Under the pieces are notes generated by a model. It had not been told where the DNA came from. It made no database searches and saw nothing but the letters and a program-made list of their open reading frames with translations. Below, one piece after another: positions 1 to 64,000 of a stretch of 64,000 nucleotides of DNA. Every line of letters begins with the position of its first letter. Position 1 is the first letter of the stretch. The stretch lies in the NCBI RefSeq assembly GCF_000340215.1, contig NW_006921537.1, positions 1,887,011 to 1,951,010 on the forward strand, read 5' to 3'. Source of the DNA: Pseudocercospora fijiensis CIRAD86 (Eukaryota; Ascomycota; Dothideomycetes; Mycosphaerellales; Mycosphaerellaceae). The position numbers and the translations under genes are program-made.

Positions 1-359
1 CTGTGCTGCAAGACGAGACTCTTGCCCAAGAACCAGCGGTGCAGATGGCGTGCCGAGAGTGTCTTGAAGCATGCGTCCGACAACTTGAGAATATATCCGC
101 ACATCATGATGGACACCTGCCATATCTTTGGCAAGGAGCTCTATCAATCACCAGTCAGACGCTTTTGCTCATGGGTGCAACTCTCTCGAGCGTCCTGTCT
201 AGCCTTCTGCCATCGAGAGCACAGATAGATGTGGTCATCGACGACGTGGTCGCCGAACTAGACAAGCTCGGTCATCTAGCGCCAAGCATCAGGCTATGTG
301 CTGACATTGTCAAAGAAGCTGAAGACAGGAGACAAGTTCTAATGCAGAGACCGCGATGA
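1..359 (+). CDS. C-terminal part of an unidentified fungal protein (possibly a transcription factor), 5' truncated by the window
   Basis: An open frame enters from the left edge (frame starting at base 3) and ends at TGA 357-359, giving about 118 residues. The sequence is helical, with a Cys-containing stretch (MACRECLEACVRQLE) and a hydrophobic segment (TSQTLLLMGATLSSVLSSLLPS). It ends in a charged helix (CADIVKEAEDRRQVLMQRPR). This layout resembles the C-terminus of fungal Zn(II)2Cys6 transcription factors, but no DNA-binding motif is inside the window, so the assignment is a guess. The next gene starts only 135 bp downstream on the same strand. Confidence 0.5.
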   Translation, partial: VLQDETLAQEPAVQMACRECLEACVRQLENISAHHDGHLPYLWQGALSITSQTLLLMGATLSSVLSSLLPSRAQIDVVIDDVVAELDKLGHLAPSIRLCADIVKEAEDRRQVLMQRPR

Positions 360-493
360 GAGCTGCCGACACCATCTTTCTTAGCTTGGCATTACGTCAC
401 TTGAATATTCTCATCTGCTGGGGGAAGCAGACCTGAACACGCATTGCCATCTTCCAATGCCAAGACAAGACAGGCCATATTTCCTGTGGCAGT

Positions 494-1237
494 ATGGCCG
501 AAGAAACAAGACTAGCTACGGAACTGGAACTCCTCAAATCTATGTTTGCTGACCAAGTCGATTACGATACCAAAGGACGCGAAGTTGTCTACGGCACAGA
601 TTCTGGGGCGCTTCGCGTCCGACTTCCAGATGGATATCTCCAAGATGCTCTCCCAGACGTCGTTTCAGCAAGCATAGGCAAGACTGATATTCGAGACAAG
701 ATGAAACAGCGCATTGCTGGCTTTGGGCCTGGAGATGGAATTTTGGACTCCATCATCATGGCCTTCAACGAGCTCATCGATCATGTTACGGCCACTGAAA
801 ACATCATCACCGACCAAAAGATCACTCAGCCTGACAACACCTCGAAAGCCACCATTGTGGTCTGGCTACATCATTTGCTCAACACCAGCAAGCGCAAACA
901 ATGTCTTCATCCCCCTTCAGCCGGTATCTCGGGAGTAACAAAGCCCGGGTATTGTAAAGACTGTGTGTGAAATAAGAAGTGAGTCTAATGACACAACAGG
1001 TATCCGGGCGTGTTGGTGTACTCTGGTCCATCTACCGCGGTGCGCGAGCATGTCAACGAGCTTAAAGCGTTGAATTGGGCTGCCTTCCAAGTTCGACTCG
1101 AGCAGGATCATGAGTGGAAGTTCAAGCACGGCGAAGGAGTGGTCGAAGTTGAGAGTATGGGCGAGGTAGTGACGGAGATTGACGTAGGAGATGATGGGAG
1201 GAAAGATATGTTCCTGGAGGCGATGAAGATGAAGTGA
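494..1237 (+). CDS. RWD domain protein with DUF1115-type C-terminus (RWDD2-like)
   Basis: Two exons, 494-948 and 1000-1237, give 230 residues. The intron 949-999 (51 bp) has GTATTG donor, CTAAT branch site and ACAACAG acceptor, and restores the frame as GG|G TAT. The N-terminal half is an RWD fold: it opens AEETRLATELELLKSMFADQ, the usual 'E...L.SM' start of RWD domains. The C-terminal half carries the signature LLNTSKRKQCLHPPSAGISG, then TKPGYPGVLVYSG across the splice site and LNWAAFQVRLE, typical of RWDD2/DUF1115 proteins. RWD proteins are binding modules related to ubiquitin-conjugating folds; the role of this family is not well defined. The ATG at 494 is the first in frame and starts directly on the RWD helix. 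Family assignment is firm, function is not. Confidence 0.85.
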
Positions 1238-1656
1238 GATAACTAGCTTCCGCTGAGATCTATCTCTTACTGTCTCCATCTTGCCACTGTATCCCGGACA
1301 GCTGTCCATGCTACCCTGGCGAGGACTTCTCATTAGAGTCGCCCTCCAAAGGGTGTGCTTGCCCTTGCCCCGGCCCCGTGAACACGATGGCTCTGAAAGA
1401 CGACGGCTCCATGGACGCGGCGACCAGCGACACAATTTGCGATTGGGAGCTGTAGGGTGGGCGCTGCAATGCAGAGGGCTCGACATTGGACGGGCACCGC
1501 TGGCATGTCACGCCATTGAACGATCATCCTCGCATGGGAGACCGTCCAGAACAAGCCAAACTCAAGATCATTCTTGGAGCGGCGATAAACGCAACATGCG
1601 CGCCATCAATGTAGAAAACAGAGTGTAGAAATATATCCAAACCCACCCCTCATCCT
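1238..1656. other. Convergent intergenic region
   Basis: About 420 bp between two converging genes. Several short overlapping frames on both strands show no recognisable motif; I see no gene here. Confidence 0.6.
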
Positions 1657-2403
1657 TCAACCACCTTGTCTCCTACTCGTCTCCCTCAACGCATCTCTTA
1701 TCCTCTCATCCATAGCCTGCTGCTCCCTCCTCTCCTCTGCACTCAAACCCCGCACCTTCCCACTCGCAGCCTCCAAATTCTCCAAATCAACCTGATCCCC
1801 TCCCTCTCGCGCCTGCTGCTCCCTCAGCGTAGCCTCCCTCGCCCTCCCCTCCTCCAACCTCCTAAACTCCCCCTCCACAACCTCATCCGCCCCCTCCTCA
1901 TAAAACTCCACATCCCCCCCAACCCCCAATCTCCCCTTCCGCAAAACCTCTCCAAACTCCCCCGCAATCTCTTCCAAAGTTTTCGCTTTGTCGGAGAAAA
2001 TTTTCAAATGGTCGGAAATCAAATGTTGCGTTTTGCATTGGGGGCAGTGGATGACGGTGGTGCCGAAATGGTAGGCTTGTTTGGAGACCGTGTGGGAGGA
2101 GCGTTCCAGACATTTTTTGCAGGTGAAGTGGAGCTGGTAGGCGGGCGAGAGGGCTTTTCGGGTCGCGATGGCTTCGGCGTCGGATGGAGAGGTTTCCGGG
2201 CGGTCTGTGAGGGGAGAGGGTTGGTGGTGGGGTGGTTCTTCTGTTGTGGACTGGTATCGTCGTTGTTGCGCGGGCTGGATGCGCTGTGGTGTTGGGAAGA
2301 TGCGGATTTGGGGGTGATGGGTTAGTCGTGCTGGGGGATTGTATGTGCGGAAGGTTTGTTCGAGAGTGCGCTGGAACGCGCGGAGGATTCTGGGTGTGTT
2401 CAT
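1657..2403 (-). CDS. ZIM17: Mitochondrial Hsp70-escort protein with DNL zinc finger (Tim15/Zim17/Hep1)
   Basis: A single exon of 248 residues. The DNL zinc finger lies at about residues 89-135: FTCKKCLERSSHTVSKQAYH supplies C95 and C98, and HCPQCKTQHLISDHLKIF supplies C120 and C123, giving two CxxC pairs with the conserved 'DHLKIF' end. This family keeps mitochondrial Hsp70 soluble and supports protein import and Fe-S cluster work in the matrix. The N-terminus from the ATG at 2403 (MNTPRILRAFQRTLEQTFRT) is an Arg-rich, acid-free amphipathic presequence. The frame extends 38 codons further upstream, but that part is Pro/Thr-rich and the 2403 start gives the better targeting signal. The C-terminal 110 residues form an unusually long, Glu/Arg-rich predicted coiled coil beyond the finger. 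Confidence 0.88.
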   Translation of the reverse strand: MNTPRILRAFQRTLEQTFRTYNPPARLTHHPQIRIFPTPQRIQPAQQRRYQSTTEEPPHHQPSPLTDRPETSPSDAEAIATRKALSPAYQLHFTCKKCLERSSHTVSKQAYHFGTTVIHCPQCKTQHLISDHLKIFSDKAKTLEEIAGEFGEVLRKGRLGVGGDVEFYEEGADEVVEGEFRRLEEGRAREATLREQQAREGGDQVDLENLEAASGKVRGLSAEERREQQAMDERIRDALRETSRRQGG

Positions 2404-2710
2404 GTTGGGTTGTGTTGTTGGAGATGCAGAGGCGAAAACATCGTGAAAGTATGGCTTCTTGATGGAGGTGCAAGGGTTGTTAGTCAGCGTCTTTGGCCGG
2501 AGAGGCCTTCTATGCAAGTGGAAATCTTCGCCGTGCTTTCTGGCCTCACGTTGCGTACATCGTAAAATCGTATAGACATTAAAATCCTTAATACCATCTC
2601 CGCTCGCTCATCCTCGCTCATTGCAAAGTTCTAGAATCGGACATGGATCATATCGACAGAGTCTCCATTGCTGCTCATGTATACACCCGGCACATCTCTT
2701 CCTCCCTCTC
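2404..2710. other. Intergenic region between two co-oriented genes
   Basis: Promoter region of the ZIM17-like gene and 3' flank of the hexosaminidase gene. No further gene seen. Confidence 0.5.
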
Positions 2711-4547
2711 CTACGAACTGGGAAACGCACACTGCGTTCCATTCTGAGTACAAAACGGCATCTGGAAAGGCTCAGCCTTAATTCCCCTCGCAACAAGTCG
2801 TTCCCTCATTTCCGCCAATCGAGGCGAAGCCTCGATCTGAGACCGATTCTGTCCCTGTGCATCCCTACCACCAGCCCACAAAATCTCTGCTGCAGCTGCA
2901 GTACGAGGCCAGACCTAAAAGAAAAGCCATCCAGTCAGCATCTGTACAGACTCGGAAAAGATATGATTGAAAAGTTTCTCGACTTACCATTTGATGAAAA
3001 TTCACCGTATCAGTCTGCTCGCTCCAAATATGCGTTTCCCCACCAATAACCAAATGCTGTTGTTCCTGTGGCACACCATTGAGCGGATCATAACTATACA
3101 CTGCCCTCCAATTGTGATACGGAGCACAATAATCCTGGAAAGGCCAGAAACCCGCTGCATTCTTGGGGTAGAAATCTAGCCATTGACCTTTTCCACAGTC
3201 CAGATACCAGTAATTATAATTTCCCGCGATGGCTTGGTATCCTGCTTTCGTCACTTTGGCAACGGCTGCGTCGGACTGCCAGGTTTGGACGATGGTATTT
3301 TTGGGCAAGGTCAAGTTCCAGTCGAGAAGCATTTCTTCCCAGACTAAAGGTGTCATGTTGTAGGATTGGACTTGTTTCATGTTTCGATCCATGAATTTTT
3401 GCATGAGGGGTTGAAGGACGGAGGATTCGTTGGATTTTACGGTGTCGTCGAGGAGGTAGGTGTTTTTGTTGACTTCGTCGCCGCCGAGGTGGAAGAAGCT
3501 GGTTGAAGGCTTGATTCTTGGGAGGAGGTCATCGAGAAGTTTGTTGAGGAAGTCGTAGACTTTGGTGGAGTTTAGTTTTAGAGATCCGCACGGGGGTTCT
3601 GCGCAGTATGTTGTCCAGTCGGGTTGTTTGTTGAATGCTGCGATCAGGTCTGGGTGAGAGTACCAGATGGAGGAAGTGTGGCCTGGCATGTCAATCTCCA
3701 TGGCTACTTCTACGCCGAGGAGGGAACCATATTCCAGCACCGCTTTGACGTCTTCAGGAGAGTATTTCTGAGATGCTTCGTAGACACCCTTCTCTGCCAC
3801 TTCTGGTAGGGCCGGGTTGACGAGTGGCCATGATTGAGCATCAGTAATATGCCAATGGAGGCGATTCATCTTGTTGTATGAAAGTCCATCGATCATGGCG
3901 TACATGTCGGACAGTGGCTTGAAAGTGCGCGAAGTATCGACGTTGAGTCCACGCCACCAGAATTTCGGTGCATCAGTGATAGACACAGGTGCGAGAGTCG
4001 TATATACACCGCCTTTTGAGGACTTGAAAAACAGTTGTGTGAATGTGGTAAGTCCGTAGAGTATGCCAATTGACGTCTTCGCGGACACTGTGACCTTGCC
4101 ATCTTCGGATACCTCTAGCTTGTAAGACTCGTCGATCTTGCCAGCCGGTCTCCCGATATCAGCGGGATCAGCGCCATCCTGCTGCAGAGTGATGGAAGTT
4201 ATGTATTTCCCGTTACTGGCATCTGGTTCAAAATCCGACAATCGTGGTCGCAATTTCCAAGGCACAAAATTCCTGCTTTCCAAAGTGTCCCAAGTCCTGT
4301 GTATAGCATTTTCGACAATCTTGTTGCCATAGCCATGGCCTCCACTGGGCTTCTGTTCCAAGTAAGTCAAGAACTCTGCATCATCAGAGGGAAGTATGCA
4401 GCTCACAGATCCAGGACCGTTGTAGGTAATATTGACCTTATCCTTGGAGATCCAAAGAACGCCATTGCCATGCTTGTATTCTGTGGGAATTGGCCAGATT
4501 GCTTGTGCGCTGGCGACCAAGAGGCCGATAAATGGTAGACTCCGCAT
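2711..4547 (-). CDS. Secreted beta-N-acetylhexosaminidase, glycoside hydrolase family 20
   Basis: Exons 4547-2988 and 2914-2711 give 587 residues, a normal length for fungal GH20. The intron 2915-2987 (73 bp) has GTAAGT donor and TTTTAG acceptor; after it the frame continues VWPRTAAAAEILWAGG, the conserved C-terminal GH20 strand. The start at 4547 gives a signal peptide (MRSLPFIGLLVASAQA). The GH20b-like N-domain covers about residues 20-170 and the catalytic barrel 195-560. Catalytic pair is D357-E358 in HLGGDEVN; other family blocks are WRGLNVDTSRTF, LHWHITDAQSWP and EIDMPGH. It cleaves terminal GlcNAc from chitin oligomers or glycans outside the cell, acting after chitinases. Several N-x-S/T sites fit secretion. 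Confidence 0.95.
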
Positions 4548-6208
4548 TTTGGAACACGGGGCGAAGAAATATTGTAAGTATGCGGACGTAACGATGCAGA
4601 GAGTCAAGAGGTCAAGAGGGCGAGAGGCGAGAGGGCGAGAGCAGCAATAATAGATGTAGTGTAGTCGTATGAATAGGCTGTGTCTCGCGTGGGATTACCT
4701 GTACATTGCGAATTTGCGATGTCGAGGGAACGTAGGCGGGGGTTGTATGGATGGGTGGTCGGAGGGCAGCTTGCAACCTTATGTTTGGACCCTCAAGCTC
4801 TGGGCACCTGAGAGCCTCTGCAAGCCTCATTCGCCAGTGGTCCAGTGGTAGCGCAGAAGAATCGAGTCTTGCAAGGGAAAAGCTCGAGGGGTGTGTTCAA
4901 GACAGGAAAGCCTCGCCTGGTATGTGGGACTGCCTTCCAAGATGCCGGTCTCGTTCTGTGCAGCAATGATGCCTTATCTGTAGATTTCTTCTAGAAAACG
5001 AAGAGGACGCTCTGGTGACGTTGATGCAACGAGACGAGACGAGACGAGGTGAAGAGTGCCATCCGCTCCATCACAGGTACATGCACTCGGTGACTCCCCG
5101 TCGGCCGGCGCATATTCTACGCCACAACCGCCCAACCGCTCCGGTTACTAGTTCTATGCATAACCACCAATCATGGGGAGCCGAGCGACACCGTACCTGA
5201 AGTCAAACCCATGAGACTTATCGATCGTATTATGCCTGTTCTCACGCGGCTTTTGGAGGTGTATCATGTTCATGAAGTGCTGCCGCTTCCACAGGCGTGC
5301 GTCTGCGTCTGTGTCTGCGATGGGAAGGGAAGTGAGGTTTGTGCCGGGATCAGAAGGAATCGCCGTCAATCGTCGCACGACTCTAGGATCTCACCTTTTG
5401 TGCAACCGGTTCGCTACATCCGCATATCACGATTGCGGGTTTTAACGCAAGGATGCGCTGTCGAGGCTCGAGGCCTCATCACTTGCATTCTTTCCACCAG
5501 CGTGTCAGATTGAGGCTCATCTCAGACACGGTCTAAGACATTTCAGAGAACAATCGCCTTGCATTGAACTAACACGCCATCCCTTCTTCGTTCGGTCTAT
5601 CATCGCGAAATGGGTAGATCGTTCCGGTCGAGGCCTGCAGACAGAGCCGCAAGCATCCGAGCCGATCATGGCCGGGAGACATCCAACTCTGCGACACGAC
5701 CTCAGAACCCAGCCGCCGTGACTCAAAGCAGCACTGCATGCGTCAAGAAGCGGCCAGCCGCATGGATTGTCATTTGTATGGCAAGAGAAGGCTCACATCA
5801 AGAGGCTCTCTGCTGAGCGTCGAACCAACGAATATCATGGCCTCGGGACCTGCGGCGACGAGATGTACAAAACTACCTACGAGCTAGTCAGGTACTGGTG
5901 CTAATGCTAGGAAAACTCAAATGACAGCGCACAGCGTACGTCAAGGGACGGCATGCTGCGTCAATTGTGTGGAATGCAAGCTTCGAAGCGAAGTACCTCG
6001 TGCGATTCTCCACGTTGCTTCTCGCTGCGTCGAATTCTGCGATAATTGGGGTAGAAACATGGAGAGTGAAGTCGTCGATCATTTCATGAAGCTGTGACCG
6101 ACAATTCTAGCAGTCACGTCTAATGAGTGCATAATTCAGACCTGCAACAATGAGCGCCAGGTGCTCCATCGTTCTTTCAGCTCCACTCTGGCTACTTGTG
6201 CTCATGTC
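4548..6208. other. Long intergenic region (1.66 kb), no gene recognised
   Basis: Contains a purine-rich tract at 4602-4648 (repeated GAGGGCGAGAGGCGAGAG-type units) just upstream of the GH20 gene, and a short GAGAC repeat near 5030-5049. Open frames on both strands are short, overlap each other and carry no recognisable domain. A tRNA-like A-box near 4840 was examined and rejected. Confidence 0.5.
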
Positions 6209-7085
6209 CTACGACGAGCGCCCTACCAAGATCATCATTAGCAAACAGCTTGATCAACGTCTTGTGCACGAAACTCACATTGCTGAATCTCCTGCTCAGA
6301 AAGACGTCTAAGCTTGTTGATAGCTGGTGCCTCTCCCGTGACAATGCCCTTAGCCACCTCGACAGTGCCAGTGATGATGTTCTTCCTGCTGACAGCGTAT
6401 TGAATGGTCTCAGACTTGATCTTGATGAGACCGATCCTTGGATCCTCCGGACCACCGTCGTGCTTTCCGTCACCGAGATCACCCAACCAAGCCTTGAGCG
6501 CTGGAGAGTAGTACTCTCGGACCTTCGCACGATCGGTCTCGACAGTGGCTTTGCCGGAGATGGATGCCCACTCGCCAGCAGAATTGAGAAAACCGAGATT
6601 AATGTCTGGGTTTGCATCGAGATCGTCGGTCTTGCCAGACTCGGTGTTGGTGTGGAAGATGAAATCAACGCCGTTGCCCTCCTGGTCCAATATCAGTATC
6701 GTGATGCTTCAGTCGCTATCTTTGCATGGGCCACGCCTACCTTTGCTGCCAATGCCATGCATCTGCTTGCAAGACGGCCTTGAGCGTTCTTGGTAGTCAT
6801 CATGCAAAACTTGGCCTTGTCGACGAAGTGTACGAGATCGTCAACCTTCTCCTTCAGTGACGGGTCTTGCTCATTCTTTGCGACATATGGGTCGGCGGTC
6901 TCGGAGCCGGTCTTGGTGTTGCTGAAAGACATCTTGGCGGTAGCGGTTTGAAAGGGTGCAGAAAGTGGTCTGGAGTATTGTGTCAGGTTTGAGGTCTGCT
7001 TTGAGAGCTGAACACAAGTGGATGGAAACGTCGCTGATATGCACTTCACTCTAGCAACGCGAGTAGCACTGCGGACAAGGGACAT
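6209..7085 (-). CDS. bli-3: BLI-3-like flavin-binding split-barrel protein (pyridoxamine-phosphate-oxidase-like / general stress protein family)
   Basis: Three exons: 7085-6741, 6681-6279 and 6222-6209, 253 residues. Intron 1 (6682-6740) has GTAGGC donor and CCAG acceptor and restores ALAAK|EGNGVDFIFHTNTE. Intron 2 (6223-6278) has GTGAGT, CTAATGA and TTGGTAG, and gives the short terminal exon ending in WRSS, as in other BLI-3 proteins; without splicing the frame would read into unrelated sequence. Core blocks are FCMMTTKNAQGRLASRCMAL and DFIFHTNTESGKTDDLDANP, the FMN-binding split barrel. BLI-3 was named as a blue-light-induced gene in Neurospora; biochemical role is unclear. The start at 7085 adds a 51-residue basic, mitochondrial-type leader; the Met at 6932 (MSFSNTKTG) is the alternative cytosolic start. 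Confidence 0.88.
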
Positions 7086-7731
7086 TGTGAAGTGAGGATG
7101 AAGCGATGTTGTGTTTGAGGTATTGTCGAACTTTTCGAGACCCACGTACCAAAGTAATTTTAGTGTTAGTTGCAGTCGAACAGTCAAGTTGTCATGAAAG
7201 GATCAGACAGGAAAGGAGAGAAGCAGTCACTTTTTGGCGTTGGTGGAATGAATGCCCCTCTATGACGCTGACGTATAGTTGACGCCAAAGGTATCCATCG
7301 TGCTTGCTGATCATCTCCCCGCTCAGACGGAACGAAAACAGACCACCGCACCGTCGCACATGGGAGCTGCAGCAGATCAGATCGGGAGGCTGAGGCAGGA
7401 GCCGCATCTGAGATGCTGGACTGAACTCCGGTGCCTACCATTGGCAGCGACGCCCAAAAGACGGCAGTGACAATTACCTCCTATGTCCACGGCCACGAAT
7501 GCCGGTCTCCAGCTTTTGCGGGAATCGCTCGGCCTTCCTCTCGTTTGGCAAAGAAATGCGTCGACACATTGAACTGATCCGCGTCGTGGAAGATCGCGCC
7601 ATTTACCTGAAATGTCTTGCATCTGTGCTCCACTTCGGGCCGGGCAACGCAAGCTTGTTGAAGGCGTTTCTGTGACTCCGCGTACTGCTCGAGAATTGCT
7701 GTTCATCGATTGTTGGGCGCATTGAGACCCG
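7086..7731. other. Intergenic region
   Basis: About 650 bp between two minus-strand genes; includes the BLI-3 promoter. Several overlapping frames on the minus strand show no domain and I do not call them genes. Confidence 0.5.
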
Positions 7732-9795
7732 CTAGTCGATTTTGAGCGACCCGTATATCCTATGTACAAACACCCAGCAGGCGAAGAAGCCGATGGAGCC
7801 TGCGCAATGCGTTAGTACGAGTCAAATTGACAAAGAGCATCGAAAGCTGTACTCACCACTAAGCAGGAACCACAGGAAACTCAGCAATATTGAGTACCCC
7901 AGAAATAGTAGTCCTCCGGTGAAGCTGCTGAAGCTGAGCATCCTGGCCCAGTACAGAAGGCTGTAGGCGAATACGTATCCGGCACTAGATCCACTGCTTG
8001 CGAAGGCTCTCCATTGCCAGTGGTAATTCTCGGAGCAGAGCAGGAAATAAATCATCAAGATCGTAACAGCTGCGGACGTGACGATGAGCAGGCCGAAGCT
8101 GAGAAAGAGGAAGCCGAACATGTAGTAGATCCGATTGCTCCAGAGTGAGTTCATGATGAAGTACAGCTCGACAAAGATTGCGCCAAAAGGAAGGACCCCA
8201 ACCAGGAGCATGCTTGGGACCAGACGGAGATAGCCTCTTGAAGGTGGGATCTGTCGTGGGATCTGGTTCGTGCGGACTGGTGGATCGGGCATGGGTTGAC
8301 GAAATCCTACCCAGGAGCCTGCCATGGATAATGGAAGTGATATCACGAACCAGATACCGATGATAACGAGCATGGTCGTGAATGGGACCGCGCCGGATGA
8401 TTGACGAGCCCAGACGAACAAGTTTAGCAGGAAGAAGATCGAGAAGACGAACACCGGTACCGCCGAGGGAGTCAGGACGAAGAGCTGCTTCCACTTGGTG
8501 CCTTGAAAGCCTTTGTAGACTCGAGAGCTGACGTATCCTCCAACGAAGCCGAGGAAAGTGTAGAGGAGGATCATGACGGTCGCGAGGCTACCGCGATTGC
8601 TTGGCGAGAGGAATCCCACAACCGCAAACGCGATCGTGAATCCAGCCATCATGAAAAGCTGTGCTCCGTTGCCAACCAGGATCGACAATGCGAGAGAGTG
8701 CTTTGGAGGACGGAACACGTCGCCATGGACCAGCTTCCACCCACTGTCTTCCTGAATATCATCGACAACACTGTTTCCGTTGAAATCGTCCAGTCCCAAT
8801 TGATCCAGCCTGTTATATCGTGCAATGTCCTTCCTAAGCGTCCTGACCAAAATCGTACTGACCATGCCAATCAAAAACATGACAATGACAGCGCTGTTGA
8901 TCAACGAGAACCAGTGTATCTTCGGGTCGAACACATGCAAGTATTTGTCCCACCTCGTCGCAAAAGTCGTCGGTGATTTGATCCAATGAATGCTGTAAGT
9001 CCAGAGCACTCTCGTCCTATCCTGCTCCGAAAGAGTAAGCGGGGCTCCTCCCGCACCACAATCCGCAGCCATATCATCACCAGTCCCCGTCCTCTTCGAA
9101 TCTCTGCGCGAAGACGGCTCCACCAATATGCCCACCACGCGGAACTCGTTCTTCCTAACCTGATGATAATCCACGTAAATGTCATAGTGATTGTTCAGAT
9201 GCGGCTGCTCATTCTCCACCTTTCCCAGGGTGAATCCAGGCTGGTAGAATTCCGTGTTCGTGTCCTGATCCAGATAATTCTGCGCGGCAGGTAGTCCGTC
9301 GATGAGCCAATTCACGATGTAGTTTTGCCAGATCCTCCTGTTCACGAACTTGCTATCCCGTGGCTCGAACCATACCTCGTCGCATACCGCCCTGCATGTC
9401 TCGTTGACCTCCATGCGCAAATTATATGGTGATGTCAAGATTCGGTCCCCGAACAGTATGCTGCCCAGCGACTCTGATATATGTTGCAGTCCATCTTTTG
9501 GCTGGCAAAAGTGGAAGGCTGGGTGGTAGTAATCGAACGAGAAGGCTGATCGAATCTGGGTATCGCGGGCGGATTGTCCAGGTGTTAGGTGGTTCACGTT
9601 CAATGGGACGAGGTCGCCATGCTTGTAATTTGTCGGCGTGATTCCTGGGAACGAGCATAGTCAGCATACAACTATCTGCCTGGGTGTGTAGAGCGTGGTC
9701 TGGTATGGAAAAGGCTTACCGGGGAGATAGAAGCCGGACACACAGCTCGCCGATATGAGCGCGAGCAACGGCGCCGGCAGCTGTTGAAGCCTCAT
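7732..9795 (-). CDS. EMP70: Endomembrane protein 70 / TM9 superfamily (nonaspanin)
   Basis: Three exons: 9795-9720, 9644-7857 and 7799-7732, 643 residues. Intron 1 (9645-9719) joins FYLP|GITPTNYKHGD, the conserved mature N-terminus after a signal peptide (MRLQQLPAPLLALISASCVS). Intron 2 (7800-7856; GTGAGT donor, ACTAAC branch, GCAG acceptor) adds the last membrane segment and the terminal HRIYGSLKID. The luminal domain of about 280 residues has the family blocks FSFDYYHPAFHFCQP and SLGSILFGDRI, and is followed by nine predicted membrane spans (first at IHWFSLINSAVIVMFLIGM). The cytosolic stretch EDSGWKLVHGDVFRPP is diagnostic. TM9 proteins act in Golgi/endosome sorting and membrane protein loading. 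The C-terminal K-x-D retention-type signal is present. Confidence 0.95.
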
Positions 9796-10558
9796 CGTGT
9801 GCGACTGCGTGGCAGAGAGGAGGGAGATATTGCTCAAATGCGACTCGAAGTTGCCCAGGTGTCAAGCTGCTAGGTAAGCTCTATTCTACGCTCCAGAGCT
9901 CCTGTGACGCGCGGCTTGGCGTTGGGCTTCGTACGCTTCGTATGCTGACAATCTCCTTTGTTCGATGAGATGGCGCTTGCGGATCAATTTATGCTCAATT
10001 CTCAGTTAGGGGATGGATGCTTGTAGAATTACAATAACATGCCATGCGAAATAGTGTGGACGCTGCGTGAGTGCGATGTTCAGGTCTACGATTTCTACGA
10101 TGCCATTTTCTATCTGTGGCGTGGCTGGCTGACCGACAACACAGCCACTCTTCACTTTTCAACCCCTGCCCGTGGCAGATCGGGACGCATGGACTTTGTG
10201 CGAGATAATATCACAAGAGAGCGACCTGTGCAGGGTGACTGCTACGTTGTGATTCCTACAGTCCTCAAGAGATATTCATGACAAACAAGCAAAATATTCG
10301 CGTCATAACAAACCGTCTCTCATTGAAGCCAAGAACGTGGCATAGCTTCGTATCTGGGTGTGCTGATGCTGATGCTCTATATACTCCAGTCCTTTTCCAT
10401 CCCGCGCCTCGCAATGCCAATCCAAACTCTGCGCGTACGCGAGTGCACTCAATATCCATTTCCCAAAAGCCACCATGTACAAGAAGGTAAAATTGTCGTA
10501 ACGCCGTGTCCAGGTTTGCCTGCTCTGAAAGCAACGCATCAAACAGGGCTTAGCTCCT
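9796..10558. other. Intergenic region
   Basis: About 760 bp holding the EMP70-like promoter and the 3' flank of the GH128 gene. An 80-codon plus-strand frame at 10039-10281 is unsupported by any motif. Confidence 0.5.
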
Positions 10559-11950
10559 TCACGAGGTGTAGGTCTTGTATGTGGAGCCGTAGGACGATGG
10601 CTCAGAGCCGCTAACCAGAAGTCCGTCCTTGACCATGAAGTAGGCGTAGCCAGCAATGTTCGAGTTGCTGTCCATCCATGGCATAACTTCCTCGAGAAAT
10701 GATGCAATCTGGTCATCAGAACCAGTGGCACCGAACTCAGAGACGTAGATTGGCTTTCCGTTGGCGATTTTGATGGCCTGCTCGAGGTGCGACTTGAAGT
10801 CATCGGCGTTCTCGGCAGAGTCGTACCAGTGGATGTTAAAGCAGTCGATCTGGCAGTCTGTGCAAGCGTCCAAGAAGTTCTGGAGCCAAGTAAGACCCAT
10901 CTCACCACCACCGTTGGTGACGGCTGGAGCGCAGAGCTGGGCCTGACCCTTGAAGGGGTTCATGTATGTGACGTATGCAATGGCAGCGGCAGCGGCACCA
11001 AGATTAGCCTGAGCGGAGTGATCGGGCTCGTTGAAAGAGAAGAGGTGAGTGGAGCCGGCGCTGATGGCAGACTTGGCGTTCTCGCTCCAGGAACCAGTGA
11101 ACTCAGAGGCAGTACCCCACAGAGTTGGAATGAAAGTGAAGCCATCGTCGAGACCATCGCTGGAGGAACCCCAGTTGTAAGCCCAGGAGATCTCGCGAGC
11201 ACCTGTGAAGCAGGAAGTGAGGCTGGCGTCGTTGTAAGCGAGACCACGCTTTCCTCCAGCAGATGAGGCGGCAGAGCTGTAGCTTGGAGCGGCAGATGCA
11301 GTTGAGGAAGCACCTCCGTAGTTGTCAACGCCCTTGTTCACCACAGAGTAATCTGCCAATGCAGCGGAGGACGAGGTTGAAATGGGTGCAGCAGAAGTTG
11401 GTGCAACTTCCGTGCTGGAAGACGCTGGTGCCGGGTAGGCTGGTGCAGAGGAGGCCGGGACTGGAGCGGGCTCGCTGCTAGATGGAGCGGAATAAGCAGG
11501 AGCGGACGGCGAGGAAGTCTCGACGGGTGATGCCTCAGATGAGGAAGGTGCGGAGGCTTCGGTCACATATTGGGTCACCTTCTCAGTGCTTGTGACAGTC
11601 ACAACACGGCAAGAATCGGAGGCTGCTGCAGCGACGCTGCTTGCTGCGGATTGGTGGGCGACGTGAACGGTCTGGTAGACAGTCTCAGTGTGAATCACAT
11701 GCTCAGTCGCGGTGTTGTAGCCAATGGCAGATGAAGATGCCGCGGAAGATGAAGCGGCAGATGGGAGTCCAGTCGAAGCCCAAGGTGCAGTGGCATTGGC
11801 GGTTGGGTATGCGTATGGTGCGCCGGTGCCAGTCGCATGGGCAGCGCCGTCGTTGCTCGAGTGGAGATACTTATGAGCCATGTGGCCATGACGAGAAGCC
11901 AGAGCGGTCGAGGCAAGCGCCAAGAGTGAGAGGCGAGTAACAGGCGACAT
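10559..11950 (-). CDS. Cell-wall GH128-type beta-1,3-glucanase with Ser/Ala-rich stalk (Asl1-like)
   Basis: One exon, 463 residues from the ATG at 11950; the signal peptide is MSPVTRLSLLALASTALAS. Residues 20-230 are a low-complexity Ser/Ala/Pro/Thr region, likely heavily O-mannosylated and wall-anchored, containing the VVTVTSTEKVTQYVTE block common in fungal wall proteins. Residues 234-463 are the Asl1-like glycosyl hydrolase core: KRGLAYNDA start, the acid E308 in LFSFNEPDHS and E405 in IYVSEFGATG as likely catalytic pair, and FNIHWYD between them. Related proteins include S. pombe Asl1 and fungal GH128 endo-glucanases that act on wall beta-1,3-glucan. No GPI-addition tail is visible. Confidence 0.92.
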   Translation of the reverse strand: MSPVTRLSLLALASTALASRHGHMAHKYLHSSNDGAAHATGTGAPYAYPTANATAPWASTGLPSAASSSAASSSAIGYNTATEHVIHTETVYQTVHVAHQSAASSVAAAASDSCRVVTVTSTEKVTQYVTEASAPSSSEASPVETSSPSAPAYSAPSSSEPAPVPASSAPAYPAPASSSTEVAPTSAAPISTSSSAALADYSVVNKGVDNYGGASSTASAAPSYSSAASSAGGKRGLAYNDASLTSCFTGAREISWAYNWGSSSDGLDDGFTFIPTLWGTASEFTGSWSENAKSAISAGSTHLFSFNEPDHSAQANLGAAAAAIAYVTYMNPFKGQAQLCAPAVTNGGGEMGLTWLQNFLDACTDCQIDCFNIHWYDSAENADDFKSHLEQAIKIANGKPIYVSEFGATGSDDQIASFLEEVMPWMDSNSNIAGYAYFMVKDGLLVSGSEPSSYGSTYKTYTS

Positions 11951-12323
11951 GGTGAAGTGTGGTGAAGCGTGGTGTCGTCGTATTGGGATGTGGATATGCA
12001 AATGCTGTCGATGTCGATTGGTGCTGTTCTATCGCGTGCGCGAACGCAAAGAAGGAGCTGCTACTAGAGCGGCGAGTGTTGTGACTGCCGACCAGGGCAA
12101 GTGCGAATTTTTGTCTGGTAGAAATGAATGTGATGCCCGAGGTTGGAGGGTGAGAGAGGGTACGAGCGAATGCTCTTGCAGTGTGGCAGCAAGTGTTGTA
12201 AGGAAGGAGAATCGAAGCACCGAGATGGAGAGGAAGAAAAGAAGCAGCGCAGAGTAGTGGTAGTGTGCCATGGCCATGTGCATGCACAAGCGCAGTCGGC
12301 TAGGCGCAAGGATGCATCAGCGT
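11951..12323. promoter_or_regulatory. Upstream region of the GH128 gene
   Basis: About 370 bp between the start of the glucanase gene and the transposon target site. CT/GA-rich as in many fungal promoters; no defined site recognised. The Harbinger-like insertion lies about 375 bp upstream of the start codon and may have replaced or displaced promoter sequence. Confidence 0.4.
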
Positions 12324-12326
12324 TCA

Positions 12327-12352
12327 GGCCCTGTCTACTTGCAACAGGTTAT
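12327..12352 (+). repeat. Left terminal inverted repeat of the Harbinger-like element
   Basis: Identical over 26 bases to the reverse complement of 15853-15878. Preceded by target duplication TCA (12324-12326). Confidence 0.93.
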
Positions 12353-12658
12353 AGCATAACCTGGCCGTAGATTATAACAACTCTTCCAATAACCAACCTG
12401 TCTTATATAACAACGATTATTGAATCGTTGGTTATCGCTGTGCTCGTAAACTCGCTGAGATTATGCTATATATAGTATAATTAGTATAACTAACTCTTAA
12501 GGAGCTTTTAAGCCTATCCGTGCGCTCTATAGACTTCCGGCATAGCGCCGCAGTATCTACCTCTTTCTACGTCTTGTAAAAGGAGCTATATAGCGGTCGA
12601 TAAGGTATAAGGCGGCGGAGGTAAAGAATAAGGTACAATAGAGCGATTATTAGCGGTC

Positions 12659-13860
12659 GTGTTATCGGTAAGCGCTATTGCTAGCACGATACCGTTATTA
12701 CTCGAAGAACTACCTAAATTGCGCCGCCGTACGATATATCGACTACTAGGACGAAGGTCGGTTCAAATAGACCGTAATAAGATAGAAAGCGAGGCATTTC
12801 GAGTGCTATATAGTCTGCCGAAGTACTATTACAAGCGTACGAGGTTAAAGCAACCGGTATTGCGCGCGTTAGTAGAAGAGCTGCGGAAGAATAGTTTAGA
12901 AGGCAAGAATAGGAACAAATACTCTATTAAGTTACGAGTTATCCTTTTCCTTATTATAGTCGGATATAATAGGAGCCTTAGCAACCTTGCTAACGACTTT
13001 AGTATAGCAAGAGAGACACTACGAAGGATAATCTATACCGTGTCGCGCTGTTTGTATCGTATAGCGAAGGAATAGATTAAATTGCTACGAAAGGACGATA
13101 AACCGCTATAGTCTAAGAGTGCCGATAGAGGCAAGTTCTAGCTATATTTTAAGGGCGTTATCGGCGCTATCGACGGCACCTTGTTAATAGCTAGTCTACC
13201 GAAGATTAACAGCAATCTATAGCGTTGTCGGAAGGGCTATATTATATAGAATGTAATAGCCGCCTACGACTCGTCTTTGCGCTTCTTATATATAATACCT
13301 AGATACGAAGGGTTAGTAACGGATAGCACTATATTAAGGAAGGCCTATTAGTTAGGCTTCGACGTACTAGATAGCTACTTCTATCTTACGGACGGTAGAT
13401 ATTCCTTTAAAGATCTACGGCTCTTAGTGCTATATTAGAAGACACGATATTACCTTTGTAAGTAAAGCGAGGCGGAAGAACGACCGACTAATTATCGAGA
13501 GATTTATAACCTCCGCTATGCTTAGCTTCGTAACTATATCGAGAGGGTGTTTAGTATTATAAACAGGCGGTTTAGGCTTATTAAAGAGGGACTAAATAGC
13601 TAGTCGATTACCTAACAAAGTCGCTTTATCGTCGCCTGTTATATTATTTATAACTTTATCCTATCTAATAGTCGATAACCGCTGTCTTTAGAGCTAGGTC
13701 TCCTTCTAACTAACGCTAAATTAAATGCCGCTCGAGAGGCCGATACGACGGCTAAGGTTTACGTCGATAATAGGCGCTACGCCGAAGAGGTTAAGGATAA
13801 AAGTTACGCTAATTATCGTAATAGAATAGCGAGGTAGATGTATACTAAATATAACGGTAA
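12659..13860 (+). pseudogene. Decayed Harbinger-like DDE transposase (DDE_Tnp_4)
   Basis: One frame can be followed from about 12659, open to 13075 and then interrupted by about a dozen stops that are almost all TAG. Landmarks of DDE_Tnp_4: N-terminal helix-turn-helix region (YSIKLRVILFLIIVGYNRSL, then SIARETLRRII); first Asp in GVIGAIDGTLL (near 13155); second Asp in GLVTDSTILRKAY (near 13315), where the usual HDS is now TDS; and final Glu in LRNYIERVFSIINRRFRLIK (near 13535). Trp and Gln positions are the ones turned into TAG. It cannot make a functional protein. Confidence 0.85.
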
Positions 13861-14329
13861 TTAGTTAAGAACTGGACTTAATATAAGGGCTTAAAAGCAG
13901 GAGGTGCTACTTAGAGTACGGCGAAGGATGTAATAGGGTTTAGTAGATAGTTATAGAATACAAAGGCTATAGCCGGGGTTTAGCTTTTAGTAAGAAACTT
14001 AGTGTAGATTCGAATTCTAGGCTTAAATCGTGCATTTAAGGAACATTACTATCGCCTCTTCCGCGGATAGGCTCTTCTCTAGTCGAAATTATAGTAGGGT
14101 TGAATTCGTAGGTTCTTAGTAAACTTCTACGATACTAGAGTTTAGGTTAATAGGGCATAGCTTTTTTTTATATAATAGCACCCCGCACGTAACTACATTT
14201 TGCTAGTAAAAATTAATAACACCTCTACACAAATCAATAGTATAGCCGTTAGCGTGCATTTACACTGAAATTCTATCCTAATCTACGAATTCTCGCATCG
14301 AATAGCACTAAATATATACTTCTTCTGCT

Positions 14330-15620
14330 ATTTCTAATTATTGTTATTAACAACAACCTATTGCCTATATCCTAATAGTACGTATCTACCTTCTATCTGT
14401 TGCAGATATATATTCTAACGGATATTAGACTTAATGTCCGTTAATACAGATAGGAAGTACTCCTTAAACTGCTCCTAGTTTATACTCGAAGCGACCTTAT
14501 AATAGTTAAATTCCCCGTTCTTCTTTGCGACCTCGCGTACTAATAATATACGATTAGCTATCGGTATGTCTATATTCTTGAACGTCTTCTTATCTAGCAG
14601 CCGCTTTGTAACGTTACTAACGACTAAACTAGCCTTAGTAGCGGCTAGCGCATTAGCGCGTTGCTCGTCCGCTAGTTTCTTCGCTAAAGTACGTTCTTCC
14701 TTGCTATCCTTTACTACCTCCGCGACTATTAATACTATCGGCTCGAAGACCTTCTATAACGACTTTACAATAGTTAGATTCTTCTCGTTTATATCCTCCG
14801 CCTTCTTATAAACCCGATCGGCCTCCTTCTGCATCTTCTTTTAATGCTTTTCCGCCGCTTTAGTAGCGCGCAATACTATTAATTGCTCTTCTGTAAAGGG
14901 CGCGGAAGCCGCGCCTTCCGCCGTAACCTTAACCTCCGATTCCTTACCCTTACTACCCTTATCCTCGCTTTCTTTACCGAGGGCCTCGTTAGTCGCTATA
15001 TAATCGCCTATAGCTACCTCTAAGCCGATTAATTCGTCTATAATATCGAAGTGCTCTAGCAATTTATTACAGAAGGGAGTATACCTTAGATTCTCGTCGA
15101 AATAGGCGTCTTCTACGTCCGACTCGGCGGTTAGAGGCATACTATTCTAGCTACTTATATGCTTTAGGTAAGTAATCTATATACTCTAGTCCTTCTTAAT
15201 TGACGACTACTTATTCTTTAGGTAGTCCGTAGTGCGCTCGGTACTATATTTCTTATTTATTAACGTAGCTAGGTCTCGGAGATTACCTAACTAGAAGTTA
15301 TTAGTATCGGTGCTACGGCTAATCTTCTTAAACTCGTTTAACTAGTCGAGGAAGTACTCGGTCTACTCTTAAGTCTACTATTGTAGCGCTTTACGCTGCC
15401 TATCTTTATTAATAGGTGTTGTAGTCGCCGCACGCTTCCGAGTCGCCTTTGCCTTTAATAAAGAAGGTATCTTTAATAAAGCCTAAGAGGGCTAAGAATC
15501 CGTCGATTAAGAGACTATATTTGCTAGTATTCGAATAGCTTTAAACTAAGAGACTAGCTGCTCGACTAACCGTATATTTATATAGTAACTATACTACAAA
15601 CTACACTCGCCGAAGCACTC
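14330..15620 (-). pseudogene. Decayed second gene of the Harbinger-like element, Myb/SANT-like DNA-binding protein
   Basis: The minus-strand frame read down from about 15,440 contains LNEFKKISRSTDTNNF, a TAG, then LGNLRDLATLINKKYSTERT and TDYLKNK-stop-SSIKKD. The stops fall where Trp/Gln are expected in a Myb/SANT trihelix ('W...L..L...F..K.W..IKK'). It continues into an acidic segment, open over 14841-15140 (DVEDAYFDENLRYTPFCNKL), and an Ala/Lys-rich coiled coil down to about 14,350. Such a protein normally pairs with the Harbinger transposase to bring it to the element ends. Interrupted by many TAG codons. Confidence 0.65.
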
Positions 15621-15852
15621 GTCCTCCCTGCCCTTTGCCTGTCGATTTACTACCTACTACGCTGTTATCGATATTATTATAATAAATACTACTAGAAGCT
15701 ATATAGCCTACTATAAAGAGGTAGAGTGTAGCTGCTGAGCCGGAGGCTTATTATGTGGGTCTTAACACCTGGCACTGTCTCATAGATAACCGATTATAAG
15801 TCGCCATAATCTGAGCCGCTTATGAGGTTATTATAATCTCTCGGTTTACGCC

Positions 15853-15878
15853 ATAACCTGTTGCAAGTAGACAGGGCC
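15853..15878 (-). repeat. Right terminal inverted repeat of the Harbinger-like element
   Basis: Reverse complement of the left repeat, followed by TCA at 15879-15881. Confidence 0.93.
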
Positions 15879-17484
15879 TCAGGAGATGATGCCTTTCTGG
15901 CGCTGGCAGAGACGTGGCCGCTGTGGGCCTTCAGCAGTGCGTGCGTCGTTGCGTTTCATGCTGTCCGTGTGTCGTTGGCCACGCAAGCGATTGCCACCGA
16001 AGCGAAGATGAACGGAGCGACGCAGCAGCAGCGTCAGCAAAACGTCGAATGATTGAAGGGCGACAGACCCACCTCTCGCCGGCGTCTGCTGTGTGCCTGT
16101 GAGATCGCCCGACCATCTCTCCTGTTAGGCTGTTCCTGGCAGACTGCTCCATTTTTTCCGCTGGCGACTCGACGCTATCAAGAAGAGCCTCGCACCGATG
16201 TGGACCTCCGTTGACGTTGATGTCGCGCGATGTGATTGGTCTCCCCGGGGAAATGAACGAGATGAAACGCTCAGTCAAGTCAGCCTCCTCGCCCATCACC
16301 CGGCGCGGTTTCGCGTGCAAGCCAAACGCCTTTTGCAGAACAAGTGTGCATCGGAATGCACGAGGTCGTTGCGATGCGGTGTGATGAAGATGCGCTTCGG
16401 TTCGCGGTGTGAAAGCACAGCCTGCCCTGCCTGCCCTACGAGACGAACTCAGACTCGCGCAGACTACTGCATGCTCCATCTCTGAGACTGCCGCCGAACG
16501 GTACAGTGTGCCATGAACAACTCCGCACCTTCTGGAGTCGCCTCGGCATCCTGAGCCAAGCGCATGAACACTCAGCATCTTGCGCTTGCCGCCGCTTTCT
16601 TCCTTCCTGCGGCAACATCTACGACTGTACAGTGTACCGAAAAGAAGTCTGCTTCGCCAGACAGTAGTGCTCCGAGACATCTTGATGCAAGGCGTTCGCC
16701 TCTTGCAGAACAAGTGTGCAACCCATCCGAGACACTTGTGAACACCATCACATGCCTCTCCATGATGACAGCCACGTTGGTCAATTCCAATGCACCTATT
16801 ATTGCAAATTCAGCTGATCAGCAGAAGTCATCCAAGCGAGCTAGAGGTAACCTGTGATAAGAACACCACTCCAGCCTTTCTTCTTCTTGACCGCCTTGAC
16901 ATTTGACTCGCTACGACTGAAACACCCACGTGTAACCAAAAAGCAACATTATCGCAAACCTGCTTTGAAGTCGAACATGCATGCATGCATAACGAGAGCG
17001 AGACTCGGGAACCAGGAACACAAAAATCCGAAAGACATCATCGTGCGCCCAGATCAGTGCAAAGGCCAACTGCTGAGAGAAAAGTGATAAGCCAATATAT
17101 ATTGGTGTGCGCAGCGGGTGCTGAGACACACATGTCCAGCGTCAAATATTTCATCACAGCGCTTTCGAGGTTCCAACACACTCGCTCGAACCATCTCGAT
17201 TCGTCAAGCACACTCAACAAGAACTTCCGTGCTCGTGCCAGCGCAGCACTTGTTAACAATGAATTCATTCATCTTCCCTGGGGTATCTAGCTGATGTAGT
17301 GCCTTCCTCAACCAGCTACGTTCCTGATGCTACAGGTACATCACATTCCCAAAGCGCCTTCGCTGCCGTGCTCCTCCCATGGCCATGCTTTTCGCTCGTG
17401 CCGTAAATGCTGTGCGTCGAGTATCGTAACACATCTCCACTTCGTCTTCCTCAAACGCCATTCCCAATGCATCCAAAAAACCAC
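15879..17484. other. Host intergenic region right of the transposon
   Basis: About 1.6 kb of normal-composition host DNA. It contains a weak small-secreted-protein candidate (16564-16857) and an 18-bp exact direct repeat at 16333-16350 and 16703-16720 (TTGCAGAACAAGTGTGCA). Other frames are short or overlapping. Confidence 0.5.
16564..16857 (+). CDS. Possible small secreted protein (97 residues), unproven
   Basis: The frame opens with a signal-peptide-like start (MNTQHLALAAAFFLPAATST), followed by a short polar protein with three Cys and an ARR dibasic site. It ends Lys/Arg-rich. No homologous family is recognised. It lies near a transposon in a gene-poor stretch, a setting where fungal effector genes are often found, but overlapping frames of similar size on the other strand make a chance frame quite possible. 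Confidence 0.25.
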   Translation: MNTQHLALAAAFFLPAATSTTVQCTEKKSASPDSSAPRHLDARRSPLAEQVCNPSETLVNTITCLSMMTATLVNSNAPIIANSADQQKSSKRARGNL

Positions 17485-19920
17485 TCATGCCAGGTATTTG
17501 TACGAAGCTACAGGTGCGTCTTCCATTCGCTCAAGATACTCACGCTCGATCAAGCTCTCGATGCGTTTCTTGATCATGTTGACGTCCGGCTTGAACTGCG
17601 ATGACAGCACGTTGAGCGTCTCAGTGAGCAGCTGCGCGTGCGCGAGCATCTTTCGCTGCTTCATGATACGCACCACGGCAGCCTCGATCTGGAAACCACG
17701 GGAGTCGTTGTTCTTCTTCTCCGTTTCCTTCCGCTCCTTGTCGCCTTCTACCTTATTACCAGCAGACACCACGCCAACCTTGATCTTGACGCTGGCCGGC
17801 TTGTACTCATCATTGAGCTTGAAATTGTCCTTCGCATTGATTTCGCGGGACATGGGCTCTTTGGTGAGGAAGCGAGTCTTGGGCGCTACGGCAAGGGATT
17901 GCAGGTTCCGCTTCAACGCGTTGAGCGGCACATTGGTTCGCGCCTGAATCTCTTCCAGCGTGAGCGTTGTGCCTGGTGGAAGCTTGTTGAAGAGGAGAAG
18001 GACAAGGGCAGCATAGGTGGAGCAGTTGACCTCGTGCACCCGCTGTGACCGTGGGAATCTAGCCTTGACATCGACGTCGCCCATGCTGGTCTGCCAAGTC
18101 AGCTTTCGGCCAGAGTGCTTCTCAGAGTAGAATCTCTCAAATCCTTGGCGAACCCTGTCGAGTTCCGCTGGGTAGATGAGCTGCGCCTTGTTCTCCGGAT
18201 CATCTTCAGACGAGATCTTGAAGGCTTCGAGTGGCCAAGTCATTGATGTCAGGATGTTGACTGTCAGGTCGACACGTGTGCGATCCACATCGCCGAGACC
18301 AGCAACTCGCTTGCGATAGTCCGCAGTGAGCTCCTCGCTAATAGTCATGTCCTTGAACATAGCTTCAAGCTTCAGCGTAAAGCTGTTGCCAAGCTCCATC
18401 TTCATGCGAGCGATCATTTGCTTCTCGACTTCGGTACTCTGGCTCTTCTTGAGCAATAGACGCTTGCAGAGATGCTTCTTGTAATAGGTCTCGAAGATGT
18501 CCTTGTCCTGAAGGTATCGAAGTAGAATGATCGCCTTCTCAAGTGTTTGGTCTACTTCCTGGTCGGTCCTGTCTTTGATGCCCTTCTTCATGTTGTCATC
18601 GATGAAGAGCGAGATGTATTCGGGTGCTCGACTGAAGGCATTGATGTTTTCGCCCATACTACGAGTGAGAGCAGTCGAAATGCTTTGGTCTTCGTTGAAG
18701 GAAGTCTTCCAGATTTTATCGAATCGGTCCTTGAGCTCCAGAACCTCTTCCACCCACTTGAGGGCCGCAGCAGTCTGCTGATTGATCTGCTTCGTGTTGC
18801 TCTTAGTCTTCTCGCCTTCGCCCTCCTCAGCAGCAGGCGGGGGTGCAGGAGGCGGTTGAGAGGCAGTGTTTGCTCCCTCATTGATCTTGGCGCCCATCTC
18901 GGCCACGATCAGTTGCAGAGCCTTCGTAAGCTCCGGCTTTTTGGGATCAACGCGCGCTTCCAGGTCAAATACTAGATGAAGTTCGTCAAACTTGTCATTG
19001 TCGACCATATACCGTACTCCGCTTTCCATTTCGATAAGTCCCTTCATCTTATTCCGGATGAGCTCATCCTCCACGACTCTTTGGATCTTTAACGCCGTTG
19101 TTTCCAGCAACGTCGATCTGCACCGGTCGCCCTCCTCGTCTATCCGCCGCTTCGCATGCTTACAATATGTGCCAGCATCAGACTCTTTCAGCAGCCGCTC
19201 ACCTTCTTGTCGATAGAAGCGAGCGCTGCTCTCCAAGAATCGCGGCTCAAAATCGCGAAGATACAGCTTTTCATCCTCAATCTCTTGATCTGAGTCGTAC
19301 AGTCCTTCCAGCATGTACACGACTGACTTGATTAGATATGGCTGGATAGCCTCGCCATCTCGGTCCATCTGGATTTGGTCGAGTATTAGATTGGTGAGGT
19401 GCTCGAGGAGGTCATCGCTATTCGGTCTTGGTGGAGTTCGTAAAATCTGATCGCGAAAAAGCCCCATGGACTTGGTAAAAATGGGAGGCTGACGGTGGTC
19501 GGTGCAGTAGACGCGGTCCATGTACATCAAGACATCCGTCAGCATGCCCATGCAGACCTGGTGATCCTGCCACGCTGTCTTCAGCTCGTGGAGAAACCTC
19601 TCGCCCGCCGCGAGCCGCTCTGAAATGGTAGCCAGTGAGCGGGCACCGAGATGGTCGGAAAGCTGTAGCGGTGTTGTAAGGTATTGTGTGATATTCGGCC
19701 GCACTGTGTCTCCTAGCCACTTCTCTTCAAAGCCCGCGACCTTGTGATAAAGCTCCTGGCCCTTCTTCTTCAACACGATCTTGTATGCCGCGCGATACAG
19801 CTCCTCGAATGAGAGCGCAGATGCGTTCTTGGTATGGATTTCGGTGAAGGCCTTCTCCAGTGTCTGCCACGTCACCTCGAAATCGACGTCGGCGCCGTTA
19901 AGGCCCTGTGAATCCGCCAT
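17485..19920 (-). CDS. CUL3: Cullin-3, scaffold of BTB-CUL3 ubiquitin ligase
   Basis: Intronless, 811 residues, typical cullin length. The N-terminus has the CUL3 signature: FEVTWQTLEKAFTEIHTKNA then LSFEELYRAAYKIVLKKKG, the helices that bind BTB adaptors. The cullin homology domain covers about residues 430-690 with FETYYKKHLCKRLLL and LGNSFTLKLEAMFKDMTISEE, and binds RBX1. The C-terminal winged helix contains VVRIMKQRKMLAHAQLL, whose Lys in VRIMK is the expected NEDD8 acceptor, and the protein ends EYLERMEDAPVASYKYLA as in all cullins. A low-complexity Pro/Ala insert (QPPPAPPPAAEEGEGEKTKS) near residue 355 is a lineage feature. The ATG at 19920 is the first in frame. Confidence 0.96.
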   Translation of the reverse strand: MADSQGLNGADVDFEVTWQTLEKAFTEIHTKNASALSFEELYRAAYKIVLKKKGQELYHKVAGFEEKWLGDTVRPNITQYLTTPLQLSDHLGARSLATISERLAAGERFLHELKTAWQDHQVCMGMLTDVLMYMDRVYCTDHRQPPIFTKSMGLFRDQILRTPPRPNSDDLLEHLTNLILDQIQMDRDGEAIQPYLIKSVVYMLEGLYDSDQEIEDEKLYLRDFEPRFLESSARFYRQEGERLLKESDAGTYCKHAKRRIDEEGDRCRSTLLETTALKIQRVVEDELIRNKMKGLIEMESGVRYMVDNDKFDELHLVFDLEARVDPKKPELTKALQLIVAEMGAKINEGANTASQPPPAPPPAAEEGEGEKTKSNTKQINQQTAAALKWVEEVLELKDRFDKIWKTSFNEDQSISTALTRSMGENINAFSRAPEYISLFIDDNMKKGIKDRTDQEVDQTLEKAIILLRYLQDKDIFETYYKKHLCKRLLLKKSQSTEVEKQMIARMKMELGNSFTLKLEAMFKDMTISEELTADYRKRVAGLGDVDRTRVDLTVNILTSMTWPLEAFKISSEDDPENKAQLIYPAELDRVRQGFERFYSEKHSGRKLTWQTSMGDVDVKARFPRSQRVHEVNCSTYAALVLLLFNKLPPGTTLTLEEIQARTNVPLNALKRNLQSLAVAPKTRFLTKEPMSREINAKDNFKLNDEYKPASVKIKVGVVSAGNKVEGDKERKETEKKNNDSRGFQIEAAVVRIMKQRKMLAHAQLLTETLNVLSSQFKPDVNMIKKRIESLIEREYLERMEDAPVASYKYLA

Positions 19921-21705
19921 GGTCAGTAGGTGCTTAGGCAGGAAGTGCGAGTATTTGTCACAGTTTGGACAAGTTTAAGGTGGGGCGTTTCTGATTGTCG
20001 CAAGCCCCATGGCCATGCACAAGCGCGCGGAAAGCACAGTGAAGAGTGAAGTGAATTGATTGTGATGATTGACAGTTTACGTACTCTACGCGGCGGGCGT
20101 ATCTTGGTACGACCTCTGCCTGCGAGCGAGGCCATATCGCCGTCCTTCTTTCTTTGTCTCTCAGCGTCGCCAAATGTGTCGGTCCTCGGTGTGTAAGGTG
20201 GAGGGGCAAGGCTGCCAATGAACAGTGCGCGAGTGTCGAAGGGGGTGTGGCGATGCGTAGGAGAGGAGAGTGCGACGGAGTGGGAATGCACAGGAGGGAA
20301 CGGAGAGAGGCAAGCGACAATGAAGCGTAGGTGAAGGTAAAGGTGGTCGAGGTATGCGAACGGATCGCCGAGTGTGAAGCTGGAATGGTGGCGCTGCTAG
20401 AGAGTTGCAATCCCTGCAAACGCGTTCAAGGGTCCCGCGCTAGCACGGCACGGCAGCACGGGCACGAACATTCATGCAATGCATGCATCTCTTTTGCTTG
20501 TCAACTGCGACAACACAACCAAAGTTTGCTAACATCTCAGACATACATCACAAGGAAAACACTCAGACCTGAGGGTGCAGGGCAGACGGTCTCTTGCCAA
20601 AACATGTCCAGCTATACGCAGTGGGGACGCGTCTTTGCTGCTCGTTTCTCACTGGAAAGAAGACATTTTACATATCTTCACTATGCGGACACTGATTGCG
20701 ATTGGTATGCGATTTAAGTCTCGCGATGCGAAGAAAAAAAGATCCGTTATCAATCAATCGAAGGACATGAAAGCTACGGGCGAGCGAACAGGGGACGGAG
20801 ATGCAACAGGCTGAGTTCTCAGATGAGGCGGCCGGGGACATGCGCAGTCTAAAATGAAAATCTTTGGCGCTGATCTGGAGATGAAGTGGTCGACGATTCC
20901 TGAGCAATTGTTTTAGCGAGACATTGAGCGGTCCTGACAACGAACCAATTCACAAACTGGCTACAGTTTTCCTTCTGCCAAGCGATACCTCATCAACACC
21001 TCCCCAGCCGACCGAGTAACAAAGCGACGTCAGCCCCTCTGTCAGGGTCGGCTCGGACTGGTACCTTTCGCTTTCGGTCTTCACTACAACCACTTGAGCC
21101 TTCTCAAGACCTGCCATCTGAGGATTGATGCAGAGCAAGCGAACATTGGCCCATTAGAGTATGTTGGAGAGGAGGCCTTGGAGAGGATGTATGAGCTTTC
21201 ATAGAATTTGTTCTCTGGGAGCCGATGTCCTATGGCTGCAGTGATTAGTGGAGCTCATTGCGACTGATTGAAGTCGCATTTTGACGAGACAGGGTATACC
21301 GCTGGTCAAAGGGTTCCATAAATGCTGGCGACAATTTGGTATGATAAATATGGTCTATGTAGACATCAACAGCATGATGTGGCCTGATTTGAGACCGTGC
21401 GTGATTGTCTCCGACTTGATATCGCATTAAGACGCGACTCTAACACTTCAGTCCGAATTTCGCATAGTTTCAAAACATCCTCGCTTCGTGTTTTGATTCT
21501 GGTAATCGCACAAGGCAGAAGCAACAGAAACACCGCCGTTAAACGCCACTCGGAACAATTGAGGCTCTGGTCATCGCATTCTTCGAATTCTTAGTGACCC
21601 TCACGTCTTGTAGGCGCCTAGACCATGAGCTCGTCCGGACTATGTCCTGGTATCTACAGGGCATGCTGTTCTGCGTTATGGTCCTTCAAGTAGTGCTGTT
21701 CGCCT
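19921..21705. other. Intergenic region, 1.8 kb
   Basis: Includes the CUL3 promoter. Short frames on both strands lack any recognisable domain; I see no convincing gene. Confidence 0.5.
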
Positions 21706-22609
21706 CTATCGATATTCGGTCGCATCTTTCGAGTACACATACGCCGCTTCCACGATGTCTCCGAAAGGCATGGCAATCATCGGTACCGGGCTGATGACTA
21801 CTGGTCGTGTTGAAGCTAAATCGATCTTGAGATACCGAGGCCTCGGATCGTCGAATCTTGTATCATGCGACAATAGTCGCCTGGGGTCTGTAAATGGCTG
21901 ACGTGATGGTGCTGGCCGTGTCTTGAGTTCTTGTTTGATTCCTTGGCAAGGGACCGGCAGGGACACGATCTTCTGCGGCCTTGACTGCTTCTCGACCTTG
22001 ATCTGTCATCGGGTTGTGAGTCGAAATTGAGAATGTTAGTATCATGAGAAAGACATACAATAGGTCCGACTTCAGCCGTGGGCTGTTTCGAGTCCATAAC
22101 AGCTGGTGGCTTAGATACTGTCCGCCTATAGAGCGCCGGATGTGTAGCGACAAGAGCCGGAGGCCGCATGGTTGCTGCACGTGATCGATGTTGGTTTTTG
22201 GATGCCTTGGAAGATGCTATTGTTGAGATGGGACTCCTATTGTGATATGACTGTGTTTCCTGAATATCGAATGCTGCCTGGTCTGGCTGCAATTGAGAAA
22301 AGGCATGCTGTGCAGACTTGGTGAGACAGGTGCGAGTGTGGGGCACAGCGCACTTACTTCGAGCAGTTTCGCTCCAAATTCACCTTCCATCGCAGCCGAA
22401 GAGCCCCGATGCCCAGAGCTATGAGGCGAGCTCTCGCAAAGATTCTGATGATGATCGTCGTAGAATTCCAGAGGGCTGTCGGGAGGGCTTGGTAGCCACT
22501 GGGTGTGGTACAGCGGTGGCGGTGCTGGTGTAGCAGGCAGCGCCATCTTCCATGCGTCATCTGTTGGCACACCACGATCAAGGCCAGTCTTTGAAGTTTC
22601 CACAGACAT
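21706..22609 (-). CDS. Unknown fungal protein, three exons
   Basis: Exons 22609-22358, 22286-22059 and 22002-21706, 258 residues. Both introns are phase 0 with good signals: 22287-22357 (GTAAGT...TTGCAG) and 22003-22058 (GTATGT...GACAG), and the frame stays open across them, which supports a real gene. The protein is polar and Pro/Ser-rich, mostly disordered: an N-terminal block LPSPPDSPLEFYDDHHQN, a middle basic part, and a more ordered C-terminal part (DDPRPRYLKIDLASTRPVVI, then VVISPVPMIAMPFGDIVEAA). No family recognised. The start at 22609 is the likeliest; the frame is open 114 codons further upstream, so an earlier start or upstream exon is possible. Confidence 0.55.
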
Positions 22610-23026
22610 ATCATCCGGTGGGGTGATGATGACAGCAATGAACTCAGCCGGTACGCCAGATAGGAGGCCGCAAAAGACGTGAACAGGTCTGTAGCAGTCT
22701 GCACGGCCAGGATTCGTATGAATAAGACCCCAAGCGATGATAAATTTTGTGTGCCTGGCAAGAGTGGACCAGCTTGTATAGTGGTGAAAAGGTTGGGAAG
22801 AGGAAGAGGCAGGATCGTGGGGAGTGCGGGACTGATGAGGGACTGAATGCATGTGCGCAGGATTGGCACGTGACTTTTGCACACTCAGGCAGCCAGCCAA
22901 CCTCGTAGCTCCAGTGCACAGTAGTCCCAGTCGAAGATTTATCGTCTCCATACAAGGCTCTGGGTGTCAGGAATGGTGGAGTAATTTGTATAAGTGCTGA
23001 ATGTCGAGATGTCGAGGGCTCTGAGC
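22610..23026. other. Intergenic region
   Basis: About 420 bp between two minus-strand genes. The upstream open extension of the unknown gene lies here; no other gene seen. Confidence 0.4.
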
Positions 23027-23646
23027 TCAAAGAAGGTCAAAATCGTCCAGCTGGTCCCGGTACTTCATGATGGTCCTCTTGATCTTGGAGGAATCGACCC
23101 ATGTGACGAAATCTTCCATATTCCTACTTGATATCAGTCCCGATACTTTCACCAAGTAGTCTATCGCGTGAATGCGTACCTGGTCACCAAGAATGCTGGG
23201 TCTGTCACGACTTCTGTGCCAACCCTCACGTGTCCCTGCTCGATGAACTTGTTGGCGCCACTGACAGTCTCTGCCATGCGGAGCCGCGTCATGACGACAC
23301 CAAGTCGTCGCCGACAGAAGGCAGAGACTGTCACCTTGTGCTCGACGTCGCTCAGCTTGCCCTTTCCTCCACCGCCGATGCCTAGCAGGCCCATTGCATG
23401 TAATTTTTCGAGCAGGACATCTTCCTGCTTCGCACGAAATGACGATTCTGGTGGTAGAAGCGCGATGCGATGTGCGAGATGTCGCAGTTTGCCAGCGAGG
23501 CGGTTGTAGGAGGAGTAGTCGGCTGGGTTGGAGATGGAGTATCGCCTGACCACGGCTGCTTGTCGATGTTGGTCGTCTTTGGGGTAGTTGATGAAGTCAA
23601 CTTTGCGCAAAAGCTTCTGCTCATGGTGCTTGAGTTTGCGCACCAT
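23027..23646 (-). CDS. IMP3: U3 snoRNP protein IMP3 (S4 RNA-binding domain)
   Basis: Exons 23646-23180 and 23123-23027, 187 residues (yeast Imp3 is of similar size). Intron 23124-23179 has GTACGC donor and AAGTAG acceptor and rejoins [19 protein letters not shown]. The N-terminus [20 protein letters not shown] is diagnostic for IMP3. The S4 domain follows: [20 protein letters not shown] and [23 protein letters not shown]3 binds the U3 snoRNA-pre-rRNA duplex in the small-subunit processome in the nucleolus. The ATG at 23646 is chosen over the frame start at 23697 because it begins exactly at the conserved MVRK. Divergent from HIS7, 231 bp apart. Confidence 0.96.
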
Positions 23647-23877
23647 TTTCGCGGGGCCGTGGTGTGTGGTTGTTGATCTTTGAAATTGTCGCTGCAAATG
23701 CTGAAGTCGAGTCCTGGGAATTCAAGATCGAGTAGTCAGCAAGATAAGCTTCCCGATACCGAAAAGCTTGCTGCTTTGGGCGCCGAGCACTGAGTCAAAG
23801 TCTGCCTTTTCTCGACAGTCACATTCGCTTGCTCCACTCCTCTCGCACATTTCGTGGCTCTATTAAAAGGCGAAAAC
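23647..23877. promoter_or_regulatory. Shared divergent promoter of IMP3 and HIS7
   Basis: 231 bp separate the two start codons. A TATA-like TATTAAAAGG sits about 15 bp upstream of the HIS7 ATG, so transcription starts would be very close to the start codon or use other sites. No GCN4/CPC1-type TGACTC site was seen on either strand by eye. Confidence 0.5.
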
Positions 23878-25579
23878 ATGCCTACAGTCCATCTGCTCGA
23901 CTATGCGGCAGGCAATATTCGCTCCTTGGTCAACGCCATAGAAAAGCTTGGCTGGGAAGTCGCGTGGGTGAAAGATCCGAAGGATGTTGAGAAGGCTGAG
24001 GTATGTCTTGGATGATTGGCCCTTCAGTGACATATGCTGATGGCTGACAGGTCTTCTGTTGATGTAGAAACTCATCTTGCCTGGCGTAGGCCATTTTGGT
24101 CATTGTATTACGCAATTCACAAATGCCGGTTATGTAGAGCCTGTGCGATCATACATTCACTCTGGAAAGCCTTTCATGGGCATTTGTGTTGGTCTACAAG
24201 CACTATTCGAAGGCTCAGCAGAAAATCCAAAAGTCCCTGGTCTTGGTATCGTCAAAGGCCGACTTGAGCGATTCAGCAGTGACGACAAAAGTGTTCCGCA
24301 GATAGGCTGGAATTCTGCCAATACCTCGGACAGCAATCAAAGCATATACGGCCTACGTCCCGATAGCAAGTACTATTACGTGCACTCGTATGCTGTGCCG
24401 TATCGGGAAGGCCAGTTTGAAGCAGACGGCTGGACAGTGGCGAAGGCTCGCTACGGAAACGAAGAATTTGTTGGTGCCATTTCTCGAGACAATGTGCTTG
24501 CCACCCAGTTCCACCCCGAGAAATCTGGCGCTGCTGGCCTGAGAGTACTGAGAGCTTTCTTGGAGGGCCAAAAATCTGCTCCGCTACCGGCAAGCGTTCA
24601 CGATCCCCAGGAAGGCCTGACCCGCAGGATCATTGCATGCCTCGATGTCCGTACCAATGACCAAGGCGATCTTGTGGTCACCAAGGGTGATCAATATGAT
24701 GTGCGCGAAAAGAGTGGCGAGAACGCTGTTCGCAACCTTGGAAAGCCAGTCTCAAAAGCGCAACAGTACTATGAACAAGGCGCCGATGAGGTGACCTTCC
24801 TGAACATCACCTCTTTTCGTGACACTCCTCTGAAAGACTTGCCAATGCTCGAAGTCCTTCGCCAAGCTTCAGCGACATGCTTTGTACCATTAACGATCGG
24901 AGGTGGCATCAGAGATACGAAAGATCCCGAGACAGGGCGTACAGCACCAGCGCTCGAGGTCGCAACTCTCTACTTCAAATCTGGCGCAGACAAGGTCTCG
25001 ATTGGATCGGATGCTGTGACCGCTGCGGAAGAATACTATGCATCCGGCAAGAAGCTTTCTGGCAAAACTGCTATCGAAACCATAAGTGAAGCTTACGGAG
25101 CTCAAGCAGTTGTGGTCTCCGTTGATCCCAAAAGAGTCTACATTGCGTCGCCAAATGACACTGCACACAATACCGTGGAAACTCCATATGCCGGACCGAA
25201 CGGCGAGAAGTACTGCTGGTATGCATGCACAATCAAGGGTGGTCGAGAGACTCGCGACCTCGACGCGGTCCAGCTGGTACAGGCCGTGGAGGCCATGGGA
25301 GCAGGAGAGATCCTGCTCAACTGTATCGACAAAGACGGCACCAACTCTGGTTTTGACCTCGAACTGATCCGAAGCATCAAAGCCGCCGTGAGGATTCCTG
25401 TCATTGCATCGAGTGGTGCAGGCAATGCGGCTCACTTTCAGGAAGTTTTCGAGAAGACGCCAGTTGATGCAGCACTTGGTGCAGGAATGTTCCACCGTAA
25501 CGAGTGGACTGTGAAGCAAGTCAAAGAAGAGCTGCAAAAGACTGGTCTGGTCATTCGCAGATTTGAGGAAGACATCTGA
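23878..25579 (+). CDS. HIS7: Bifunctional imidazole glycerol phosphate synthase HisHF (histidine biosynthesis)
   Basis: Exons 23878-24000 and 24068-25579, 544 residues, close to yeast His7. Intron 24001-24067 has GTATGT donor and GATGTAG acceptor and joins [14 protein letters not shown]. The glutaminase domain (1-205) has C81 in [14 protein letters not shown] and H190/E192 in TQFHPEKSG, the catalytic triad. The cyclase barrel (225-544) has D234 in [11 protein letters not shown], the phosphate-binding TIGGGIRDT and IASSGAGN. The enzyme makes imidazole glycerol phosphate and AICAR from PRFAR and glutamine, linking histidine and purine synthesis. The start is the only ATG that yields [17 protein letters not shown], the conserved N-terminus. 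Confidence 0.97.
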
Positions 25580-26568
25580 GCGTAGAAGCTACGATAATAA
25601 TTGAAGCGCCTTAACTCTCTTACGCAGCATCTGACGCTTCCATCACAGGCATAACAGGCAATACTAATAAGCCTAACAGATCTTTCTCTGTATGCTCCGT
25701 CCAACGTATCATCTTCTACTCGGCGAGTATTAATCGATCTGCAACCGCTCGTTTCGCACAATCCACATTTGCAGCGAGCCCACGCATATCCGCAAGGTAA
25801 GATCGCATACGAGCACGCGGATGAGTGTATACCCAAGGTTCGCCAGGCTGTCCTTGTCGACCAGGACAATAAAGTTCAGGCTTGGCACGAGATCGAGCAA
25901 TCACGTCGATGACATTTGCTGCATTCACGACCACACCACTGCGACTACACTTGTGCATCAACGAAGTCCGAAGGTCCGGAGAGAGATCATCAGTGGTTGC
26001 ATCCACTCCAATATTCGACGCAGGACGATTCGACCTACCATTCTTCGCCGGCTACAAGAAGTGGCCGAAGTAGGCGCTCGCAGCTTCAATGCACTCGTGT
26101 ATGCCAGCACACCGCTACAAAAGAGGATTAGGAACAGATGATCGATTATCTGCCGCGAATGCAGTGTCAGAATATCGGATCTCGAAGCGCCACGCCGACT
26201 ATGGTATGCAAGCAGGACTTCATAGAGAAGCGATGCGTAGGAATGAGCCCTTCACCCATTTACAGTGATCCGCCGCTGCCGACTGAGGCTCGATGATTCA
26301 CGATTTCTTCTCAGTTCATGGTCCGACTGGCATTCGACGAGAAAAGATCCTTGTTGTTGTTGTTGTTGTAAAAGGCGACGCCGCTTCTAACCCCAAGTTA
26401 GAAGTAGCTTATATAACTTTTTCGTACAAAAAGACCGCCGCAATTGGGGTTTGCGAGGCATTTGTTGAAGAGGTATGATTGTTTGTTGCTGCTGGGGTGG
26501 AATTTTGTGGGATTGTTGGGGTATATGTGTGTTTTGTATAGTTTGTCGAATCATAATATGCGGTGCAG
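25580..26568. other. Intergenic region with no convincing gene
   Basis: About 1 kb. A minus-strand frame at 25716-26006 shows no domain. A GTT microsatellite-like run lies at 26351-26369. The segment 26293-26473 could be spliced to the transporter relic downstream (GAG|GTATGA ... TGCAG|GTG), but its translation does not resemble MFS N-terminal helices. Confidence 0.4.
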
Positions 26569-27282
26569 GTGGCCGAGTTGACGCAGAGTCAGGCGAGTGT
26601 GTTGACGGCTGTGTTGAATCTTGGGACTGCATTTGGGAGGCCGGCGATTGGGTTGATCAGTGATCGATTTGGAAGGATCCCGGTGGCGACGATGGCGACG
26701 CTGTTTAATGTTGTGTTGTGGATTCCTAGGACTTCGTATGGAGTGCTTGTCTTCTTTGCGTTGTTCATTGGCGCGACAATCGGCACATTCTGGGCAGTAA
26801 GTCGTAATCCATGAAAGCTAGGTATGCTTCGAGGACTGACAACAGTGTTGCAGACTATCGGCCCTCTCTGTGCCGAAGTAGCAGGACTCGCAGAAGTTTC
26901 ATCGTTCTTGTCCCTTCAGTGGGTGACTACAGTGCTGCCTTGCACTTTCGCAGAGGTCGTTGCTCTATACCTCAGACGACCAAGCCAAGGTCGATGGGCT
27001 TATCTGTATGCACAGCTTTTCGCAGGTGTCGCATACTTGGTCGCATCACTCTTCATGTTTGAGCTGTGGCGAATCAAGCGAAAGGCAGGCCCGAGAGGAG
27101 CGCAGATTTTCTCAAATGGCAGAAGTAGCCAGATAGCTGGATCGAAGCATGAATGTCTTTTGCTTAGCCGCGTCACTGCGAGTATGAAATTCTCGCAGCA
27201 GAAATGTTGGCAAGACCGCTCAACATCAAAGCTCGCATCCTTTTGCTTCTGGTCTACCTCCGTTCAGGCCTTTGTGCATTAA
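26569..27282 (+). pseudogene. 5'-truncated MFS monocarboxylate-transporter-like gene
   Basis: Exons 26569-26796 and 26854-27282, with a clean intron 26797-26853 (GTAAGT...TTGCAG) joining GTFWA|TIGPLCAEVAGL. The product matches the C-terminal half of fungal monocarboxylate-permease-like MFS proteins: LTQSQASVLTAVLNLGTAFG, RPAIGLISDRFGR (the loop-8/9 motif), SFLSLQWVTTVLPCTFAEVV, and LYAQLFAGVAYLVASLFMFE as the last membrane helix. The first six or so helices and the start are missing upstream, and the gene ends within 10 bp of the transposon block. I read it as a remnant cut by rearrangement or insertion. Composition is host-like, without heavy C-to-T decay. Confidence 0.75.
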
Positions 27283-27329
27283 GGATTACGTTGCGCGGTG
27301 GTGAATTGGTCAGATTGCACGTGATAGAT

Positions 27330-29190
27330 TTAAATTAGGGCTAGCTTCCGTCTTTCCGAACAACCAATTATATACTACTCTACCTAATCCTTTGCCTAAA
27401 GGCCTAAAGCTAAACCGCTAATTTTTATCGTAGATTCCGCTATTAAAATACGATCTCGCTATACTAACGATAACTAGCAAATCTAATACAAGGAGGTTGT
27501 AGCCCTACTAATTGCGAGTCTAACGATCTAAAAATCTCGTATATGCGACGTATGCGCGCTAAGTTATACTAATTCAGCCGAGCCTACTTCTATAGCTATC
27601 CGCCTATCTAGAGTTAGGCGAGACTAGCAATTTATGTTTCCTAATAATAATTCTCGAATTTGTAAAGCAATAGTATTATTAAAATAGCGGATATCCTTAA
27701 TTACTAAATTATCTAGGAACCGTCTCTATAAAGTGCTATACTACGGGTAATAGTTGTTACGGTATTCGAGCTAATATGTATATACTAGTAGGTAGATAGG
27801 CGAGCCTGCACCCGCCTAGAACAGTTTGTCGTTAGGCGCTTCGTAAGAATAAGATCTCGAATGGCGCTAATCCTAATTAAGAATAGTCTCAAAGCGGAAG
27901 TTATATACATACAACGAATTCTATACAAAGCGCCTAAATAGAGGTAGCTTCTAGTGATAATAATAATAATAATAATAGGAGAGGAAGAAAAAGAGACTAG
28001 AATAGACCCTACGTTTCGAGTTACCCTCGTATAGCTATTATAGAAGCTCGCGGCCGCTATCTAGTAGTTAAGAAGCCCGCCTATAAGCTATAGACCGACC
28101 CTCGATTTTCTTAAATCTTGCGCTATATCTTTTATATAAGGCAAAGCAAAACAAGTAAGCCCTGCCGATATACGAAGGCTGCTACGTAGTTCTAGACTAC
28201 ACTGTCTCGCATATAACAAATAGGGACCTTTAGAAGCTACTAAATTATAGGGGTCTTTCGAGGTCGGCGAATAAGGTAGATACGAGGGTTACTACCGCAT
28301 CCTTCGAAGGCTAGTTTTCTACCCCTGCGAGTTATTAACTCGTAGGCCTAGACCGTGCTTTTAAACGGAGTCGTTTAAAAGCATATAACACGCTATATTT
28401 ACAACTCGCATAGGTAGTAATCCTACCTTAACTAGAAGTAGAAGGAGGTAGAAGGGGGCTTAAACCCTGTCCGGCTTAGCTTATTAAACTAGCTTCTTAG
28501 CAGACTTAGTACTACCGAATAATAAGCTATATACTATAACCGGCGACAGTAAGGTAGAAAGTAGCTATTAGGTCTTCGAGATAGTACGAGAGGGCACTAG
28601 CTTATATATATAAAGGTCTAGATGTGTAGCCGTTAGTGTAATTAGCAATAGGGGGCTACTAAATAGAACCTAAATTCGAGGATTGATTGTAGTATGTCGT
28701 CCGTAGGATAAGAGGCGTCTACGGAAGTAGTAGAAGTCTTAGTTTGTTAGTATAACTACTATTGTTCTCGATTATAGCTACTATAGACACCCCCTCTTAT
28801 CCCTCTCGTATTATCGACCTAGGCTCCGGCTCTTTAACTCTAGCATTCGCTATACTAGTCTACCTACTACTATAGGCACCGCCTACACCTGTCCGAGTAG
28901 CTCTCTAAGGTAACCCTCTTTATATAGATATGTCTTTAATATAGCTATACCTAGTTAGAAGTCTATTGCCTGCAATTTAGTCGGTTATTAAGCGGCTACA
29001 TAGTCGCTCTATATCCGTAGCGAGCTTGTTAACTAATTTAAGCGACACTAATAGCGACAGCGACAGCAGTATAGCGACTAAACAGACGCTAAATTCAACT
29101 CTACTAAGACTAGTTATTACGAGAGGTATAGACACCTCTTTAACGGCTTATACTTAGCGGCAATAACAGGTTATAGTTTAATAACCTGCA
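27330..29190. other. Decayed transposon sequence without recognisable coding
   Basis: About 1.9 kb of TAG-rich, AT-rich sequence with a short (ATA)n run at 27958-27984. No family landmark found on either strand. Confidence 0.5.
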
Positions 29191-29199
29191 CTGGATTCA

Positions 29200-30250
29200 G
29201 TCGACTCTTAGCCTTCTACTACTAAAGGGGTAGAAGAAGGTAGTATAGAAGACGACTACAATCGAGTTAATAGCGATAGCAAGATCTCTAACGACTTTGC
29301 CTTACTAATTATTAGGCACTTCGAGGCCAATTCTAGCTATTATATAGAAGGTCGAATAAGGGACATAGTAAAGCGCTGTTAGAAATAGTGTAACGACAAC
29401 CGACCTGCTAGACAACGTATAATTAGAGGCATAGACGGCCTTGTTCGTAGGTGGATTGCAAAGCGTGTTCTCGAGTATAGAGCCCTTCTTACTGCTTCCG
29501 GTATAGTTGTAGTTGACGACTCCGAGTTCAAACAGACACTTAATCGCTTTAAGGACACTGTATTATATAACAATAAGAAGCTCCGCGAGAAGCTACTAAC
29601 TGCTAACGAGCTCCGTACGTACGAGACTCCGGCTTAGCAGATACAAGATAATATACTCCGTATTATATCTTAGCGGCTATAGGATCTATCGATACCGAGT
29701 CTAGTTATTCTGTTACCTTTAACTCTATTACTAAATCCGGCTCTTTCTAAGGCATCTAATACTCTAGTTAGAATACTGTATACAGCGCGCCGTCGGTTAC
29801 ATATCGATAGTAAGAAATAGCTAAATAAGGAGAGGTCGTTAAGCCGAGTGTTAGAGCTATTTCGAGAGGCAATTACTGCGTTAGCAAACTAGCTAAGAGC
29901 TAACTATTATTCCGAGGCAACAAACAACTACTATTTAATCCGCCGAATAGACGATTTAGATAACCGCTCTAAGAAGCGTATAAAGCTAATATACGCGTCT
30001 ACGATACGTCAATTCAATAAGCTAAGAGCCCTTCTTATCGGCTATGTTAGACATATTCCTCTCGTTCCTTTACAGTTGTCGCAGGTTACCGACTTTAGCT
30101 TAGACGACAACCTCGTTGCTAACGTTATTGCGCCGATAGGAGATAGTAACGAGGGCTACGATAGCGATAGAACTGTTTTATAGGTGTTAGAAGCGTTAGA
30201 TATTGGATATTAATAGTCGTTAGTGCGTAGATGTTCGTATAATCGAGGTG
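29200..30250 (+). pseudogene. Decayed transposon ORF of unknown family
   Basis: One plus-strand frame runs about 350 codons with scattered TAG stops. It is basic and helical: DNRPARQRIIRGIDGLVRRW, IAKRVLEYRALLTASGIVVV, DSEFKQTLNRFKDTVLYNNK, and a later RRIDDLDNRSKKRIKLIYAS. It converges on the DDE transposase remnant at 35.5-36.7 kb, so it may be the accessory gene of the same element, but I see no Myb/SANT pattern in it. Confidence 0.4.
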
Positions 30251-30429
30251 TTAGACCTAACTAAAGATAACTAAATAAAGCGTACTATATATAGTATTCT
30301 AAGTGCCCGTCAGTTCCGGAGTTAGTAAGAAACGTAGTAGAAATACGAATTCTTTAGTATAGTTATTGCTGCCTTCGATACTATTAGTTATAATACTAAG
30401 TACTAGGACTGAATTTCGACTAATTCTAG

Positions 30430-33400
30430 AAATTTGTACAACCCCCGCTATTCTCCGCCTTTATCTATTACTAAGATACGTAGGAGCAATTTATATAGAT
30501 AGATAGATATTTCATTTGCCTATTGTAGTGCCTTTCGGCCTATGTAGGTCTGTTTCTATATATTGTTTTTAGGTAGGAAACTAACTTAGTTGGTAAAAAC
30601 CTCCCTCCTGTCCTATTTATAAGTGTTGATCTTTCTCGTTTCCTTATTTTCCTTCCTCTAGGATATACTAGTGTTATAGTTATTACCCTCTAACTACCTT
30701 GCCTGCTACCTTGCCCTTCTTTCCCCCTCTTCTTCCCTCCTTCTTATCTACTCCTTAGTTTCCCTTACTAGTGCGAATTATTATATAAATCCCTGTTTAA
30801 TAATCTACTTTACTATCCTCTTTAGGTCTTCTTTACTCTAGATTAGCTTATCGTATTCCCTTTCTATTGCTTTTAGTCTCTAATTACTTCTGCCTTCTAA
30901 CTATTAAGGGCAGACTAGCAGTATATACTTAGGGTTCTGAGATTGGTAGCTATATTAGCAAGCTCTGCTTTTAATTCCTAGGACGTTTCTTCTAAATAGG
31001 TAAGATCTAAGTCTAATATATTTAGATCTGATTTAAATAGCTAGGCTTGCCTCGGCCCTGTTTAGGTCCTTATAGAGCTAGTAGTTGTATTAACCAAATT
31101 TGATTAGTGCCTTTAGGGTTCCTAGTCTAACTTGTGTTTTGTTCTATTCCTGCTCCTATAGGTATCTAGCAATTGATTCTGCTAGGCTTTATTTCTCTCC
31201 CTTTAGCTTGTCTTCCTTTAGCCTTATATTTAGTCCCTAAAGCTCTTTCTCTAGCATTTCTCTTATTAAGACTCTATATTGCTCTAGGTCTTTAACTTTC
31301 TAGGGAGTTATTTGTAGCCTGTCTCGCCTCCTAGTCCTAATATACTAGGCTTTTATCTTGTCTAGTGCCTTTTAGATAGTCTGTTAGGCTAGGTATTCTA
31401 TTATCTTTGCTGCATATTAGTGTCTTAGTCCCTTAAAGTATTATTTAACTAGTAGGATCCCTAATTCTATTTCCACTACCCTTGTTAGTATAGTTTTATA
31501 TACTTCTAGGATTTTCTTTAGGCTTTAGGTTTGGGATCTGCTAACTAGTTGCTTAATCCTCTTTAGTGTTTTCTCCTAGGCTATCTATATCTATGCTCTA
31601 TATAGCATTGCTAGCTTGATAATTGCTTTGTATATGACTTTGGCTTTCTCGAATGTAGCCCCCTATATAGAGGCTATAAGCCTATTAATGGATTGTATAT
31701 TAGCATCTGCCCTCTACTTTACCTTCTTTACTTATAGTCCCTAATTTAGTTTTAGATCTAGCTAGATCCCTAGTACCCTAAGCTCTGCTAATAGTTAGGT
31801 TTTAAAGCCTTAGATAGTAATTAATTGCTTTATATTGTAGGTTGATTTAGCCTTACTAAAGTAGATAAGCTAGTACTTTTCTAGGGCGAATTTTGCTCTA
31901 TACCTCCTTGCCTATTTTTTACACTCCTAGTGCTTCTCTTCTAGGATCTTATAGTTGGTTTCTATTGTCTTAGACTAGGCTAGGATGTTTGTATTATCTA
32001 CAAACCCTAATGCTAATATATTCTTTAATTCTAGGAGTAGGAGTAGATCTGCTATAAAGATAAGGAAGAGGATTAGGGAGAGTATTAATTCTTAGGGGAT
32101 TCCCTTTTTAGTTAGTATTAGGTCTGATTTGAATTTGCTAAGAATGAGCTGTGTTAATCTTTCCTATAGGAAGGACTAGATAAATTGGACTATCCAGTTT
32201 GGTATAGCTTTCTGTTTAAGTATATATAGGAGCCTTTTATAGGAGACATTGTTAAAGGCTCCTAAGATATTAAGGGAGAGGAGGGTTGCTACCTAGTTTT
32301 AACTATAGTGCTAGATATACTTGATCTATTCTATAATTAGTTCTATAGCTATTAGTATTAACCTCTTCTTTCTTCCTCCTATCTAGCCTTTAGGAAGGAT
32401 GTTCCTTTCTTCGGCAAAGGTTGTTAGCCTTTTAGCGACAATTTTCTCTAGTACCTTACCTATTATATTAAGTAGGGCTATCGGCCTATAGGCCTTAAGC
32501 TATATATAGTCTTCCTTCTAGGGCTTCCTTAGCACTACTATTAGGGACTTCCTAAATGGTCTTAGGTAGTGTCCTAGTACTAGGCTTTGTAAAAAGATAT
32601 TAGCTAGTACTAGGGCTAGCCCCTTCCTACATGCTTTTAGAAGTTTGTTGTAGATCTTGTCTTCTCCTAGTGCCTTATTGCCTAGAATTTTCTTTAGGAT
32701 CCTTTTAATAGTTTCGGGTTTAACCTAGGTGTCTCTTAGTGTGCCTAGTAGTAGAGTCCCTTATTCTTCCTCCTTTATATCTAATAGGTCTACTTGTACT
32801 TTTCTATAGAAGAAGTGTTAGCCTAGGGCTCTTGCTTTCCCTTCTATTATAGTCTATATTTGTCCTTGTTAGTCTATAATGTCCGGGAATTGTAGTAGTA
32901 TATCCTTATCCTGTTTAGGTCTCCTTACCTATTTAGCTATCCTCTATATCTCCTCTAGTTTCTTTGTAATTATTCCTATTATAGATCTCTATTCTTATAT
33001 CTTGTCTTTCTTAATCTAGATCTTCTTTTCTTAGTAGGCTTTATTATAGTTGTCCTATGCTTCCTAGGTATAGGTTTGTATCTACTGCCTCCTAGCCTTC
33101 CTTACTGCTTTAACCTTCCTTATACACTTACTAGTTTAGTATAGCTGCTAGTATAGTAAATGTTTCTTTGCTAGGGTATGCTTTCTAGCTACCTGTTTTA
33201 GGATTCCTATTAGTTCTTCTACTGCCTTATCAATGTCCTCTAGCCTTAGTAGGTACTTTATTAAGAGTTCCTCTAGTTTTAGGTCCCTTTCTAGTTCCTC
33301 CCTAATCCTACCCTATTAGGCACCTTTCTAGTTAAGCTTCTCCTCTGGTTCCCTTTCCTAATTAGCTTAGACATTTAGCTTAATCTATACTAGGAAGTGG

Positions 33401-35450
33401 TCTAATGATTCTTCTAGTTCCTAGTTAACCCTATATCTTGTAATCCTATTCCTAATCTAATGTAATACAAAGTATAGGTCTAGTGTACTGCTGCTTCCTC
33501 TTGCCTCCTAAGTAATTAGTCCCTTTAGGGTAACAATTTCTATTCCTTCCCTCTCTAATATATTAATTAGTCTTCCTACTAGGAAGTAGTAAGCTAGGGT
33601 AAAGTCTAAGCCCTAGAGGGGGTAGTAGAGGTTGAAATCCCCTAGTAGGATTTGGTAGGTGTTCCTCTAGATAACTCTAGGTAGTCTTTCTAGGGTTTTC
33701 AGTTAGGTACTGCTTCTTAAGTCTAGTAGTAGGTTGTATATATAGTAGACTTAGAGTGTACCTTAGGATATCTCTACTTAAACTAATATTAGGTCCCTAT
33801 CCTCCTATAGTATAGCCTACTAGGTTTCTATATCTATCTCCCTACTAATATAGATATATATCCTTAGGGCTCCCTAGTTGTAGATAATTAGGTAGTATCT
33901 TAGGTCTTTAACTATTGCTAGTTTCTTTATATATAGGTTGAGCTAGGGCTCTTAGATTGCAATAATGTAATGTTCTTTTAGGTTTAGTGCTTAAAGGAAG
34001 CTCCTCTATACCTTGTCTTTGCTCTTATTGATATTATACTATATAATGTTTAGTGATGTTGCAATATTTATTAGGTTTTATCTATATTATTTCCCTATAA
34101 GTTTTCCTTTAGTCTTCCCTTACTTTAGACCAATATTTAACTAAGCTTTATCTGCCCTACTTCCTTTCCTGCAATATTAAGGTATCTTAGTCTCCCTAGT
34201 TGCTAGTAACTCTCTTGTACTAGTGAGGCCCTAAATATGAACCTATTATCTTGTCTAGACCTCTTTTGTGGCACTTAGCTAGGTTGCTTCTATACCTAGC
34301 TACCCTAGCTTGTTATATATCTTTTTAGTGTATTGATTCTAGCTTCCTTTACCTTCCTAGCTGCCTGTATTCTTACTAGGTATTCCTTCGCCTAAGAGGG
34401 GTGTCTTTTAGTATAGTATATATATCTTGCTTCTCCCTTGTGTGCTTTACATTCTTTAACCTAGTAATCCCCTATATAATAGGAGTAGGTATTGGTTGTC
34501 TTTGTGTACTTTGCTGCTAAGTGTCTATAGTGTTGATATTTGAAGTACTATATTATCCTATAGTTGCTTCTATATATCTCTGTTTCCAATCTTTTAAAGT
34601 CCTAGAATAACCCCTAGTCTAGTACTATGTTTGCTTGCTCTATACTCCCTACCTAAATAATTAGGGAAGACTGCTTCTTAGTCTCTTCGATTTTCCTTTT
34701 AATCTATACCACTTTTGTAATCTTTAGGCCTAGGCATATAGCTTAGTTTTGTCTCTATAGGCTCTTAATATCCTATTCTTCCTTAAAGCTTCTTATTATG
34801 CTATAGGCTATAATTATGAATTGCTGTTAGGAGACCTTTGCTGTTTTCCCTATCTTAGTTGTCTATTCTTTTTGTGTTTCTAGCTTCTTTTTGTCCTACT
34901 CTTATACTATAAATAGCTTGATTACCCCTTTACCTTCGTTCCTAGCCCTAATTACCTCTTTAACCGTAATTCTTTCTAGAATCTCTTTCCCTATAAGTCC
35001 TTAGATTTCCTTTTGCTCCTATAGGTCCGTAATATAGACTCTAACTACTGTCCTCGGGGGTTTTAGCGCCTCCTAACTAGCTACTACTGCCTAGGTACGG
35101 TAGTTTAGGCTTATTTCTAATTGTTTCTTCGTAATCTTTGCTGCGACTATATTAGCTACCTTTATAATTACGTAGCTTGCCTAGTTATAGATTGCTTTCA
35201 GTCCTCTAAGGAGTTCTAAAATTATTATCCTATATGCCCTCTTAGGGGTTCTTCTATCTTCCGCCTTTAGCACCTCCTCTACCCTAGTATATAGTGCTTT
35301 CTATTCGTCCTCCCTTCCTTCTTAACTGTCTTCCCTTCGTCTCTAATTGTTCGCTACTATCTCTCGGCCTCCTCTTACGTAAGATATAGGAAAATAACCT
35401 TAAGCAATTTATATAGCTATAGTATAGTAAAACGGCCCTCCGACGCTCTT
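30430..35450 (-). mobile_element. Tad1-like non-LTR retrotransposon (LINE), RIP-degraded
   Basis: On the minus strand, in 5' to 3' order: an ORF1 with ghost zinc knuckles (34.2-34.6 kb), an AP-type endonuclease with LLGDFN followed by YYP where HHP is expected (about 33,620-33,655), and a reverse transcriptase. RT blocks include LKAYRPIALLNIIGKVLEKI, then IPNWIVQFI, and GFVDNTNILA in place of GFVDDTNILA (near 31,995). A C-terminal region without clear landmarks follows to about 30.5 kb. Order and motifs fit Tad1-type fungal LINEs. A short TAGA repeat at about 30,498-30,512 lies near the 3' end. Exact ends were not resolved. Confidence 0.85.
31900..32760 (-). pseudogene. Reverse transcriptase core of the LINE, decayed
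   Basis: Minus-strand frame with LGEDKIYNKLLKACRKGLAL, LRPFRKSLIVVLRKP, LKAYRPIALLNIIGKVLEKI, LSLNILGAFNNVSYKRLLY (LDISGAFDNV in relatives, so the first catalytic Asp is now Asn) and GFVDNTNILA (second catalytic Asp lost). Both changes are GAT/GAC to AAT/AAC. The enzyme is dead. Confidence 0.85.
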
Positions 35451-35520
35451 CTATATCTACTCCGATAATTAATAGGAAGAACGCGAAATAGTGTAATATT
35501 ATGTAATCCTTAATCTATTA

Positions 35521-36690
35521 CTATTCTTCCTCGCTATCGTTAACAACTACATCGCCTATATCTTCTATATTACTTCCGACTTCTAGTCTATTACTAGAAG
35601 GGTTTATACGCATTAGATCTAGCACCTTAGCGTCTACCGGCGGCATAGGTAGCAGCTTAGCACCTAAGTAATCCCTAATATCCGGACACTTTAAGCTATA
35701 GTACGCGGCGACCTTGTTTCTACGATAACAAGATAGGCAGTTAGTAAGCAATACAGCGACTAGATAATAGGACCCTATCGGCATTAGACTAGTACGTAAC
35801 CCCTTCTTATATTCGAAGAATAGCTAGCTATTAGTTACCTTACCGAACCCCTATTCGACTAACTAGCGTAGTACTAACTATTCCTTCGAGACCTGTGCTA
35901 TTATAGCGTTACGATAACCGCCCCTCTTCGATTTCTACGACCTAATAATACCGTCTACTTGTTTGTACGTAGAGTCGCCGAATATAAAGAGCTTGTTATC
36001 TATATTGTTATTATTAAATAGGTAATGCTACACCTAGTTAATCCCCGACTCGCGCACTATTCGGCCGTCCCTATAAGAGCTAGGATAAGGGCTATCGATA
36101 AGTAGTATTCTATCCGGTAGCTATATACCCTAGAATTTAATACTATAGAAGTGCTTATAGCTATTATAGAACACCCTCTAGTTGCGACTAGGCCTCGCAA
36201 TCTTCCTTATAGTGCCGTTAATATATCTAAAGACACTAGACAGTCCGACCGATAGATATAGCGACTCTGCTAGGCTCCGGAGATATTGCTTAGTAAGCCG
36301 CCTCCTATTAAAGAATAAGAACGACTTCTACCTTATTACTAGACTATATATAGCCGCGTTAAATACGTAACTCAATATAGTAGCTAAATAGCTAAACTTC
36401 TCGTCTAGGTCCTTCTAGAAGCCTAGACTAGATAGCCGCTTATAGACTATATAAAGCACCGTCGTAGGTAGCAATTTAAGGCCGACTAGTAACACGATTA
36501 AACCGATATCTAGCAGGTCTGCTAGCTCTGCCAATTTGGGCCTTATAAAGCGGAAGTTACCCTAGATATTAGCCTCTAGGTAGCTAGGGAGGTCGAAGCG
36601 CTGTTTCTTATAGACTCTCGCTAGTTTAAATAGTCGGTTACGCCTTAACTAGCGGTGCTGCTATTTACATGCGGATTTGCCTTCCCTCTA
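35521..36690 (-). pseudogene. Second decayed DDE_Tnp_4 (Harbinger-like) transposase
   Basis: A minus-strand frame of about 390 codons, open in its last 87 codons, with TAG interruptions elsewhere. Landmarks: FRYINGTIRKIARPSRN (DGT expected, now NGT), FYNSYKHFYSIKF (Y.G.K..H.IK), LLIDSPYPSSYRDGRIVRES (GP..GS.HD...), then ISKE-type and WGF-like regions. The order and spacing fit PIF/Harbinger-type transposases but the protein is clearly different from the one at 12.7 kb. The first catalytic Asp has become Asn. Confidence 0.7.
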
Positions 36691-36797
36691 CGCCTACTAG
36701 TTCTTATTACTACTATCTTCCTTAAGGTATTTACTAGTAATAGCAACAACCGTTATAGTAGCTATAGTAACTGTAATAGCTCTAGTTTCTATAGTTT

Positions 36798-36849
36798 AGT
36801 CTATAGCTAAGGTCTATAGCTAAGGTCTATAGCTAAGGTCTATAGCTGA
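36798..36849 (+). repeat. 13-bp tandem repeat, four copies
   Basis: Unit GGTCTATAGCTAA repeated four times with small changes in the first and last copies; lies close to the right edge of the transposon block. Confidence 0.85.
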
Positions 36850-36980
36850 GGTCTGTGCCCCTAGGGGGTCTAGAATAGGGGCTCCTTACTGCACTAAACC
36901 GCTTTCGATTACATGCAAATTGGCCTCTTCTAAAGGTCCGTAAAAAGCGCCACATTGATCCTTCACATAACGGTTAGGAG

Positions 36981-37712
36981 CTAGCGCTTATTTGGAAGCC
37001 GGTAGCCAAATTGACCATTTCTGAAGGTCCCTAATGCAGGGCTTTTGGCACCGAATATCTGGTGCTCCAAAATCCCTTCCATAACTTGCACAGCCGTGCC
37101 AGCCAGCTCAACGTGTTCAATCGACTTCAGGTTAGCGTTCAGGGTAATTGTTACCTCGATGCGCGATTCCCGGCCCATCTCGACGCCTTGTGTAAGCTCG
37201 AAATGCGAGATTCTACTTGACGCGTTTTTGAGCGCAAGATAGCTCGTCAAAGCGCAGGCTGCGGAACCTGTAGCCGGATCTTCGAAAGAGCCTTCGATCA
37301 TGCGAGTGCGCAGCTGATACATAGCCGTATCGTTATGCCCGCGAGCAGGTGTAGTGGAGGTGATGACATAGAAGTGCGAACCCGAGAAGCCTTCGTTCCA
37401 CTCGTCGTCGAGTCTCGGCTCAGGTTTCTTCCCGGTCGAGATCTTGCTCAACGTGCCTAGATCAGGCAGTTCTGCCTGAAGAAAATTCATGCCTTTTACG
37501 GGGCTAGTGACCTGCACCACGTCGGTTGAGGTGACCACACCTCGCAGAGCAGGTTGCAGGTCATAGAGCTCTTCCAGCGAACAGGCATGCTGTACGTGAA
37601 GGTGGAAATTGTGAGGGATGCTGGCTTTCGCTACTTTAGAAGCGCGATCGTAGATTAGCTGTATGGGACCTGCATTTGCGATGAGCCGTGCCTGATAACT
37701 CGTGGGAGATAA
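36981..37712 (-). pseudogene. 5'-truncated PhzF-family (phenazine biosynthesis-like) epimerase/isomerase gene
   Basis: An open frame from about 37712 to TAG at 36981, about 243 codons and free of stops. It matches the C-terminal two thirds of PhzF proteins: ANAGPIQLIYDRASKVAKAS, IPHNFHLHVQ, FYVITSTTPARGHNDTAMYQ, and the conserved MIEGSFEDPATGSAACALTS. The N-terminal lobe with the catalytic Glu is missing: the sequence changes abruptly to RIP-type transposon DNA at about 37,712. Base use is host-like (CA and TG common), in contrast to both flanks. Only a 3' fragment of an ordinary host gene remains, stranded between elements. Confidence 0.8.
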
Positions 37713-37742
37713 GGTGCCTAAGGCGTAGACCTATCTCGAGAC

Positions 37743-37941
37743 TAGACGAGAATGTTAGCGATTCCTACCTTTATATTCTTACCTGCGTTTTATTATTAGA
37801 CAATTTGCCTTTACGGAACATAGCGGTCCGCGTCCCGTATATAGACTACTCCGTAGCGGGCTTAGATAAAAACTATACGGAGCTAAGCAAATTTTTCTAC
37901 TAATTAGGGCGGGGAATATAGGAATCGCTATTCTCGTCTAG
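37743..37941. repeat. Short inverted-repeat unit (MITE-like)
   Basis: CTAGACGAGAAT(GTT)AGCGATTCCT at 37743-37767 is repeated in inverse orientation (AGGAATCGCTATTCTCGTCT...) at 37920-37941, enclosing about 150 bp. It could be a small non-autonomous DNA element or the end structure of the neighbouring element. No target duplication established. Confidence 0.5.
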
Positions 37942-38259
37942 GCCGTTTCTATTAGGATTTCGACTTCCTATATTAAATATTTATATAAGAGAATCGCAAA
38001 ACCCTAGTTTTAATACTAGAACGACTATTTCCTATAGTAAAAATTTCTCTCTATAGCGGGAATACCTCTCTCCGTATTACTATCTTTTTCCCGAAGTTTC
38101 CCGGATACGAAATCGGGTATAAATATATCGTCGTCGTCGTAGCGCCCGCGTCGCGATATACGCTAGGTAGATACGACTATATTATCGCGTATTTCTATTA
38201 TAACTATACCCTCCGCGGCTTTCTAGCCTACTTCTGTAGGACTATCTCTATCCTCTACT

Positions 38260-41010
38260 ACGGATAGATATATATCTAGTCGCTCTCCTTCTAGTCTATC
38301 TACCTCCTCCGATCTTTCTAGTATTCTATCTTATAAGTATCCGGGTAACGGGTCTACCGAAAAGGAGGACCTAGCGGATCGCCTATAACTAGAAGCAGAT
38401 AGCATTATAGACGGTAATAGCGTTAGTAGTAGCGATAACGAGTCGACCCGCTATATAACTCGCTAGCCCCGCGCTCGTCGCGATAAAAGATAGCGCTATA
38501 AAGAAGTAATACGCAAGATACGGGAAAACAACCTTACTATAGGGAAGGTCGTACGGTACTAGGCTAGTAAACTACGGAGTAAGTCCTATACGTATCGCGT
38601 CGGCTAGCTCTCTATTATATTAAATACGGAGCTACGCAAATCGAAGCAGGTTAAGTTGTCTAGTAGTAAGAATAGTAATATTATTCGTAAACTCGATTAC
38701 CTAATTAGAAAGAGCTTGTATAGGAAATAGCGGAGGACTCTTCGATCCGCTACGGAGGTATCCGAGGCCGTAGCGGGCGACTAGGCCGCTACGCTACTCG
38801 AACCTATTAATAGATTCGATAATCAATTCTCCGTCTAGCAGTTTAAGGATATATATAAGGTTATCCGGGATATTGCTCTAGCGTAGCATTAATTTGCCCG
38901 TAGCGTATTAGTTAGGTAGCGTAATAAAGAGCCGGATAATCTCGATATACGAATATTTACCCTTACTACCTTTATCCTCTATACTCGCTCTCGGAAAAAA
39001 TCTAATTAGTTTGCAAAGGCATTCGGTCGGTACCTCCTATTAAATAGCGTAAAGCGGAGGGCATTAGATATCCTATCGGGGATTAGTTTAATCGCTACGT
39101 ATATAGTACTATACCGTAAGGAGAAGCTTTCTAGGAGCGAGTAGAAGGTAGTTATTTAATCGCATTGTAGTTAACTCGTACTTATTCTATATAGGAAAGA
39201 CTCGTCCGGTTAGCGTATAATATTATATAGTACGTAGTCTACGATAATATCAATTTCTAGGATACGGTTCGGGATTAGACTGTATCTAATTAGTTAGTTA
39301 TACGCAATCTTACTACGGCGCTACTAGTACGCTTTACTCCGTATATTCGCTATCCCGATACTAGCCTACGCATTAACGATTTCAAGGCGGATACGCGACT
39401 AGACGCTACGGATATCTATAATGCCTCTACGCTTAGAGAAGATAAATAGTCTCGGAAATTGTCGATATATTATATATACGCGGCGATTATAAGCATCTTC
39501 GAAAATAAGCTCGCAACCGTAGTCGAGGACCCTCGGGTTAAGTCGATTACGCAGTAGCTAGGACTATATCCGCTACGGGCCTCTAAAACCGAATTCTACC
39601 CGCTTAGTACGATTTACTATAGCGAGAGTACTATCGATAGAAACGCCGCGGTATAAGAGGACATTATACTATACAAGCTGCGCCTTAACCTAGTTATAGA
39701 CTTCCTTATACAGTTGTAGCTTTTCTACGGAGATTAATAGTCGGTATAGCGTATACGGAGCAATAAAGGTAAAAATACTAAAAGTATAAGGCTATTCGAG
39801 CGGCGGGATTAGATAATGCCCGTTGCGGGACTCTTCTATACCGCTATAAACCTCTATTATACACTAGTTCGCCTTTTCTAGAGTGTTAGTTAGGATGCTA
39901 GGTCGGAATATAGCCTTTTCTAGGATAAGTAGGTATTTAGTACGAAAGGATTAACCGAGAAAAAACCAAAATACTAGATACTACGTCCCGTTGCGCTTTA
40001 TAGGTACTCCGTAAGGATTATCGCCTTATTCGTTAAGCAGCTATACTATAGCGAATATTTCCCTACGGATTTACCTCCTAATTTTAGTAAGCTAAGGGCG
40101 GTTATACCTGCTATAGTAGGTCTTGCTACGGATAAATATCTCTAGTTCTTAGCAGCTGTGTGTAGTAGCTACTTGCGGCCTTTAGTATAGCTAGAAAGAC
40201 AATAGGAACGGGTATATTGTATACCTAGGACAAAGCTACTCTTACCGTAGTAGATGCGCCGGACTCCGCTACGGTTAGAGCCTATCCCGTAGGCATAGCC
40301 TAGAATCCGCGATCCTACCTAGACTGTGCTTTATCGGCGACTCTATATAACCGAGCTCTAGTTAACTCTCCGATATACGACTCGGAATACAGATATTAGT
40401 TATATTAAACGTCTCTTACCGCAGCTCGTAGTAGTATTTTTCGGAGCTAGATAATATAACTACGGGCGCGAGATACTATATCTAATTTAGCTACTTAAGG
40501 GCGTATCTCTATATCTCCGTAGCGCGATTCTAGCCGGCGGCGTCGTAAATATAATAGGTAGGCCCGGGAAAGGGATCGCGGTAGACGAATTGCTCGAACT
40601 AGTTAGTTTGCGGTATAGGGATAATATACGAAATTTTAAGAATTCGACGTATAATATAGTAGAAACATTTGATCGTGTTTTGTATACTACTTTCGCTACA
40701 ATGCGAGTAAATAATGCTTTCGAGGACGAATTCGGGATCCGGAATACTACTAATCATTCCTATAAGGATACAACTTACGAAATTTAGAGGCTCTCCGCTC
40801 GACTCTTTACTATATACCGTAGCGTAGGCGATCGGTACCGTAGCGCAGATAATCCTCCTATTATACCTAACCCGTACTAAGCTAGTATTAATAAAATCTA
40901 TAAGGAAGTATAGGATTTTAATGCAAAATATCTACGTAAAGGCGTATCTATAGCCGTAGCACCCGATACGGATTTAGATACTTACGATGCGGGACTAGAT
41001 ACGGATTAAA
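38260..41010 (+). pseudogene. Decayed transposon ORF resembling fungal DUF6589 proteins
   Basis: A single plus-strand frame of about 900 codons can be followed through TAG stops. Blocks that recall DUF6589: SVKRRALDILSGISLIATYI near 39,050; YDNINF near 39,240 (the conserved YDN); FYGD...SV.RIRSNKGKNTKS near 39,730-39,780; IMPVAGLFYTAINLYYTLVR near 39,820 (GLFH in relatives); and ELVSLRYRDNIRNFKN then TTNHSYKDTTYEI near 40,600-40,790. DUF6589 proteins are multicopy in fungi and often repeat-associated; their biochemical role is not known to me. The 65 open codons at 40590-40787 are part of this frame. Confidence 0.5.
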
Positions 41011-41169
41011 ATACAATATTTAAAAATGTCGAAGATATAATACTAGATATATTAGACCTACTAACAGTTTAATTATATAACGTCTATTTTAGGAAGTTTT
41101 ACGCGAAGTTCTAATATTTACTTCGACTTTAGCGGTTGTTTTTTTTTACTATACTACTATTATACTCCC

Positions 41170-43470
41170 GAATCCGCACCCTATATCCGAAAACTCGAAC
41201 GAACTAGAAGGACGGATATTCGAACAAGAGCTGCGGAAGTACTTTAGGCCGCCGCGGATAAGAGAGTAGTAGCAGAATACCTTCCATAATTAGATTTATA
41301 GTATCTAATAGCTCTACTCGGCCCTCGTATCGCATTATATAATAAGAACAATACTAATACTACTCGAGAAACACTATCTATTCTATCGTACCGATACTAA
41401 AAGAACTAGAGCCGGTAAAATATTAGAGAAGAAGCAACCTATAGAAGCAAAGAAAGTCTATAGCGGGCTAGCCCTCGCCCGTATCTACTCTACATTCTTG
41501 CTATAATACTACTCGCGAGCTACCTTAGGACTAATAGTGCGCAAGTAACGGCGCACTTCTGCCTTAACCTCTTCGTCGACAACGATATTAGCTAGTAGGA
41601 GCGATAGGTAGAGAGTGCGGCTCTTAGATAGGCCGTTATAACTAGCGTAGTAGACCGAGCGGCCGTTAGCGTATATCGTGCCCTATACCTACCCGCTATT
41701 CGCATCGCGCTCCTTATTTAGGCCCTTAAGGAGCTCCTTAAGGACGTCGCCGGATCCGAGGCGGAACTTCTCGATAATGCTATAGAGTTTGTATACGTAC
41801 TCGCGCTACTTCTTTTCCTATACCTTCGGGTCCTTCTCGGCTAATCTACGTAGCGTTTCTAAGATATTGAAGGTATAATTAAAGATAACTTTATTAAATT
41901 AGAAGCTCCTACCTATTCGCTCCTAGATAGCCTATCTAGTCGACTACCGTAGTAGCTAGTTATAGGTCTGCTTCGCTTACCCGCTATAGTACCGATTATA
42001 TGTCTACTATCGCGTACCTATACCGTCCTTACTATATATAGTCTTAGCTTGTCTCGGTTATATAGCGCCGTCGTAGATCTCCTTTAAGCAGCGACTATAG
42101 TTATATAGACCTATAAGTAGTAGGCGGCCTTCGAATCGAGGGGGTATCGATAGCGTACGTTAGGAGAGTGCTATATTCGATGTTAGTAGCGATATAATAG
42201 ACGTATTAGACCTACCGGAGAACGGTATAGATTGCTACGGAGTCCTAGTCTAATCCTACGGAGTTCGTATACTACCGCTACTACCGCCGTGCTACTCGCT
42301 ACTACTACCGCTACTACCTAGTAGTGCGATCCGATTCTTTTCCTTCTATATACGCGCCCTAGCTAGGGCAGTATTTGCCCTGTCCTTAGATACGGCCTTT
42401 TCTATAGCTTCTTATCGGAAGATATTATCTTATAGCTACCGCGTAGGGTCTCGACTACGATACGCTACCTCGCGTAGGTTTTGCGCCTACTACTCTAATA
42501 GAATCCGCTTACGAGGATCGGCGCCTAGTATTAGCTAGTAACCGGCTCTATACCTATAGGCTAGTTTTAAGCCTATATAAGAGGCCTCCTTCTATAGAGT
42601 AGACAGATTATTAACCTCGTATAGTATATTATTTATGTTACACTTCTATAATGCCTATATTGCAGGGCTCTAGTTATTAGCCTAAACGATAGTCTCGTTA
42701 TCCTATCTTGCTAAACATAGCTGCCCGTATTGCTATAGGTTATATTACCCTTAGTAGCCTATACTATTGCTATAAGTAGTAGTAGTAGTATTAGTTTCCG
42801 TCCTTTATTAGAGCCGAAGGTAGGGCTATCTCTTTATATCTAATAGGTTCGGGTATATTGAAGGTAGTCTCTAGGCACGAATAGCTATAACCGAAGCGAG
42901 GGTACGATAAGAGCCTACGATACGGACGATACCGAAGTATCTTAAAAGGCCGTTACGACAAGTAGAGAAACCTCTTAACGAGGGCATCGCTTTAACCCCG
43001 AAAAGCTACAAACCCTTAGGACTGTTATAGCTTAGGGCCTAGTCTATAACTATAGCTAGCTTCTAAGGACTCGGCTCCGGGTCGAAGACCTATTTAGTAC
43101 CGCTTGCTCGAGATAAGCTACCGCCCGCCTAAGGAAGAGATAGATTAATTACCTATTAGCCTTGCTTAGTTTGCTAAGACTATCTATACGATAGCAATTT
43201 CTAGATTACAGGTTAGATACCTAGACAGTTCCCCTATTAATCGGGTAGATTGTTTCGGGATTTGCTACCTCGTTCGGATAGTGCTTAGCCTTCTACTAGA
43301 AAAAGAAGGTCCCTGCCCCCCCGCCTAGCTAAAGGAGATAACGATAGTTAGTAAAGTAGCTGGTTTCTAGGATCTAGGTGTGAATAGAGATTGCAGTTCC
43401 TTCCTCCGAGCGGCTTTTATCTAAATTTATTAAATTAAAGCTCCTAGGGGTATCTAGGCGACCCCTAGGA
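41170..43470 (-). pseudogene. Decayed transposon ORF of unknown family
   Basis: A minus-strand frame from about 42,500 to 41,500 reads with TAG interruptions: ARARIQKEKN-type coiled coil, Ser-rich linker, then LVLR-rich helices, AKEDP-like LRNATRLAEKDPKV, YVYKLYSIIEKFRLGSGDVL and a C-terminal AEVRRYLRTISPKVARE. No domain recognised. It sits left of the gypsy element and may belong to a separate element. The rest of the interval is featureless TAG-rich sequence. Confidence 0.35.
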
Positions 43471-43477
43471 GGCTAAA

Positions 43478-43508
43478 CTCTAATGCTACCCCGGGGGTAA
43501 TATTAGAG
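43478..43508. repeat. 31-bp near-perfect palindrome, first of a dispersed family
   Basis: CTCTAATGCTACCCC joined to GGGGGTAATATTAGAG; the arms pair almost fully. A second stem (TCCTAGGGGT...ACCCCTAGGA) lies directly upstream at 43442-43471. Relatives occur at 56667-56693, 60664-60685 (opposite orientation) and 61093-61119. Confidence 0.8.
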
Positions 43509-43639
43509 GAAAACAGCCTAGTACACTATTTTCTCGCATAGTAATATCGAAACAAACCAAACCTATAATATATACTAAAAACACTTTCCTATAGCATTTT
43601 ATTTTAACTACTTTATAACAATCGAATAAGCTCTAGCGA

Positions 43640-45840
43640 AAGCGAGTATTACGAATTAGCGGAATCTTCGGAATCTAATAACCTACCGGACCCTATTAAC
43701 GAAGAAATTAGGCGACGACTAGTTGTTATAAGCGCTATCGAACTAGGGGCTATCGAGCCTTCTACGCCCGAGGCCCTCTATAATGTCGTTATAAAGATGA
43801 TTTAAGGGCAAACTAACCTTCTCCGTTAGAATAGGCGTCGCCCGCTAGAGCCGGGAAGTAGTAGGAACCCTTTATTCGAAGGGTAGAACGCTACGGCGTA
43901 CGTAGAACGCTTTAAGAACAACTTAACCGAGTACGGACTCGAAGAGGAGTCGGACTAGTATAAGGTCCGGTCCCTTACGAGGACTACTATTACTAAGCTT
44001 TACCGAACCCTTAGAACCCTAGTTAGCTACCTAGAAAAGGACGACAAGTCTAATACCGACTAGGAGGTCTTTAAACAGGCCTTTATAAGGGAGTATTGGG
44101 ATCGCGATAGCTGTCGTATTAAAGGCAGTCGTACGTAGCTTAAGAACCTCTATATAGAGAGGCGTACCGAAGATAACGACCTAAAGGAGTATATCCGCGA
44201 GTTTGTTAAGTTAGCGGACGGCATTAACTAGTAGGACCTCGAGAATTCTTAGAGAACGAGGTTGCTCCTTAAAGGGTTGCCGTAGTCTACGGCTAAGCGT
44301 GTCTTCCGTCGCTATAAGCTTAGCGAAGCTAATCCCGAGACCTTTAGGAAGTACAAAGAGGTCCTAGAGGCTGTTAAGGACGACATTAACAGCTCCGCCG
44401 ATGCGAAGAAGTTCATTTACGGCGAGGATAGGAATAACCTAGCTTAGGTAAAGAGCGACGCCTCGGGAAGCAGAGGACCTAAGTTCCTTCCTAAGTCGTA
44501 GAGCGGTCCTAAGACCGTAACTCCTACTATTACTAAGTACTCTTAGGACGTTACGGACTTAGCTAAGTCCCTAGCCTAGCTCAACCTTAATACGAAAGTA
44601 CTATAGCGAGTTAGGGAGGTTATTAATACTAGTATACTAAAGGATATACTACCGGTCTACTAGATTTCCGATCCTAACTACTCTAAGGCCCCTTTAGTTA
44701 ACGTCTACGCTATACGAAAGATCTATTCTAACTTAGATAGTAAGTGCTAGATGTACGGCGGTTTTAAATATATTTAATTAGACTGCCCTATCTAGAAAGA
44801 GCTTCTTAAGAGGAAGCTCGTTATATAAGTAAATAGTCGGTTCTACTATACCGATACCGGCGATAAGATTAACTTCGAGTAGGATCGTAGAGCTCCGAAG
44901 CTGCCTTAACTTAGGAGTCTTCTAGAGAAGAAGTATAGTAGCAAGATCGAGTTTAAGGATACTAGGAACAGTACCCTCGCCGCTATTGCTAAACGAGAAA
45001 CTTAGAAGGTTAGGGCAAAACAGGTTAAGGAGCGGAGTAGTAATAGTACTACTAAGCCTATTAAAGTCAACTTTGTGTCTTAGGACCCGGACGCAGTTAC
45101 TAATGTTCACGCAGTTACTAAGAATAGTATAGATGTCTACGCTACTATAAGGTCCTAAACTTAGTCGTCCTAAACCTAGTCCTAGGGTAAGGGCAAGAGC
45201 CCGTAGAACCCTACCCGCCCTAGTACGGCAGCCCCTACTAGGATACTTAAGAAGCAGGTAGCTAATAAGGCTAAGAAACAGCGAGAATCAGTCGCTAAGA
45301 CTAAGACACTCTAGACAGCTAAAGACCGTATAACCCGAGCTAGTATAGCTACTCCGGAGGTACTAGAGACTCCTGATATCGATATAGAGGATAATACTAC
45401 CGACCTTAGTAGTACCCTAGGCCTAGCTAACCCGCCGGCCTATAAACGAAAGCTAGCCGACCTAAAGAGCTTTCGCTTTAATAGGTATATAAAGAAGTAT
45501 AGTGCTAGGCCTACTAACTCTTACGATACAAAGGTAAATGCTCTCTTCTAGGCTTTATAGTTCCTAGACCTTAAGTCTAACGTGTCTATAGGGGAGCTTC
45601 TAGTATACGGTTTGCCTACTAACCTACCCTAGAGCCGGATTCCTAACGATGCTACCTTTATAAAAGACCTTATAGCCCTCCGACGTAAATAGGGGCGAGA
45701 GGACTATATCGACGTCTCTTCCCTATAGTTCCTTCCTAAATTTTTAGGGGCCTAGGAGTTAGTAGAAGGCGAATTAGTAACCTACGAGAGCTAGGAGACC
45801 ATTAATAATGCTAACGAAGAGGGGATTAAGGAGATAGGCC
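43640..45840 (+). pseudogene. Gypsy gag polyprotein, decayed
   Basis: A continuous frame with TAG stops: capsid-like YVERFKNNLTEYGLEEE, then YKVRSLTRTTITKLYRTLRT, FKQAFIREYWDRDSCRIKGS, and YIREFVKLADGIN with LLLKGLP (the gypsy 'F..L...L...............L..GL' capsid pattern). A zinc knuckle remains near 44,745-44,785 as C-stop-MYGGFKYI-stop-LDCP, that is CxxCxxxxHxxxxC with the second Cys and the His turned to Tyr. A long Lys/Thr-rich tail follows to the hAT insertion site. Confidence 0.75.
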
Positions 45841-45851
45841 GAGGGGATAAT

Positions 45852-45859
45852 AATAATAC
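45852..45859 (+). repeat. Target-site duplication, left copy
   Basis: AATAATAC directly before the hAT end; identical copy at 55798-55805 directly after it. Confidence 0.92.
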
Positions 45860-46045
45860 TAGACCCCGCAGTGGTTCGGGTTGGTTTGGTTTGGTTTGCT
45901 AAGCCGAAACTCTAGTTTGGTTTAGGTTGGTTTGCTAAGCAACTATATAAGTAGCTGGTTCGAACTATATAATTTATCGGTTTTTAAGAAGTGTACGAAT
46001 GTATACGTAGCTTCAAGCAAGCCCTTTGTAAGACTTAGCAGTGTA

Positions 46046-46063
46046 GCCGGCAGCGTAGCCGGC
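46046..46063. repeat. GCCGGC cluster (period 12)
   Basis: Two copies of GTAGCCGGCA 12 bp apart, followed by TTTTTAGTCCTTAGTACT; a near-identical arrangement recurs at 46880-46950 on the other side of the plus-strand ORF. Confidence 0.7.
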
Positions 46064-46291
46064 ATTTTTAGTCCTTAGTACTTATAGAATTTTCGAATCC
46101 TACTTAGGCTACGTAGTTGTATAAAGGTACTTATATAACCTCAAATCTATAGACAATTAGCTAAGGGCACTAACCAATTAAAAGTATACATATACATACA
46201 CAAGGCATTATAGTTTAGTTCGGAAACTGCACTCCTTAGGTATGAATTTCATCCTTTCGTTTACGGTTCAATTCCCTAACTGCTTAGTAGA

Positions 46292-46823
46292 ATGTCTTTA
46301 TCTAGATCTAGGCAGAACTCATCGATTTCCCTAGAAGTCCTCCTCCTTAAGAAGTTTATGCACTTTCCTACCGAACTATTCGATAACATTAAGTACTAGG
46401 ATAGCTCCTCCCTCGGTATCGGTATAGTATATAAAAGAGCTATAAGGCAGCTCTGTAGAACGTTCTACTAGTCACTCGCTATACTAAGGCCGAATGCTAG
46501 TTCGTTCCTTAGAACTCTTAGTTATTTAGGAGATATAAAGGGTAGGGTAGGTAGTAACTTCGTATTATATAAGGAGGTAGAGGCTGCTATAGAAGAGGCC
46601 TTCAACCTGTAGAAGATAGTGAAAGATATAGAGGCAGCTACAGGTCTAGGTACCCAGTTGAATTTTTAGTAGGTAGAGTATAAGGATATTTAGAGGGAGT
46701 ATTAGGTAGAGTTGCGAAGGCAGGTGTATAATATGCTCTAGAAAACAGGGATAGTGCCTATAACTATAACTATTAGGCTCTTCAACCTTCCTTATTTTTC
46801 CCTGTTTTCTTTTTATAAAAATC
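46292..46823 (+). pseudogene. Unknown cargo ORF of the hAT element
   Basis: From ATG 46292 a frame of about 175 codons reads with eight or so TAG stops to TAA near 46,821. The start is clear (MSLSRSRQNSSISLEVLLLK), followed by FMHFPTELFDNIK, a helical region AIRQLCRTFY, LAILRPNASSFLRTLSYLGD and VLYKEVEAAIEEAFNL. Mostly alpha-helical, basic N-terminus. No family recognised. It runs opposite to all other genes of the element and is flanked by two similar GCCGGC clusters, which may lie in UTR introns. Confidence 0.45.
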
Positions 46824-46900
46824 TAAACTAATACAAATCAACCGGAATGTCTATCTTCTTTTAGTTCTTTGAAAAACCTAGCAGCGTAGCTAGTAGCGTA

Positions 46901-46930
46901 GCCGGCAGCGTAGCCGGCAGCGTAGCCGGC
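46901..46930. repeat. GCCGGC cluster, three copies, period 12
   Basis: GTAGCCGGCAGC repeated; copies of GCCGGC at 46901, 46913 and 46925. Confidence 0.8.
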
Positions 46931-47155
46931 CTTTTTACTCCTTAGTACTAACGGGATTTTGGGAGACTTCTATTCCGTACGGCCAATAAAGCATACTATA
47001 CTATGTATATATGCTTAGAGAGTATTTAGAGCGCGGTATATAGCGCCGTATAACAGCGGCTCATTTCGTATATAGAAAAGCTTGTAGATAACACTACGAA
47101 CATCCTTTCTACTAGAACATCTATCCTACTTAGCACCGTCTCGAATATAGACATT

Positions 47156-47855
47156 CTAGCCTTTTAGAATCTAATCGAGTGCTTTGAAATCCTTATCTAT
47201 AATCGTTATACGCTTCGCGTAGATAGCTATAAGGTTGACCGCTAAAATAGTATTAGCATAGTCCGAAAAGAGGTAGAAGAGAAATATACATTCGAAGATA
47301 CGAACTAGGTAGGCTTCTATAGCCTCTTAAAGGGCGCCTATCGCGGAGGCTTAGAAGCGAAGGTCCGTTCTATAATCCTAGGCAATTTCGCGAACAAGTC
47401 GTTAGAAAGGAGTTTTGCGGATTAGGAGCTAAGAACTCTTCTAATACTGCCGAATCTTACGGAGGGCTACGGCTAAAGAAGGATTAGTAAAAAGATAGTA
47501 AGAATGCCGGCTACGCTGCCGGCTACGCTGCCGGCTACGCTACCGGCTATAAATAGGACTTACTTCCTAGGCGCTATCGACGCTTCGTACGATTGCTACT
47601 AGTAGCAGAAGCGCTAGTTGTCGTCTTATATAGAGCCTTGCCCGCCGTTGTCTTACGCGGAGCCTTGCCCGCCGTTGTCTTACGCGGAGCCTTGCTCGCG
47701 ACGCCCTTTCTAGCACCGGAGCTAGCGGCAGTAGTAGTAGCTATCTTACGTTAATGTACTATACTCGTTCTACTATTTCCGATCTTGTTGCGACCCGTAG
47801 AAGTAGTAGGTCCCTTCTTGTAAGGCGTCGTAACTTAGTTAAGTAGACTCGCTAT
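47156..47855 (-). pseudogene. Histone H3-like gene A of the hAT element, H3-tail-like repeats, RIP-damaged
   Basis: Three exons: about 47855-47564, 47472-47290 and 47241-47156. Intron 1 (47473-47563, GTAAGT...ACTAATC...CTTTAG) holds four GCCGGC copies; intron 2 (47242-47289, GTATAT...GCTAAT...TTTTAG) is 48 bp. The histone fold is unmistakable: TVALRKIRQYQKSS, LLIRKTPF, RLVREIA and DYRTDLRF, EAIEAYLVRIFES|VNLIAIYAKRITIIDKDFK, matching H3 helices alphaN to alpha3 in order. The tail has KAPRKTTAGKAPRKTTAGKA, a tandem version of the H3 GGKAPRK block. Stops are TAG/TAA at Gln-like positions. The start is probably ATA 47853-47855, an ATG altered by C-to-T change; this is inferred. The last stop may also be mutational. 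Confidence 0.82.
47473..47563 (-). other. Intron of H3-like gene A containing a GCCGGC cluster
   Basis: GTAAGT donor, four GCCGGC copies at 47515-47548 spaced 12 bp, TTACTAATC branch region and TTCTTTAG acceptor. Splicing restores G-T-VALRKIR exactly as in histone H3. Confidence 0.8.
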
Positions 47856-48065
47856 TATAAAAGTCGTCGAATTGAGGAAAAAAGTGCGTTACGAAGGTGT
47901 ACGAAGGCGCGCGCGGAGCGAGGGTATTGCGGAGGTAGTAGATATAGAGCGTAGAGGTATAGGTATCGATACGAAGGTTGAATATAGCGGTAGTATCGCG
48001 GTATCGCTAGGCAATAGAGTAAGCTTCGCGCAAGCCTATATTATAGTAACGTTAGAGCAAGGAAA

Positions 48066-48118
48066 GAAGGCAGGTACGGCTGAAAAAGGCAGGTACGGCT
48101 AAAAAAGGCAGGTACGGC
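48066..48118 (+). repeat. Three tandem copies of a ~20-bp unit upstream of H3-like gene A
   Basis: AAGGCAGGTACGGCTGAAAA repeated three times with few changes, about 210 bp upstream of the presumed start of gene A. Possible promoter repeat; further GCCGGC copies follow at 48134, 48147 and 48186. Confidence 0.7.
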
Positions 48119-48399
48119 AGACTTTGAAATATAGCCGGCATATATAGCCGGCATAGTAATAGGCGAAAGCCTCCTTTTAATGAATAGCCGGCGTGATAAT
48201 AGTATCCTACTATAGTATAGATATTCTTTAGTAATGCCTTTACTAGCTATAGTAATCTTATAAGTAACCTAGGCCTATTGCTAGTAAATATAAGAAATAT
48301 CAGGTAGGCTATACTAAACAAGCTAGTTATTTAGCAGGAAAAGGCCTACTACCGTCTCTATATGCCGGCTACGATAGCCGGCTACGAGTGCCGGCTATC

Positions 48400-49430
48400 G
48401 CTCTAAATTCAACTCCGCCCTATCTCGGAGGCTAAGGTACCGAGCGGAAACCCTATAGCTTATATTCACTCGGTTGTCGCGGAGCGCTTACAGGTAAGGT
48501 ATTAGAAAAGAGTATAAAAAGTACGAGAAGAGTATCCTAGGATATAGGTCGTAAGTGAATAAGAGTAGCACGCCTAGTTATTTATATAGTACGTTACTCT
48601 ATACGACTAAGAGCCTATATTATCTCGTGCTTCGCTTGTAAGACCTCGACTCTACTAATATACTATTATTCTCCTGCTCGGTCGCTATCTCAAATCTTCT
48701 TCGAGTTGCCGGACTTAGTGCGCATCTATAGCTATGTAATAGCGCTACGTATTATAGAGAATCAACTCCGCCGTATCTCGAAGGCTAAGGTACCGAGCGG
48801 AAATCCTATAGCTTATATTCACTCGGTTATCGCGGAGCGATTATAGGTAAGGTATTAGAAAAGAGTATAAAAAGTACGACAAGAGCATCCTAGGATATAG
48901 GTCGTAAGTGAATAAGAGTAGCACGCCTAGTTATTTATATAGTACGTTACTCTATACGACTAAGAGCCTATATTATCTTGTGCTTCGCTTATAAGACCTC
49001 GACTCTACTAGTATACTATCGATCTCCTCCTCGGTCGCTAATACGCTGTCTCAATTCTTCTTCGAGTTGCCGGACTTAGTGCGCATCTATAGCTATGCAA
49101 TAGCGCTACGCATTATAGAGAATTTCTCGTTAAAGTTTCTCTCTCGCAGGCTTGCTATCTACCTCGTAGTATAGAGGATTAAAGTGCTAATGCTAAAGAA
49201 TCTCCTTATAGTTAGGATGCTAGGGCTCCTTAGGACCTTTGTATTTTGGGTCTAAATAGAGACGTATTATAAACGTTCTATCGCCCTTTCGCTTACTACC
49301 CGCTAGGTCGCGATATACGAAGAAACTAATCTGAATATAGCTCGTCTCTATAAGAGCTAGGTGAATATAGAGCGCTAGGTTTCTACTTCGTACCTTAGAT
49401 TTAGGGACGGCGCGGAGATAAAATTAGAAA
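48400..49430 (-). pseudogene. Unknown ORF of the hAT element
   Basis: A minus-strand frame from about 49,420 reads AVPKSKVRSRNLALYIHLAL, IQISFFVYRDLAGSKRKGDR, TFIIRLYLDPKYKGPKE and PLYYEVDSKPARERL, then enters the tandem duplication with RQLEEELRQRISDRGGDR. Family not recognised; the block 'DLAGSKRKGDRTFIIRLYLD' is compact and basic. The 3' part lies in the duplicated segment 48411-49124, so the gene end is uncertain. A GCCGGC pair sits at 49434-49457 near the 5' end. Confidence 0.35.
48411..49124. repeat. Direct tandem duplication of about 355 bp
   Basis: Copy 1 48411-48763, copy 2 48764-49124, beginning AACTCCGCC and ending ATTATAGAGAAT. They differ by scattered single bases and a few small indels. 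Both lie between the two H3-like genes. Confidence 0.9.
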
Positions 49431-49513
49431 TGTAGCCGGCACCTATAGCCGGTAAAAGGATGCGAAAATGGGCCTCCTCCTAGGTTAATCTAACGACTAA
49501 ATACAATTTCCAA

Positions 49514-50155
49514 CTAATCCGCTATAAACCGACGCCGAATTTTAGCTAGAAGCTGTATATCTTTATTTTGAAGAGTAACCCGCTTCGTATAGATAGCAAG
49601 GAGGTTTAAAAGCTTAAGCTCGGTTACGAGAAATGCCTCCGTAGCTTCCTAAAGAGTACTAATCGCCTTAGCCGTAAATCGTATACTAGACCGAAAATCT
49701 AATGTAATTTCTCGGACGAGTCGCTAGAAGGGAGTCTTAGGGATTAAAAGCTCGGTCCCTCTTTTGTTTTAGAAAAGCCGGATCTAGCGAAGGGCAATAG
49801 TACCTAGTTTAAAGCGCCGCTTCTTTGTCGTCGAGTCCTGCCTTATTCCCTTTCTTTTAATAGAAAGATAACTTTTCTTCGCGACAGTCTTCGTCCGCCT
49901 ACTCTTTTTAGCCTTCTCCTATCTACCTATAGCCTTCTTGTTTTTCGGTACTATTTTCCGAGGAACCCCCTTCTTTCGTATATACTACGGAGAGCCTTAC
50001 TCTTCCGATATCTCGTTCTCGCTGCGGTCTCCCTATGCTTAGCTTGCTTTACCCTTACCCTTTAGCCTCTAAAGATATTTATCTACGCGTTTAGGCGACG
50101 AGGGCATATCGGTAGGACCTAGAAAATTAATAAGTATATAATCGTAGGGAGACAT
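49514..50155 (-). pseudogene. Histone H3-like gene B of the hAT element, long basic tail, RIP-damaged
   Basis: A single exon, exactly 214 codons from ATG 50155 (second ATG at 50107) to TAG 49514, with no frameshift but about ten in-frame TAG. Tail of about 110 residues, Lys/Arg-rich (KKGVPRKIVPKNKKAIGR, EKAKKSRRTKTVAKKSYLS). Then a full H3 fold: KKRRFKLGTIALR, IRLF, TELLIPKTPF, RLVREITLDFRSSIRFTAKA, EATEAFLVTELKLLNLLAIY, TKRVTLQNKDIQLLAKIRRR. Order, spacing and the LVREI / KRVTL / KDIQLL blocks are those of H3 and CENP-A type histones. The loop 1 and alpha2 regions diverge from both, and it differs strongly from gene A, so the two are not a recent duplicate. It cannot be expressed as full-length protein in this copy. 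Confidence 0.85.
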
Positions 50156-51814
50156 TAATGCTTCTTGCCTTCTAGAACAAATAGTCTTCTATTAAACCGC
50201 CTTATTAGGTCATCGTCAGATTCGAATAAAGGATAGTAGCTTAAGGAAGGGGAGGCAGCCGGCTTAGGAAGGCCCGAAGAGCCGAATCCTTAAGGCATAT
50301 TTGTCTTTAAGAATATAGGGAAAGGGAAGAAGGAGAGGAAGAGCGAATAGAGAATTAGAAATAGTCCGTAGGTAAGCGGGGTCGGTTGCTATAGTAACTA
50401 GTCTGTTTGGGTCCTAGGAATTCGAAACACATTTCGGACATATGCCGGCTATATACGCCGGCTATATTACCTTATATGTAAACGCTTCGTCTCCTTAAAG
50501 CTGCTCTAAGCCTATATACGTTTCCGCTTCTCGACCCGGTATCGCCTTCTACCTCCGCCCTCCTCCTCTTCGTTATCGCTAATTAGGGTTTCGCTTAGAC
50601 TAAATTTCGCATTCTCTTCGCGCTCCTAGGTTTCTTCGATCTTAAGGTTTTCTAATTCCTCGATTAACTCCTTTAGTATAATCTTTAGTAACCTACCTTA
50701 GCGATTCTAGTAGAGGAGATAGTATCGGAATACTATAATAGATTCGAAGGTAGTAGGCGAGTATATTCGATTAAAGCGGCCCTAGTAACGAGCGATACTA
50801 AAAGACCTCTTATAGCCTATGCCTACGCTCGGGATAGCGAGGACGTCCCGAGCGACCGACGCTATCGTTAGAAACTTAGGCTCTAACCGCTGCTATATAG
50901 CGAGAATATCGTCTCCGAATTCGTCTAGAAGACCGGTAAGATCTAGAGATTATTAGCCCTCTTTCCGAGCCTACGGGTTTGTACTTACTCGCGTGCCGAT
51001 AGAGATCGAACTCTTCCTTATTCACTTTAGTAGTTGCTTCCTCTTCTGCCTCTACTTCCTACCTACGAAACAGGTATAATGTCGGAGCCTTCTAAACCTT
51101 CTTTTTCTTTATAGGAGCTGCATTTAGACTAGTTTCTTTCCGACGCTCGTAGAACATCTTTTCTAGAATAGTCTAGTAATGCTTCGGCTATACCTCGTCC
51201 GCCTTCTATTCCGGCCTCTGCTAGTATATATCCTTTTCTACCGGGTTAAGCAAGTACGTAACGCTATAGATATCCCCGAACGAGTCAAAGGTAGCACTAT
51301 AATATTTATGCAACTTAGTATAGGAGGTGTCTATAGCTTTCGTTATAGCTACTTTCTAGGGAACGCTCTTCTTAGCTAGCTTAGCTGCGGTTTCCTCGAG
51401 CTCGTTAAAGAGCTAGTTATAGTACGTAAAGACAAGGTGGATCGTCGGTCCTCGGGTTCTTCTAATCGTAGCAGTAACCTTCGCGTAATACTTACTAATA
51501 TCGACGAGATACTCTACTTAGCGCTATTCGGCGGCGGTAAGGCTAAGCTACTTAATACCCTCGGAACTCTAATAGATCTCGAGAGCGGTACGTAAAGTAT
51601 ATCCCCTCGTAACTATATAGAAAGTCGAATCGAACCGGGTCTTAACGTCTTAGGTAAAACGGAGTAGGCGCTAAGGAGGCCGCTTTTGCTATCGCTTATT
51701 CTATACGATATTCTAGGCATCGGTTTTAGGGCGCTCGATTAGGTTCTTTTGAATAGCCTCGAATCGGTTATATCTCTATAAGCTCGAGTTCGTATATATT
51801 GCTAGACGACGAAG

Positions 51815-51883
51815 CTAGAGAAAAAGAGTTAGAACTATACTAGGTTGCCGGCTATAGGTGCCGGCTACGGACAAAAGTTATAC
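51815..51883 (-). other. Predicted transposase intron with GCCGGC pair
   Basis: GTATAA donor, two GCCGGC copies, TTCTAACTC branch region and TTTCTCTAG acceptor, 69 bp. Confidence 0.65.
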
Positions 51884-52817
51884 CTTATACAAAACGAGAG
51901 CGAGGCTCTCTGCCTTATCCCGTCTTATTGCTACAATAAGTTTCTCGACTTTCGACTTTGCTTTATCCTTATCTAGGATCTTCTGTTAGTCGTCGTTTAA
52001 TAGTACAATTTTAAGCGTCTTAAAGAGGGCTCGGATCGCGATTTGAACTATATAAGCGAGGTAGGGAAACTTCTATAGGGATGTAACTAGCAACGACGTC
52101 GGCTCCGATTTAATAGGGCTAGGGCTATTAATAGGCTCCTCTTTATCGTTATTATCGTACGTATTGTCGTGCGTATCCGGAATCGTAGCGAGCTTAACAT
52201 TCGGAAGATTAAGCTAGATTGTAGACCTTGTAATCTCCTCTACGCACTCGACCCTATCGATATAATTAGTGATTTCAAAGACATATGCGAGTGAATTGTA
52301 TATACAACGCCTTATATAATGTTCGATTATTACTAGCGTTGTCCGCAGTAATCGAGATTAGTTTCGTTATTACGCTAACCCTATCTATTGCCGTATAGAC
52401 AAGCTTCGCTATGTCCTTACTAGTATAGGAACCTAGAATTTTAGGGAATCCGATTATAAGTTCCTAGAGTTTCTAATCCGAATTGATAAAGTATAGTATA
52501 ATCGAGAGGAAGGAGGCTCTTATAGTCCGGCTTAACTAGCTATCGACAGTAATAGCTACTCGGCGAGTATTACGGAGGATCTCCCGAATGTCGTCTAACG
52601 TAGCCTCTTTGTTCTTTTCGAACATAACACGCTAGGTTGTCGCGCCGAGAAATAGGGGAGGGTAGTTTGTAAGACATAGGTATATCTTCTATATAGACTC
52701 CCTTTCGTAGAAGTCTTCCGGAAGACCGTTTGTAGCTAGCATTTCGTTTGCTAGTTGCTTAAAGTCTTCGGGGGAGAAATCGGTAGCCTTCAATCCTAGA
52801 GCTTCCTTAAGCGTAGC

Positions 52818-52918
52818 CTATAATAATTAGCTAGATCTCTACGGTTGATTTAGGTAGCCGGAATCTATAGCCGGTAGCTGTAGCCGGCAGCTATAGCCGG
52901 CATTTTAGAAGACATACC
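52818..52918 (-). other. Predicted transposase intron with GCCGGC-type cluster
   Basis: GTATGT donor, four GCCGGC-like copies directly after it, GCTAATTATT branch region and TATAG acceptor, 101 bp. Confidence 0.7.
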
Positions 52919-53829
52919 TCTTTCTAGAACGCTATATCTATATTAACTCTCCTCTCTCCTTAAGATTCCCGATACCGTTTAGAATAGAGATAGTTCGTAG
53001 GCGATAAGTTCCTATCCCCTAGTTTCGGGTATTTTAAGATTGAACCGCAGAAGTTGTAGACAATTACTAGTTAACCTTTGAGTCGAGAAGTCGTATAACG
53101 GTGCAATGCCCCCTCTATAAAGAACTTCTAGAATGTATCCGTTCGCTCCTTACTCCCCTATCGCATCGAGTACTTCCGGAGTTTACACTCCTTCGAACGT
53201 AAGTATAAAGGGAACTATATCTTATAGACCTATTAATTGAACTGCTCTATATACTCGGGTTTCTAAAGATACGCCTAGCTAGCCTTTTCGAAGATTTCCG
53301 GGTTAATACTCGATGTTCTTATATCTCCGAACAACCTTCTACTTAGACTCCGTAAAGGTAAGGACTAGGTAGTAGTACCCTATAATGAATTCCTACTACT
53401 AGGATTCGGAGAGGATGAATCTAGCCCTAATCGTCGTCTAGGACTCGATAGGCTCGAAGGTAAGTATACGACCTCCTCTCGACGTTGTCGCAATCTCGCT
53501 CGTATACTAGACTGTTTCGACTATCGTCTCGTTATTACCCTTCCTAGTATAGCGCCTAGTATATATACAATGTCGGTCGGCATATTTTAAGGTTTCGTAC
53601 GGTAAGGTAAGGACTTAGGAGTAGTAGATATATACTAGTAGCTGTAGAGAAACACCCTTTCTTTTATAGCATCGTATCGTTAGGAACAGCTAGGTAGTAA
53701 ATAGCTAGCTACCTTTTTTTTTTGTTTCCCAGCTACCTAACTACTAGATTTTTTTTCCTAGCTACCCTAGCTAGCCTAACTACTAGAATTTCTTTCCTAG
53801 CTACCCTAACTACCTGAATTTTGCCTTCT

Positions 53830-55200
53830 ATACGGCGGCTCTCTCCTACTAACGGAACCGAGCTACTATACCTAACGAATCTAAGCTCGTTTTTAGTCTC
53901 AATCTATCCTCTTTCGGTATAAGACACTCGATAAGCAAATGCTTAGGCCGAGTCTGACCACGAAACCTAAGACTAACTAACAGCTCTATTAACTAATCCT
54001 GATCCTCGAACTCCTTCCGCTTCTTAGTAAAGATCTTAAAGAGCGCTCGAGCTTCTTCGGGTGCCTACGGAGTAGTTGAGATAAAGCCGTATCGCTGAAA
54101 TAGGTAATCCTTCGGAGGCTTATATAGAGATTTAGAGAATTCCAACGCTAACCTATCCTACTAGTAGCTTAGATTCCGGATATAAGCCCTCTCTACCTTA
54201 GTAAAGATTTCATATAGCAGTAGCACTCTGCCTTCGAGAAACGCTTTCTGTTTAACTGTTAGTATCTACTAGCTACGAACGCCGGCTACATATGCCGAGC
54301 ATAGAATAATTACCTGTACCCCTTCCTCCTATAGTAACACTTCTGCCGTCCCTAGATACCTAGCCCCGATCGCATTAATCGCAAGCTACTTTGCCTTTAT
54401 AGACGCAAAGGCTTCGCTCTAATACTGATAAAGAAACTTCCACTCTATATCGAGGATATAAAGACGACTAGTCTCGATTCTAATCCTTGCTAGCTTTTCG
54501 TAGTAGCTTTAACTATAATTTTCTAGATTGATAGGACTTATACCTTAGCCCTTTACTAGTATCTCGTCTCTTTAACTATGCTCGATCTACTCCTAGCGCT
54601 TATCGTCTATAGCGTTAGGCCCTAAGACTACACCTATTACTAGATCGACGTATAGTATCTCCTCGCTTTTTTTAGTTCCTTCATTCGTAGTATTAAGCTC
54701 TATCGCGGCATCCTAAACTCTAGCATTGTTATTCTCGGCTATCTAAACATCTCCGTTACTATCGGTCGTATCGATAGAGGTAGCGACTATAGGTCTAAAT
54801 GCTATTAGTTAACGTGTTAAAGAAAAATATACCGGCTATAGCTACCGGCTACGGCTGCCGGCTACAGCTGCTAGCTACGGCCGCTAGCTAGATTGACTTA
54901 CGCTACTAGAACTTTACGCTCGAAAACTGGCCGCAATTCTTTCCTCCTCTTAGCCTTCTCTTAGGTTGTCTTCTTATTCTAACCTTTACTTTTTTCTATA
55001 GGCGCTAGCTATCGATAGAATGCCTTATTCCGCGCCTTTCTTCTCTTATCCTTAGCTCTTTTATCCTTATCTATCTTGTCCTTTCTCTCGCGGTCTCGTA
55101 CGGAATTCTTCTTCGTAGAGTACTCCTCTTTAGTCTTACGCTTTTTAGTTAGACGCTTAGGCAAAACAAACTCGCGGTCTTTAGTTCTATCTTCTGTTTA
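53830..55200 (-). pseudogene. Unknown basic protein gene of the hAT element, RIP-damaged
   Basis: First exon (about 55.2-54.9 kb) is very basic: PKRLTKKRKTKEEYSTKKNS, RDRERKDKIDKDKRAKDKRR. Two well-formed introns, 54795-54901 (GTAAGT...TTAACTAAT...TTTAG) and 54256-54313 (GTAATT...ACTAAC...AG), both hold GCCGGC-like copies. The downstream exons read LARIRIETSRLYILDIEWKF, AKQLAINAIGARYLGTAEVL, KQKAFLEGRVLLLYEIFTKV and EFEDQD.LIELLVSLRFRGQ. Nuclear-targeted, helical; no family recognised. It could be a separate gene or, less likely, an N-terminal extension of the transposase. Confidence 0.45.
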
Positions 55201-55373
55201 GCGCGCGGCGCGCTTCTCTCTTGCTATTATAAGGGAAAGGGGCGGGGGCGTAGCGTATAGTAGTTGTTATCGGTATAGGTATAGAGGAAGAAGTTGAAAG
55301 TGTAAGAATATCGCGAAGCCCTAATTGTTACCGCCTACGTAACGTTATATAGGTAAGCTTTCGCAACTACGGC

Positions 55374-55661
55374 AACTACGCCCCGGCAACAGCAACTACG
55401 CCCTAGCAACGGCAACTACGCCCTAGCAACGGCAACCACGCCCTAGCAACGGTAATAAAGCGTAGTAAATACAACCTAGTAACTATTATAGCCGGCAATC
55501 GTAGCCGGCAGTCGAATAAGAGTGTCCTTATAGCAAAACCACGCCCTAGCAACGGCAACCACGCCCTAGCAACGGTAAAAGAGCGTAGTAAATGTAACAG
55601 AGTTACTATTATAGCCGGCAATCGTAGCCGGCAGTCGAATAAGAGTGTCCTTATAGTAAAA
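55374..55661. repeat. 20-bp minisatellite and a ~123-bp tandem duplication near the right hAT end
   Basis: CAACTACGCCCTAGCAACGG is repeated about four times at 55374-55453, and again about twice at 55539-55576. The segment containing the last unit plus a GCCGGC pair is duplicated with a period of about 123 bp. Subterminal position suggests transposase-binding repeats. Confidence 0.8.
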
Positions 55662-55797
55662 CTAATACAGTCTCTAGTTCAAACTAGGAATCTATATAGT
55701 TCGAAAAAACCAAACCGGAACTAGGGAGCTAGTTCGCCGCTAAGAAACCAAACTATATACGTTTGGTGGTTCGGAAACCGAACTACTGCGGGGTCTA

Positions 55798-55805
55798 AAT
55801 AATAC
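55798..55805 (+). repeat. Target-site duplication, right copy
   Basis: AATAATAC, identical to 45852-45859. Confidence 0.92.
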
Positions 55806-58800
55806 CGACCCTGCTTCGGTTTTAGTTTCTATTAAGGCTGTCCGATTTACTAGCTAATAAATCGGTCGAGTAGGACCTCCTCGACCTAAGGAACTTTACT
55901 CTATCCCTAATAATATAGACCTTTCTATAGTTACCCGTTCCTTCGCCGTCGTTCCCGCTATCTATATTTAAGTTACTATCGGAAGCTATAGTTAGTAGTT
56001 GCTAGCAATGCTTAATAATAGTTTAGAGTTACTTATTATAAGTAAGCGCTAGGCTAAACAGCTCCGACTGCTAATAAACAGAGATATTTCCCTTAGTATA
56101 TAGAGAGTAAATAGGGAGGTTGCGCTAGTAGGTGCCTACTATAATGTTATAGTAGACGCTTTCGGTATATGCTTTTCCTTTACCTTCTAGATTGCCGCTA
56201 ACCCGAATACGCTAATTATTCTAGGTCGTCTATAGTCTCGTATAACCTAGGGTATCTAGCGTAACTGCGACGATAGCTCCTAGGAAGGAACTATCGCTAA
56301 CTAGAAGGGTAACCGAGTCGTATTTACTAGTTATATCGGAAACACTAGCTATAAATCCTACGAGGATATCCTTGCTGCCTCTAAGCGCTCTTCGGGAAAC
56401 GCTATAGCGCGGTTATAAGACCGGCAATCTGCGCTATAAGTTAGTATAGCTTAAATAGGTTATATTTAGAGGTACGCCGCTCTGTACGTTAAGGCAAGTT
56501 TCTAGGCTCTATACTAAGGAGGCGAATGCTCGAAGCGATAGCGAGTATAATAACCCGGCAACGATAACCTAGTATACGAATCTCGGTAATAATGCTATCG
56601 CAGGCATCGCCGCCGGAAGCGGATCTACCCGAGCCCGAATCCGAACTAACTAATTAGAGCGCCGAGCTAATGCTACCCCGGGGGTATTATTAGGAATCTA
56701 ACGTTTTCGCCGGAATTATAAATTAGGATTACTAGCTATATACCTACCGACTTAAGGAGACTTCTAATAAAGTTTACGCGCTATTCTATTACGCTAATCT
56801 CCGGGCCTAACGTTAAAGAGAGAGGGCTCGGGTATTACGAGCGGTTAGTATATATACCCTATATAAGAGGGTAGCTAATAAGATTAAGCCCGTAAAGGGT
56901 AGCGTGTATATAACCGATAGGTCTAATCCTAGCGGAAATCCTAACTAGCGACAAAAGTGCCTTAACCGCGAAGCGATGTTAATACCTAGAGATAGTCTAT
57001 ACGACTAGAGGTATATTACTAAAAAGTTCTCCGCTATTCCTAGGGGATCGAGGCTAACGCCGGAGAGACTAGCGAACATTAAACCTAGTATCGAGCTTTC
57101 GGATCTTAAACTAGATTTGCTATACGAGCTTCTATATAACCGCGAAGCTGTATTAGCATATAACTTTACGTATCTAGGCAGGATTAACCCGGAGGTTGCC
57201 CCTCTATAGAGGATCCGAACGATCGAGTATAAGCCTTAGGCTTACCTAGGGTTTAAGCTAAACCTAAGCCTAAGAGGTATAGTTGAGGATATAATACGGT
57301 AGCGTATAAAGGCTAGTACCTTAGAGCCTTCCTATGCCTCGTATCGCAACCTATACTTCCTAGTTTAGAAGAAGACAGCTCCTAGGGAACTAAAGAAGTA
57401 CCGTCTAATTAACGCTATACAAAAGTTTAACGTAGTTACAATTAGAGATGCTAACCTCCCTCCGGAGACTAATAGGTTCTCGGAAGCTTTTGCTAACTGT
57501 ATTGTAGCCTTACTAGTTAATGTTTTCTTAGGCTACGACTAGATCCCTCTCTATCCTAATAGCCGCGACCTTACTAGTTTCGAGATACCTCTTAGGCTAT
57601 ATAGATAAACTACCCTCCTATAAGGGGCAACTAACTCCGTAGCCTAGTTCGTTCGTATTATAAACTAAGTCCTCGCGGCCTATATCTCCTATATAGCGAT
57701 GCCTTTCCTTAACGACATCGGCATTAAGGGCCCTAAAACTAGGTACGATAATAAAGAAGTAGAGCCTAGCATCCGTAGGTTCTTTCTCGAATATATTTAG
57801 AACCTCGATAGTGTCCTCTACGACCTAGAGCGAGCTAACCTAACGGTGTATAGGGAGAAGCTTTAGCTCCTATATAAACGAATAAACATTGTCGGGTTTG
57901 TAACTAATAAGAACGGCCGCTATCCTAACAATACACGGGTCCTAAAGATTGTGTCCTAGCCCGACCCTACCTATTAGAAAGATGTCCGGATCTAGCTTAG
58001 AGTAGTCTCCTACTTCCGTATCTAGGTCGAAAACTTTGCGTTAGTATATAAGCCTCTATACGCCTTACTTAAGAAGGATATAGAGTTTGAATAGACCTCC
58101 GTTTACTAAGCCGCTAAGGACAAGGTTACTAAGGCATTTATTAGCGCGCCTACGCTTACCTCTATTAACTACTCGGAAGGCGCAGGTCTACTAATTGTTG
58201 CTATCGACTCGAGCGGGGAAGGCTACGGCGAGATACTAATACAGTATAATCGTAAGGAGCCCTCCTTACGTTACCCTATCTAGTACGAGTCCGGTCTATA
58301 GAAACCTATCGAGGCCCGATACGATACTAGCAAGCGAGAGTGCCTTAGTGTCTATAAGGCTCTTAAGAAGTTCCGACCTTAGCTCTTTAGAGTATTCTTT
58401 CGCCTAGAAGTCGACGCTTAGACGCTAGTCTATTAACTTAACTATATAGCCTCCGACCTGCCTAACTCTACGATAGCTCGGTAGGTTGCCTAGATCTATT
58501 TGTTTGATTTCGACGTCTTCTATGTTCCTAGTAAGAAGCATACTAGACCGGATAGCCTTTCTAGAAGGCCTGCTATAAAAGAAGACATCGCCGAGATAAT
58601 AGAAGAAGAGGATATCGACGCGGTTATTAACCGCACCTTCTTTACTACCTTCTATATTAACGCTATACCGGTAATTACTAGGTCTACTACCGACGACTAA
58701 CCTAGTAACTAGCCTAACGAAGACCCTACTACTAACGGCGAGGACTAGGACGATACTAAGGCGGGCGAACTAGGCAGGGATAATATCCTTAATAGGGTCT

Positions 58801-60205
58801 ACTCCGACGACTCCTATAATATCGCTTACTTCCTTACCTATACGAAGAGAGCTCCTAGTCTATTAAAGAGTTAATACCGTCGTATTATTCGCTATTCTCG
58901 GAGGTTCCTTGTTAAGGATCGTATCCTTTAGCAATAGGCTATAGTTAATGTACCGCTCTAGCGTATTATTAACGATCTAGTAGCCCGACAAGAAATCCTT
59001 CGTTCTGTTTACGATAAGCTCGGCTACCGGGCGGCGGAGGGCACCTTCGATATCCTTCGTCGACGCTACTAGTAGGACGGCGTATAGGCTAACGTCTCCC
59101 GCTACTATAAGAGCTATCCTAAGTGCAACTTTAGGAATAGCTACCGACGTCTAGGGGAGCTACGTATCCCTACTACCTAGTTAGTTAGGGAGCGGTAGTA
59201 TAGCGATAGGGTCTATCTTAGCCGCAATAATAGCCTATATATTATTCGAGAGGGTCTTTCTCGATAGCCGGAGGCCTATTATTTCTATAAGGGTTGCGGT
59301 GCTATTAATGCCCGTAATATAGCTACCTTCCTATTTAAGGATCTATTTTGCCGCTAGGGAACACCTTACGAGGTTATCTTAGACAACGCTACGAACAATA
59401 TAGCTAAGGAGGTTTAAGCGCTACTTGTTTCGTATAGGGCGAGGAACGTTCGCATCTCCCTATACTATCCCTAGTCGAACGCTATTATTAAGCGCGGCTA
59501 TCGGTCGTTAATTGATGCCTTGTCTAAGATAACTAATAGTAGCGACAGATTAGTTCCTATTTCTACCCGCGTCCTAGCCCTTCTCTAGGCGGACCGAACT
59601 ACTATTGTCGATATAACTAGACTTATACTAGCGGAACTTATAATTAGGAGGGACGCCGTTCTTCCTATTAAATTGTCCTATCGTATATACGGCGTTTACG
59701 ATTAGGGGTCTATTCGTACTAGGGTAGACCTTCTTACCCTACGGGCTAAGGCTCTTAAGGATATAACTACGACTTCTTAAGAGGGTCTTGCTCGACAACG
59801 TCGCCTTCGGGAGGAAGCTAAGTAGTATTTTAATAACTATAATGCTATTAATTAGGAACCTCTAAAGGTTAGCGATATAGTCCTTCTATACCGGTCCGAA
59901 CTAGAGTATAGTTACTCCTATAAGCTAGCCTTTAAGTAGAAGGGTCCTTATAGAGTAAAGGAGGTCCTTTACTCGGGTTCCGTATACCTTCTTTAGGAGC
60001 TAGATAGTGCTACCTTGAAGCACTCTTACCCTCGGGCTAATCTAAAGAAGATCGTTAAGTTACGCGAACCTACCCGCCCTCCGCCGACCGAGGAGGAAGT
60101 TAGTGCCTCTATAGACCCTCTACTGTCCTTAGATGCCTATCGGGAGGAGGATCCTACCGCTATTCTAGATCCTGTTCTACCTAAGAACTATACCTATCCC
60201 TAGAT
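55806..60205 (+). pseudogene. Gypsy pol (protease, RT, RNase H, integrase), decayed
   Basis: Continuation of the retrotransposon. Protease-like region: VNREVALVGAYYNVIVDAFG, then IILGRLQSRITQGI-like at 56.1-56.3 kb. RT at 57.36-57.95 kb: KKYRLINAIQKFNVVTIRDA, LGYD-stop-IPLYPNSRDL, MPFLNDIGIKGPK (the YVDD-type site is degraded to FLND), and LDSVLYDLERANLTVYREKL. RNase H with IDSSGEGYGEILIQYN. Then FDFDVFYVPSKKHTRPDSLS (gypsy 'F.V.Y.PG..N..AD.LSR'), and integrase with YDKLGYRAAEG, GTPYEVILDNATNNIAKEVQ and YYPQSNAIIKRGYRSLIDAL. C-terminal end at about 60,200 (DPVLPKNYTYP). Confidence 0.85.
56667..56693. repeat. Palindrome of the CTAAT...ATTAG family, between protease and RT regions
   Basis: CTAATGCTACCCC joined to GGGGGTATTATTAG. 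Same family as 43478-43508. Confidence 0.75.
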
Positions 60206-60663
60206 TCGTCTTAGTAAGCTATTAGGAATAACTTAAGAATAAAGGGAGGGTTATATATAGATTAACTATATATAGAGCGTTTCCGATATTAATTCCGATT
60301 CTAATAGTAAACTAGACTTCTAGCTATCTAACTCTAACTCCGAGGAACCTAACTAGTCTAGCGATAAAGACCGCCTAGAATTATAGCTAGACGACCCCGA
60401 GACTAAATAATCGTATATCCTTTCCTACCTCTACTACGTTACTTTCCTTGCCTCTGTTAACTATTCTCCGCGCTGTTAATATAGTACCGCCCTATAGCTT
60501 TAGTCCTTACTGCCTATTCCTACTAGTGTTAATGCTCTCGGTTGTTACCCTCTTTTACTTTTACTTTGTCGGTTGTTTTACTCTTTTGCCTTCGATAGAT
60601 GTTGCTATAGCTTTACTCTTTTTGTTTTTCCTTAGAAAGAACTATACGAGGAATGACTTCTAA
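60205..60663. other. 3' untranslated part of the gypsy element
   Basis: No protein landmark. An open 71-codon frame at 60448-60663 is very hydrophobic and looks like chance in pyrimidine-rich sequence. Confidence 0.4.
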
Positions 60664-61119
60664 ATAATACCCCGGGGGTAGCATTCGGAAGCTAGCCGAA
60701 CCTAACCTCCCGCCCTTCTAGGACTACTTCCCTCTAGTTTCCTAGTCTCTAGCAACCGCCCTTAGGTAGCAACGATAACAAAATACTCCGCTAGAGAAGA
60801 TTGTTCCTGCCCTAATTAGTATTAGTTACGTAGGACACTAAGAAAGGGAGGATCCCTCTCTCTTCCTAGCTCTTAGATAGACGCAGCAACCTAGGCCTAT
60901 AGCCTCTAAGAATAGGGACCTTAGGCCGCTAAGCTTAGTATCTAGAAGAAAGAAGAACGCACGGGCTACGTTTATATGCCTGCTACTATAAAAGGTAATG
61001 CTACATCTATAAACGATAGTACTATAGGCTAATATAAGCTGCGCTAGGCCTAGGCGATTTGCTCCTAGTTGCCGAGTATCTCTAGAGAAAAGCTAATACT
61101 ACCCTAGGGGTGTTATTAG
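60664..61119. repeat. Segment bounded by inverted copies of the palindrome family; possible LTR or small element
   Basis: Starts AATAATACCCCGGGGGTAGC and ends CTAATACTACCCTAGGGG..ATTAG, so its ends are inverted copies of each other; about 455 bp. It directly follows the gypsy pol, where a 3' LTR would be, but no matching 5' copy was found, and LTRs normally end TG...CA. Confidence 0.35.
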
Positions 61120-61479
61120 TCCCGCTAGCCTTACTACTATAGATTACTACTAGGTACTCGAACTAACTAGTTACATTTCGAGTACGCGGGAATCTACGAA
61201 AGCTAGAGGTTAATAAAAGCGCGTAGTCGCTACTAGTAATTAGCTAGATCGATTATTAAACTTTAGCCGCCCTACTAATAAAGGAGTCTCGTATATAGCT
61301 TTACTTTTTAGGGTCTATATATAGTCGTTATCCGTTTGCTTTACCGGAACATACGGACTACGCTACCTTTGTACCCTATTTAAGGCGAGCTTTCTAAGCT
61401 CTTTCTTCTACTCGAATACTAACTAACTTACTACCGCCTACCCCCTCCCCCTTCTTCTATCTAAACCCTTTAATTATTA

Positions 61480-64000
61480 TTAATAAGCTACGAACGTTTT
61501 TGCAAGCTCGTTACTAACTCCTTTCCGCTCCGGTCGACTAAGATATCTTCCGGCGCCCTAAATCCGCTAGGCGCTAGCAGTAGTAGCAACCTACTAGCCC
61601 TAAACCTAGGTATACTAGTCCCGATCGAAGCCCCCTCCGATAGCGCCTTAGCTACTACAACCAGCCTCGAGCACTGCTTCTAGATCGTTACCGCCCTTAA
61701 AGACCCTTAAGAGAAGATCTAGAACGCTCGTACCCTACTACGCGTTATTAATAGGAATATTAAGAAGGCTACTATCTTAGTTACGTACGATATAAACAAC
61801 TTGCGTTAGTCTATCGGTAAGCGTATCTTTAAGCGCGAGGTCCTTAACGATATAGATATCGAACAAGCCTTTCCTATTATCTATAGCCTCGAGACGGCCG
61901 GTACCTAGATTCGCTTGCGCTTTAAGACCCTCGACTAGGCCTTCGAATATTAGGGGGGACTAAGCAGTCTTCCTAAGAGCCTTATTAACTTCGCCTACGG
62001 TAGATAAGAGCGTACTAAGTAGGTCTCTTCGTTCGTTAACAAGTATAAGGTCCGTCGTTAAGGCGCCGAGTATCTTTCCCGCACTATAATCTATCGTATA
62101 TCTGCCGCTAGTAAGAAGGTAGGCAAGTAGTTACTTAACTTATCCTTTACGCTTAACGACTTTACGACAGCCTACTAGAAGAAGCACTACGATACGATTG
62201 TCTAGGTCGATCTTAACGTATAGATAACTAAGGATCTACTAAAGGAGAAGGGCTATCGTATTAATAGTATAGGCTTTATTATTAAAGGTTAAGAGGCTCC
62301 TATCGTTAATATTCTTAAACGTAAGGCTCTTTGCCTAGAGACCGAGGCCGATACGGCTACTAGTCTTGCGCTCGCTATAGAAATGCAGGCTAAAGATCGT
62401 CGCTCGATCCGTAACCGTAAGGTCCCTTAAGAAGTTTAAGACGAGCGCGCTAAGGCCGAAGTAGCGCGTAAGAAGGCATTATATACTCGCTAGGCCCTCC
62501 GTAAGGCTAGCAAGAAGTATAGCACTCCTTCTAGTACCGACTATAGTACTAACTATAGTACTAACTATAGTAATTCGGATGTTAATATACTAGATATACT
62601 ACTAGAAGATGTCTCCTCCGAAGGCTCCTTTAGCGAGCGTAGAGATAGAGGCCTCTCGCCGATCCTATTAACTAAGAACATCTATAGTTCTTATAAGGGC
62701 GACTCTATTGCGCACCTTATTACTAATATCGATATAGTTCCTAAAGCCGATATAGGCAAAGCTCCTACCGCCCTGTCTATCTATTAATAGCTCGACGACC
62801 TTAGTAAGCTAGGTAAAGAGCGGTTTACTATATATGCTAACTATATTAAGAAGGCTACTAAGGTCTATAGTCTCTATACTAGTGCTAAGACGAGTGTCCT
62901 TATTAGCCGCCTATTAAAGATTAGACGTAATATCGCTAATTAAGATGCCTTCGCTGCCCTTAAGGCTAATTAGGCCTATACTAACTAGTTTCCTAGACGC
63001 CCTATTGCCGCCCCGATATCTCTAGGACTCTACGCGTTTAACCCTACTAGTACTATTACTCGCGCCCTTACGCTAACAGATCGCTAGAGCAAGTTCGTTA
63101 CCGGCATCCTTAGCTAAGGCACCTCCTTTAACCGCTTTCGCTAGACTAGCAATACTATCTTCCTTTAAGTCTTTAGTTAGTTGTAAGAGCCTCGTAGAGT
63201 ACATCTTCCTTTCCTTATTAACCTAATATAGGAGGAGTTTAAAATGTACCTTTAGTATATACGTACGATGCCTAAGTCTAAGCAAGAAGGCCGTAATACC
63301 CTTTAAACTTATAGTGTAAGCAACTAAATCGTCCGCTAGCACCCTGCCCTATAGCTCTTAGCTGTCGCCCTTCGACCTAATTACGTATACGAGCTTATCT
63401 CTATCCCTAAGCCTACTAAGTTCTTTAAGGTTAGCGGTACTTATAAAAACTGTCCTTCTAAGGAGTCTACTCGTCTCGGATAAGATATAGTTAAGCTCGT
63501 AGCTAGCGAGGGTGCTAGTTACCTACGTATTAAGGTCTGCCTTATATCTAAGGATAAGACTAGCTACTCTACTATTGTCGAAGGTATATATTAGCCCGAG
63601 GTCTTTACGAACTAGGTTAAGAAGCTTAAGGCTCGTAGCCTAGTCCTACTAAGCAAGATCGGTAAGCTTACTAATAAGGACCTTACCGACGACGACCTCG
63701 ACTATATATTCGATAGTTAGCCTAATAGTAAGGGGCGTAAGGCGGAGTAGATCCTTAACCCTCTAAAGGAGTGCGAGGTCTCTATTTAGATGCTATACCT
63801 ACTATATAGTAATCTAAAGACCGAGAGCAACTATATATTAATTAACCTAGGCTACTCTCGCGTTATTAATAGTACTAAGGTTAAGGGTTACGAGAACTTA
63901 ATAGTCTCTTAGGTTACTAAAGCGCACCGCAATCTAACCGCCCTCCCGGCCTCTAACTCCTTCGTGCTATTCGCTTTCCCTACGGCGATCTTAGTCGAAG
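61480..64000 (+). pseudogene. Long decayed transposon ORF of unknown family, continues past the window
   Basis: One plus-strand frame of more than 800 codons with TAG interruptions. Landmarks: NARTLLRVINRNIKKATILV, SIGKRIFKREVLNDIDIEQA, EHYDTIV-like YDTIV-stop-VDLNV, KDLLKEKGYRINSIGFIIKG, a Ser-rich linker with STDYSTNYSTNYSNSDVNIL, and later IVEGIY with LTDDDLDYIFDS. The first part could be a homeodomain-like or coiled-coil region; no enzyme motif recognised. Same base-change pattern as the gypsy element. 61,120-61,480 shows nothing. Confidence 0.35.

Follow-up and report, generated by a model that had tools for sequence, protein, structure and literature searches.

The analyzed window comprises 64,000 nucleotides of Pseudocercospora fijiensis CIRAD86 (contig NW_006921537.1) and contains a DNA transposon with two genes resembling histone H3. 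The question raised by this locus is whether these genes belonged to the transposon as working parts or were carried in it as passengers. The element in the window was found to be a copy of a hAT transposon that occurs hundreds of times and has two H3-like genes, here termed gene A and gene B. Both were likely resident protein-coding genes, with a presumed role in chromatin, before they were inactivated by repeat-induced point mutation (RIP). The probability of this explanation as a whole is estimated at about 0.7.

The element extends from position 45860 to 55797 (9938 bp). Its inverted ends are TAGACCCCGCAGTRGTTCGG, with TAGACCCCGCAGTGGTTCGG at 45860 and TAGACCCCGCAGTAGTTCGG on the reverse strand at 55797, and AATAATAC flanks it on both sides (Table 1). 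Short terminal inverted repeats (here 20 bp) and a target site duplication (TSD) of 8 bp are traits of the hAT superfamily, and the clean ends and perfect duplication described in the sequence-only reading of this locus were confirmed. Allowing at most one mismatch, the end pattern was found at 425 + 417 = 842 places in 73.9 Mb, and the reversed control pattern at 0 + 0. All facing pairs of ends 9.3-10.0 kb apart among the places listed, which lie on contigs 1 and 2 only, were taken as sister elements (n = 19), resulting in a total of 20 full-length copies including the window element. The sisters measure 9.4-10.0 kb. The TSD was perfect in 17 of the 18 testable sisters; one copy (L014) has no TSD, and another (L019) was excluded since its flanks were cut too short. 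A pair of ends 5.2 kb apart (L028) encloses neither H3 gene and has no TSD, and shares 1.5 kb and one end with the element.

Table 1. Coordinates of the features of the H3-carrying element, given as positions in the window.
Feature	Position	Strand	Remarks
Target site duplication, left (AATAATAC)	45852..45859	.	Perfect, 8 bp
Left terminal inverted repeat	45860..45879	+	20 bp
Gene A, H3-like, broken by stops	47156..47854	-	Pfam Histone 76.6 bits; 29 copies compared
Predicted 48-nt intron, gene A core (= published 16-residue insertion)	47242..47289	-	CTAAT, TTAG and length 48 in 29/29
Predicted 91-nt intron, gene A tail/core border	47473..47563	-	One codon away from host intron 2 and in its phase
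Gene B, H3-like, without introns, interrupted by stops	49514..50155	-	Pfam Histone 85.6 bits; Met codons at 50155 and 50107
Weak hAT dimerisation-region match	50791..50910 (about)	-	E 0.14, below cut-off
hAT transposase gene stretch, broken	52317..52589	-	33% over 93 residues to L033
Right terminal inverted repeat	55778..55797	-	20 bp
Target site duplication, right (AATAATAC)	55798..55805	.	Perfect, 8 bp

The transposase is the weakest part of the hAT identification and is only weakly recognizable. The Dimer_Tnp_hAT profile match remained below the cut-off in the element and in a further copy (L009, E 0.17). Similarity to L033, an almost uninterrupted hAT transposase reading frame found elsewhere in this genome (Dimer_Tnp_hAT E 1.5e-13), was detected on the minus strand of all 20 elements with 30-34% identity over 88-144 residues. 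The DUF659 domain was matched 21 times in the genome, none of them inside the window element, and three of the DUF659 loci showed no similarity to the element.

Both minus-strand genes had been read as following the H3 fold. With the stops read through, the two frames scored well above the cut-off of 26.4 bits for the Pfam Histone profile PF00125 (E 2.5e-21 for gene A and 4.2e-24 for gene B), and the best 60 of 176 matches to solved structures (X at stops) were all H3 for both genes. The profile and the structures agree on an H3 fold that spans alphaN through alpha3. In the core, 53 of 81 residues of gene A and 48 of 88 residues of gene B are identical to the host H3. Beyond what had been noticed before, numerous stops interrupt both frames; the gene-B sequences compared (n = 46) contain 8-14 stops each. 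Of the 772 candidates from the histone search, 150 were scored, and among these only two were free of stops, namely the host H3 (L001) and a CenH3-like host gene (L064; contig 5, 606604), the latter split by an intron.

The damage carries the mark of RIP, which is a high TpA/ApT ratio. In bins of 2 kb this ratio was 1.54-2.60 from 28 kb to the end of the window and 0.41-0.61 elsewhere, with two exceptions: the bin of 26-28 kb gave 1.00, and a block at 12-16 kb gave 1.58 and 1.66. This block (12001-16000) is an isolated RIP-marked stretch amid stretches without the mark. RIP produces transitions, for example G-to-A; therefore only transversions were used for the selection tests described below.

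An H3-carrying hAT element is already in print, and the previous statement that no hAT was known to encode H3 has been overtaken by two reports (Manning 2013, PMC3538342; Dhillon 2019, PMC6710886). For P. fijiensis (74 Mb), 471 hAT elements were described that together contain 784 H3-like sequences; 133 of these elements measure 9.5-9.9 kb, with 20-bp ends and 8-bp TSDs (Dhillon 2019). One or two H3-like copies were reported per element, one of them with 16 extra residues; all extra copies were RIP-inactivated, and the original H3 was located on scaffold 6. The element analyzed here agrees with this description in length, ends, TSD, copy number, the two H3-like genes, the 16 residues and RIP, and a single intact H3 was found on contig 6. 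The window element therefore probably belongs to the published family, as matched via its description. DUF659, which was reported in that family, was not found in the element here. The result was restated in one sentence in 2026 (PMC13041039); besides the two reports, the literature searched comprised just reviews, citing papers and unrelated ones. New in this study are the intron reading of gene A, the persistence of both genes in three subfamilies and the transversion-only selection tests.

According to the published reading, the hAT element captured a transcript or retrocopy of the host H3, which was an unused passenger and was destroyed by RIP. The authors inferred transcript capture from missing introns (Dhillon 2019, PMC6710886). 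Gene B, which is continuous through both intron places of gene A described below, fits this argument and could be a transcript copy. Further in line with passive capture are the stops in every gene-B sequence compared and the lack of detectable constraint on gene B and on the tail of gene A. The intron signals of gene A speak against an absence of introns there, and the persistence of both genes in three subfamilies likewise differs from the published picture.

Gene A was compared in 29 copies (the window, 19 sisters and nine further loci), using a search expression that demanded the branch-like and AG letters but not the donors. Two segments with the signals of introns were identified in 29/29 copies. 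The shorter one has the donor GTATRT in 10/29 and ATATRT in 19/29 copies, a G-to-A change of RIP type; exact patterns at its border were counted 93 times with GTAT and 194 times with ATAT. The longer segment starts with GTAAGT and ends with TTAG in 29/29 copies, and contains CTAAT in 28/29 and CTAGT in 1/29. Its length ranges between 67 and 116 nt and is no multiple of 3 in 26/29 copies. When both segments are omitted, a core of exactly host length results, reading FE-SV-NLIAIYAKR across one border compared to FE-DT-NLCAIHAKR in the host, and LG-T-VALR compared to PG-T-VALR across the other. These signals and the exact host length across the borders favor the explanation as resident genes. Translated, the 48 nt correspond to the 16 residues published as an insertion, and the "16 AA insertion" of gene A is thus most likely an intron of 48 nt. 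No mention of introns in gene A was found in the article texts searched. In view of the two predicted introns, the ancestor of gene A likely had introns itself, unless these were acquired after the capture; judged from these signals, it is probably not a captured transcript.

The nine further loci had been chosen by a gene-B hit, and gene A adjoins gene B in all of them. Two group with the window (subfamily 1, SF1), two form SF2 and five SF3. The DNA identity was 88.7-88.8% (gene B) and 83-84% (gene A) for SF2, and 78-80% (gene B) and 79-80% (gene A) for SF3. The exact element end was present in one SF2 locus, and in the other, 261 bp of the left region are preserved but its outermost 47 bp are missing; no end was found at the expected distance in the two SF3 loci examined. 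Both genes are thus kept in three subfamilies. Their occurrence in all 19 sister copies, together with the transposase stretch, and side by side in 9/9 loci of three subfamilies favors residence in the element, as the sequence-only reading had proposed.

Insertions and deletions of gene B downstream of the second Met point in the same direction. Those common to at least two copies measure 3, 6, 12 and 21 nt, all in-frame, whereas the three found in single copies measure 1 nt each; this tally leaves out two gaps upstream of the second Met (12 and 1 nt). The gaps in the gene A tail are all multiples of 3 as well, which is partly due to 27-nt unit repeats. Omega was determined from transversions only, with raw P values and with three subfamily comparisons that share data. 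For the gene A core it was 0.56 (P 0.36; SF1-SF2), 0.21 (P 0.006; SF1-SF3) and 0.34 (P 0.024; SF2-SF3). The core is thus constrained in two of the three comparisons, which supports protein-coding resident genes, and the third counts against them, as does the lack of constraint elsewhere. In the same order of comparisons, omega was 0.72, 0.48 and 0.54 for the whole of gene A (P 0.30, 0.029 and 0.086), 0.96, 1.49 and 0.91 for its tail, based on few events, and 1.13, 0.89 and 0.84 for gene B, based on 14-23 events and none significant. Shifted-frame controls ranged between 0.56 and 1.79, and none was significant. Measured against the intron-like segments, the constrained core and the in-frame shared indels, passive capture of both genes is considered unlikely.

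A different view of gene A would be that neither segment is an intron and that a histone which is odd or in decay received two insertions, one of a minisatellite and one of 16 residues. The longer segment indeed has a minisatellite of GCCGGC type, which is found elsewhere in the element. The 48-nt segment is in frame, constant in length and without transversions between subfamilies, as might be expected of a coding stretch. Between subfamilies, transversions were counted at 0 of 48 positions of the shorter and 1-4 of 69-90 positions of the longer predicted intron; the corresponding count for the core exons is 3-20 of 86-183. The predicted introns are therefore less changed than the exons, which counts against the preferred explanation, since neutral introns beside conserved exons would not be expected to change less than those exons. 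On the other hand, canonical donor, branch and acceptor motifs are present, the core has exactly host length without both segments, and the longer segment is frame-breaking in 26/29 copies, whereas all tail gaps are multiples of 3. An origin of the segments as insertions is therefore regarded as improbable. A separate, nested insertion of the H3 genes in the window copy alone is refuted, with next to no probability left, by the presence of both genes at matching places in 19/19 other full-length copies.

The tree of H3 sequences (90 columns) is weakly resolved, and more than half of its inner branches (38 of 62) are open. The gene A sequences of the different subfamilies join in a single clade (support 100), as do those of gene B (support 99), which favors their persistence as resident genes. 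Both genes fall outside the set of 18 rows that includes the host CenH3 (support 89), and host H3 and host CenH3 are both separated from them by a weak fork (support 81). The genes were thus placed neither with CenH3 nor with the host H3, so that the tree gives no demonstration of descent from the H3 of this host. The suggestion that the element might use its histones at centromeres was not supported, and a reading of the genes as centromeric histones was rejected: the solved structures matched are H3, and loop 1 of both genes has the length of host H3 and not the longer form typical of CenH3/CENP-A. The best hit of gene B was a metagenomic protein (P0001), which groups with gene B in the tree (support 89); the two have an insert of 2 residues and a C-terminal AKxRRRF in common. 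The identity to gene B was 52/91 for P0001 and 48/85 for the host H3; since the host H3 is equally close, no further conclusion was built on this protein. A protein search with P0001 was swamped by other H3 proteins, and a search with the gene A core as query gave no candidate.

Under the preferred explanation, gene A, with one predicted intron beside the host intron-2 site, would descend from an intron-bearing gene. While the element was active, the transposase would have moved it, and genes A and B would have been expressed. The divergent H3 variants they encode would have been incorporated into nucleosomes at the element or close to it, and silencing of the element would have become weaker, until RIP broke both genes. 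That the products of these resident genes entered host chromatin is likely. Any such role in this genome belongs to the past, because every gene-B sequence compared is broken. A function of the proteins in hindering silencing is considered somewhat less likely than not. General loss of the lysine-9 context was rejected as the mechanism of reduced silencing: the gene tails of the window copy lack the TARKS of the host, yet the gene A tail of SF3 has SRKST.

The explanation is also favored by the hAT element of Pyrenophora tritici-repentis, for which transcripts of an H3-like gene (H3L) were found (Manning 2013, PMC3538342). This element measures 5.6 or 2.3 kb and occurs in 26 near-identical copies. 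It is likewise a hAT element with an H3-like gene in a Dothideomycete, but has one gene that is little mutated, whereas the element analyzed here has two that are riddled with stops. A comparison of the P. fijiensis and the Pyrenophora H3-hAT elements revealed no similarity between them (Dhillon 2019). A hAT lineage may, as a more speculative extension, have kept its own pair of H3 variants, only one of which bears introns, as functional accessory genes through the subfamily split, hindering silencing, with the Pyrenophora element as a second, independent case. Pack-MULEs and other transduplicating DNA transposons also hold host coding sequence between their ends, namely captured genes of many kinds or fragments of them (PMC8616336, PMC3538342); here, in contrast, each of the 19 full-length sister copies has the same two H3-like genes next to the remains of a transposase. 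Should gene A indeed bear introns and have diversified with the transposon, the published passenger transcript becomes a transposon owning histone variants, with consequences for the view of how mobile DNA and chromatin-based silencing interact.

Further observations concern the remaining sequence of the element. The gene-B pattern, with one mismatch allowed, occurred 326 times. A tandem duplication of ~356 bp lies between genes A and B at about 48408-49122 and probably explains much of the length gap between copies of about 9.55 kb and 9.93 kb. GCCGGC motifs were counted at 28 places in the element (for example 46046, 47506-47530, 54857 and 55627), often in arrays of 10-13 nt, and several of them fall within the larger predicted intron of gene A. 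Their density is 2.8 per kb in the element, and three further stretches of the window have 0-0.26 per kb. The Rfam search of the whole window gave 0 matches. Two elements of 373 bp (L065, contig 1:8853279-8853651; L066, contig 2:581713-582085) have the ends of the large element and are flanked by perfect 8-bp TSDs; their similarity to the large element is confined to the outer 61-97 bp. They are likely small non-autonomous relatives; at least four such pairs of ends occur among the places listed, of which two were read. A small relative seems to be nested in one full-length copy (L015), because facing ends 373 bp apart were found inside it at about 6420-6792, where they break its transposase stretch.
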